Part shown: one piece after another, positions 1 to 41,048 of the stretch
How positions within the stretch are numbered: the first letter of the stretch is position 1
Layout: each line of letters begins with the position of its first letter
Origin: Thermoanaerobaculia bacterium
GTDB lineage: Bacteria; Acidobacteriota; Thermoanaerobaculia; Gp7-AA8
Assembly (NCBI GenBank): GCA_017883205.1
Contig: JADGNZ010000055.1
Span: 1 to 41,048, forward strand
Direction of reading: 5' to 3'
DNA: 41,048 bases
Program-made: the position numbers and the translations under genes
The notes under the pieces: generated by a model
Databases searched by the model: none
What the model was told of the DNA's origin: nothing
Seen by the model: only the letters and a program-made list of their open reading frames with translations

Positions 1-101
1 AACTCATCGAAGAGTTTACAAAGATTTTACAAAGATTAACAACGATTCCCACCAATTTTGTCACCACTGCCATCGAGATCGTCGCGAACGTTAGGAAAAC
101 T

Positions 102-341
102 GTCCTCAACTTTCATGACGAACGTCCTCAATTTTCATGACGAACGTCCTCAACTTTCATGACGAACGTCCTCAACTTTCATGACGAACGTCCTCAATTT
201 TCAGGACGAGTGTCCTCAACGCTCGGGAAATTTTCCTCAATCTCGAAGAAGATCGTCCTCAACTTCGAGGACACTCCTCCTCAACGTTCGGAAATTTTTA
301 CTCAACATCCGCGAGATTGTCTTCAACGTCGTTGAGCTCCA
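102..341. repeat. Degenerate 21-22 bp tandem repeat array
   Basis: Four near-identical 22-bp units (GTCCTCAAC/T, then TTTCATGACGAAC) run from 102 to 189, followed by about seven decaying units. The core CTCAA/TTCAA recurs with starts near 104, 126, 148, 170, 192, 214, 235, 257, 279, 300 and 321, so spacing stays at 21-22 bp, about two helical turns, even where the rest of the unit has diverged. There are no unique spacers, so it is not a CRISPR array. It lies just upstream of the 380-2523 gene cluster. It could be a phased binding array or iteron set. Alternatively it may be decayed coding DNA for a heptad-repeat protein, since the last units have a 21-bp period. Confidence 0.8.
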
Positions 342-379
342 AGTCACCTGCTTTGATCCACAGATGATGGAGCGGACTG

Positions 380-698
380 ATGCGAGACTTGTTGGTCGAA
401 ACCCTCACCTCCCTGGCACAGAGCCATCCCTATCTTCTCGGTGCGTCCGCTCTCATCGGATCGTTCTGGCTCATCCGGTCTTTTGATCCACAAAGCCCGG
501 CTCTTCACGCAACATCTCACGACGGAATTCCAAGGCGGCAAGGCAGAACTGCGCGAGTGGGGCGATGAGCTGTCGGAGCTGCGTCGCGAGCTGACGACGT
601 GGAAGGCGGACCCTAGCACGACCGAGGATGGGAACTTAACATCGGGCATGCGCAGCGGGCTCGACAATGTTCTCAGCGGCGATGGACCCGAGAGATAG
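380..698 (+). pseudogene. Small membrane-anchored helical protein, frameshifted
   Basis: The first frame (ATG at 380, with GGAG seven bases upstream) encodes about 35 residues with one hydrophobic helix (YLLGASALIGSFWLI) and then runs into nonsense-like sequence. The +1 frame, open to the stop at 696-698, continues with a long amphipathic helix (TTEFQGGKAELREWGDELSE). The two join naturally at the TTTT run at 481-484: with one T fewer the reading would be WLIRSLIHKARLF, giving a protein of about 105 residues with a transmembrane anchor and a cytoplasmic coil. The gene overlaps the start of the DUF2971 gene, as expected for an operon leader gene. The break may be a sequencing error, a true mutation or a frameshift site. 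No family recognised. Confidence 0.45.
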
Positions 699-1515
699 AT
701 ACCCTCCTCCAGACTGGACGACGATTCTGCTGCCGAACACCACGCCGGACGTGTGGGCGCAGCAGCGTTTGAGCCGGGACCACGAAGCGTTCCCCCAGCC
801 TGAACCCAGCTCCCGCGTGTGGCGATACATGGATTTACCGAAGTTCGTATCGTTCCTTTCGACACGCTCCCTCTACTTCGGCCGGGCCGATCTCCTGGAG
901 CAGGAGGGATACTTTCCGAAAGGTTCGGCGGCCACCTTCCACGCGTTTATCGAGAAGGCGCGCCAAGGTGGTCCCGAGGCGGCAGCGAAGGATTGGGAGT
1001 CGGCCCTCAAAGAGTCGTACGAGCGGAACCGGTGGTCGGTCTTCATGAGCTGCTGGTTCGGGAAGGATCGCGAGAGCAAGCAGATGTGGAAGAACTACGC
1101 CGGTCCCTTCGGCGTGGCAATCCGCTCCACGTACGAGAGGCTAAACGCTTCGCTGCCTCTAGGGTGGCGGAGTCAGCCCGTGCTTCTCGGAAAGATCAGC
1201 TACGGCGACTACTTTTCGCTCGACTACGTGAAGGACGTGTCGAATCACCTGAATATCTTCATGTCGAAGCCGCTCGAATACGAGGATGAGCGGGAGGTGC
1301 GGGCGGTCATCAATGACTGGCGGTTGACGAAGGGAGACGCTGCACCGGGCCTTGCGGTCGGTATCTTGCCGCACACGCTTGTCGAGGCGGTTGTCACGGC
1401 ACCCGGCTCGCCTCAGTGGTTCGTGGATTCCGTGTCGGCCGCGTGCAGAGCCTTCAGGCTCGATGTCCCAGTGGAACTGTCGGCCTTGGATCGGCTTCCG
1501 GAGATGCCGTTCTAG
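667..1515 (+). CDS. DUF2971-type protein
   Basis: About 282 residues. The order of motifs matches DUF2971 proteins: VWRYMDLPKFVSFL followed by LYFGRADLLEQEGYFP near residues 47-85, a central FMSCWF with MWKNYAGPFGVAIRSTYERL, and YEDEREVRAVINDW near the end. The biochemical role of the family is not settled; members are often found among accessory genes. The start is uncertain: ATGs at 667 and 682 are both possible, neither has a strong Shine-Dalgarno sequence, and the conserved part begins only near residue 47. The 5' end overlaps the preceding membrane-protein frame and the stop is 3 bp before the protease gene, so the three are probably co-transcribed. Confidence 0.75.
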   Translation: MFSAAMDPRDRYPPPDWTTILLPNTTPDVWAQQRLSRDHEAFPQPEPSSRVWRYMDLPKFVSFLSTRSLYFGRADLLEQEGYFPKGSAATFHAFIEKARQGGPEAAAKDWESALKESYERNRWSVFMSCWFGKDRESKQMWKNYAGPFGVAIRSTYERLNASLPLGWRSQPVLLGKISYGDYFSLDYVKDVSNHLNIFMSKPLEYEDEREVRAVINDWRLTKGDAAPGLAVGILPHTLVEAVVTAPGSPQWFVDSVSAACRAFRLDVPVELSALDRLPEMPF

Positions 1516-1518
1516 CGT

Positions 1519-2523
1519 ATGCAATATCTTCGGTCAGCGAGTGGCCTCTGGGTTCCGGTTTCTGATGAGGAGATCGCGGAACAGGCGCGGCTCGCGCGCT
1601 TTGCCACGATGACCTTCGGTCTCTACGGGTGGCTCAAAGATACGTCCGTGAAGTGCGAGCAGGCCGGGAGCGGCGTCTTCATCGCGCCAAACCTCGCGCT
1701 CACGGCAAAACACGTCTCGAACGGCATCCTCTCGCTCGATCCCGCCTACGATTCGCTGAAGGGGTACACAGGGCAGGAGAGGGAGTACGACGTAGGGGTC
1801 CGGGCGTACCAAGTGCCCTTCGAGGATCAGGATATTTCCTGGTACACACGCAACAACTGGGCGTCGAAAGATACAGACATCACGCTCGTTTCGATCTATC
1901 CGGATACGCCGATGGCTCAGTACATCTTTGAGAAGAAGCAATCGCAGGCATACTTCGAGTGGCAGCTGGAGCCGCCGCCGATCGGCGCAACGGTCGAGAT
2001 GTACGGCTACCCGAAGTCGGTTTTTGAAGTGACCGCACAGAATGAGCCTGGGCACACCACACACTCGGGCGGTATGTATTGGGTCAAGCAGGAAGGAACG
2101 GTCGTGGACATCCACGAACCCTACCGGAGTCACGGAAACCTGACGTATCCGTGCTATCGGCTGGACAAGCCCATTGACCACGGCTTCAGTGGCGGGCCGG
2201 TCTTTTACGACGGAGCAATGGTAGGAATCGTGTCGGTGGGGTTTGAAGCGAAGCCAGAGGAGAACATTCCGCCCGATCAGTATGTGGCGAGCCTGTGGCC
2301 GCTCGTGCTCATGAAATGCCATCTGGAAGGCGCGTGGCAGACGTTCGAGGAATTGTTCGACCTGGGCGTGATCCAGGTGCGCGATTGGAAAAGGTTCAGG
2401 GGTAACGTTCACCGGGAACTGTGCGATCAGTGCGAGATGCAAAGTGAGAAGCATCCCTATCACGCGGTTCGAGATGGCGCGGCCACGTACTCCGGCTATA
2501 GAGATGTGCCCGCGGCTACGTAA
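1519..2523 (+). CDS. Trypsin-like serine protease
   Basis: A 334-residue protein with the full chymotrypsin-fold triad: His65 in ALTAKHV after GSGVFIAPN, Asp120 in DTDITLV, and Ser224 in GFSGGPVF. No signal peptide is visible, so it is probably cytoplasmic, unlike exported DegP-type proteases, and there is no PDZ domain. It follows the DUF2971 gene by 3 bp and its 3' end overlaps the convergent membrane-protein gene by 8 bp. Cytoplasmic trypsin-like proteases beside small membrane proteins occur in some phage-defence loci, where the protease activates or acts as an effector; applying that here is inference. The triad identification is firm. Confidence 0.85.
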   Translation: MQYLRSASGLWVPVSDEEIAEQARLARFATMTFGLYGWLKDTSVKCEQAGSGVFIAPNLALTAKHVSNGILSLDPAYDSLKGYTGQEREYDVGVRAYQVPFEDQDISWYTRNNWASKDTDITLVSIYPDTPMAQYIFEKKQSQAYFEWQLEPPPIGATVEMYGYPKSVFEVTAQNEPGHTTHSGGMYWVKQEGTVVDIHEPYRSHGNLTYPCYRLDKPIDHGFSGGPVFYDGAMVGIVSVGFEAKPEENIPPDQYVASLWPLVLMKCHLEGAWQTFEELFDLGVIQVRDWKRFRGNVHRELCDQCEMQSEKHPYHAVRDGAATYSGYRDVPAAT

Positions 2524-3343
2524 TCTCGGTCTGCTTCTGGAAGATGACCGATACGTGCTGCCCGAAAGTGAACTCCAGCTCATGCTCGCTGCGGTATCGC
2601 TTTCCGGTAGCGGGGTCCGTGTAGACAACGGAGATGGGCATCTTCATGGGCGCAAAGAGGTCGTGTGCGTCTTCCTGAGTTTTCACCTTCGACCAATCGA
2701 ATGGCGGGAGGTTCTCGATACCGGTGTGAAGATACTTGATGAGATAGGTGCCGAAGAGCGGACCTTCAGCTTCCGAGTAGAAGGTGATCTTCCGGCTTTC
2801 GCCCGGCTGCAAGACGTCCACCAACTGGAAGGCGCCGGGTCCTTTGGCTCCCGTGACCGAAATGTCCTCGATCTGGATGTTGGTTGCGGCACTCTTGCCG
2901 ATGTTCTCGACGCTCGGAAGAGCGTTCGGGTCCTTGTCGCCGTCGGCGTTGAACCGAACGATGACGACCGGCTTCGACTCGTCGCTCATCTTGACCTGCA
3001 GCTCGATGATCTGACGCTTCGTCTCCGCGGTGGTATCCGCTACGTCCGCCTGTGTCGCTCCCACGGCCTTAGCTATCTTTTCGAGCATCTCGGTCTGTCG
3101 GAGCTCAAGAGCCTCCGCGTTCTTGGCCTGGGTGTTGGCGGCTCGTTGCTGGATGAGGCTTGCGATGAATGCAAGCGTGCAAAGACCGGCGAATATGGCG
3201 AGCCAAGTGGGGACGGTGCGCTTCTCGGGCGGGATGAGTGCGACGTAGGAAGCGAGATAGGTCGCGATGAGGGCAAAGGTAGCAGCCAGGAAGGCGGAGT
3301 GGTCTCGAATGAGCCGCCAGATACCGCGAAATAACGCCTTCAT
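2516..3343 (-). CDS. Two-helix membrane protein with coiled coil
   Basis: 275 residues. Two hydrophobic helices occupy about residues 18-37 (SAFLAATFALIATYLASYVA) and 46-64 (TWLAIFAGLCTLAFIASLI). A charged helical stretch rich in Q, E and K follows to about residue 120, then a beta-rich C-terminal domain (VVIVRFNADGD, NIGKSAATNIQI, then GESRKITFYSEAEGP), which resembles the extracytoplasmic or cytoplasmic beta-sandwich tails of many hypothetical proteins. No family was recognised. It is convergent with the protease gene, overlapping by 8 bp, and divergent from the 3404 gene. ATG start at 3343. Confidence 0.65.
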   Translation of the reverse strand: MKALFRGIWRLIRDHSAFLAATFALIATYLASYVALIPPEKRTVPTWLAIFAGLCTLAFIASLIQQRAANTQAKNAEALELRQTEMLEKIAKAVGATQADVADTTAETKRQIIELQVKMSDESKPVVIVRFNADGDKDPNALPSVENIGKSAATNIQIEDISVTGAKGPGAFQLVDVLQPGESRKITFYSEAEGPLFGTYLIKYLHTGIENLPPFDWSKVKTQEDAHDLFAPMKMPISVVYTDPATGKRYRSEHELEFTFGQHVSVIFQKQTEIT

Positions 3344-3391
3344 TCTGCCGGAAGTCTACCATCGCGAGTTCGGCTACCCTAGGCGCCGGAG

Positions 3392-3397
3392 TAGAAT
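3392..3397 (+). promoter_or_regulatory. Possible -10 box of a leaderless gene
   Basis: TAGAAT lies six bases before the ATG at 3404, so transcription would begin at or beside the start codon. No convincing -35 box is visible. One of several such arrangements in this window. Confidence 0.3.
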
Positions 3398-3403
3398 CGA
3401 TTG

Positions 3404-3874
3404 ATGAGTAAAGCGAAGGAAGCATTCATTGAGGCGTTGGAAAAGAGCGCCGATCAGTTGGAAGCCATTGTCGGCAATCACGAGATTCCTGGCCCGGACG
3501 ACCCGGAAGGCATGCGGCGGTGGATGCGGCAGTCCGAGGACCCGAATTGGCGAGCGAAGTGGAAGCTCGTGGACATTGTCGAGATCATGCGTAGTCGTGC
3601 GGAGAAACTTCGGCGCGGCAATTGGACGAGGGGTGACTGGCCTCCTTTTCGGCCCGAGGAAGCCCAACAGAACATCGAGAGTCTGGAGCTGATTCGGGCG
3701 CATGTCATGGCTGATACGTTGGATGCGAATTTCCTCGCGTCGATCATGGATGCCGTAAACCCCATCCGCGAGGTGGTCGAGAAGTACGCGGTGAAGAACG
3801 GTGAATGGCGATTCAGGGAAGAGGATTGCGACCCGATGCCGCCGTGGGAGAATCCTCCACCCGCAGGCACGTAG
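3404..3874 (+). CDS. Hypothetical soluble helical protein
   Basis: 156 residues from the ATG at 3404; the TTG at 3401 is possible but less likely. The protein is highly charged and mostly helical (KAKEAFIEALEKSADQLEAI, then several RW/NWR stretches), with a proline-rich tail, no signal peptide and no membrane segment. No family recognised. The next gene starts 12 bp after its stop, with AGGAAAGG spanning the junction as ribosome binding site, so the two form an operon. A -10-like TAGAAT lies directly upstream. Confidence 0.6.
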   Translation: MSKAKEAFIEALEKSADQLEAIVGNHEIPGPDDPEGMRRWMRQSEDPNWRAKWKLVDIVEIMRSRAEKLRRGNWTRGDWPPFRPEEAQQNIESLELIRAHVMADTLDANFLASIMDAVNPIREVVEKYAVKNGEWRFREEDCDPMPPWENPPPAGT

Positions 3875-3886
3875 GAAAGGTACGAC

Positions 3887-4378
3887 ATGGCGCAATCCAA
3901 GGCCGACAATTCCGCAGCCGGACTCGGATGTCTGGTCATCCTTGGACTGGTAGCCGGTGGTCTCTGGTGGGCTGGGTACACTTTCTTCTACGCTCCCGGT
4001 CGTCGTTCAGAGACGGGAGCGCCGCCCGAAGTGGTGAAGACGACAAGCGCGAGCGGGTCTACGCCGGCATCGACGATTCACCTAGGACCACCGGAGGCGG
4101 CCGTACGAGCAGCGTTGGCCGCCGCGATGCCGGACGTAGACCCACGCCTGGAGTTCTTAGAAGGCTCGAACCTCGACATCTATGTGAACCGGAAGGAGTT
4201 TGAGGAGATCCCGTTCCCGGACCGGTCCGCGACGGTCGAAAAGATTGGTCAGGCGTGGTGCGAGAAAGTGGACCATACATATTTGCCGGTCGTGCAGATT
4301 CGAGACATTAAGACTGGCGAGGTGTTCGGGAAGTTCAGTTGCACAACCGAGCACGTGACGATCGAGGAAAAGCACTAG
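3887..4378 (+). CDS. Hypothetical single-span membrane protein
   Basis: 163 residues with one transmembrane helix at about 13-34 (GLGCLVILGLVAGGLWWAGY), a low-complexity Ser/Thr/Pro linker to about residue 65, then a small soluble domain (AVRAALAAAMPDVDPRLEFL to IEEKH) containing two cysteines (AWCEKV and KFSCTTE). It has a good ribosome binding site and follows the 3404 gene by 12 bp. No family was recognised. The C-terminal domain probably faces the periplasm by the positive-inside rule, but the N-terminus is weakly charged, so orientation is not certain. Confidence 0.6.
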   Translation: MAQSKADNSAAGLGCLVILGLVAGGLWWAGYTFFYAPGRRSETGAPPEVVKTTSASGSTPASTIHLGPPEAAVRAALAAAMPDVDPRLEFLEGSNLDIYVNRKEFEEIPFPDRSATVEKIGQAWCEKVDHTYLPVVQIRDIKTGEVFGKFSCTTEHVTIEEKH

Positions 4379-4521
4379 GTCCCGGCCTTCCCACAGTTCC
4401 ACTCCTCGCACTTCGACGCGAAGCCCTGACACTCGCGGTAGTGCTTCGCGGACCAAAGTGGGTCACACCTTCGGTCTTCGATAAGTCTCCTCGAACGCGG
4501 ACCTAACTCGCTGAGTTTCAT
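4375..4521 (-). CDS. Possible small ORF or gene remnant, cysteine-containing
   Basis: A 48-codon reading frame starting with an ATG inside the 267-bp element and ending in a CTAG shared with the stop of the convergent 3887-4378 gene. The last part (AKHYRECQGFASKCEEWNCG) lies outside the element and has three cysteines in a plausible metal- or disulfide-binding spacing. The first half is element sequence. It may be the tail of a gene cut by the element. Evidence is weak. Confidence 0.2.
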   Translation of the reverse strand: MKLSELGPRSRRLIEDRRCDPLWSAKHYRECQGFASKCEEWNCGKAGT

Positions 4522-4725
4522 TGACTTGCTTGAGCCACGCCGGAAAGGCGTCTCCGCGCGCGCAGGCTCGCATTCGCGTCTAAGTTATTGCAAACACATC
4601 GCTTGTCCGCGTAGTTGATTCTCGCAGGCCATCGTGCCGTGAATTGTGTCCAAGCTGTAAGTCACTCGCAGAACGAAACTTGCACGAGAATGATCTGGAA
4701 CGACGAAAGGGCGAAGGTGTGGCCC
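4459..4725 (+). mobile_element. MITE-like element, copy A (267 bp)
   Basis: Bounded by GGGTCACACCTTCG on the left and its inverse CGAAGGTGTGGCCC on the right. It aligns along its whole length with the reverse complement of copy B (5986-6252), also 267 bp. Shared blocks in order are GCGGAC.TAACTCGC, TTCATTGACTTGC, AAGTTATTGCAAAC, GCTGTAAGTCACT and ACTTGC.CGAGA. By eye roughly two thirds of positions agree. No transposase ORF fits inside, so if mobile it would be moved in trans. No clear target-site duplication was found. Confidence 0.65.
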
Positions 4726-4730
4726 TTAAG

Positions 4731-4784
4731 GACTTCAGCCACGCCCCGGGAAGATATCGCCGCATCCTCGGGCTCGCCTTCGAC
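4731..4784 (+). repeat. Partial third copy of the 267-bp element interior
   Basis: Directly after copy A, this 54-bp stretch matches the interior of copy B (reverse-complemented) better than copy A does: CAGCCACGCCCCGGGAAG, then ATATCGCCGCATCCTCGG, ending GCTCGCCTTCGAC. It lacks the terminal repeats. It suggests either nested insertion or decay of an older copy. The rest of 4785-4930 shows no gene or repeat that I can support. Confidence 0.5.
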
Positions 4785-4930
4785 AATCATCGCGCACACG
4801 TTAATCCGAATCACTTTGACCTTGAGTTTCTTGGTCCAGCCATTCGGTGCTCTTTTGGTGTCAGTTTAAGGCATTGCCTAGCCGCCTACCCAACGATTCC
4901 GCAAAGGAGATCGAGTAGCTCGACACTCTC

Positions 4931-5746
4931 TCACCTCCCAGCAGGTGGATCTTGCAGTGCGTCGCGAGCGGCAGCGATTCCGAGGTTTAGCCGTTGACAC
5001 CAAGCATCGCTTTCGGTGGGCAATGGGATCTCTATCTGGTATTGAATGAATCGGAGCTGGCGGGGCCAGACCGGCGTCGACAAGCCTTGCTCAAGTTTCA
5101 GAATCCACCCTCGCAGGGGCCAAAAAACCACATTGAAAATCAGTCGTCCAAACTGGAGAGTGGTTTTGTATGAAGTCGTTTGCAGCAGTGCGATGCCAGG
5201 ACGTGACGAGAGTGCATCGTGGCGCCATGTTCCTCCAGCTTCGAAAGAGAACGGCCTTGTCGGCTCATGCGTTGAAGCGAGCACCACCACGCCAGCAGGA
5301 AGGCCAGACGTCACCTGACGAAGGGCCTCGAAATGAGAGGTCGGTATACGATTCTCGTGACCGCCGATGTTAAGGCAGTAGGCTGTCTTGGCTACCCACC
5401 GCGCGACAGCAAGTGATTCGAAATCTGACAAGTCACCGATTTCGCGGCTGCCCTGAAGAAGGCTCAATAAAACCGTCTTGGCTCGCGTTTCTAAATCGCT
5501 CATCCAGCCGTTATTGCAGGTTGAGCAAATTCGACCTGCTAGAAAACCAGCGACTGTGTGTGTTCGTTGAGCGAGCCGTTTTCCGTCAGGTAAGGATGTC
5601 AGCGTCGGTTCGATTTTGAAGTCCCTCAATCCGAGGAACTCCTCCAGCCATTGCGGAACGATATGTTCCTCAGTGCGGTCCCGCGGCAGGCGACCGAGGA
5701 TGCTACGACAAAACCAGCATCGAACCCTTTTCTTGCGATCATTCAC
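4931..5746 (-). CDS. HNH-type endonuclease family protein
   Basis: About 271 residues from a GTG at 5746; the frame stays open to an ATG at 5890, but the extra 48 residues look non-native. Numbered from the GTG, the motifs are CWFC (10-13), EEHIVPQWLEEF with His28, and CSTCNNGWMSDLE (74-87), then a helical region with VARWVAKTAYCLN. This Cys-pair, EHIVP, Cys-pair plus NNGW order is typical of a broad HNH-nuclease-like group with a structural zinc, common in mobile and defence loci. It is the only substantial gene between the two inverted 267-bp elements. Nuclease activity is inferred from the family; the substrate is unknown. Confidence 0.7.
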   Translation of the reverse strand: MNDRKKRVRCWFCRSILGRLPRDRTEEHIVPQWLEEFLGLRDFKIEPTLTSLPDGKRLAQRTHTVAGFLAGRICSTCNNGWMSDLETRAKTVLLSLLQGSREIGDLSDFESLAVARWVAKTAYCLNIGGHENRIPTSHFEALRQVTSGLPAGVVVLASTHEPTRPFSFEAGGTWRHDALSSRPGIALLQTTSYKTTLQFGRLIFNVVFWPLRGWILKLEQGLSTPVWPRQLRFIQYQIEIPLPTESDAWCQRLNLGIAAARDALQDPPAGR

Positions 5747-5985
5747 TGGTGGTACGAAACCGAACGCGAAGCAGTTCCATTGCGGCGCAGAAGTCGTGGT
5801 CAGCCGTCCTCTGGATCGAGTGGCTCCCGAACGACTCTCGATTAGTCGAGAAAGTGCGACAAGCTGCGTTCCGGGTGCGGTGCATTCCACGGCGCGAAGG
5901 TGGCTGACTCGGAACAGACTCAGTCCCGGCCGAACGGAGCGGGTCCGATGGGTACCGCAGAGAAATCACGTAGGAGCAACGTGGT

Positions 5986-6252
5986 GGGGCCACACCTTCG
6001 TAGGTCGGCCGTTGAGGGTGAATCTCGCGCAAGTACCCGTTTCGAAGTGACTTACAGCCTCAGACCATAATTCGCAGCACCGTCCCGCAAGGTATCCGCT
6101 AGCGAGCAAGCAACGCGTTTGCAATAACTTCGGGTCGAAGTCGAGCCGAGGGTACGGTGATGTCTTCCCGGGCGTAGCTGACGCAAGTCAATGAAGCTGC
6201 GCGAGTTATGTCCGCATGCGACGATCTTCGCTAAAGCCGAAGGTGTGACCCC
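5986..6252 (-). mobile_element. MITE-like element, copy B (267 bp)
   Basis: Ends are GGGGCCACACCTTCG (5986-6000) and the inverse of GGGGTCACACCTTCG (6238-6252), a 15-bp terminal inverted repeat with one mismatch. It has the same length as copy A and opposite orientation. The two copies bracket the HNH gene, making a composite of about 1.8 kb. No ORF of its own. The 239 bp between the HNH start and this copy show no gene or clear promoter. Confidence 0.65.
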
Positions 6253-6266
6253 AAAAAGGAGCCTCC

Positions 6267-7160
6267 TTATGCAAAGTAGTTTCGGATAGCGTCAATGATG
6301 TGTGGGAGCGCCGCAGAGACACCCCATTCAACGGACTTTGTAAGTGCCTTCTCGGTCAGGTCGGCGAGCCATCCCTTGACGCGCGGACCCATCCCGGACC
6401 CCTGTTCCTTATCCAAGGCGATCGCGCCACTCAGAGCTTCGCGCTCCGTTCTTGGAACGCCGAGCTGTTGCATCGAGTCGATAAGAGACACGAGATCACC
6501 AGGCGTGATGTGCACGTTTTGCTGAACATTTGCGCCTGACGCAACGGTGGCGTGATCGCCGTAGATGACGGTCTGGACAATCGTCGTTACCTCTTGCGGC
6601 GGTACGGCAGCCAACTGCTCTTCCGTAGCCGTCTGGCCCGGAAATCTCTCAGCAAGCGCGAGAACTGTATCGAGGACACGACTTCGGACGCTTTCGACGA
6701 CACTTACGAACGCATCGATCGAAACGCGCTTCGTTGCGGCGAAGCAGCGAAATCCATAGCCGCCAATATCAACCTCAGGGATCGTCGCGAGATACTCATT
6801 GGGCCACTGAACCCAGAAAGCCTGCTCGATCTGAGAAGTTCGAATGGTGTGTTCAACGCCACCGATGCCCTCCGCGCACTCGTAGGTCTCTGCCCACTGA
6901 CGCACAGCGTCAGGCAAGCCCGAAAGCGGAATCGGCTGATCGTCTGCTGTCATTCGCGAGTTGCGAAAATGGCCGACGTTGGCACAGCCAACGATACGAT
7001 AGGAGGGCAGAGTGCCTTGCGGTCCGTAGCCGTTCAACTCTCGGTCAACGAATAACCGGAGGTCGCTGGCTTTCAAAATCGAAGCAAGCACCTTCGCTTT
7101 CAGTAGAGCTTTCGAAAGCGGGTCGTTGAGCAAAGAGTCTCGAACTTCTTGTAAGTTCAT
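6267..7160 (-). CDS. AbiTii-type abortive infection protein
   Basis: 297 residues. The N-terminus (LQEVRDSLLNDPLSKALLKA, then KVLASILKASDLRLFVDRELNGY and LPSYRIVG) fits the AbiTii domain, named after one of the two proteins of the lactococcal AbiT phage-resistance system. The middle is a helical region (VVESVRSRVLDTVLALAERF). The C-terminal part has the VIYGDHATVASGANVQQNV beta segment often found next to AbiTii, then a helical end. Its ATG overlaps the stop of the upstream XRE remnant (ATGA), so it was or is translationally coupled to it. With the HEPN gene upstream it forms a minus-strand defence-like cluster. Family assignment is from memory of the motif pattern; mechanism unknown. Confidence 0.7.
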   Translation of the reverse strand: MNLQEVRDSLLNDPLSKALLKAKVLASILKASDLRLFVDRELNGYGPQGTLPSYRIVGCANVGHFRNSRMTADDQPIPLSGLPDAVRQWAETYECAEGIGGVEHTIRTSQIEQAFWVQWPNEYLATIPEVDIGGYGFRCFAATKRVSIDAFVSVVESVRSRVLDTVLALAERFPGQTATEEQLAAVPPQEVTTIVQTVIYGDHATVASGANVQQNVHITPGDLVSLIDSMQQLGVPRTEREALSGAIALDKEQGSGMGPRVKGWLADLTEKALTKSVEWGVSAALPHIIDAIRNYFA

Positions 7161-7354
7161 TGGTTCGATTCAGATTGTACCTTCGCCACCCACCAAGCCA
7201 TCATTTCGAGCGCCTCGTCCGGAGCCGATTCGAGTCGCATCGTTAGCCCTAGCTCGACTGCCAGTTTTGCGAGCGTCTCGATCGTCAGGTTGCCCCGCTC
7301 CCCCTTCATGAGCTTTGACCGGCTACTGCTGCGTGAGAGAACCAGACTTGTCCT
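7157..7354 (-). pseudogene. 5'-truncated XRE-family HTH regulator
   Basis: A frame shifted from that of the HEPN gene reads SRSSSRSKLMKGERGNLTIE, then TLAKLAVELGLTMRLE, which is the recognition helix and last helices of an XRE/HigA-like domain. Upstream the frame meets a stop at 7355-7357, still inside the HEPN gene, so the first helices are missing. The only ATG (7309) would give a 50-residue C-terminal piece. The stop overlaps the AbiTii start (ATGA). I read it as a truncated autoregulator or antitoxin of the cluster, possibly still translated to couple AbiTii. Confidence 0.6.
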
Positions 7355-8168
7355 TTAGGTCAACCAGGAACGTACGCGGCGGCTCAGCACCATTACGCTC
7401 GACAGCTTCGATCATCACCACTTCACAACCGATCAGTCCATCACACTTGGCGAAGTGAAGCCGGACGTGCGGACTCGTCCGGTCGTCTGGGTAATAGCCG
7501 ACAACTTCGGTCTCTCCGCAAAACCCACACTGTAGTTCGGCGCGGCGGTTGCCTTTCACGTAGAGGATTCGAGTCTCCGGTGGCGGCTGCTTCTGAGATC
7601 GACGGTTCGTCAGATGGCGGAGCAGGCGTTCGGCGTGGCCGGTGACGTTTGTCACAACAAAGCTGATCTCTACGTCTGGACGTAGCTCACGGTTGAACAG
7701 ACGGACGAATCTTTCGACGGCTTCGATCGCTGTCTCGACCATCTTGCGGGTGGTGGGTGGAAGCGGTGTTGCCTGATCGAGTTCTTTGTGTGAGAGGCGC
7801 CGATTGCGATGCGCTCTACATTCCCTGCAGGCAGACTTAACGGTCCTCAACTCGTCGCTGAAGATCTTCCAGTTCGCCGGATCGGACCGCCGCCATCCCG
7901 TCAGGTGGAGGAGCTGTTCGAGGCTCGCCGTGTCCTTACCTGCAACCTTTGCCCGATCGGTGATCCTGTTGATCCGAAGAAGAACGTCGTCGTACATCAG
8001 AGTCTGGTTCATCGCGAAGAAACCTGACCCAACCGCATTCAGAACATCGACGTTCTTCTTGTCCGAGGCGAACAAAAGAAGGAATGTGTCCCACACGTAG
8101 TGCAGCTTGTAGATGTCGGTTGTGATCTGTTCGAGCAGTTCATCGGTTGTCATGGTCGACCGTGCCAT
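7323..8168 (-). CDS. HEPN (AbiU2-like) protein with zinc-ribbon tail
   Basis: 281 residues from the ATG at 8168 (a second ATG lies at 8153); the frame extends upstream to 8408 but those 80 residues look like untranslated leader. Residues 7-165 are helical and match HEPN_AbiU2: HYVWDTFLLLFASDKKNVDV, FFAMNQTLMYDDVLLRINRI, LEQLLHLTGW, then the catalytic-type motif R121-NRRLS-H127 (R-x5-H) in ECRAHRNRRLSHKELD. The C-terminal part has CGFC (214-217) with C242 and C248, a likely zinc site. HEPN proteins with R-x(4-6)-H are often RNases. It is followed by the XRE remnant and AbiTii on the same strand, suggesting a toxin/regulator/effector cluster. Confidence 0.65.
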   Translation of the reverse strand: MARSTMTTDELLEQITTDIYKLHYVWDTFLLLFASDKKNVDVLNAVGSGFFAMNQTLMYDDVLLRINRITDRAKVAGKDTASLEQLLHLTGWRRSDPANWKIFSDELRTVKSACRECRAHRNRRLSHKELDQATPLPPTTRKMVETAIEAVERFVRLFNRELRPDVEISFVVTNVTGHAERLLRHLTNRRSQKQPPPETRILYVKGNRRAELQCGFCGETEVVGYYPDDRTSPHVRLHFAKCDGLIGCEVVMIEAVERNGAEPPRTFLVDLKDKSGSLTQQ

Positions 8169-8506
8169 CGCCGCGGACCCCCGAAAAGCGACTGACGGGG
8201 AGCGTGCAATCCCTACCTGCAATGGCAACGCCGTCAGTCGGACGTGCTCTTCCCTGGCATCGTGTGTCGTCGCCACGCGCGCGCTTGCCCGAGCCTCCGG
8301 CATCCGAAACCGGACATGGCTGATCTCATACCCGCTTCGCAAGAGCAGCAGCACGAGGCACCTGTCTGCTGACACTGCCGAGCGGCAGACGCAAGCGCCA
8401 GGTTTCAAGTCAAGAAACCTAAAGAATCCTCAAACCGGCGTCACTGCGGCGCCGCTTGCTGAAAAGTCAGAAACGCCAAAGGCGAGCTAAGTTGTTGAGG
8501 AATCAG
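8169..8506. other. Intergenic region upstream of the HEPN gene
   Basis: 338 bp with no supported gene; the open frames here are shadows. On the minus strand just after the tRNA-Glu 3' end a short hairpin (CGCC-AAA-GGCG, 8474-8484) followed by T-rich sequence may terminate the tRNA transcript. No convincing promoter for the HEPN gene could be picked out. Confidence 0.3.
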
Positions 8507-8582
8507 TGGTAGCGCATACGGGATTTGAACCCGTGTTACCGCCGTGAGAGGGCGGCGTCCTGGACCCCTAGACGAATGCGCC
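8507..8582 (-). tRNA. tRNA-Glu (anticodon CTC)
   Basis: Read on the minus strand: acceptor arms GGCGCAT/ATGCGCT (first pair G-U), D-arm TCGTCTAGGGGTCCAGGA, anticodon stem-loop CCGCCCTCTCACGGCGG with CTC, T-arm ACGGGTTCAAATCCCGT, discriminator A and an encoded CCA (8507-8509). It closely resembles E. coli tRNA-Glu. Its 3' end faces the accessory block at 1-8.4 kb, the side on which integrating elements normally insert. Confidence 0.96.
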
Positions 8583-8830
8583 AGATGGTGGGAGCGCGAG
8601 GGTAGCCGGGGCTGTCTCGCGGTGTCAAGCGCGGTTAACCTGATGCCCGGAAGAGGCATTCCCGCTGCGATGCGGGTGAGAGGCGCGGCGAACGCGAACG
8701 CGATTCCGGCCGCTTCCGCCCCCGTTTGCGCGATCGAGAGCCTGGCCGCGACATCATCGATCTGAACCTCAACGCCGCCTTGTGGGTAGGGATTTGGTGC
8801 GCTGATGGCACTCCTTAACGAGATCACAAA

Positions 8831-9862
8831 ATGACTGCGATTCCCCTACCGAGACGCTTCCGATATCACGTACTGCTTTCGTACTCGTCAGAAGACGGAG
8901 AATACGTGCACGCCGTCCGTGAGGCGTTGCTGCATCAGGAGGTCAAGGTTTGCGACTACGCGGAGGGCGTGAACTTGGGCTTACCGCTCCTGAAAACGAT
9001 CGAGCGGCGCTACACGTATGATGCGCCGTTCTGTGCCGTCTTCATTTCGAAGGCGTACCTCAAGAAAGACTGGACTAACAAAGAGCTGGCGATCGTACGG
9101 CGCGTCGCGAAACGAAAGCCGGGCTACATGTTGCCGGTCGTGATCGACGGCGCCAAGATACCGGAACTCGAAGATATCGTCTTTCTCGAGAACACGACGC
9201 TCTCGGCAAAGGAAGTCGGCGCTCGCATCGCAGCGAGGATCCGCGAGCCGCCACCGCCGCCGCGGTGGTTCTTTTCGACTGAAGTCAAAGTCGCGATCGC
9301 CGTAGCGTTGGTTGTGCTGATCCTCGCCGCGTACTTGGCCTACATCCTGTTCTGGCCCTCGCGGACATCGCTCAAGTCCGTCCAGGCAGACGCCAATGCG
9401 ATCATCGCGCACGTCATCAACAGCGGACCGAGGAGCGCCACACTCGTCGGCCAGCGGTTGCAGTTCGGGGCGCTACCGATCAAGCACGCCGAGCTGCGCC
9501 TTGAGAACCCGGCGGCGGGGACGATCGCTCCCGGCGAGCACGACGTGAGGCTGATCGCGCAGGATCGGGAGCTCTTGCCGGAGTGTGACGCGGACGGAAA
9601 CCGTCCCGGCAACCACGAGATCGTGCCGCTCCTCAGCACTCATGAAGTCAAGCTCGAAGTCAATGTCCAGGAGTCCGACGACGCTCCGGGCCATTCGAGC
9701 AAACAGGCCAAGCCGATCCCGGCGGCGGGCCTGAAACTGTTCGTCGGAAAGTGGGTACCCAGCCGTGTTCCGCCTTGCAAGAGTCCTGGTTTGCGTTCTT
9801 CTCGCCGCCTCCGCAGCGCAGGCACTTACTACCTCAAGGGTCGACGTGCAAATTGCGGGTGA
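8831..9862 (+). CDS. TIR-domain transmembrane protein
   Basis: 343 residues. Residues 10-138 form a TIR domain: YHVLLSYSSEDGEYV (strand A), CDYAEGVNLGLPLLKTI, CAVFISKAYLKKDW and TNKELAIVRR with Glu85 in the position of the catalytic Glu of NAD-cleaving TIR domains. A proline run (139-144) leads to one membrane helix (about 153-175, VAIAVALVVLILAAYLAYIL) and an extracytoplasmic domain of about 150 residues. TIR domains in bacteria are often NADase effectors of antiphage systems; a membrane-anchored form could instead sense envelope signals. Its last 98 bp overlap the next gene in another frame, and the final 30 residues look unlike a folded sequence, so its natural end may lie near residue 311. 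Confidence 0.75.
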   Translation: MTAIPLPRRFRYHVLLSYSSEDGEYVHAVREALLHQEVKVCDYAEGVNLGLPLLKTIERRYTYDAPFCAVFISKAYLKKDWTNKELAIVRRVAKRKPGYMLPVVIDGAKIPELEDIVFLENTTLSAKEVGARIAARIREPPPPPRWFFSTEVKVAIAVALVVLILAAYLAYILFWPSRTSLKSVQADANAIIAHVINSGPRSATLVGQRLQFGALPIKHAELRLENPAAGTIAPGEHDVRLIAQDRELLPECDADGNRPGNHEIVPLLSTHEVKLEVNVQESDDAPGHSSKQAKPIPAAGLKLFVGKWVPSRVPPCKSPGLRSSRRLRSAGTYYLKGRRANCG

Positions 9863-10544
9863 GCGCTGCGTCAACCTCCAAAAGGTCTTTCTCGTCATGG
9901 ACGACGTTGACGATTCGAATAACGGATGGATCGCGCTACACGACGCAGGGGATTGCCATTGGACCAAAGACCTCGGCGTGGACGACTCGTTTTCAACGAC
10001 GCTCTCGCATTTCAGTCTGCGCGTCGACTTCGCCGAGGGCCACGGCGGCGCGCGAACGGATTGCCGTCAGGCCGCCGCGAATGAAGAGACGCTCACCGCC
10101 GAGATCAAGTTCGGCTGCTGCAGCGATGTCAAGCTTCGCGATGTGCGCGTGACGACCGACCCGCCGATGCCGGTCAGCTACCTCCGCGTGGTCCCACAGG
10201 TCCGTGACAAGCGAGTCCGCGCGATCGAGTGCACCGAGGTGGCGACCTTCCCCAAAGGAACAGGCAGGATCGGACACACCCAGCTCACCGATGAGCACGT
10301 CTACCTCCAGCTCGGGACGCCCAAGCCGAAGCGCGCGATGCCCGACCTGCTCCTCGACGACATCGTGGTCGACGACGGCACACTGGTCCTGACGCGCGAC
10401 GGCGTGACCTTCCGGCTCATGGTGCAGCGCGCGAGAGGGAAGATGCGAAGCGCGCCGAACCTGTCGTCCCCGGCGATCACGCTCGACATCAAGAAGCTCG
10501 AAGAGCTGAAGTTCAAGCGCGCCGAGCTCGAGGTGATCAAGTGA
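9765..10544 (+). CDS. Exported protein of unknown function
   Basis: 259 residues from a GTG start at 9765, chosen because it is followed at once by a clean signal peptide (MFRLARVLVCVLLAASAAQA). The mature part is mainly beta-strand with cysteines that could pair (ERCVNL, GDCHWT, TDCRQA, GCCSD, ECTEV). No family was recognised. It overlaps the TIR gene by 98 bp in another frame, so the two are likely translated from one message and work together, with the secreted partner and the extracytoplasmic part of the TIR protein in the same compartment. That partnership is inference. Confidence 0.6.
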   Translation: MFRLARVLVCVLLAASAAQALTTSRVDVQIAGERCVNLQKVFLVMDDVDDSNNGWIALHDAGDCHWTKDLGVDDSFSTTLSHFSLRVDFAEGHGGARTDCRQAAANEETLTAEIKFGCCSDVKLRDVRVTTDPPMPVSYLRVVPQVRDKRVRAIECTEVATFPKGTGRIGHTQLTDEHVYLQLGTPKPKRAMPDLLLDDIVVDDGTLVLTRDGVTFRLMVQRARGKMRSAPNLSSPAITLDIKKLEELKFKRAELEVIK

Positions 10545-10548
10545 TTTC

Positions 10549-10564
10549 GTGACGTTCACGTCAC
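10549..10564. terminator. Short inverted repeat between convergent genes
   Basis: GTGACG-TTCA-CGTCAC sits in the 41-bp gap between two convergent genes. There is no T-run on either side, so termination activity is uncertain. Confidence 0.3.
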
Positions 10565-10585
10565 CTGGATTAGCGTCCGCCTTTC

Positions 10586-11212
10586 TCAGTTGCGCCCTGA
10601 AATGGCTGCCCGGATCTCGCGCGCAATCAACGCGGCGTGCGCGGTGAGGCCGTGGTCTCCTTCGTCGATGGCGATGAATTTCGAGGAGGGTGCCAGGCGT
10701 GGCTGCCACTGGCGCCATGTGTTCTCGACGAGATCGAAGGGCACGCTCTCGTCGTTGCGGCCCATGATCACGGTGACGGGCGACGGCGGAGGATCGCGGT
10801 CGACGCGCACCTGGAACATCTGTTCGAAGAACTTCCGATGGATCGGTACCTCGGCGTTCCTGGCGTGATTGAAGACGAGGATCGGATCACCGTCCGGAAG
10901 GAGCGTGCGCCAGCGGTCGGCGATGCCGAGGGCTGGGGCGATCAGGACCATGGGGGCGATGATGCCTCGTTGGGCGATGGCGAGTGCGACGAGGGCGCCC
11001 ATCGAGCTGCCGGCGATGAGGTCGGGAGGATGAGCACGTGCGACATCCATCGCGTGCTCGACGATGGCATTCCAGTCGAGAGCCTCGAACGAGGGGATGT
11101 TGAGGTCGGGCGTGATCAACTCGATCTCCGGCTCGAGCATCGGGCGAAGCGCGGTGATCTTCGCGCTGGCGGGAGACGATGCGAAGCCGTGAAAGTAGAG
11201 GAGCGTGCTCAT
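10586..11212 (-). CDS. Small alpha/beta hydrolase (YqiA/UPF0227-like)
   Basis: 208 residues starting at the ATG at 11212 (STLLYFHGFASSPASAKI). The nucleophile elbow is GSSMG (in LIAGSSMGALVAL), the acid is in MGRNDESVPF, and the histidine in DEGDHGLT. The HGF oxyanion region and short cap place it with YqiA-type esterases. The substrate cannot be deduced. The frame continues upstream for nearly 400 more codons, but that part is antisense or out-of-frame shadow of the TVP38 gene. No clear Shine-Dalgarno. Convergent with the exported-protein gene. Confidence 0.75.
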   Translation of the reverse strand: MSTLLYFHGFASSPASAKITALRPMLEPEIELITPDLNIPSFEALDWNAIVEHAMDVARAHPPDLIAGSSMGALVALAIAQRGIIAPMVLIAPALGIADRWRTLLPDGDPILVFNHARNAEVPIHRKFFEQMFQVRVDRDPPPSPVTVIMGRNDESVPFDLVENTWRQWQPRLAPSSKFIAIDEGDHGLTAHAALIAREIRAAISGRN

Positions 11213-11256
11213 CGAAAAACTACCGGGCCTTACCGATCCTGGCGTGGCGAGATTCC

Positions 11257-11928
11257 CTACTCGATCGACTTCACGCCCATCCGCTTCTTGATGTAGAGCG
11301 GAATCAAGATCAGAGCCAACAGCAAGGCGCAGACGATGGCCAGGCGTTTGAGGGCATCGCCTTGGGTCATCGTGCCGTTGACGAGCGAGTCGGCGCAGTA
11401 GGTGAAGACGAGGTGGGACGGGATGATGCCGATGAGCGTGGCCAGGGCGTAGTCGCGGAAGCGCATCTTGGCGACGCCGGCGGCATAGTTCCAGACGGCG
11501 AAGGGCGGGCCGGGGATGAGGCGCACGATGAGCATCGACATGAAGCCTGAGCTCTCGACCTGCTTGCGTACGCCGCGGCCGACGCTGCCGAATTTGTCGA
11601 GCAGACCTTCGCCGAGGAAACCGCCGACGTAGTAGGCGGCGATGGCGCCGAGAAAGCCGCCGATGATGGCGTAGAGCCCACCGAGCTTCCAACCCCAGAT
11701 CACGCCGGCGGCGATGACGAAGATGCTGGCGGGCAGCGCGAACACGCATCCGGCAGCGTAGATGGCGATGAGCACGAGCGGGCCGTACCAGAGTCCGCGC
11801 AGCCAGGTGATGAGGTCGTTGATGTGCGCTTTGGTCAGGTAGGAGCGCAGCGGTGTGAAGTAGAGCGCGGCAACGCCTCCGGCGAGGACGAAGAACGTCG
11901 CGAGCTTGATCGCATTTCGTTTGTGCAT
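11257..11928 (-). CDS. TVP38/TMEM64 (DedA-like) membrane protein
   Basis: 223 residues with about five or six membrane segments. The diagnostic core is FALPASIFVIAAGVIWGWKL, then GGFLGAIAAYYVGGFLGEGL, and the re-entrant RLIPGPPFAVWNYAAGVAKM, followed by the FRDYALATLIGIIPSHLVFT segment. Members of this superfamily are implicated in phospholipid handling and membrane homeostasis in the inner membrane. The ATG at 11928 follows a hairpin-rich spacer. It reads in the same direction as the hydrolase gene 44 bp downstream, so the two may share a message. Confidence 0.85.
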   Translation of the reverse strand: MHKRNAIKLATFFVLAGGVAALYFTPLRSYLTKAHINDLITWLRGLWYGPLVLIAIYAAGCVFALPASIFVIAAGVIWGWKLGGLYAIIGGFLGAIAAYYVGGFLGEGLLDKFGSVGRGVRKQVESSGFMSMLIVRLIPGPPFAVWNYAAGVAKMRFRDYALATLIGIIPSHLVFTYCADSLVNGTMTQGDALKRLAIVCALLLALILIPLYIKKRMGVKSIE

Positions 11929-11992
11929 TACAGGTTGGGCGGCGGGAGTTTAACTCATCGTATTGGGGGGATTGACGCGTCGGGATGAAAGA

Positions 11993-12035
11993 CATTCGGG
12001 CGGGGACGCCCGAATGCCGCGGGCGAGACGCCCGC
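11993..12035. repeat. Double GC-rich hairpin (REP-like)
   Basis: Two adjacent inverted repeats: CATTCGGGC-GGGGAC-GCCCGAATG (11993-12016) and GCGGGCG-AGA-CGCCCGC (12019-12035). They lie just past the stop of the 12040-12930 gene and may act as its 3' stabiliser or terminator. The layout of related paired hairpins is typical of REP elements. Confidence 0.6.
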
Positions 12036-12039
12036 ACTC

Positions 12040-12930
12040 CTAGGGCGCTGAGGTCACTGTCTCCGTGGCTTGCAGGGCGATGGTGACGGAGGGCTTGTCC
12101 GGGCCTTTTGGGTGGGAGATGCCGGAGAGCGTGGTTAGCGTGAGGCGGCGCCATTTCACGGGCTGGTCGAGGGTGATCTCGATCTTTGAGGTGACCGCGG
12201 CGTCGGCGAGGGAATCGAACTTGATCTCGCCCATCGAATCGATGGAGCGGACGAAGGAGAGCTCGATGACGGCGACGCGGTGGCCCTCCCGGTTCTCGAT
12301 CGCCCGCAGTGTTCCTCGGCCGGTAATGGTCTTCACGACGTGACCGAGCTCGTCGTAGCAATCGGCGAGCAGCGATGCGGGAACGTTCCACGACGCGCCG
12401 ACGGTGAGCGCGTACGGCGCGATGCAGAAGTTGGCCGACTCGACGCGAAGAGCGCGCTGCGCCAGCTCGGTGAGTCCCATCGTCTCGTCGACAGTGAGAT
12501 CCGGGCCACCGTCCGGCGTGACGGTGACGCTCCTCCCCTTCATCACGAAGAGGAGCGAACGGCCGTTCATCACGCCGAACGTGTTGCCCGATTCTTCTTC
12601 GTGGATCACGCGGCCGTAGACGCGGCGAAAACGTGAGCCGGCGGCGTCGCGCGCGAGCGTGGTGTCGGTGTACTCCTCGCGGTCGGCGCTGGCGATGCGC
12701 TTCGTCGTCAGGACGGTGCCGTCGAGGTCGCGGATGGTGCTGGTGCCGCCGATGTGCAGCTCCGCGGTGCCGTGAACGACGACACCGGCGGGAGCGTTGA
12801 TGACGGGAGCGATACGGACGGTTTCGACGGCGTGGGCGGACTGCGCGAGGAGGACCAGGACGAAGACAGAAAGCACGGTTGCGGGACGCCGCCGGGCCAG
12901 CCGGCGGGACGCCAGCGTTCCAACGCTCAT
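12040..12930 (-). CDS. Exported protein of unknown function
   Basis: 296 residues. The ATG at 12930 overlaps the thiolase stop (TAATG), so it is translationally coupled. The N-terminus is an arginine-rich stretch followed by ATVLSVFVLVLLAQSAHA, a signal peptide; the arginine-rich part derives from a GC-rich repeat (12881-12923). The mature protein is beta-rich with internal hints of repeats (RIAPVINAPAGVVVHGTAEL, GGTSTIRDLDGTVLTTKRIA). No family recognised; it resembles exported proteins of unknown function seen in Acidobacteriota-like genomes. Coupling with a thiolase does not suggest a role. Confidence 0.6.
   Translation of the reverse strand: MSVGTLASRRLARRRPATVLSVFVLVLLAQSAHAVETVRIAPVINAPAGVVVHGTAELHIGGTSTIRDLDGTVLTTKRIASADREEYTDTTLARDAAGSRFRRVYGRVIHEEESGNTFGVMNGRSLLFVMKGRSVTVTPDGGPDLTVDETMGLTELAQRALRVESANFCIAPYALTVGASWNVPASLLADCYDELGHVVKTITGRGTLRAIENREGHRVAVIELSFVRSIDSMGEIKFDSLADAAVTSKIEITLDQPVKWRRLTLTTLSGISHPKGPDKPSVTIALQATETVTSAP
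12881..12923. repeat. GC-rich palindromic repeat inside a coding region
   Basis: GCGGGACGCCGCCGGGCC followed by AGCCGGCGGGACGCCAGC. It closely matches the repeat at 26701-26745 in the ABC ATPase gene. Here it encodes the arginine-rich N-terminus of the exported protein. Confidence 0.55.
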
Positions 12931-14099
12931 TACTGAATGCTCTCCACGATCATGGCGATGCCTTGGCCGCCGCCGATGCATGCCGAGGCGAGGCCGAAGC
13001 GCTTCTGGCGGCGGCGAAGCTCGTACAGCAACGTGATGACAAGACGCGTTCCCGACGCCGCGAGCGGGTGGCCGAGGGCGATGGCGCCGCCGTTGACGTT
13101 GAGCTTGGCCATGTCGATGCCGAGCTCTTTCGACACGGCCAGGATCTGGCCGGCGAATGCTTCATTGATCTCGATGAGGTCGATGTCGTTCAGCGACATC
13201 CCCGCTTTCTTGAGTGCGATCTTTGTCGACGGCACAGGGCCGATGCCCATGACGTCGGGGTCGCATCCGGCGATGCCCCACGAGACGATGCGGCCGATCG
13301 GTTTCTTGCCTTTTGCGTTGTCCGCGCTCGTGACGACGACCATGGCGGCGCCGTCAACGATGCCGCTGGCATTGCCGGCGGTGACGAAGCCGTCCTTGGC
13401 AAAGGCAGGCTTCAGTTTGGCGAGGCCTTCCATTGTGGTATCGGGGCGCAGGTGATCATCGGAGGTAAACAACTCCCCTTTGCGGCCGACCGGAACGGCG
13501 ACGATCTCGTCTTTCAACCGTCCGGCGCTCTCCGCATCGGCGGCGCGCTTCTGGCTGCTCAGCGCGTACTGATCCTGCTCTTCGCGCGAGATGCTGTACT
13601 TGCGCGCGAGGTTGTCGGAGGTCTGGGCCATGTAGAGGCCGCAGTAACTGTCGAGCAGCGCAACCATCAGCGAATCTTCGAGCGCTCCCTGTCCGAGCTT
13701 CAGCCCTTTACGCGCTCCTCGGATTACGTGCGGCGCCTGCGACATGTTCTCCATGCCGCCGGCGAGTACGGTTGTCGCTTCATCGAGCTGGATCTGCTCG
13801 GCCGCGCCGATGATCGACTGGATGCCGGAGCCGCAGAGCCGGTTGAGCGTGAGCGCGGGCACTTCTTTGGGGACGCCCGCCTTGAGACCGACGTGACGCG
13901 CGCCGTAGATGGCATCGCCTGAAGTCTGCAGGGCGTTGCCGACGATCACATGATTCACTTCTTCGGGTGCGATGCCGCTGCGCGAAAGCGCTTCCTTCGC
14001 TGCGACGACAGCAAGGTCGATGGCGCTGATGTCACTGAATGCGCCGTTGTATTCGGCCATCGGCGTGCGAGCGCCGTTGAGGATGACGATGTCTTTCAA
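12930..14099 (-). CDS. atoB: Acetyl-CoA acetyltransferase (thiolase)
   Basis: 389 residues, normal length for a biosynthetic or degradative thiolase. Nucleophile Cys89 (LNRLCGSGIQ), His344 (NGGAIALGHPLAASG) and Cys374 (ACIGGGQGIA) are all present, as is GGMENMSQAPH. It interconverts two acetyl-CoA and acetoacetyl-CoA and can feed beta-oxidation or butyryl/PHB-type pathways; crotonase and 3-hydroxybutyryl-CoA dehydrogenase genes occur at 38-39.7 kb. The ATG at 14099 has AGGAG five bases upstream. Exact chain-length preference cannot be told, so the symbol is approximate. Confidence 0.92.
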   Translation of the reverse strand: MKDIVILNGARTPMAEYNGAFSDISAIDLAVVAAKEALSRSGIAPEEVNHVIVGNALQTSGDAIYGARHVGLKAGVPKEVPALTLNRLCGSGIQSIIGAAEQIQLDEATTVLAGGMENMSQAPHVIRGARKGLKLGQGALEDSLMVALLDSYCGLYMAQTSDNLARKYSISREEQDQYALSSQKRAADAESAGRLKDEIVAVPVGRKGELFTSDDHLRPDTTMEGLAKLKPAFAKDGFVTAGNASGIVDGAAMVVVTSADNAKGKKPIGRIVSWGIAGCDPDVMGIGPVPSTKIALKKAGMSLNDIDLIEINEAFAGQILAVSKELGIDMAKLNVNGGAIALGHPLAASGTRLVITLLYELRRRQKRFGLASACIGGGQGIAMIVESIQ

Positions 14100-14121
14100 T
14101 GTTGGCTCCTAGATAGGTCAA

Positions 14122-14208
14122 AAGGCAGAAGGCAGAAAGCAGAAGGCAGAAGTGGCACAAAGCACGATCAGGCAAGACCTCTGCCTTCAGCTTTCTGCCC
14201 TCTGACCC
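14122..14208. repeat. Heptamer-word inverted repeat (AAGGCAG/CTGCCTT)
   Basis: Left arm 14122-14152: four tandem copies of AAGGCAG (one reads AAAGCAG). Right arm 14181-14208: CTGCCTT, CAGCTTT, CTGCCCT, CTGACCC, that is the reverse complement words in tandem. The arms can fold into a stem of about 28 bp around a 28-nt loop. It fills the gap between the oligopeptidase stop and the thiolase start. Confidence 0.75.
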
Positions 14209-14209
14209 T

Positions 14210-16351
14210 CTAGAACCCTCGCGGCAACTTCATGCTGAGGTTCTTGACTAGAAATGCGAGTTGATCGGTTACTTCTTCGATGACTTTGGCGGTCGGCTTG
14301 CCGCCGCCGTGTCCGGCGCGGGTCTCGATGCGGATGAGCACCGGCGCCGAGCCGGCCTGCGCTTCCTGGATCGCCGCGGCGTACTTGAAACTGTGTCCGG
14401 GGACGACGCGGTCGTCGGTGTCTGCGGTAGTGATCAGCGTGGCCGGATACTTCGTCCCCGCTTTGATGTTGTGATACGGCGAGTAGGCGTAGAGCGCCTT
14501 GAACTCGTCGGCATTGGCGGATGAGCCGTAGTCGTCGACCCAGTAACGGCCGGCGGTAAACTGGTTGAAGCGAAGCATGTCCATCACGCCGACGGCCGGC
14601 AACGTTGCACCGAAGAGGTCGGGGCGCTGGTTCTCTACCGCGCCGATGAGCAGGCCGCCGTTGCTGCCGCCCTGAATGGCGAGCTTCGCCGGCTTCGTGT
14701 AGCCGTTCTTGACGAGATACTCGCCGGCAGCGATGAAGTCGTCGAAGACGTTCTGCTTGTGCACCTTCATCCCGCCTTCGTGCCACGCTTCGCCGTACTC
14801 ACCGCCGCCGCGCAGGTTGGCCACCGCATAGACGCCGCCCATGTTCATCCAGGTGAGGCGCGAGATGGAGAAGCCCGGCGTCATGGAGATGTCGAAGCCG
14901 CCGTATCCGTAGAGGAGCGTCGGGTTGTTGCCGTCGAGCTTGAGGCCCTTCTTGTGCGAGATGAACATCGGCACCTTCGTGCCGTCCTTCGACGTGTAGA
15001 AGACCTGTTTGACGACGTAGTCCTCGGGCTTCATCGTCACTTTGGCGCGGAAGAGGAGCTGCTTCTCGCCGGTGGCGAGGTCGTAGCGATAGACGCTGGG
15101 GGGCGTGGCAAAGCTGGCGAAGTTGTAGAACGTCTCGTTGTCATCGGAGCGGCCGTTGAATCCGCCGGCCGATCCGATGCCGTCGAGCTCGACGGTGCGA
15201 ACTAGCTTGCCGCCGGTATCGAAAAGGCGGATCTCGCTGTGGGCATCGCGGAGGTAGTCGGCGATGAAGCGGTGACCGACGTAACCGACGCCCTGCAGCT
15301 TGGCGTCGCTTTCGGGAATGAGCTCTTTCCAGTTAGCGCGCGCGGCGTTGCGCAGATCGATAGCGATGAGGCGGCCCTTCTGCGCATTCAGATCGGTGCG
15401 GAAGTAGAGGACCGGCCCATCGTTGCCGACGAACGAATAGTCGTTCTCGATCTTGTCGACGATCGCCACCGGCATCGCGTAGGGATCCTGAAGATCCTTG
15501 ACGTGGACCTGATTCTTCGGCGCGGTGCCCTGCGTCGTGGTGATGATCAGGTAGCGGCCATCCTCCGAGACTTCGGCGCCGTAGTTCCATTCCGGCTGCG
15601 AGGCGTCGTACCAGACCACTACGTCATCGGACTGCGGGGTGCCGAGGCGGTGGTAGTAGACCTTCTGATCGCGATTCAGACTCTGGTAGGCCTTCCCTGC
15701 TTCAACGGCGGGGAAGCGCGAGTAGAAAAAGCCCTTGTCGTCTTTCGTCCACGAGATGCCGGAGAACTTCACCCACTTGATCTCGTCCGGAAGCGGCTGG
15801 CTGGTCGCGACATCGGCCACCCGAATCACCTCCCAATCCGACCCCGCCTCGGCCGTTGCATACGCGGCGTATTTGGCGTCATCGCTGATGGCCAGTCCGC
15901 CGAGGGCGACGGTGCCATCCTTGGACCAGGTGTTGGGATCGAGGAGAACGCGCGGCGTGTCGGTCCATTTGTCGACGGTGTAGACGACGGACTGGTTCTG
16001 CAGGCCGTTGTTCTTGGAGAAGAAGTAGCGGCTGCCGCGCTTGAAGGGAACCGAGTACTTCTCGTAGTTCCAGAGGGTGGTGAGCTGCTTGCGGATGGGC
16101 TCGCGCTCGGGAATCGCGCCGAGGTAGTCGAACGTGATCTTGTTCTCGGCGGCGACCCAGTCGGCGACATCTTTCGATGTCCGCACATCGTTTTCCAGCC
16201 AGCGGTACGGGTCAGCGACCTTGACGCCGTGATAGTCGTCGACCTGCTCGACCTTCTTCGTTTTCGGATAGTCGATCGGCGCCGTGGATGCAGCGAAGGT
16301 GATCAGGGGAATCGTGGCGATCATGATGGCCGCAAAATGGCGGAGATGCAT
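14210..16351 (-). CDS. Prolyl oligopeptidase, exported (S9A)
   Basis: 713 residues. A signal peptide (MHLRHFAAIMIATIPLITFA) precedes an N-terminal segment with YPKTKKVEQVDDYHGVKVAD and PYRWLEND, typical of S9A. The beta-propeller spans about 80-440. The peptidase domain holds Ser563 (GGSNGG), Asp near 646 (TDDRVVPGHSFK) and His681 (RAGHGGGKP). The spacing matches animal prolyl oligopeptidase (554/641/680). It cleaves short peptides after proline, here in the periplasm or outside. AAGGAG lies eight bases before the ATG. It may form a transcript with the downstream thiolase, separated by the heptamer hairpin. Confidence 0.93.
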   Translation of the reverse strand: MHLRHFAAIMIATIPLITFAASTAPIDYPKTKKVEQVDDYHGVKVADPYRWLENDVRTSKDVADWVAAENKITFDYLGAIPEREPIRKQLTTLWNYEKYSVPFKRGSRYFFSKNNGLQNQSVVYTVDKWTDTPRVLLDPNTWSKDGTVALGGLAISDDAKYAAYATAEAGSDWEVIRVADVATSQPLPDEIKWVKFSGISWTKDDKGFFYSRFPAVEAGKAYQSLNRDQKVYYHRLGTPQSDDVVVWYDASQPEWNYGAEVSEDGRYLIITTTQGTAPKNQVHVKDLQDPYAMPVAIVDKIENDYSFVGNDGPVLYFRTDLNAQKGRLIAIDLRNAARANWKELIPESDAKLQGVGYVGHRFIADYLRDAHSEIRLFDTGGKLVRTVELDGIGSAGGFNGRSDDNETFYNFASFATPPSVYRYDLATGEKQLLFRAKVTMKPEDYVVKQVFYTSKDGTKVPMFISHKKGLKLDGNNPTLLYGYGGFDISMTPGFSISRLTWMNMGGVYAVANLRGGGEYGEAWHEGGMKVHKQNVFDDFIAAGEYLVKNGYTKPAKLAIQGGSNGGLLIGAVENQRPDLFGATLPAVGVMDMLRFNQFTAGRYWVDDYGSSANADEFKALYAYSPYHNIKAGTKYPATLITTADTDDRVVPGHSFKYAAAIQEAQAGSAPVLIRIETRAGHGGGKPTAKVIEEVTDQLAFLVKNLSMKLPRGF

Positions 16352-16410
16352 CGGGTGGACTCCTTCGAGGCAATGGATAATTGAAAATGGATAATGACAA
16401 TGAATAGCGG

Positions 16411-16446
16411 ATTGGTCGATCAGGGGATCGGGGGATCAGGATCAGG
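16411..16446. repeat. GGGGATC-type tandem words at the CPBP gene end
   Basis: GGGGATC, GGGGGATC and AGGATCAGG words in tandem form the 3' end of the CPBP gene and supply its last residues (LSPDPDPPIP) and stop codon. An adjoining stretch 16372-16407 repeats ATGGATAAT. No strong second arm is seen. Confidence 0.45.
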
Positions 16447-17319
16447 GCTCAATCGTAATCCACTTCGCGATTTCAATCTGCTGCCTCGTAACAGCAGCGC
16501 GACGCCTGCAAGTTCCACGATTCCAATCCAGACGCTTCCCTCGATTCCGAAGAGCCCCCCGGTGAGCCATGGCGTGCCGCGCCCGACGGTCCTGAACACG
16601 GTCTCGTTCGCGACGAAGCCGCTCACGTTGTAGCCGAGGATGGGGCCGGAGAGAAGGTTCCAGGCGAGGTGAATGCCGATCGGGAACCAGAGCCGCTCGT
16701 AGCGCGCGTAGGCGAGGGCGAGGAGGATGCCGGCGAGGAAGAGGTTGATCATCGCCAGTCCCGAGACCGCATTGTTTCCTCCGTGAAGAGCCGCGAAAAC
16801 GAGTGAGGTGAAGGCAACGGCCACCAGCCGGTTCATGCGCCACAGCTTCTGAAACGGATAGCCGCGGAAGAGAAGCTCTTCGTGGAAGACGGCCGGCAGA
16901 TAGACCGCGATCAACTCGAACCAGGGGAATCCGTTTCCGGCGACGTGTCTGAGCCGGGTCGTGAGCATGACGAGGCCGTCGGCGGCGGCGATCAGGAGAA
17001 CCGCGGCGCCGCATCCGAGCAGGCACTCGCGCAAGGCGAGACGCGGAGCAACGAAAAGGCCGAGCCGCCAATGGCCTCCTTCGAGGATGGCCACCGTGGC
17101 GATCGTGGCGACGCCGACGGCGAGTAACGTCACCCACTGGCCGAAGTACACGCCGGCGAGCGCGGAGAGGTATCCGCCGGCGAAGAGCGTCGCGACGTAG
17201 AACGCGACGAAGAGGCTCAGCGCCGCGATCGCCTGCGCGATCGCCGGCTGCTTCGAGGTGGCGCGCGGCGCGAAGCCGCCGCTCAGCTCACTGCGATCGA
17301 TGCGTTTCCCGTTCGTCAC
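16420..17319 (-). CDS. CPBP-family intramembrane protease
   Basis: 299 residues from a GTG at 17319. About seven or eight membrane helices. The CPBP (CAAX protease/bacteriocin-processing) motifs are visible: EELLFRGYPF (motif 1, Glu-Glu plus Arg), FAALHGGNN (motif 2, His) and HLAWNLLSGP (motif 3, His/Asn). Such enzymes cleave membrane proteins or prenylated-type substrates; the bacterial roles include immunity to self-made peptides. The tail LSPDPDPPIP is coded by tandem repeats and may be recent. The UUCG-loop terminator just upstream separates it from the TonB operon. Confidence 0.85.
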   Translation of the reverse strand: MTNGKRIDRSELSGGFAPRATSKQPAIAQAIAALSLFVAFYVATLFAGGYLSALAGVYFGQWVTLLAVGVATIATVAILEGGHWRLGLFVAPRLALRECLLGCGAAVLLIAAADGLVMLTTRLRHVAGNGFPWFELIAVYLPAVFHEELLFRGYPFQKLWRMNRLVAVAFTSLVFAALHGGNNAVSGLAMINLFLAGILLALAYARYERLWFPIGIHLAWNLLSGPILGYNVSGFVANETVFRTVGRGTPWLTGGLFGIEGSVWIGIVELAGVALLLRGSRLKSRSGLRLSPDPDPPIP

Positions 17320-17330
17320 GAAGGCCCCGG

Positions 17331-17361
17331 AAAAACGAAAGCGGCGACCGAAGCCGCCGCT
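17331..17361 (-). terminator. Rho-independent terminator of the TonB operon
   Basis: On the minus strand a 9-bp stem AGCGGCGGC/GTCGCCGCT (one G-U pair) closes a TTCG tetraloop and is followed by TTTCGTTTTT. It lies 28 bp past the stop of the last ExbD gene and just before the CPBP start. A very stable form. Confidence 0.88.
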
Positions 17362-17388
17362 CTCCAGACGTCGTTCTGACCGCGTCTC

Positions 17389-17796
17389 TTACTGCGCTGC
17401 CTCGACGATGATGCCGATGTTCTTCGCGCCGCTGGCGCGGGCCATGTCGAGGAACTTGATCGTCGAGTCGTAATCGACGTCGGGCGAGCCCTGGAAGAAG
17501 ACCATCTTCGACTGGTTGCCGTGCATGATGTCGCGGATGCGCGTCGGAAAATCAGCCGGAGAGACTTCATCCTTGTTGATGTAGATGTGATTGTCCGGCA
17601 GCAGGCGCAGGATGATCTGGTCGTTGACCGCCGACGGAGGGAGGCCGGGAGGGGCCTTCGGCGGAACACGCACGAGATATCCCATCTGCACGACCGGCGT
17701 GATGACCATGAAGATGATGAGGAGCACCAACACAACGTCGACGAGTGGCGTGACGTTGATGTCGGATTTGATTTTGCCGCTGCCACCTACTTGCAT
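17389..17796 (-). CDS. exbD: Biopolymer transport protein ExbD/TolR
   Basis: 135 residues from the ATG at 17796, with CAGGAG upstream inside the end of the previous gene; the longer frame upstream is not needed. The ExbD signature is clear: SDINVTPLVDVVLVLLIIFM, a single membrane helix with the essential Asp, followed by a periplasmic domain (NDQIILRLLPDNHIYINKDE to KNIGIIVEAAQ). With ExbB it forms the proton-driven motor that energises TonB. Second of two ExbD genes, 2 bp after the first; paired ExbDs are common in such operons and may form heterodimers. Confidence 0.92.
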   Translation of the reverse strand: MQVGGSGKIKSDINVTPLVDVVLVLLIIFMVITPVVQMGYLVRVPPKAPPGLPPSAVNDQIILRLLPDNHIYINKDEVSPADFPTRIRDIMHGNQSKMVFFQGSPDVDYDSTIKFLDMARASGAKNIGIIVEAAQ

Positions 17797-17798
17797 TG

Positions 17799-18245
17799 CT
17801 AGACCGCTCCTGGTGATTTCTTCGGCTGCGCGATGAGACCGACGTTGTTGAAACCGACCTCTCGGCAAGCCTTGAGCGCGTCGAGAACCGCGCCGTATTT
17901 CACGAGCTTGTCGCCTTTGACCGCGATCTCCCGGTCGGGCGTGCGCTCATGAATCTTTTCGAGCTCGCCCTGCATCTGCTGCTTGAGCACGGGCAACGAG
18001 CCGAGGTACACCGTGCCGTCGGCCTTGACCGAGATCTGTAGCTGTTTTTCCGTGTCCGGCGTCTTCTCCGGCTCTTCGGTCACCGGCAGATTCACCGGCA
18101 CGCCTTTCTGCAGCATGGGCGTAACGACCATGAAGATGATCAGCAGGACAAGACAGACGTCGACCAGAGGCGTGACGTTGATATCGGACGTCAGCGTCGC
18201 GGCGCTGAACTTTCCGACAGAGCTATGCCACCGATGAGTTGCCAT
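17799..18245 (-). CDS. exbD: Biopolymer transport protein ExbD/TolR
   Basis: 148 residues. The short cytoplasmic N-terminus leads to SDINVTPLVDVCLVLLIIFM, the membrane helix with the proton-carrying Asp. The periplasmic domain follows (KQLQISVKADGTVYLGSLPV, GDKLVKYGAVLDALKACREV, GFNNVGLIAQ). Its start overlaps the ExbB gene by 23 bp, so translation is coupled. It differs enough from the next ExbD to suggest division of labour rather than recent duplication. Confidence 0.92.
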   Translation of the reverse strand: MATHRWHSSVGKFSAATLTSDINVTPLVDVCLVLLIIFMVVTPMLQKGVPVNLPVTEEPEKTPDTEKQLQISVKADGTVYLGSLPVLKQQMQGELEKIHERTPDREIAVKGDKLVKYGAVLDALKACREVGFNNVGLIAQPKKSPGAV

Positions 18246-18915
18246 GGGTACCGGCTTCCTTCAGCAAGTAGATGGACATCTCCGAGCCGGAGTTCGACAT
18301 CTCGACGGTAAAACGGTCGACACGGTTCTGGAAGTAGTTGTACGCCCAGACAGCCGGGATGGCCACGAAGAGACCGAACGCGGTGGTCAGCAGTGCTTCG
18401 GCGATACCGGCGGACACGGAGGCGATACCGCCGCCCGACGTGGCCATCTTTCCGAACGCGTGCATGATGCCGATAACCGTGCCGAAGAGACCGACGAACG
18501 GCGCGGTGGCACCGATGGTGGCCAGAACACCGAGGTTCTCTTTCAGCTCGGCGACGGTGATCATCGCGGTGCGGTCCATACCCTGGCGGGCTGCTTCGAC
18601 GGCCACTTCGGGATCGGTGTAGCGCTTGTCGCGGCGCGCTGCTTCGAACTCGAGAAGACCGGCCGAGATGACCTTGGCCAGATGGGACTGCTTGTACTTC
18701 TTGGTGATGTCGATGGCCTGCTGGTAATCACCCTTCGTCAGCACGTTGGAAAGCGCGCCGAGGAGCTTGAGTGACTGATTCTTGGCCTGGTTGAACGTGA
18801 TGAAACGCTCGATCATCACCCAGATCGAGTAGATCGACATGATGATCATGACGATCACGATGCCTTTTGCCGCGGTCGACATTGAAACCCACAACGCTCC
18901 GAGACTCATATCCAT
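18223..18915 (-). CDS. exbB: ExbB/TolQ/MotA-type proton channel protein
   Basis: 230 residues with three membrane helices: about 16-36 (AKGIVIVMIIMSIYSIWVMI), a second near 128-150 (NLGVLATIGATAPFVGLFGT) and a third near 175-197 (AEALLTTAFGLFVAIPAVWA). The LGTIGATAPFVGLFGTV-like and AEALLTTAFGL motifs are those of ExbB/TolQ. It forms the pentameric channel around ExbD. GGAGG lies ten bases before the ATG at 18915. Same operon as TonB (44-bp gap) and ExbD (overlap). Confidence 0.93.
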   Translation of the reverse strand: MDMSLGALWVSMSTAAKGIVIVMIIMSIYSIWVMIERFITFNQAKNQSLKLLGALSNVLTKGDYQQAIDITKKYKQSHLAKVISAGLLEFEAARRDKRYTDPEVAVEAARQGMDRTAMITVAELKENLGVLATIGATAPFVGLFGTVIGIMHAFGKMATSGGGIASVSAGIAEALLTTAFGLFVAIPAVWAYNYFQNRVDRFTVEMSNSGSEMSIYLLKEAGTHGNSSVA

Positions 18916-18959
18916 GATGCAGTTCCCTCCAATGACTTCCGGGCAGACCGGACGTTCTT

Positions 18960-19697
18960 TTAGTTCAGTTTAAAATTGACCGTAAGGTTGAAGATGACGT
19001 CCACCGGTTGCCCATTGAGAGTCCCCGGCTTGAATTTCCAGCGTTTGACGGCCTCAGCTGCGGCCTGATCGAGACCGAACGGCAGCGGCTTGAGGACGTG
19101 AATGTCGGTGACGTCGCCGTTCTTGCTGATCGTGCACTCGACGATGACGATGCCGGAGATGCGCGCCTTGCGGGCGACTTCCGGGTACAGCGGCTCGACG
19201 CGATTGATGACGACAGGCGCTTTGACGTCGCCGCCGACGCGCAACGGAGCATCCGGCTTCGGCTGAGGAGCCGGGGTGATCACGCCGCCGATGACGCCGC
19301 CGACGACACCGCCCGGCACGCCGCCTTCGACACCGCCCTCAACGCCCCCTTCGACGCCTGCGTTGCTCGGCGCGGCAGCGACCGGGATCACCTTCTCAGG
19401 CACGAGCGTGGGTGCCATTTCCTGAACGTTCTTGGGAACCTCCACCGGTTTGACGACCTGCGTCGCCTGCGCCGCTTTCGGCGGCGGTGGGGGCGGCGGA
19501 GGCGGAGGCGGAGCCGCAGCGACCGAGTACTGAGCCACCTGCGCGGGTGAGTTCATCGGGAAGTCGACAGTCCAGATCGCTCCGACTATGACCGCCACGA
19601 CCACGATCACGTGGATTGCGACCGACACCGGAAGCGTCATGAGGCGCTGGATACCGACCTTCTGTTTCCTGGATTCAACGACGGTAGATTCGAACAT
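18960..19697 (-). CDS. tonB: Energy transducer TonB
   Basis: 245 residues. One membrane anchor near 24-44 (VSVAIHVIVVVAVIVGAIWT), a run of about 12 prolines near 64-75, a linker, glycine-rich repeats (GVEGGVEGGVEGGVPGG, then VVGGVIGGVI), and the TonB C-terminal domain (VEPLYPEVARKARISGIVIV, VLKPLPFGLDQAAAEAVKRW, KFKPGTLNGQPVDV). TonB spans the periplasm and passes energy to outer-membrane receptors. The proline and GVEGG runs come from short DNA repeats and are likely length-variable. Confidence 0.93.
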   Translation of the reverse strand: MFESTVVESRKQKVGIQRLMTLPVSVAIHVIVVVAVIVGAIWTVDFPMNSPAQVAQYSVAAAPPPPPPPPPPPKAAQATQVVKPVEVPKNVQEMAPTLVPEKVIPVAAAPSNAGVEGGVEGGVEGGVPGGVVGGVIGGVITPAPQPKPDAPLRVGGDVKAPVVINRVEPLYPEVARKARISGIVIVECTISKNGDVTDIHVLKPLPFGLDQAAAEAVKRWKFKPGTLNGQPVDVIFNLTVNFKLN

Positions 19698-19727
19698 TGT
19701 CTTCGCCTGTTTGTGAACGCGGTCGCG

Positions 19728-20552
19728 CTAACTCTTCTTCGCGCCAGCGGCCTTTCTGGCGTTGAGGATCTGCATGGTCTGGTTGCGGATGGCGTCGGCC
19801 TGCGCGACGTCGGCCTGCGCTTTCACGGGATCGGTGATCGCATCGACCAGCGCCTGCTGGCGCCACAGCAGGTTGAGATACGCCATCGCCTCGGCATAGT
19901 CGGGCTTCATGTCGATGGCATGCTGCAGCGACGCTTTGCCCTTGTTGATGAGGTCCATCTTCTGCGCGGGGTCCGCCCCAGCCATGTTCTTCGACACCTT
20001 CTCGTAGCAGACAACGCCGAAGATGTAGAAGGATTCCGGGTTCTTGGCATCGAGCAACGTGATCTTCTCGTACCACTCCAGCGACTTGTTGAAGTCACCC
20101 TGCTTCGCGTAGAGCGTCGCGATCGACTTGACCGCTTCGAGGTCGGCGGGATGGTTTTTGAGGTAGTTGACGAAGTAGTCGATGGCCTGGGTGGTGCGGT
20201 TGGCGTTGAGATACATGTTGATCAACGCGTCGCGCGCGATGCGGTCTTCGGGCTTCTTCTGCAGATAGTTGTTGAGCTCGAGGATGGCGGCATCGGCATG
20301 CGCCTCGTTTTTCGGCGTCTTGTCATCCGGGACGTAGAGACCGATTTCGGAGTAGCCCACCAGACGAGTGAGGTCATCAAAGCTCGGATCGATCTGGCGC
20401 GCGCGCTTGTAGTGCTGGAGCGCGGTGGACCAATCCTCTTTCTGATACGCCTCGTTCGCTGCCTTGATCTCCATCCGCGCCTGGATCTTGGTGCAGCCGA
20501 GCGAGGAAAGGGCGAGAGTCAGTGCCGCAATCAGGCACAAAACCTTTTTCAT
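19728..20552 (-). CDS. TPR-repeat lipoprotein
   Basis: 274 residues. The lipobox LSSLGC ends a signal peptide (MKKVLCLIAALTLALSS), so it is a lipoprotein. Several tetratricopeptide-like repeats follow (EAYQKEDWSTALQHYKRARQ, IARDALINMYLNANRTTQAI, AVKSIATLYAKQGDFNKSLE, KASLQHAIDMKPDYAEAMAY). It heads the TonB operon, 30 bp before tonB, and is read from the clear promoter at 20661-20689. A scaffold role in envelope assembly near the TonB complex is plausible but inferred. Confidence 0.85.
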   Translation of the reverse strand: MKKVLCLIAALTLALSSLGCTKIQARMEIKAANEAYQKEDWSTALQHYKRARQIDPSFDDLTRLVGYSEIGLYVPDDKTPKNEAHADAAILELNNYLQKKPEDRIARDALINMYLNANRTTQAIDYFVNYLKNHPADLEAVKSIATLYAKQGDFNKSLEWYEKITLLDAKNPESFYIFGVVCYEKVSKNMAGADPAQKMDLINKGKASLQHAIDMKPDYAEAMAYLNLLWRQQALVDAITDPVKAQADVAQADAIRNQTMQILNARKAAGAKKS

Positions 20553-20660
20553 GAAATGTCTAACTCCAAAACGTAGTGGTACGTCGCGGGTCTGGAAACG
20601 GAAGCGAGCTGTCAGGCCGTCCGGGCGGATTGGGCGACCCCTCCCGTGAGATGACGCGCG

Positions 20661-20689
20661 ACTATACCGATCGACTTTTGCACCGTCAA
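20661..20689 (-). promoter_or_regulatory. Sigma-70-type promoter of the TPR-TonB-Exb operon
   Basis: On the minus strand TTGACG, 17 bases, TATAGT; the first transcribed base would be near 20654, giving a leader of about 100 nt before the TPR lipoprotein ATG. The best promoter match in the window. The rest of the 314-bp gap 20553-20866 shows no gene or other element. Confidence 0.75.
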
Positions 20690-20866
20690 GGCGTTCCTAA
20701 CACCTGATACCGAAAGTTTTAGTTGCATTCCGCCGCTGTTATTCGTGCAGCTCGTCCGGAGGTTGGACACACCGCACAGCGGAGAAGAAACCATGTCGTG
20801 ATCATGCGTCATCGCGGCGTCCTTGTAACACACGGATGACCTCGAAGACTACGCAAAACATGCTCA

Positions 20867-21571
20867 TCAGTAGCTGGGCTTGAATTCCTGGGTCAGCGAG
20901 CTGATGGTTTCCCAAAGTTCGGGGAACAACGGCTCCCGGGTTCCCTGCTCCAGTTGCGCTGCCGGAACGTTCTTCAGCGACATCACTTTCGATCCGATCA
21001 CGCGGAAGGCCAGGCGCATGTGCGAATAGCGCCAATTCAGGAATGCTTCGTCGTAGTCGAGCATCGCCTGCACGAGGCGGAACAGCTCTCGATGCTCCCG
21101 CGGAGCCCGCTCGATCTCGATGACGGTGACCTTGCGCGTCGCCAGGAGCGCCTCGAAGAGCGGCCAGAGCCGCTTGCCGACGGTCAGCAGTTTGGCGAAG
21201 CCGGGCGACTCTCCCCCGCTGCCCCGCCCCAGCGATGATGTGCGGACGACGTGGTAGTCGGCCGGCGCCATCGTCTCCAGGATCACGATCTGCTGCCGCA
21301 ACAGATTGATGATGCGCGCGCAGCGGTCGAGGAGATCGGAGGCGAGGCTCACGTCGCCAGCGCCGAGCAACTCGGCGGCGCGGATAATCTCATAGTCGAC
21401 GTGGTGCAGCCAGAGCTCCGCCGCCTGGTGCGTGGTCTGGAAAAGCCGCTCCTCCGGATGGGCGAGAAGCTCGGCCGGTTTCTGCAGATCGAGCAGTTCG
21501 GGTACCCGAACGTAGCGCTCGTAATCGGTGTCGCCGCGGCCCTCGAGAATGGGGCCAGTGTGTGTGCCCAA
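20867..21571 (-). CDS. kynA: Tryptophan 2,3-dioxygenase
   Basis: 234 residues from a TTG start at 21571, supported by AGGAG seven bases upstream; no ATG exists early in the frame. The family motifs are present: YERYVRVPELLDLQ, LFQTTHQAAELW with His48, VLETMAPADYHVVR with Arg110, GSGGESPGF, and LNWRYSHMRLAFRVIG, where His184 is the expected haem ligand. It opens the indole ring of tryptophan to N-formylkynurenine with O2, the first step of the kynurenine pathway. It is shorter than the usual 260-285 residues. It lies downstream of ribBA with a heptamer hairpin between; no other kynurenine gene is in the window. Confidence 0.88.
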   Translation of the reverse strand: MGTHTGPILEGRGDTDYERYVRVPELLDLQKPAELLAHPEERLFQTTHQAAELWLHHVDYEIIRAAELLGAGDVSLASDLLDRCARIINLLRQQIVILETMAPADYHVVRTSSLGRGSGGESPGFAKLLTVGKRLWPLFEALLATRKVTVIEIERAPREHRELFRLVQAMLDYDEAFLNWRYSHMRLAFRVIGSKVMSLKNVPAAQLEQGTREPLFPELWETISSLTQEFKPSY

Positions 21572-21610
21572 GAATATGCTCCTGGCTTCTGGTTTGTCGG
21601 TCCTTCAGTT

Positions 21611-21677
21611 GTCGGTTGTCGGTTGTCAGTCGTGATGCCGGGCGGCGTGAAGATACCGACAACCGACAACCGATAAC
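21611..21677. repeat. Heptamer-word inverted repeat (GTCGGTT/AACCGAC)
   Basis: Left arm: GTCGGTT, GTCGGTT, GTCAGTC (21611-21631). Right arm: ACCGAC, AACCGAC, AACCGAT, AAC (21655-21677). It lies between the ribBA stop and the dioxygenase start and can fold into a long hairpin. Confidence 0.75.
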
Positions 21678-21693
21678 GTTTTTATCGCGGCAG

Positions 21694-22896
21694 CTACACC
21701 AGCTCCAGCATGTGCCCGAGCTTCGCCTTCTTCGCCTCGAGGTATTTGCGCGTGTCGTTTGACGGCGCGATCTCCAGCTGTACGCGCTCGACGATCTCCA
21801 GTCCGAAGCCCTCGATCGCTACGTACTTCGCGGGATTGTTCGTCATCAGGCGAATCTTGCGGACGCCGAGGTCGCGGAGGATCTGCGAGCCGGTACCGTA
21901 GTCGCGGATGTCGGGGGGGAAGCCGAGCTTCTCGTTGGCCTGAACCGTGTCGTGACCCTGCTCCTGCAGCTCGTAGGCCTTCAACTTGTTCAGCAAGCCG
22001 ATCCCGCGCCCCTCCTGCAATAGATAGAGGATCACGCCCTTCTCTTGCTTGGCGATCAGTTCGAAGGCTCGATCGAGCTGGTCGCCGCAATCGCAGCGCG
22101 CGGAGTGGAAGACGTCTCCGGTCAGGCAGGAGGAGTGAACGCGGACGAGGACCTCGTCCTGCTCGCCGATCTCGCCCATCACCAGAGCAACATGTTCTTC
22201 GCCGGTGATGTCGCTCTTGTACAAATGCACACGAAAATCGCCGTACGGCGTCGGCATCCGCGGCGAGGCCAGCGAATGCACGTGTTTCTCGGTCTGCATC
22301 CGGTACTTGATGATGTCGGCGACCGTGATGATCTTCAGGCCGTGCTTGATGGCGAATGCCTGAAGATCGGGCATGCGCGCCATCGTGCCGTCTTCGTTCA
22401 TGATCTCGCAGATCACCGAGGCGGGAGTCATTTCGGCGATGGTAGCGAGATCGACGGATGCTTCCGTCTGGCCGGCGCGTTTGAGGACGCCGCCCTTCTT
22501 CGCGCGGAGGGGGAAGATGTGGCCTGGGCGCAGCAGATCGGCGGGCCGGGTGCGCGGATCGATGGCCACGCGCACGGTCTCGGCACGGTCGCGCGCGGAG
22601 ATGCCGGTCGTCACGCGGCCACGCGCCTCGATCGATACGGTGAACGCCGTGCCGTAGTTCGATGTGTTGTGCTCGACCATGAGCGGCAGGTCGAGCTCCG
22701 CGCAGCGCTCTTCGGTGAGCGCCAGGCAGATCAGGCCTCGCCCGAAGCGAGCCATGAAATTGATCGCTTCCGGTGTGATCTTGTCGGCAGCGATGCAGAG
22801 ATCGCCTTCATTCTCGCGATCTTCGTCATCGACGATGATCACGACCTCGCCGCGGCGGTACAGCTCGGCGGCTTCATCGATCGTGGCAAAGGGCAT
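21694..22896 (-). CDS. ribBA: Bifunctional DHBP synthase/GTP cyclohydrolase II
   Basis: 400 residues. N-terminal DHBP synthase (about 1-200) with [10 protein letters not shown] at 23-32 and [19 protein letters not shown]-terminal GTP cyclohydrolase II (about 205-400) with the zinc cysteines in [20 protein letters not shown] and the [15 protein letters not shown] catalytic loop. It makes 3,4-dihydroxy-2-butanone 4-phosphate from ribulose 5-phosphate and opens GTP, the two entry steps of riboflavin synthesis. No other rib gene is adjacent. TACAAT lies six bases before the ATG, suggesting a leaderless message. No FMN riboswitch fits in the short upstream gap. Confidence 0.95.
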
Positions 22897-22902
22897 GGTG
22901 TG

Positions 22903-22908
22903 ATTGTA
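22903..22908 (-). promoter_or_regulatory. -10 box of ribBA, probably leaderless
   Basis: TACAAT followed by six bases and then the ribBA ATG. The region further upstream is the GGGGTGT-word hairpin, so no normal -35 box is visible. Confidence 0.4.
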
Positions 22909-22909
22909 G

Positions 22910-22996
22910 AGGGAGTGGGGGGTGGGGTGTAGGGGGTGGGAGAGAAGTCAACGGATGATCCATCTCCCACACCCCACCCCCCACACCCCACTCCCC
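22910..22996. repeat. Heptamer-word inverted repeat (GGGGTGT family)
   Basis: Left arm 22910-22942 and right arm 22962-22996 are near-perfect reverse complements. Reading the right arm inverted gives GGGGAGT, GGGGTGT, GGGGGGT, GGGGTGT, GGGAGA, a clear period of seven. It lies between the GWxTD gene stop and ribBA start. Confidence 0.8.
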
Positions 22997-23000
22997 GTTC

Positions 23001-24530
23001 CTAACCGGATACTTTGAAACTCTGCTCCACCGTGTACGACTGCTTCGAGACCATATCGACGATCTTCATCTTCAGCGTGTAGTCGCCCGGTTTGAGGGCC
23101 GGCTTCACCTCGGCGAGAGGAATCGCGCTGAGGATGGCGAAATGGCCCGGGCCGGGGGCGCCGGTCAACGGCAGCGCCGCGGCCTCCTGCAGCGGGGCGC
23201 TGATGGTCTTCTTGTCCGGACCGCCGGTGAGATCGAGCTTGTACTGAAGCTTCGGCAAGTTCGTCGCGGTATCGATGCCGGGGTTGTTGACCTCGACGAA
23301 GTAGTTCAGCTCATCGCTGCTCTTGAATACCAGGGTGCCCTTCGGCACGATCTTCAGCTTGCCGAATGCGAACGGTGACTTCGGAGGCTCGGCTGTACCG
23401 AGCTCGTAGACGTTGTCCGACAGGATGAGGCGCGACGTGCCGACTGCTTCCTTCGACGGGCCGGTCACTTCGATCGGACCGGTCGTCACCAGCACCGGCT
23501 GGCCGGCTTTGGCGAGGCCGACGACGGCCGTGTACTTGCCCGGCTCGAGTGTCAGGGTCTTGTCGACGAAGAAGTCGGTGCGCGAGGCCGTGAGTTTCGC
23601 CGGCTCTTCGAACATCGTCACACGCTTGCCCGACGCATCTTCGACCGCGCCGAAGATCGTGTCGGCACCGTCGGCGGCAACACCGGCGGACGCGGGAACG
23701 TAAACGACGACCGGGACGAACGGCTCACCAGCCGGCGAAACGAGCTCCGCGTACGCGAGCGCGGCGCCGTGATTGTTGCTCTTGCCGCCCTTCCCTTCGA
23801 CGACTGCGGCTTCGAGCGCTGCGGTCTTGAGGGTGGTAGCCGCTGCCGGAGGCGGCGCTACCGGAGCCGCACTCGCTGCCTGGAACGTCGGCGCTTTCGT
23901 CAATCCTGGCTGGGTGATGAGGCCGTTCACGATGCGCTGCGCCGCCCCGGCCATATCGACCGGAGGCATGTTCAGTTGGAACTCGCCATTGTTGTACTGG
24001 TCATGGAAGGTCATTTCGACGTGAGGAGCGCCGAAGAGCTTTTGCGCGAGGTCGCCCTCGTAAGTCCAGACCATGTCCGCAGAGGTGCCACCTGTCATGG
24101 CGCTGCCGATCTCGGAATCCCTCATGGTGCCTCTGGTATTCGACTGCGCATTGCCGGTTGCCGTCGTCCGAACGGCCTTCGTCGGCGCTCCGAACAGGAT
24201 CAGGATGCGGCCCGGTTCGCTCATCGAGCCGCGTACGCGCCCCCTGCTGAATCTGTCATCAGCAACCTTCACTCGCACGTCGAAGTCCTCGTGAAATTCG
24301 TTGCGCGGAGTGGCCGGTGTCGGATCCCGGCGCGCCCAGAAGAGCGCAATGAACGCATCGGCATCGGCGTCGGTCTGCACTGCCTTCCAGGCCGCCTTCT
24401 CCTCAGCGGTCATAAAGTATTGCACCGGCCCTTTGGCCCAATTCGCGTTGGCAGGCGAGAGCGCGGCAAAACCACTTGTGGCCGTTGCTGCCAGAACGGC
24501 AGCGGCCATCAACAAGTTACGAATTTTCAT
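23001..24530 (-). CDS. GWxTD-domain exported protein
   Basis: 509 residues from the ATG at 24530 with GGAG upstream; the frame extends 25 codons further but those look like leader. A signal peptide (MKIRNLLMAAAVLAATATSG) precedes the GWxTD-type domain: WAKGPVQYFMTAEEKAAWKA, DADAFIALFWARRDPTPATP, RNEFHEDFDVRVKVADDRFS and then GRILILFGAPTKA. The namesake GW.TD tetrad is replaced by RGSMSEPGR here. The rest is beta-rich with Ig-like stretches (VEGKGGKSNN to KQSYTVEQSFKVSG). The family is widespread in Acidobacteriota, Bacteroidota and related groups; function unknown. Confidence 0.8.
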   Translation of the reverse strand: MKIRNLLMAAAVLAATATSGFAALSPANANWAKGPVQYFMTAEEKAAWKAVQTDADADAFIALFWARRDPTPATPRNEFHEDFDVRVKVADDRFSRGRVRGSMSEPGRILILFGAPTKAVRTTATGNAQSNTRGTMRDSEIGSAMTGGTSADMVWTYEGDLAQKLFGAPHVEMTFHDQYNNGEFQLNMPPVDMAGAAQRIVNGLITQPGLTKAPTFQAASAAPVAPPPAAATTLKTAALEAAVVEGKGGKSNNHGAALAYAELVSPAGEPFVPVVVYVPASAGVAADGADTIFGAVEDASGKRVTMFEEPAKLTASRTDFFVDKTLTLEPGKYTAVVGLAKAGQPVLVTTGPIEVTGPSKEAVGTSRLILSDNVYELGTAEPPKSPFAFGKLKIVPKGTLVFKSSDELNYFVEVNNPGIDTATNLPKLQYKLDLTGGPDKKTISAPLQEAAALPLTGAPGPGHFAILSAIPLAEVKPALKPGDYTLKMKIVDMVSKQSYTVEQSFKVSG

Positions 24531-24601
24531 CAGTTTCTCCGGTTGAATCGACGCTCGTCCGAAACATCTCAGGATCGGGCCTATTCCATTCGAACGGTGC
24601 A

Positions 24602-24793
24602 TCATTCGCCGTCGAATTTCTCCATCTCGTCGTAGAGCTTATCCATCTCCGCGTCGATCTCTTCCTGCTTGATCAGCCCCTTGCGGACCAGCAGCGCAGC
24701 GAGGCTGTGAAGCAGGATGCTGTTCTCCACGATCATCTGCTCGAACTGCTCGTCGTCATCGCCTTCATTGCTATCCCGTTCGATGTCGTCCAT
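24602..24793 (-). CDS. Small acidic helical protein
   Basis: 63 residues from the ATG at 24793, with GGAGG nine bases upstream, a strong ribosome binding site. Acidic N-terminus (MDDIERDSNEGDDDEQFEQM), then helices IVENSILLHSLAALLVRKGL and EEIDAEMDKLYDEMEKF. The strong ribosome binding site and consistent composition favour a real gene. It reads toward the GWxTD gene, 71 bp away. No family recognised. Confidence 0.65.
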   Translation of the reverse strand: MDDIERDSNEGDDDEQFEQMIVENSILLHSLAALLVRKGLIKQEEIDAEMDKLYDEMEKFDGE

Positions 24794-24849
24794 GAGGTTG
24801 CGCCTCCTTCCGCGCTGGTGAGGATGTATCACAAATTGCGCGCCTGCGG

Positions 24850-24930
24850 CGCGCGTTGTCGGTTGTCGGTTGATTGCGGCTTCGCCGCGTCGTTAGTTGT
24901 AGCCGGCTCGTGTCCGGTGGACAACGCGCG
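24850..24930. repeat. GTCGGTT words within an inverted repeat
   Basis: CGCGCGTTGT (24850-24859) pairs with ACAACGCGCG (24921-24930), and GTCGGTT occurs twice in tandem just inside the left arm, the same word as at 21611. It lies in the divergent gap between the small acidic gene and the BMP lipoprotein gene. Confidence 0.5.
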
Positions 24931-24964
24931 AAGCGCAGTAACCCAGCGCTCGAAGCGCAGCGAA

Positions 24965-24970
24965 TACAAT
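24965..24970 (+). promoter_or_regulatory. -10 box of the BMP lipoprotein gene, probably leaderless
   Basis: TACAAT followed by seven bases (CCGCGCC) and the ATG at 24978; no Shine-Dalgarno sequence lies between. No good -35 box. Confidence 0.4.
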
Positions 24971-24977
24971 CCGCGCC

Positions 24978-25955
24978 ATGAAACGCATCCGCGCGCTCCT
25001 CACACTCGCCTCACTCGCCTTTCTTCTCCTCGGCTGCCCGAAACCCGAGAGCTCATCGGCCATGAAGGTAGGACTCCTCACTCCCGGCTCCGTCAACGAC
25101 AACGGATGGAACGCGATCGCCTACGAAGGGCTTCAGGAGATTCACAAACAGCTCCACGCGGAAATCTCCAACCAGGAGACGAAGACACCCGCCGAGTTCG
25201 AGGAAGGCTTCCGATCCTACGGCGAGAAAGGCTACGACCTCGCGTTCGGCCACGGCTTCGAGTTCCAGGATGCCGCGCTCAAAGCCGGCAAGCAGTATCC
25301 GAAGACGATCTTCATCACGACGTCAGGCAGCTCGGTGGCGCCGAACGTCTCCCCAATGGTCTTCGAGCTCGAGCAGGCCACCTACCTCCTGGGCGTGATC
25401 GCAGGCCGCGAGTCGAAGACGGGCAAGGCCGGAGTCGTCGGCGGCATCAACCTGCCATCGATCGCATCGACGTTTCTCGCGTTCCGGGCAGGCGCGCAGT
25501 CGGTGAACCCGAACTTCGAAGTGAAAGAAATCTACACCGGCAACTTCGACGACGCCGGCGCAGCCAAACTAGCAACGCTGTCGCTAATCAACGCCGGCTG
25601 CGACTTCATCTTTCACCAGGCCAACGAGGCCGGCCGCGGCGTGTTCCAGGCCTGCCAGGAGCGCAAGGTCCGCTGCTTCGGATCGAACAAAAACCAGAAC
25701 GATATGGCGCCCGACGTGATCGTGGCCTCGGCGGTCCTCGACGTGCCCGGCGCGTTCGTCTACATGGCGAAGCTCGTTCACGATCACAAATTCAAGCCGC
25801 AGATCTACTGGCTCGGACGCCGGCAGCGCGTCGTGTCGCTCGTCTGGAACGATCGGCTCAAATCGTCGATCTCGCCGCAGACCGTCGCCGAGGTGGAGAA
25901 ACTCGATGCGGCGATCCAGGCGGGAACGTTTACGGTTCCGCGCGGAAAGTTCTAA
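24978..25955 (+). CDS. BMP-family nucleoside-binding lipoprotein
   Basis: 325 residues. Signal with lipobox FLLLGC (Cys20), then the BMP/Med fold: MKVGLLTPGSVNDNGWNAIA, GYDLAFGHGFEFQDAALKAG, IFITTSGSSVAPNVSPMVFE, TYLLGVIAGRESKTGKAGVV and GGINLPSIASTFLAFRAGA. BMP proteins bind purine or pyrimidine nucleosides for ABC import. It is followed at once by the matching ATPase and two permeases on the same strand. Confidence 0.93.
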   Translation: MKRIRALLTLASLAFLLLGCPKPESSSAMKVGLLTPGSVNDNGWNAIAYEGLQEIHKQLHAEISNQETKTPAEFEEGFRSYGEKGYDLAFGHGFEFQDAALKAGKQYPKTIFITTSGSSVAPNVSPMVFELEQATYLLGVIAGRESKTGKAGVVGGINLPSIASTFLAFRAGAQSVNPNFEVKEIYTGNFDDAGAAKLATLSLINAGCDFIFHQANEAGRGVFQACQERKVRCFGSNKNQNDMAPDVIVASAVLDVPGAFVYMAKLVHDHKFKPQIYWLGRRQRVVSLVWNDRLKSSISPQTVAEVEKLDAAIQAGTFTVPRGKF

Positions 25956-25957
25956 AC

Positions 25958-26032
25958 ACCAAAGGCTCACCACAGAGACGCAGAGGTCACAGAGTTAACG
26001 CTTCAACTCTGCGACCTCAGTGTCTCTTTGGT
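25958..26032. repeat. Intergenic inverted repeat with CACAGAG-type words
   Basis: Left arm ACCAAAG...AGAGACGCAGAGGTC.CAGAGTT, right arm AACTCTG.GACCTCA.TGTCTCTTTGGT; loop about nine bases. The repeated CAGAG words recur every 8-9 bases. It separates the binding-protein gene from the ATPase gene. Confidence 0.65.
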
Positions 26033-26055
26033 TCATTGTTCTCCTCAGAACAACC

Positions 26056-27393
26056 ATGCACCTGTCGCACATCACCAAGCGCTTCGGCACCAACGTCGCC
26101 GTCGATGACGTCTCACTCGCGTTCGCGCCCGGCGAGATCATCGGACTCGTCGGCGAGAACGGCGCGGGAAAGACCACGCTGATGTCGATCGCCGCCGGCG
26201 AGTTGTCCGCCGACGAAGGGACGATCGATGACCGCACCTCCGCAGGAATCGTCCACCAGCACTTTCTGCTCGTCAGCGAATTCACCATCGCCGAGAATCT
26301 CGCGCTGGCCATGTGGGGACGCGACCCGGAAGCGATCATTCGCGACTCCGGCATCGCGCTGCGCGACGTCCACCGGCGCGTGGCGGACATCTCCGTCGGC
26401 GAAAAGGCCAAACTGGAATTGATCAAGGCGGTCGCACGCCATCCGCGCTTTCTCATCCTCGACGAACCGACCTCGGTGCTCGCACCGGCGGAAGCGCGCG
26501 AGCTTTTCGTCGTCATGCGACAACTGGCGGCCAACGGCACGACCGTCGTATTCATCAGTCACAAAATCCCCGAGGTGCTGGAGGTGGCGACGCGGGTGGT
26601 GGTGATGCGCCGGGGACGAATCGTTGCGGATGGCGGAAGGATGACTGCGTCGGAGTTGGCCGAGGCGATGGTGGAGCGGCGAGTATCGGTTGATGAGAGT
26701 CGCCGCCGGGCCGGCGGCGGGACAGCCGGCGGGCCGCCGGCGCTACGTTCACTAAGTTCGCCGGCGCTGCGGTTGGAGTTGAAGGACGCAGGGCTCGCCG
26801 TTCATGCGGGCGAGATCGTGGCCATCATTGGCGTAGCCGGCAACGGGCAGTCGGAGCTGGCGACGTCGCTGCGCGACTCGTTGCGCGGACGAGTGGCGCA
26901 CATCCCGGAGGATCGCGCGCGCGACGGACTCATCGCCGAGATGACCATCGCGGAGAACATTGCACTCGCGGAAAGACGCTGGCAGCCGCGTGTTGCCGCA
27001 CAGACCGCCGCTGCGTTGATCGAGCGCTTCGACATTCGCGCCCAGTCGCCGCTCCAGCGCGCCGGATCGCTGTCCGGCGGCAACCAGCAGAAAGTCATCC
27101 TCGCGCGCGAGCTGGAGCGGAAGCCGGAGATCATCGTGGCCGCGGAGCCGTCGCGCGGACTCGACATCGAAGCGACGCGCTTCGTTCACGACGAGCTGCG
27201 CGCTGCCGCCGCGCGCGGTGCCGCCATCCTTCTCATCACCTCCGATCTCGACGAAGCGTTCGCGCTCGGGGACGCCATCCACGTCATCTACCGCGGAAAA
27301 CTCAGCGATCGTTTGACGCCGTCCGAGGCGGCGGAGCGGGCGCCGCAACTGATGGCGGGTGTCGGGCCACGGCAGTCGGGGGTCGGAGCGTGA
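26056..27393 (+). CDS. Nucleoside ABC importer ATPase (two-domain)
   Basis: 445 residues from the ATG at 26056. Two nucleotide-binding domains. First: Walker A GENGAGKT (33-40), Q-loop Gln68, signature ISVGEKAKLE, Walker B FLILDEPTS. Second: degenerate Walker A GVAGNGQSEL, signature LSGGNQQKVILARELE, Walker B IIVAAEPSRGLDIE. This asymmetry is normal for YufO/RbsA-like ATPases. It is about 50 residues shorter than usual, mainly in the first domain. The linker is coded by a GC-rich repeat (26701-26745). The stop overlaps the next start (GTGA). Confidence 0.92.
   Translation: MHLSHITKRFGTNVAVDDVSLAFAPGEIIGLVGENGAGKTTLMSIAAGELSADEGTIDDRTSAGIVHQHFLLVSEFTIAENLALAMWGRDPEAIIRDSGIALRDVHRRVADISVGEKAKLELIKAVARHPRFLILDEPTSVLAPAEARELFVVMRQLAANGTTVVFISHKIPEVLEVATRVVVMRRGRIVADGGRMTASELAEAMVERRVSVDESRRRAGGGTAGGPPALRSLSSPALRLELKDAGLAVHAGEIVAIIGVAGNGQSELATSLRDSLRGRVAHIPEDRARDGLIAEMTIAENIALAERRWQPRVAAQTAAALIERFDIRAQSPLQRAGSLSGGNQQKVILARELERKPEIIVAAEPSRGLDIEATRFVHDELRAAAARGAAILLITSDLDEAFALGDAIHVIYRGKLSDRLTPSEAAERAPQLMAGVGPRQSGVGA
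26701..26745. repeat. GC-rich palindromic repeat in the ATPase linker
   Basis: CGCCGCCGGGCCGGCGGCGG followed by GACAGCCGGCGGGCCGCCGG. It encodes RRRAGGGTAGGPPALR between the two ATPase domains and matches the repeat at 12881-12923. Confidence 0.55.
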
Positions 27394-28412
27394 GCGCAGG
27401 AACGCCGTCCGGCAAGCTCCACATCCCGATTTCCGTTTCCCGAATTGGCATCGCGCTCATGGCCGCGACGACCGCGATCGCCGGCCTTGCACTTTGCGGC
27501 ATCGCCTTCGGCCGCTCGCCGGGAGAGCTGCTCGCGATTCTCGCCAGCGGCTCGATCGGCTCGTCGTTCGCGCTGCAGGGAACGTTGCTCAAATCCGTTC
27601 CGCTCCTGCTCACCGGACTCTCCGTCGCCATCGCGTTCCGTGCCGGAGTCTGGAACATCGGCGGCGAAGGCCAGTTCCTCATCGGCGCGCTCGGCGCATT
27701 TCTCGGCGCTCGCTACGGTCTGATCGCATCGCTGGCGGCAGCGGTTCTGGCCGGCGCGATCTGGGCATCGATCGCGACCGCCATGCGGCTGTGGCGCAAT
27801 GCCCCTGAAGTGCTCACGACTATCCTCCTCAACTTCATCGCCATCCATCTCCTCGGGTACGCCGTGAATGGTCCGCTGCAGGAAGCGAGCGGCAAGTACC
27901 CGCAGAGCGATGCGGTACCGGCCGGCGCTGCTCTGCCGCTGCTCGGCAATCTCGAGTTGCATGCCGGCGTCGTGATCGCGGTCCTCGTTGCGATCGCCGC
28001 CTGGTACCTGCTGTATCGGACCGCCGAAGGGCTTCGCCTGCGCGCGACCGGATTCAACCGCTCCGCTGCGAAGTGGGCCGGCGTCAACGTCGACGCACAG
28101 CTCATCAGAGCGATGGCCATTTCGGGCGCGATGGCCGGGCTGGCAGGCGGTATCGAGCTCCTCGGCGTCACGCACCGCCTCTTTGAGCGCTTCGCTGCCG
28201 GCTACGGCTACGCAGGAATCGCCGTCGCCCTTCTCGCGCAACTCCATCCGCTGGGCACCATCGCCTCGGCATTCTTCTTCGGTGCGCTGACGACCGGCGC
28301 CGGCGAATTGCAGCGCACCGCCGGCATCTCGTCGATGGTGGCGACGCTGGCGCAGGCGATCGTCATCCTGGCCATGATCGCGTTTATGCGGCGGAGCAAG
28401 GCATCGTCATGA
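27390..28412 (+). CDS. Nucleoside ABC importer permease 1
   Basis: 340 residues from a GTG at 27390 that overlaps the ATPase stop. About eight or nine membrane helices. The family marks are SVAIAFRAGVWNIGGEGQFL near the cytoplasmic coupling region, APEVLTTILLNFIAIHLLGY and AAKWAGVNVDAQLIRAMAIS. This is the YufP-like permease of BMP-type importers. It overlaps the second permease (ATGA). All four importer genes are thus tightly packed. Confidence 0.92.
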   Translation: MSAGTPSGKLHIPISVSRIGIALMAATTAIAGLALCGIAFGRSPGELLAILASGSIGSSFALQGTLLKSVPLLLTGLSVAIAFRAGVWNIGGEGQFLIGALGAFLGARYGLIASLAAAVLAGAIWASIATAMRLWRNAPEVLTTILLNFIAIHLLGYAVNGPLQEASGKYPQSDAVPAGAALPLLGNLELHAGVVIAVLVAIAAWYLLYRTAEGLRLRATGFNRSAAKWAGVNVDAQLIRAMAISGAMAGLAGGIELLGVTHRLFERFAAGYGYAGIAVALLAQLHPLGTIASAFFFGALTTGAGELQRTAGISSMVATLAQAIVILAMIAFMRRSKASS

Positions 28413-29260
28413 CTTCGCAGCTCCTGGCCGCAATTCCGCTGGCGATCGTCGCGTCGACGCCGCTGCTGCTGGCGGTTCTTGGCGAGCTCGTCGTCGAGCG
28501 CGCCGGCATGATCAACCTCGGCATCGAAGGAATGATGCTGACCGCCGCGATGACCGCCGTGGTCGCGGCACAATGGACGCACAGCATCACGATCGGATTT
28601 CTCGCAGGCATCGCCGGCGCCGCGGCGATCGGCGCGCTCTTTGGTCTCTTCGCCATCCGATTCGCCGTCGATCAGATCGTGACCGGCACCGCCATCGTCC
28701 TGCTCGCCCAGGGACTGACCGGCGTCGTCTATCGCCAACTGCAGCAGAGCGCGATCTTTCTTCAGCCGGTGCCGCGCTTCGATACGGACGTCGTCGTGCC
28801 TCTCGCGTGGATCGTCATTCCGATCGTGCTGGCGTTCCTCCTCTGGCGAACCCGATTCGGACTTCGCCTGCGCGCATGCGGCGAGCTGCCCGCAGCGGTG
28901 ACGGCGGTGGGAGCGTCCGTGGCCATGCATCGCTGGATCGCGCTGGCGATCGAGAGCGTGCTCACCGGCATCGCCGGCGCCTACCTCGCGCTCGCCCTCT
29001 CCAGCGGCTTCGCCGAAAACATGACCTCGGGCCGCGGCTTCATCGCCCTATCGATCGTGATCTTCGGCCGCTGGAAACTCAAAGGTGCGCTGCTCGGAAC
29101 CGCCGTCTTCGGCATCGCCGCCGCCGCCCAATACTCGCTCCAAGCGAGCGGCCGCGGCATCCCGTTCCACCTGCTGCTAGCGATGCCCTATGTCGTGACG
29201 CTGCTGATCCTCTGCGGCATCGCGGGAAGAGTGAGGGCTCCGGAAAGCTTGGGGAGATAG
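28409..29260 (+). CDS. Nucleoside ABC importer permease 2
   Basis: 283 residues with about eight membrane helices. Typical motifs are ELVVERAGMINLGIEGMMLT, VDQIVTGTAIVLLAQGLTGV, and SGRGFIALSIVIFGRWKLKG, all conserved in YufQ-like permeases. It forms the heterodimeric channel with permease 1. Last gene of the importer operon; its stop is followed at once by the 102-bp tandem repeat region. Confidence 0.92.
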   Translation: MTSQLLAAIPLAIVASTPLLLAVLGELVVERAGMINLGIEGMMLTAAMTAVVAAQWTHSITIGFLAGIAGAAAIGALFGLFAIRFAVDQIVTGTAIVLLAQGLTGVVYRQLQQSAIFLQPVPRFDTDVVVPLAWIVIPIVLAFLLWRTRFGLRLRACGELPAAVTAVGASVAMHRWIALAIESVLTGIAGAYLALALSSGFAENMTSGRGFIALSIVIFGRWKLKGALLGTAVFGIAAAAQYSLQASGRGIPFHLLLAMPYVVTLLILCGIAGRVRAPESLGR

Positions 29261-29267
29261 GCAACCT

Positions 29268-29496
29268 CAGCACAGACAAGAGTGTCTGTGCCACACAACC
29301 CTCGCTTGAAGGGAGAGCTGGTCTTATAAGGCTGAGATTCGCCAGTGGCCCGAAGTGATGTGGCACAGACACTCTTGTCTGTGCTCAGGCCACCACACAA
29401 CCCTCGCTTGAAGGGAGAGTTGGTGTTGTCAGGGCTGAGATTCGCCAATGACCCAAAGTGATGTGGCACAGACACTCCTGTCTGTGCTCAGGCCAC
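29268..29496. repeat. 102-bp tandem repeat with internal palindromes
   Basis: Two direct copies (29291-29392 and about 29393-29496) share ACACAACCCTCGCTTGAAGG, GGCTGAGATTCGCCA and AAGTGATGTGGCACAGACAC. Each ends in a palindrome GCACAGACA...TGTCTGTGC, and a third such palindrome (about 29270-29291) precedes copy 1. It fills the gap between the importer operon and the convergent biotin carboxylase gene; several hairpins here may act as terminators for both. Confidence 0.8.
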
Positions 29497-29501
29497 TTGC
29501 T

Positions 29502-31034
29502 CTACCTCCCCCATTCGCCGATCGAATCCCACACGCTTCCGATGCCGGGCGCGCTGCCTCCCGTCGCGCGTTGCTCACGCTGCGTCGTTGAGGACAGCAC
29601 TGCCGCGAGCGCGGGAACTTCATCCGGCATGGAGCGGCGGAGCGAGTCCTCGTGATCAGCGATGAATCGCGTCGAGACGAGGCCATTGCGGAATGCGGGA
29701 TGCTGGACGACGCGGCGGAGCCAGGAGATGTTGGTCTTCGTGCCGAGGACGATGTAGTCGCGCAGGGCGCGGCCGAGGCAGTCGATGGCGGCGTCGCGCG
29801 AAGAGCCGGAGCAGATCAATTTGGCCAGCATCGGATCGAAGCTGACTCCGATCGCGGTGCCCTGACCTACGCCCGCATCCACGCGCACACCCGGACCCGC
29901 CGGCTCGCGGTAGAAGCGGATGGCGCCGCTCTGCGGAAGAAAGCGATCGTCCGGATCTTCCGCGTAGATGCGCACTTCGATAGCGTGGCCACGCTGGCGA
30001 AGATCGTCTTGCCGCCATGGCAACGGCGCGCCTCCAGCCACAGCAAGCTGCGCCCGGACCAGGTCGACGCCCGCAACCTCCTCGGTCACCGGATGTTCCA
30101 CCTGCAACCGCGTGTTCATTTCGAGAAAATAGAACTCGCCTTCCGGCGTGACGATGAACTCGACCGTGCCGGCACTTCGGTAGTCGACTCCGCGAGCCGC
30201 CGCCACCGCCGCCGCAGCCATGCGCGCGCGAAGCTCCTCGCTGTAGCGCGGCGCGGGCGTCTCCTCGATCACCTTCTGATGCCGCCGCTGGATCGAGCAG
30301 TCGCGCTCGAAGAGGTGAACGACGTTGCCCTCCCCGTCGCCGAAGATCTGGAACTCGATGTGACGGGGCTCCTCGATGTAGCGCTCGAGCAGAAGACGGT
30401 CATCGCCGAACGATTTCTTCGCCTCGCGCTGCGCCGACTCGATCGCACTTTGCAGTTCCGCGGCCGAGCGGACGATCTTCATTCCTTTGCCGCCGCCGCC
30501 CGCGCTCGCTTTGACGATCAGGGGAAATCCGATGCGCACCGCCTCGGCGGTCAATGCGCTGACGTTCTGATCGTCGCCGTCGTAACCGGGAACAACCGGA
30601 ACGCCGAGGCGCTGCATGAGGTGGCGGGACTCCGCCTTCGATCCCATCGCCGCAATCGAGCTCGCCTTCGGACCGACGAAGATGATGCCGGCATCGTCGC
30701 AGGCAGCGGCCAGCTCGGCGCGCTCGCTGAGAAAACCGTAGCCAGGATGAAGGGCATCGGCGCCGCAACGGCGCGCGACATCGATGACGCGCCCGACGTT
30801 CAGGTACGTCTCGCGCGCGTCGCCGTTGCCGAGAGAGATCGCATCGTCAAAGTAGCGTCGGACATAGCGAACGTCGTCGAGCTCCGAGTACGCGAGCACC
30901 GATTCGACGCCTGCCTCGCGGCACGCCCGCGCGATGCGGACGGCGATCTCGCCGCGGTTGGGGACGAGGAGACGGCGAAGAGCGGGGGTCGCGGGTCGGG
31001 TGTCGGGTGTCGTAGCCGGCGAGGGTGCGGTCAT
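29502..31034 (-). CDS. Biotin carboxylase subunit of an acyl-CoA carboxylase
   Basis: 510 residues from the ATG at 31034, which overlaps the preceding hydratase stop (ATGA). Biotin carboxylase motifs: LLVPNRGEIAVRIARACREA, the ATP-grasp loop GGGGKGMK, HVIEFQ-like RHIEFQIFGDGEGNVVHLFE, CSIQRRHQKVIEE and EMNTRLQVEHPVTE. Full-length methylcrotonyl-/propionyl-CoA carboxylase alpha subunits run to about 670 residues with a BT and a biotin-carrier domain; this protein stops just where the BT domain should begin (SVWDSIGEWGR). The stop is 6 bp from the tandem repeat, so truncation by the repeat is possible. Beside the hydratase, leucine breakdown is likely. Confidence 0.9.
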   Translation of the reverse strand: MTAPSPATTPDTRPATPALRRLLVPNRGEIAVRIARACREAGVESVLAYSELDDVRYVRRYFDDAISLGNGDARETYLNVGRVIDVARRCGADALHPGYGFLSERAELAAACDDAGIIFVGPKASSIAAMGSKAESRHLMQRLGVPVVPGYDGDDQNVSALTAEAVRIGFPLIVKASAGGGGKGMKIVRSAAELQSAIESAQREAKKSFGDDRLLLERYIEEPRHIEFQIFGDGEGNVVHLFERDCSIQRRHQKVIEETPAPRYSEELRARMAAAAVAAARGVDYRSAGTVEFIVTPEGEFYFLEMNTRLQVEHPVTEEVAGVDLVRAQLAVAGGAPLPWRQDDLRQRGHAIEVRIYAEDPDDRFLPQSGAIRFYREPAGPGVRVDAGVGQGTAIGVSFDPMLAKLICSGSSRDAAIDCLGRALRDYIVLGTKTNISWLRRVVQHPAFRNGLVSTRFIADHEDSLRRSMPDEVPALAAVLSSTTQREQRATGGSAPGIGSVWDSIGEWGR

Positions 31035-31840
31035 CGCTTCTCCGACTCCCGACTCCCGGCGCCCGACTGCCGCGTCCATGGCGCCTTCTCCTTCTTCAGA
31101 AACGCGCTCATGCCGCCCTGCCCTTCTTCACTCACACGCCGCGCGGCGATTGCATCGATCGTGTACGGAATCGCGTCGATGATGTCGTGCGAGGCGACAT
31201 GCGCGATCAACTTCTTGCACTCGCGAACGGCTTTGGGGCCGGACGTTTTCAGCATTGCGATCGTCTCCGCCACCGCGGCATCGACGTCGTCGACGATGCG
31301 ATGAACGAGCCCGATCCGCTGCGCGCGCTCCGCGTCGAATCGCTCGCCGGTGAGAAAGAGCGCCCGCGCATGCGTTTCGCCGATCTTGGCAATCACGTAC
31401 GGCGAGATCACCGCGGGAAGGATGCCCAGCTTCACCTCGGACAATCCAAACTTCGCGTCACGCGCGGCAATGGCGATATCGCAGACCGCGACGAGACCGA
31501 CTCCGCCGCCGATCGCCGCTCCCTGTATCCGCCCGATCACAGGCAGCGGACACTCGTTCATCAGCGCATACATCTGCGCGAGCTTCGAAGAATCGCGGAC
31601 GTTCTCCTCGCGCGTGTAGCCGACCATACGCGACATCCAGTTCAGATCCGCACCGGCGCAGAAATTCGGACCGGTGCCGCGAAGGACAACGGCCCGCGCG
31701 CGCGTCGCGCCGATGCCGCTGAAGAGATCGAGCGCCTCAGCGATCAACTCGTCATTGAACGCGTTGTGAACGTCCGGACGGTTGAGCGTGACCGTCAGCA
31801 CACCGTCCGCTTCGTCGACGAGAAGCGTTTTGTAAGTCAT
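31031..31840 (-). CDS. Enoyl-CoA hydratase, methylglutaconyl-CoA type
   Basis: 269 residues. Crotonase motifs: LNRPDVHNAFNDELI, NFCAGADLNWMSRM (the GADLNWM form is typical of methylglutaconyl-CoA and gamma-carboxygeranoyl-CoA hydratases), GAAIGGGVGLVAVCDIAIAA, and FGLSEVKLGILPAVISPYV. It hydrates 3-methylglutaconyl-CoA to HMG-CoA in leucine catabolism, fitting the neighbouring carboxylase. TACAAT lies seven bases before the ATG. The last 10 residues look like repeat-derived sequence. Confidence 0.85.
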   Translation of the reverse strand: MTYKTLLVDEADGVLTVTLNRPDVHNAFNDELIAEALDLFSGIGATRARAVVLRGTGPNFCAGADLNWMSRMVGYTREENVRDSSKLAQMYALMNECPLPVIGRIQGAAIGGGVGLVAVCDIAIAARDAKFGLSEVKLGILPAVISPYVIAKIGETHARALFLTGERFDAERAQRIGLVHRIVDDVDAAVAETIAMLKTSGPKAVRECKKLIAHVASHDIIDAIPYTIDAIAARRVSEEGQGGMSAFLKKEKAPWTRQSGAGSRESEKR

Positions 31841-31847
31841 GAGTTGG

Positions 31848-31853
31848 ATTGTA
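31848..31853 (-). promoter_or_regulatory. -10 box of the hydratase gene, probably leaderless
   Basis: TACAAT, seven bases, ATG; the upstream DNA is the GGGTGTG-word repeat. Confidence 0.4.
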
Positions 31854-31854
31854 T

Positions 31855-32002
31855 GCGGGTGTGGGGTGTGGGGTGTGGGGTGTGGGGTGTGGAAAGGAAC
31901 AGACGACCCTTATCGAGTCAACATGAATTTACGCGTCGTGGGGGGCCAGGACCAGGCAGGTTCTTACTCCCACCCCCCACTCCCAACACCCCACCCCCCA
32001 AG
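31855..32002. repeat. Heptamer-word inverted repeat (GGGTGTG family)
   Basis: Left arm 31855-31892: five tandem GTGTGGG words. Right arm 31968-32002, inverted: GGGGGGT, GGGGTGT, TGGGAGT, GGGGGGT. Loop of about 75 bases. It lies between the S8 peptidase stop and the hydratase start. Confidence 0.7.
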
Positions 32003-32004
32003 AC

Positions 32005-34482
32005 CTAGTGCTTCGTCCCACGTTTACGCGGGGTCGAGTTGTAGCTGAAGGTGGGTGTCAGCGTGTAGGCGCCTGTCGCGCCGCCCGCGCCGTTGGGCTC
32101 GACGCGCACGAAGAAGGGTACGTTCGGCGTTGGCGACTTCAGCGTGCTGATGATTGAGCCGAGGTTTGCGGAGCCGCCGGCAGTGATCGTCGTGGTGACG
32201 GTCGTGGAGAAGGCACTGCTCAACGTCACCTTCAATGGGGTATCCGTCGCGTTCACCGCAACCGAGAGCGGCGAGAGCGAGTTCGAGGTAAACGTGAAGT
32301 AATCGACATCGATCGGGTTGCAGATCTTCGCCGAGATCGTCTGTCCGCTCATCAGATTGCCGAACGCTGTGTCCTGCGTGTCGTTCGGCTCGTAGGGATC
32401 GCTGCAGGGCGCGAGCGCGGTCCCTGCATTGACAACGACAACGTAATCCTGGGCCGCACCGGTCGGATCGCCGATCGCGCCATGGACGAGAACGTGGTAC
32501 GTCCCGGCCGCGGCATTTGCGATCTCAACTTCTTCGGTCGTGTCGGTATGGTTGGCGGCCTTGGTAGCCAACGCACTCGGTGTCGCTCCGTTCAAAACGT
32601 AGGGAAAGACGGTTGCGCCGCTCGGATCGATGACACGGACATCGAGATCGTTGACCAGAGTCTTATCCGCAAGCGGGTCGTCGTCAGGACTCGCGGGAAC
32701 CAGCAGCACCTCGGGATCGAACCATCCGAGGACGACGCGGAACTTCGACGTCGCCGGCAGCGACACCGGAATGTCGACATCCTGGCGATTCATGATCGTG
32801 CCCGTGCGAATGCGCGAGCCTGTACCGCCGTCGGCGATGATGAGATCGACCGAGGCCTTGGCATCGGCCAGACCGAAGCCGAAGGTGTAGTCGGGACCGG
32901 CAGGGCCAAGGTCGTCCGCGCCGGCGATGAGAAGCGTTTTGAGAATCGAAGCAGAGGGCGTCTTGCCGAACGTCTTTCGATATTGCTGCGTCAGGAGAGC
33001 GGACATGCCGGCGACGACCGGCGTGGCCATCGACGTGCCATCCAGGACGTCGTATCCGTTTGCGGGAACCGTCGAAAACTGTGACACTCCCTTGGCGACC
33101 AACTCCGGCTTCACGCGTCCGTCCGTCGTCGGGCCGCGAGAGCTGAACGAAGCGATGGAGACGCCATCCGGATTGAGCGCGCCGACGGTCACCGAGTTCT
33201 TCGTACTGGCCATCAAACCGACGGTCGTGTCAGCGCCGTGTGTCGGATGCTTGGTCGTCTCGCAATAGGTCAGCCCTGCCGAGCAGCCGAACCCCGGCGA
33301 GCAGTCTGTACCCGTTCCATTTTGCGAGTAGCAGTACGTGTGCTTGTAGGCGCCCGTGACTGGATCCTGATCTTCGATATGCCTGTGCGGCGACCACGGC
33401 TGCGTGAGGTTGGGGTTGCCAGCAGTCGCGTCATTCCCGGCAGCATGCACGATCAGCGGCTCTCCCACGGTACGCATGACCGCGTCGTACGGCTCAGACT
33501 CCAGCCCGCTGTAGGCCCCGTAGCCGTCTTCGTTTCCAAACCACACATTGCCCGACTGCCAACTGAACGCGAAGTCCCAGGAGTTGCTGTCCGCGACGCT
33601 GCCGACCGCCTTGGTGTCGTCCCGCTTCATCGAGAAGAGTTTGTCCTCATCGAAATCGCCGTTGGGCAGCGCGGGGTTGGCTGTGAACGCATGGAGCGTG
33701 GCGGCAGGCGCCATCCCTTTCGCACTCGGGTTGATCCCCGCGGCCACCAGGGTTCCGGAGGTGTGCGTGGCGTGCTTGTCAGCCGCAATGCCGGCAGGAA
33801 AATGACTGATCACCCGGCCGCCAAACTCAAAATGGGTAACGTCGGGAGGACCGTCTGGCTCGAAGATCGAGAGCACCACGCCGGTGCCCGTGAGGTTGTA
33901 GGGCGCGCTGAAAAGCGGAGTGACCTTCGAAATGCTGGCCGCGACTGCATTGAGACTCTTCGGAATCAGGGGTGGTCCATAGACGCCGAAAACGCGCTCG
34001 TCGTTGGCAAGAGTCGTCACCGACATGGACGGAATTCTCACAGTCATATGCTGCGGGCCCACGGAAGGGAGTGTGAACGGCGTGTCGATCGTGCCACCAG
34101 CGGCGGCGATCGCGTTCCGCGCATCCTCAAAGGTCACGTCGGGCTGAAAGAGAATTCGCAGGCGCGCGGTGGTTCCTTTTGCAGCCTCCGCGTACGCAGC
34201 GCGCGCGATCTTTCGGGAGGCATCGTAGACGGTCAGCGAGCGGATCCGTTCATCGTTCGGCGGCGTAACGTCGTCGCTCATCCGCACGAGATATTGATGA
34301 TTCGCCAGAGGCTTCTGGACTTCGATCCCCTGGGCGGCGAGCTCGGCACTGGCAGCGGCATCGAGCGGAACCGTGCTTTCCAGAATGTAGTGGCGGCGCA
34401 CGGTCCCGGAATCGGGCGGCAGTGCGTAGAGGGCAATCGGAAGAAAGAGGAGGACGAGTGATGCGATCAGGTGACGGCGCAT
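32005..34482 (-). CDS. Exported subtilisin-like serine protease (S8)
   Basis: 825 residues from the ATG at 34482; the frame runs further upstream without support. Signal peptide MRRHLIASLVLLFLPIALYA. A propeptide-like region (about 21-195) precedes the catalytic domain with Asp210 (SIFEPDGPPD), His237 (DKHATHTSGT), oxyanion Asn350 (HAAGND) and Ser484 (DGTSMATPVVAG). A jelly-roll/P-type region and a C-terminal domain with PYEPNDTQDTA follow, as in secreted S8 enzymes of soil bacteria. An insertion with five cysteines (about 384-407) is notable. The C-terminus ends KRGTKH beside the heptamer repeat. Confidence 0.92.
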   Translation of the reverse strand: MRRHLIASLVLLFLPIALYALPPDSGTVRRHYILESTVPLDAAASAELAAQGIEVQKPLANHQYLVRMSDDVTPPNDERIRSLTVYDASRKIARAAYAEAAKGTTARLRILFQPDVTFEDARNAIAAAGGTIDTPFTLPSVGPQHMTVRIPSMSVTTLANDERVFGVYGPPLIPKSLNAVAASISKVTPLFSAPYNLTGTGVVLSIFEPDGPPDVTHFEFGGRVISHFPAGIAADKHATHTSGTLVAAGINPSAKGMAPAATLHAFTANPALPNGDFDEDKLFSMKRDDTKAVGSVADSNSWDFAFSWQSGNVWFGNEDGYGAYSGLESEPYDAVMRTVGEPLIVHAAGNDATAGNPNLTQPWSPHRHIEDQDPVTGAYKHTYCYSQNGTGTDCSPGFGCSAGLTYCETTKHPTHGADTTVGLMASTKNSVTVGALNPDGVSIASFSSRGPTTDGRVKPELVAKGVSQFSTVPANGYDVLDGTSMATPVVAGMSALLTQQYRKTFGKTPSASILKTLLIAGADDLGPAGPDYTFGFGLADAKASVDLIIADGGTGSRIRTGTIMNRQDVDIPVSLPATSKFRVVLGWFDPEVLLVPASPDDDPLADKTLVNDLDVRVIDPSGATVFPYVLNGATPSALATKAANHTDTTEEVEIANAAAGTYHVLVHGAIGDPTGAAQDYVVVVNAGTALAPCSDPYEPNDTQDTAFGNLMSGQTISAKICNPIDVDYFTFTSNSLSPLSVAVNATDTPLKVTLSSAFSTTVTTTITAGGSANLGSIISTLKSPTPNVPFFVRVEPNGAGGATGAYTLTPTFSYNSTPRKRGTKH

Positions 34483-34583
34483 GTGCGAGTTGTGATCTCC
34501 GTTTACTGCTCTACGCCGCGAAACTCGCGGCCGTCGCGACGAAATTGCCACAAGGCAAGGCGTCACGATCTGTTCACATCAAT

Positions 34584-34670
34584 TGGTGCCCGAGGTCGGA
34601 CTCGAACCGACATGAGGGTTAACCTCGGCAGATTTTGAGTCTGCTGCGTCTGCCATTTCGCCACTCGGGC
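34584..34670 (-). tRNA. tRNA-Leu (anticodon CAA)
   Basis: 87 nt on the minus strand. Acceptor GCCCGAG/CTCGGGC, D-arm TGGCGAAATGGCAGACGC, anticodon stem-loop GCAGACTCAAAATCTGC, a long variable arm (CGAGGTTAACCCTCA...) as in leucine tRNAs, T-arm GTCGGTTCGAGTCCGAC, then A and an encoded CCA. The adjoining heptamer repeat begins 15 bp past its 5' end. Confidence 0.95.
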
Positions 34671-34684
34671 CAGGATCAAAGGGT

Positions 34685-34752
34685 GAAGGTTGAAGGATGA
34701 AGGATGAATTCCAAATCGACTTTTCATCCTTCATCCTTCCGCCTTCATCCTT
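34685..34752. repeat. Heptamer-word inverted repeat (GAAGGAT)
   Basis: Left arm: GAAGGTT, GAAGGAT, GAAGGAT, GAA (34685-34708). Right arm: TTCATCC, TTCATCC, TTCCGCC, TTCATCC (34723-34750). The last right-arm words contain the TGA stop of the downstream-numbered LeuA-like gene. Same word as at 39703. Confidence 0.8.
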
Positions 34753-35998
34753 TCGCGACAACCTCCTGCCACCGTCTCGCACAACTGTGAAGCTCTTGCT
34801 CCGTCAGGATCCGATTCGTCGACTTTGCCAGTTGGAAAATCTCTTTCGCCAGACCCTCGTCCTGCGGATAGCCCTTGGAATCGAGCCAGTAGATCACGTT
34901 CGAGAGGCCGGACATCGGACCGACTTCAATGATCTGCTCGAGACCGAACATTCCTGCGGGAACGCCTGAGTAAACGCGGTCGGCAAGCCACTCGCTTCCC
35001 TTCTTTTTCGCTTTGATGATCGCCGCGGCGTGGACGCCCGTGCCGGTGCGGAAGGCGTCGCGGCCAAAAACGGGGTACTGATCGGGCAACGGAATGTGCA
35101 CGGCTTCCGAGACGAAACGCACGTATGCGGGCAGCGTCGTCAAGTCGTTGTCGATCCACTCCATGAGCTTGAGATTGACCATCAGCAGATCGATCGGCGT
35201 GTTGCCAACGCGCTCGCCGATGCCTGCTGCTGAGCCGTGGACGCGGTCGGCGTCGGCTTCAATCGCGGCGATGGAGTTGATGACGCCGAGGCCGCGGTCG
35301 CTGTGGCCGTGCCAATCGATCTTCACGTCCGGATTCACACGATCGACGACGCCACGAACGAATCGGATGAGATTGCGAACGCCCCACGGTGTAGCGTGCC
35401 CGACGGTATCGCAGACGCAGACCCGCTTCGCGCCGGCCTCGATCGCGGCGGTGTAGAGCTTCTCGACGTCCTCCGGTTTCGCACGCGTCGTATCTTCGGT
35501 GACGTACATGACCGGCAACCCTTCGCCGACGGCAAAGCGAACCGCCTTCGTCGATTGCTCGATGATCCAGTCGAGATCCCACTCCTCCGCGAATTGCCGG
35601 ATGGGCGAGGAGCCGATGAAGGTGCAAGCCTCGATGGGGATGCCGACGCGTTGCGAGATCTCGGCGATCGGCCGGATGTCGTTCTCATGCGTCCGCGCCG
35701 CGCAGTTGGCAGCGATGTTCAGCTTGGCATCGACGATCTCGCGCGCCAGCCGCTCGACCGACTTCTGCACGTGCAGCCCGGCTCCAGGCAGGCCGATGTC
35801 CGACGTGTCGGCACCGATGCCGTTCTGGAAATGCAGGATCCGGATCTTCTCCTCGATCGACGGGTCAGTCACCGAGGGCGACTGCAAGCCGTCGCGCAGC
35901 GTCTCGTCATCGAACTCGATCTTCTTCGACGAGGGACGGGCTGGACGCTCGTCGCCGGCGTTCCAATCGTAGATGAGGTTCTGGAGGTTCTCGGCCAT
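34745..35998 (-). CDS. LeuA/HMG-CoA-lyase-like (DRE-TIM) enzyme
   Basis: 417 residues from the ATG at 35998. DRE-TIM motifs: FDDETLRDGLQSPSV (metal/catalytic), GLPGAGLHVQKSVERLAREI, VCVCDTVGHATPWGVRNL, and DWHGHSDRGLGVINSIAAIE with the HxH metal site, then GIGERVGNTPID. These fit 2-isopropylmalate synthase-like or HMG-CoA-lyase-like enzymes, condensing or cleaving acyl-CoA with an oxo-acid. No regulatory LeuA C-terminal domain. The exact substrate is open. The stop codon lies within the GAAGGAT repeat. A TATATT box eight bases before the ATG suggests a leaderless message. Confidence 0.85.
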   Translation of the reverse strand: MAENLQNLIYDWNAGDERPARPSSKKIEFDDETLRDGLQSPSVTDPSIEEKIRILHFQNGIGADTSDIGLPGAGLHVQKSVERLAREIVDAKLNIAANCAARTHENDIRPIAEISQRVGIPIEACTFIGSSPIRQFAEEWDLDWIIEQSTKAVRFAVGEGLPVMYVTEDTTRAKPEDVEKLYTAAIEAGAKRVCVCDTVGHATPWGVRNLIRFVRGVVDRVNPDVKIDWHGHSDRGLGVINSIAAIEADADRVHGSAAGIGERVGNTPIDLLMVNLKLMEWIDNDLTTLPAYVRFVSEAVHIPLPDQYPVFGRDAFRTGTGVHAAAIIKAKKKGSEWLADRVYSGVPAGMFGLEQIIEVGPMSGLSNVIYWLDSKGYPQDEGLAKEIFQLAKSTNRILTEQELHSCARRWQEVVAKG

Positions 35999-36006
35999 TG
36001 ATGACC

Positions 36007-36012
36007 AATATA
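36007..36012 (-). promoter_or_regulatory. -10 box of the LeuA-like gene, probably leaderless
   Basis: TATATT followed by eight bases and the ATG at 35998; no Shine-Dalgarno between. Confidence 0.4.
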
Positions 36013-36119
36013 CCAAGGGTTCGCTCTTCGCGATCCTGCGAAGCGAAGTTCAAGCAGTTCCGAGGGTTTCGCGTCAGAGGGCGTGGACGCCGGAGACATC
36101 CGGACCGTATCAGCGGACG

Positions 36120-37019
36120 ATGTTCTCTCTCCGCCTCGCGCGTTTTTTCACGAGTCTCATGCTCGCTCCGGCCGTGGTTACGGCGCAGGACATCGTCATC
36201 GCGGTGCACGGAAGCACTGGAATCAATCCGTACACTGCCTTCTCCTATGTCGATCGGTACGGATCCGATCTTCGATTTCGGAGCAACGTGCTCCAGTATC
36301 CTCTGCTCTCCGGATCGCCGCGTGCTGCCGTCATGGTCGAGAACACTGCATTCGTGAGCGAGTCCCGCTGCTCCGGCTATCCAAATTCCGTATGCAGTCC
36401 GCGGGTGATACGTTACGGATCCGACGGACAAGCGCGCGAAGTGGGCCCTTCATTCGCAGAGACTCCCCAAGTACTGCGGTTGACGAGCCGTAGCGAGCTC
36501 GTGGCCGTGAGCTCAAAGGAGATCGTGCGCATCCAGGCCACCGGCGAGACTCTCGAGGAGCGCACCTATTCATTGCCTTCCGGCGGCCAGGTTCTTCTGG
36601 ATGCTGACGTCGACGCTTCTGGTTGCGTCATCGCGATCAGCTACGATCCGCGACAGTTGGCACTTGGCAACCTCTGTTCATCCACATTCGTCCTCTCGCA
36701 ACCGTTGCCGGGGATAGTCGTCCATGGCGTACGGTTTCTGCCTGATGGCACCCTCCTCACCACGAGTCCCACGGGCGTACGACGAATCGATTCAACAGGA
36801 CAGGTTCTGCGCCTATATCCGGAACCACGCGGCGACTGCTTTCTGGCAATCTGGCCCGGTAGCCACGAAGCTCTCGTAGCCTGCCAGAACATCGTGTCCC
36901 GTTTGGACCTGGACAGCGGGGCGGTAACCAGTCAGGCGCAGGTTCAGAACGGCCTGAACATCGAATCCATCGATATCGTGCAGAGTGCACCGATGCGAAG
37001 GCGCGCCACCGAACACTGA
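36120..37019 (+). CDS. Exported beta-propeller-like protein
   Basis: 299 residues from the ATG at 36120, chosen because the signal peptide (MFSLRLARFFTSLMLAPAVV) starts there; the longer frame to 35973 is antisense to the divergent gene. The mature part repeats short beta patterns (DIVIAVHGSTGINPYTAFSY, SSKEIVRIQATGETLEERTY, PDGTLLTTSPTGVRRIDSTG, DLDSGAVTSQAQVQNGLNIE) as in beta-propellers, with scattered cysteines. No family recognised. Divergent from the LeuA-like gene with a 121-bp gap. Confidence 0.55.
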   Translation: MFSLRLARFFTSLMLAPAVVTAQDIVIAVHGSTGINPYTAFSYVDRYGSDLRFRSNVLQYPLLSGSPRAAVMVENTAFVSESRCSGYPNSVCSPRVIRYGSDGQAREVGPSFAETPQVLRLTSRSELVAVSSKEIVRIQATGETLEERTYSLPSGGQVLLDADVDASGCVIAISYDPRQLALGNLCSSTFVLSQPLPGIVVHGVRFLPDGTLLTTSPTGVRRIDSTGQVLRLYPEPRGDCFLAIWPGSHEALVACQNIVSRLDLDSGAVTSQAQVQNGLNIESIDIVQSAPMRRRATEH

Positions 37020-37180
37020 GCAGAACCCAGCACTGCGGGGCATCCGCCGGTTTTCGCCCAGGCATTCGTCGGGGTGCAGAAATCGTCGCTGCTTGCTCGC
37101 CGAGTTACTGCAACGATGACGATCTTCAGGTACGACGCCTTAACGCTGATGGCCCGCCTGTCTCTCCGCCACCGCTCAGC

Positions 37181-37639
37181 TCAGGCGATCTTTTTGAAAC
37201 TGACGAGAAGGTCCATGTCGAACGCGCGGGCAACCTTCATGATCGTCTCAATCGTAGGATTTGCATCAGGATCTTCGAGCTTGGCGATCTGCTGTTGCGA
37301 GACTCCGACGCGCTTCGCGATTTCGGCCTGGCTCCAGCCCCGCTCACTTCGCATGGATCGGAACCGCAAGGCAAGCACGAGCTTGGGAGAAATCGTGATT
37401 TGGACGCTCCGTTCATCTGCCTTCGGCGGCCGGTGCACATGGGGCAAATCCATCCCTTCCACGAGGTGAGCCTCGATCCATCCCTCGATCGCCTCTTTGG
37501 CATTCGAGTAGATGTCTGCCTCGCGATCCGCGAAGGTCTGACAGCCTGGGGCGTCAGGGAACTCGATCAGATGCCGACGCCCCTCCTTACGCACGTAGGC
37601 AACGTACTGCAGCGCAGTATCCATCTCATGAGTACTCAT
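37181..37639 (-). CDS. hicB: HicB antitoxin with XRE domain
   Basis: 152 residues from the ATG at 37639 (overlapping the HicA stop, ATGA). The N-terminal HicB fold reads ALQYVAYVRKEGRRHLIEFP, DAPGCQTFADREADIYSNAK, EAIEGWIEAHL. The C-terminal XRE domain is ALRFRSMRSERGWSQAEIAK, RVGVSQQQIAKLEDPDANPT. HicB neutralises HicA and, through the XRE domain, represses the operon. Toxin-first order with overlap is standard for hicAB. Confidence 0.9.
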   Translation of the reverse strand: MSTHEMDTALQYVAYVRKEGRRHLIEFPDAPGCQTFADREADIYSNAKEAIEGWIEAHLVEGMDLPHVHRPPKADERSVQITISPKLVLALRFRSMRSERGWSQAEIAKRVGVSQQQIAKLEDPDANPTIETIMKVARAFDMDLLVSFKKIA

Positions 37640-37824
37640 GTCAGCTTCACTCCCGATTGACGCTCGATGCTCTTCAGCGTGCCGAGCGGCATGTCCTTCC
37701 GCGGGTGAGGCACCGTGACGATCCCCGCCTTCGCTGGGTGCCTGAAATGTTGGTGCGAACCCTTCGTGCGCGCCAGCGTCCATCCGTCCGCGCGGAGTCT
37801 TCGGATTACTTCTACGGAAGTCAC
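37636..37824 (-). CDS. hicA: HicA mRNA interferase toxin
   Basis: 62 residues from a GTG at 37824. YcfA/HicA fold: VIRRLRADGWTLARTKGSHQ with the catalytic-type His24, HFRHPAKAGIVTVPHPRKDM and PLGTLKSIERQSGVKL. HicA cleaves mRNA when free of HicB. The pair sits alone between two core genes, a small mobile-type insert. Promoter and operator are just upstream. Confidence 0.9.
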   Translation of the reverse strand: MTSVEVIRRLRADGWTLARTKGSHQHFRHPAKAGIVTVPHPRKDMPLGTLKSIERQSGVKLT

Positions 37825-37832
37825 CCCACGGG

Positions 37833-37853
37833 ATCATACAACTCCTAGGTTGT
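37833..37853 (-). promoter_or_regulatory. hicAB promoter with palindromic operator
   Basis: TATGAT (minus strand, 37833-37838) nine bases before the HicA GTG; just upstream the palindrome ACAAC-TCCTAG-GTTGT (37838-37853) overlaps it and would cover the space between -10 and -35. A likely HicB operator. Confidence 0.5.
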
Positions 37854-37901
37854 GAGTCGAGAAGATTCTGGTCGGGGCCCTACCCAACGCGACGTCGTTG
37901 A

Positions 37902-38693
<792 letters not shown>

Positions 38694-38703
38694 TGCTTCT
38701 CCT

Positions 38704-38772
38704 ATCTGCGTCCATCTGCGTCATCTGCGGAAAGGCTTTTCATCCGCAGATGTCGCAGATGAAACGCAGATG
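38704..38772. repeat. Inverted repeat of CATCTGCG words
   Basis: Left arm TATCTGCGTCC, ATCTGCGTC, ATCTGCGG (38704-38730); right arm CCGCAGATGT, CGCAGATGAAA, CGCAGATG (38744-38772). Period about nine to ten rather than seven. It lies between the dehydrogenase stop and the crotonase start, where a heptamer hairpin would be expected. Confidence 0.75.
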
Positions 38773-38779
38773 CAAGAAC

Positions 38780-39670
38780 TTACTTCGCTTTATCGAACGG
38801 TACCGGCGTGCCGCTCGCGTAGTCGTAGAAGCCGGTGCCGGTCTTGTTGCGCCCGAGGCGGCCCGCCAGCACCATCTTGCGAAGCAGCGGCGGCGCGGCG
38901 AAGCGCTTTTCCTGGTATTCGGCGAACATCACTTCGGTGATGAAGTACGTCGTGTCGAGGCCGACGAAATCGAGCAGCGTGAACGGGCCCATCGGATAGC
39001 CGCAGCCGAGCATCATGGCTTTGTCGATGTCCTCGATCGAGCCGACTCCCTCCTCGTACGCGCGGATGGCGTCGAGGATGTAGGGCACGAGCAGACGGTT
39101 GACGATGAAGCCGGAGTTGTCGCGCGCCGCGACCGCTTCCTTGCCGAGCGATTTGGCGAACTGGAAGGCGCGGGTGAACGACTCGTCGCTCGTCAGGATC
39201 GTGCGGACGACTTCGACGAGTTTCATCAGCGGCACGGGATTGAAAAAGTGCATCCCGACGAACTGCTTCGGCCTCGCCGTCGCCATCGACAGCTCGGTGA
39301 TGGTCAGCGACGACGTGTTGGATGCGAAGAGCGCACCCTTCTTCACGATCTTGTCGAGCGCGGCGTAGGTCTCTTTCTTCAGCTCCGCATTCTCGATGAT
39401 GGCCTCGATGACGATGTCGCAATCGGCGAGGTCGTCGAGGTTCGTGGTTCCCTTCAACCGGCTCATGCTGGCATCTTTGTCGGCCGCCAGCAGCTTGCCT
39501 TTCTCGACGAACTTGCTCAGCGATTTGTCGATCCCCGCCAGCCCTTTGTCGAGAAACTTCTGTTCCACTTCGCGGACGACCGTCTCGTAGCCAGCCTGCG
39601 CCGCAATCTGAGCGATCCCCGACCCCATGAGGCCGCAGCCGAGGACGCCAACTTTCTTGATCTCTGACAT
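38780..39670 (-). CDS. hbd: 3-hydroxybutyryl-CoA dehydrogenase
   Basis: 296 residues, normal length. NAD-binding VGVLGCGLMGSGIAQIAAQA, then ASNTSSLTITELS, the catalytic region FVGMHFFNPVPLMKLVEVVR and the C-terminal DNSGFIVNRLLVPYILDAIR. It interconverts 3-hydroxybutyryl-CoA and acetoacetyl-CoA. With the crotonase 86 bp downstream and the thiolase at 12.9 kb it covers three consecutive steps. AGGAG seven bases before the ATG. Confidence 0.94.
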   Translation of the reverse strand: MSEIKKVGVLGCGLMGSGIAQIAAQAGYETVVREVEQKFLDKGLAGIDKSLSKFVEKGKLLAADKDASMSRLKGTTNLDDLADCDIVIEAIIENAELKKETYAALDKIVKKGALFASNTSSLTITELSMATARPKQFVGMHFFNPVPLMKLVEVVRTILTSDESFTRAFQFAKSLGKEAVAARDNSGFIVNRLLVPYILDAIRAYEEGVGSIEDIDKAMMLGCGYPMGPFTLLDFVGLDTTYFITEVMFAEYQEKRFAAPPLLRKMVLAGRLGRNKTGTGFYDYASGTPVPFDKAK

Positions 39671-39702
39671 GGTCCTGCTCCTTTGCAGCGGCGCATTCTA
39701 AC

Positions 39703-39778
39703 GAAGGATGAAGGATGAAGGATGGACTCTTCGTCACGCTTGATCGTTCATCCTTCATCCCTCATCCTTCATCCTTCG
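39703..39778. repeat. Heptamer-word inverted repeat (GAAGGAT), second copy
   Basis: Left arm three perfect GAAGGAT words (39703-39723); right arm TTCATCC, TTCATCC, CTCATCC, TTCATCC, TTCG (39747-39778). It abuts the GTG start of the MFS gene and lies in the divergent gap to hbd. Confidence 0.8.
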
Positions 39779-40938
39779 TGGCAAAGCTCAAACCGCAAGT
39801 CCGCTTGCTCTCGTTCATCTCGCTCCTGAACGATTCGGCGAGCGAGATGATCTATCCGCTGCTGCCGGTGTTCCTGACGTCGGTGCTCGGCGCGACGCCG
39901 GTGACGATCGGCGTGATCGAAGGGGCGGCGGATGGGCTGGCGTCGATTCTCAAGCTCGTGGCCGGATCGATCTCCGACCGGTTGCCGCACCGCAAACCGC
40001 TCGTCGTCGCAGGCTACGCCCTGGCAGCAGCATCGCGCGCGCTCATCGCGGTGGCGGGACGATGGCCGACTGTGTTCACGGCACGCTTGATCGACCGGAC
40101 TGGCAAAGGCATCCGCTCCGCGCCGCGCGACGCCATCATCGCCGACGTCACACCCCCTGCGGAGCGGGGACATGCCTTCGGTTTTCAGCGCGCTTTCGAC
40201 CACACCGGGGCAGTCATAGGCCCTCTCCTCGCGCTCTTTTTTCTGAACCTTCTCCACGTCCCGATGCGGACACTTTTCATGATCGCGGTCATCCCCGGCG
40301 CGATCGGCGTGGTGATGCTGGTCCTGTTTCTGAAGGAAGAGCCACGCAAGTCGAGAGCATCCGAGGGACCCGCGCTCAACGCATCCGTCCCCCTACCCTC
40401 ACGTTTCTGGCTCGCCATTACCGCGGTCGCGCTCTTCTCGCTCGCGAACTCGAGCGACGCATTTCTGATCCTGCAGGCACATGCGTCGGGCGTCTCGACG
40501 GCGATGCTTCCGGCACTCTGGGCCGCCCATCACGTGATCAAGTCGCTCTTCTCTACGCGAGCCGGCGCGTTGTCGGACCGCGTCGACCGGCGTCTTCTGC
40601 TCGTCGCCGGTTGGTCCTGCTACGCGCTCATCTACGTGATCTTCCCCTTCGCCCGATCGCTCCGGTTCTTCGTGGCACTCTTCGTCCTTTATGCGATTCC
40701 ATTCACGCTGTCCGAAGGGGCGGAGCGCGCATGGATCAGCGATCTCGTGCCGGCCGAAGGGCGCGGCAAGAGCTTCGGCATCTACTACCTCGCCAACGGA
40801 CTCTGCGTCCTCGCCGGCACGATCCTCTTCGGCGAGATCTACCAGCACATCGCACCACGCGCGGCGTTCTGGACGGGCGCGGGATTGGCGCTTGCGGCAG
40901 CAGCGGCGGTGATGATCGTGCCGCGGCGGCGTTCGTAG
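39778..40938 (+). CDS. MFS transporter
   Basis: 386 residues from the GTG at 39778, which gives an N-terminus AKLKPQVRLLSFISLLNDSA with the first helix in the right place; an ATG at 39715 would add 21 residues coded by the GAAGGAT hairpin. About twelve helices, MFS motif A-like region (GRWPTVFTARLIDRTGKGIR, then SAPRDAIIADVTPP), and ERGHAFGFQRAFDHTGAVIG. The substrate is unknown. Divergent from hbd. The stop is the first base of the terminal tandem repeat. Confidence 0.85.
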   Translation: MAKLKPQVRLLSFISLLNDSASEMIYPLLPVFLTSVLGATPVTIGVIEGAADGLASILKLVAGSISDRLPHRKPLVVAGYALAAASRALIAVAGRWPTVFTARLIDRTGKGIRSAPRDAIIADVTPPAERGHAFGFQRAFDHTGAVIGPLLALFFLNLLHVPMRTLFMIAVIPGAIGVVMLVLFLKEEPRKSRASEGPALNASVPLPSRFWLAITAVALFSLANSSDAFLILQAHASGVSTAMLPALWAAHHVIKSLFSTRAGALSDRVDRRLLLVAGWSCYALIYVIFPFARSLRFFVALFVLYAIPFTLSEGAERAWISDLVPAEGRGKSFGIYYLANGLCVLAGTILFGEIYQHIAPRAAFWTGAGLALAAAAAVMIVPRRRS

Positions 40939-41048
40939 CGCAGCGCGTACGTAGCGCCGCCCTTCGTAGCGCCGCCCTTCGTAGCGCCGCCCTTCGTAGC
41001 GCCGCCCTTCGTAGCGCCGCCCTTCGTAGCGCCGCCCTTCGTAGCGCC
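40935..41048 (+). repeat. 15-bp tandem repeat running off the window
   Basis: GTAGCGCCGCCCTTC repeated about six and a half times (40951-41048) after one degenerate unit. Near-perfect copies indicate recent expansion. The first unit provides the TAG stop of the MFS gene. The true length is unknown. Confidence 0.9.

Follow-up and report, generated by a model that had tools for sequence, protein, structure and literature searches.

Known 3-methylcrotonyl-CoA carboxylases (MCCs) are built from alpha subunits that carry the biotin carboxylase (BC) and the biotin carrier (BCCP), and from beta subunits that carry the carboxyltransferase (CT). The acetyl-CoA/propionyl-CoA carboxylase (ACC/PCC) of the Sulfolobales has three kinds of subunit, with BC, BCCP and CT on separate chains (both from extracts of PMC3199775). 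Three elements make up the BT domain, namely a long helix, a hook whose tryptophan is mostly conserved and lies buried in the beta subunit, and an eight-stranded barrel; in the numbering of human MCC this tryptophan is 543 (extracts of PMC4673880, on geranyl-CoA carboxylase, GCC). The putative enzyme described here resembles the alpha-beta MCCs of Pseudomonas (3u9s/3u9t) and human (8j4z) in that its BC is nearest to the MCC alpha subunit, its carrier is nearest to the C-terminus of that subunit, its beta subunit falls in the MCC beta group and its neighbours are genes of leucine breakdown. It differs in that the alpha subunit here appears as two chains, with the break within BT. With the Sulfolobales carboxylase, as far as those extracts describe it, it would share the three separate subunits and not the substrate. 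With acetyl-CoA carboxylase of the Escherichia coli AccB/AccC type it shares a separate BC and BCCP; that type is not known to have a BT domain, and an AccB/AccC-like pair is present on contig C81 of the same genome. Searches of an open-access library, which takes in few subscription journals, brought up no paper in which we saw a BT domain divided over two chains.

The DNA that we analysed (the window, 41,048 nucleotides) is the entire contig C98 of a 6.37-Mb draft genome in 105 contigs. Its BC gene, P0001 (29502-31079, minus strand), is a 525-aa open reading frame recognised by its Pfam domains, its EMNTRLQVEH signature and its relatives, with many BC columns invariant in our alignment A2. 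Translation probably begins at a codon further downstream than the first ATG, since the relatives' alignments begin mostly near residue 31-34. The nearest PDB match is MCC alpha, and relatives from other groups are 45-55% identical (at least 80 loci among the matches listed). The Pfam search found the BC N, ATP-grasp and C domains, nothing after these three, and no biotinyl domain in P0001.

The end of the protein, ...GSVWDSIGEWGR*, looks like the beginning of a BT domain. A C-terminal helix at residues 487-499 (29583-29621, minus strand; model residues 457-469 of the AlphaFold prediction, with pLDDT under 50 there) is read, together with the tail profile, as the BT helix. It is followed by a hook-like motif, S-V-W-x5-W-G-R (29505-29537, minus strand), in which W517 and W523 are both candidates for the hook tryptophan; the W-x5-W spacing is that of SPWSRNDGW in Pseudomonas MCC alpha 3u9s. 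W-x5-W or W-x5-F stands 2 to 3 residues ahead of the stop in all 14 complete ORFs from the order, our own genome included, and a profile of these 14 tails matched the start of BT when compared with 48 fused alpha subunits (97.0%, E 1.1e-10). The observation made in the preliminary description, that P0001 ends where a fused alpha subunit enters BT, is therefore borne out by the ORF end, by Pfam and by the tail profile.

Of the two explanations offered there, a separate carrier gene outside the window is the one that the data support. BCCP P0003 (156 aa) is encoded at C1:235592-236059, where it overlaps the HMG-CoA lyase gene P0006. Because the biotinyl domain is on this separate chain, we are dealing with a split form and not with a classical alpha-beta MCC. 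Seven biotinyl matches exceed the cut-off in the genome, four in frames of 405-489 aa and three in BCCP-like frames of less than 190 aa, of which one is on C81 beside an AccC-like BC, one is on C9 beside a second BC, and the one on C1 has no BC neighbour. In the PDB, P0003 is closest to MCC alpha 3u9s (residues 35-155 against 529-650), and PRK05641, a family of stand-alone BCCPs of similar length, was matched under its cut-off over nearly the full length. Of the 19 genomes examined from the order, 18 have a close copy of P0003 (at least 40% identity), our own among them; one genome (G007) has only the C9-type BCCP, and in another (G017) the copy lies in two contig-edge pieces. HMG-CoA lyase follows BCCP in 17 of these 18 loci, the eighteenth being cut by a contig end. 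No BCCP was detected in the window or in 13 fetched BC loci (tblastn, E 1e-3), where matches at the weakest limit had E 0.23 or worse and positive controls were detected. BCCP and BC are not close neighbours: in G009 their contigs measure 469 and 510 kb, and even the nearer contig end is 76 and 157 kb away from the respective gene.

The genes stand together outside the order. Three further families of the class (f4, f8 and f10) provide nine loci (L177-L185) in which BC, BCCP and HMG-CoA lyase are consecutive; seven of the nine have an MCC-beta relative of P0008 (67-72% identity) upstream, in one case truncated where its contig ends, and eight have the hydratase. In the wider stretches, L201 lies on a contig that starts at the hydratase, and the contig of L204 starts 2.1 kb before BC. 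In three more loci (L186-L188) BC and BCCP are present but the lyase is missing, and their BC is just 47-49% identical. Beyond the class, MCC-beta, hydratase, BC, BCCP and HMG-CoA lyase occur together in Vampirovibrio (L087) and Phycisphaerae (L105 and L139), hydratase, BC, BCCP and lyase in Planctomycetaceae (L061), and CT, BC and BCCP in Chloroflexota (L104 and L136) and Krumholzibacteriia (L114). Among 11 named loci whose BC has the tail motif, nine have a BCCP match; L098 and L132 have none at E 1e-5 within the stretch searched. Two Pseudomonadota MAGs (L101 and L123) show what seems a further split carboxylase, with consecutive short BC, BCCP and CT; their BC ends in a different tail (GAWRN), and the two share a long branch in the BC tree.

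In our genome the same genes are found as MCC-beta on C26, hydratase and BC on C98, and BCCP and lyase on C1. The hydratase P0007 (31031-31840, minus strand; PF00378) is read as a methylglutaconyl-CoA hydratase, presumably of the LiuC type; its best NCBIfam matches are PRK07468 and gamma-carboxygeranoyl-CoA hydratase, both under cut-off, and its relative lies between MCC-beta and BC in the operons of other families. The carboxyltransferase, which the preliminary description had proposed to look for elsewhere, is most likely the MCC-type beta subunit P0008 on C26. Its PDB matches are to the MCC beta group, with the top two otherwise named and the next being human, Pseudomonas and other MCC beta subunits. 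The first of the two, 9tps_A, is called 'propionyl CoA carboxylase beta' and shares its sequence with 9tqc, which is titled 3-methylcrotonyl-CoA carboxylase holoenzyme; the second, 4q0g, is a 'probable acetyl-/propionyl-CoA carboxylase AccD1'. An HMGL-like synthase (P0009, 34745-36016, minus strand), whose best matches are isopropylmalate and homocitrate synthases below threshold, also lies in the window, and its relatives occur near hydratase and BC in many loci of the family.

On the strength of the joined operons found elsewhere, we assign P0001, P0003 and P0008 to a three-subunit MCC. From this synteny we infer that BC, BCCP and MCC-beta, on three contigs, work together in this genome, and that their substrate is probably 3-methylcrotonyl-CoA. 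Since joined operons are found in other families, in Phycisphaerae and in Vampirovibrio, the operon has probably been scattered in this order, and the joined state is probably the older one. We put at roughly 85% the reading that P0001 is the complete BC subunit of a three-subunit MCC with a separate carrier, a scattered operon, a BT domain shared by two chains and a neighbouring repeat that is not involved. BC itself appears not to be broken, and to be a normal short subunit of a three-part enzyme of leucine breakdown.

The alternative that survives best is that this BC serves another carboxylase, acting on propionyl-CoA or another acyl-CoA, or is common to two carboxylases of the cell. The genome does have a PCC-type beta subunit (P0004 on C35, which matches PCC beta structures) and a second pair of BC and BCCP on C9. 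However, related BCs stand beside MCC-beta, hydratase and HMG-CoA lyase in other families, and the C9 pair would be the better candidate for a PCC, so we consider this alternative unlikely. The C9 pair itself, with P0005 as its BCCP, lies at L144:8475-10471 on the minus strand and is a possible partner of P0004.

The part of BT that comes next is matched by the carrier. A profile of the N-terminal 80-90 residues of 17 BCCPs from the order matched the fused alpha subunits at 91.5% (E 8.5e-7), against 1.5% for the reversed profile and 9.3% for the best of 100 column shuffles; the N-terminus of AccB from the same genome scored 0.5% against BT. A profile made from the N-termini of 11 named BCCPs reached 97.2% against the fused alpha subunits and 96.4% against the BCCPs of the order. 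Profiles of single sequences gave mixed results, from 6.0 to 96.5% over the 11 named BCCPs (6.0% for L105 and 6.8% for L061), and 43.7% for P0003 in our own genome. The N-terminus of P0005, from the C9 pair, matches BT too, at 71.2%.

A P0003 homologue, the Phycisphaerae BCCP of L105, has an AlphaFold model (mean pLDDT 85.3, pTM 0.44) in which eight strands at the N-terminus are followed by a linker of low confidence (87-99) and the biotinyl domain. VIA-align placed it end to end on human MCC alpha (1-172 on 551-717) and on human PCC alpha (1-170 on 558-728). These alignments are loose, with Z 12-14 and an rmsd of 8-15 A, values that would follow from a different relative orientation of the two domains, and the alignments with the highest Z cover the biotinyl domain alone (97-170; just 102-170 for Pseudomonas 3u9s). 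The BT helix, hook and barrel are thus each matched by profile, on two chains, with a loose structural match from the model of a homologue. At the level of sequence, these comparisons show that the tail of the BC chain and the N-terminus of the BCCP chain are homologous to BT, and the two matches would place the chain break between the hook and the first barrel strand, within a few residues.

We suggest that the two halves of BT reassemble in trans. The BC chain would end in the BT helix and the tryptophan hook, and the BCCP chain would begin with the BT barrel. The helix of BC could then thread into the barrel of BCCP, so that BT would be rebuilt and the carrier held to BC, the hook tryptophan would dock on the beta subunit, as it does in fused MCC and GCC, and biotin would swing between the BC and CT sites. 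The operon for such an enzyme would here be scattered to at least three contigs, with one break between BC and BCCP. Because the carrier would be held by a helix threaded into its barrel, it could be exchanged or shared between the carboxylases of one cell. We lean towards the wider view that a three-subunit MCC of this kind, with a two-chain BT, a carrier held by a helix in its barrel and a carrier that can be exchanged or shared between carboxylases, is widespread. With similar reserve, we would expect an MCC with a two-chain BT in this class, Phycisphaerae and Vampirovibrio as a minimum, and probably in other Planctomycetota and in Chloroflexota.

A two-chain BT would also give a direct test of what BT does, since helix-hook and barrel could be altered separately; if it exists, the roles to probe are holding BC to CT and choosing the right beta subunit. 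For annotation it is a trap: short BCs with a tryptophan-containing tail, and BCCPs with an unnamed N-terminus of 80 residues, look like fragments and appear to be the halves of BT.

The same BC end is found in the relatives. Our survey covered 60 genomes including our own, with 19 from the same order, and 13 relatives from the order have a complete BC ORF that is 58-85% identical to P0001 and aligned up to residue 523-525. Five of the 19 (G004, G007, G015, G016 and G017) gave no complete BC match: BC is in two contig-edge pieces in G016 (7-466 and 230-525), G007 and G015 give N-terminal pieces, and no close copy was found in G004 or G017, each 87% complete. The tail motif also ends 11 of 30 named short BC proteins from other phyla. 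Many of the remainder belong to different types, AccC-like or a Bacteroidota group with a KWKKNR tail, and the argument from gene order does not draw on them. In a quick, unrooted BC tree (110 rows, SH-aLRT only), the fused proteins form two groups and the short ones several, and the 15 BC rows of the order cluster with a support of 99.

These relatives decide whether the carrier part was lost here. On a rival reading, a fused alpha subunit lost its BT-BCCP part through the repeat beside the gene or because REP copies recombined with one another, and both the stop codon 5 bp from the end of the repeat and the alignment of the BC tail with the start of BT in fused proteins would agree with this. 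However, 13 relatives whose ORF is complete stop at the same point, and short proteins of other phyla close with the same motif, both of which speak against it; moreover, two genomes of the same genus (G001 and G002) have a different sequence in the gap, without this repeat. The relatives share both the short subunit and a conserved separate BCCP gene, so we regard deletion as highly improbable and the question of truncation as answered for P0001. The gene is cut short when compared with fused alpha subunits and is of normal length when compared with its own relatives. Misassembly at the repeat, which would have joined a wrong left flank to BC and which 85 palindrome copies in a 105-contig draft might favour, is equally improbable, as relatives have the permease in the same convergent place (for example L146, L148, L149, L151 and L155), the genome search gave no further BC of the P0001 type, and the seven biotinyl matches lie in the frames described above. 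We read this permease gene (28409-29260, plus strand), from its sequence and neighbours, as a putative ABC-type permease, convergent with BC and outside the enzyme; of the 13 loci fetched, seven (L146, L148-L151, L154 and L155) have a relative of it next to BC, and a relative is also readable in L147.

The repeat in the gap is a tandem of 2 x 103 bp (29291-29496, 91% matches). It was first described as a 102-bp repeat 6 bp from the gene; it does adjoin the gene, with a period of 102-103 and a gap of 5 bp between the end of the last unit (29496) and the beginning of the stop codon (29502). It contains or adjoins three 22-nt palindromes with a GTGG foot, at 29270-29291 (minus strand), 29363-29384 (plus strand) and 29466-29487 (plus strand), of which the first two form an inverted pair (REPIN) with arms at 29265-29295 and 29359-29389 that are 97% complementary. 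GT[AG]G at the foot of the hairpin is the mark of canonical REPs (extracts of PMC6006769), and GTGG is found there in all three copies. A genome search that allowed up to 2 mismatches gave 85 copies of the palindrome and none of the pattern read backwards, and the predicted fold of 29262-29392 has -76 kcal/mol (z -9.8); both figures argue that the repeat is not due to chance. When copies whose starts lie less than 300 bp from each other are grouped, the 85 form 44 clusters; 26 of these are one inverted pair in the order -+, and three, including that of the window, have the order -++. The palindrome is found in 8 of the 17 relatives searched, abundantly in G001 (56), G002 (214), G006 (195) and G008 (51). 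A consensus scan of 29000-30000 gave no intrinsic terminator, though each palindrome folds well.

Short palindromes with a GTGG foot, inverted pairs, a high copy number and one REP-flanked RAYT-like frame are all as in REP/REPIN systems with TnpA-REP (RAYT), and nothing in the repeat of the window is unusual for them. There are 15 PF01797 matches in the genome; the one at C19:37153-37323 (E 1.2e-6) lies between REPs at positions 1385/1479 and 2068/2220 of L206. It belongs to a RAYT-like Y1 transposase frame of 212 aa (L206:1507-2142, minus strand) with the motif MPDHVHLIFS and REP pairs on both sides, which possibly mobilises the repeat family of the window. The repeat looks like part of an ordinary REPIN population, with a REPtron arrangement on C19. 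We saw nothing that would give it a part in the enzyme; its tie to BC is its place in the convergent 3' gap, where it seems to have arrived later.

The other inverted repeat, found in the same gap in G001 (L146:8533-8645) and G002 (L147:8640-8745), consists of ATTCAACATT-like units and folds with z -7.7 and -5.8, so that palindromes from different families are found in this convergent gap. Further tandem repeats lie near both ends of the contig, at 102-220 (22 nt x 5.4) and 40932-41048 (15 nt x 7.7, cut off by the contig end), and the assembly may have stopped at the contig ends because of them.
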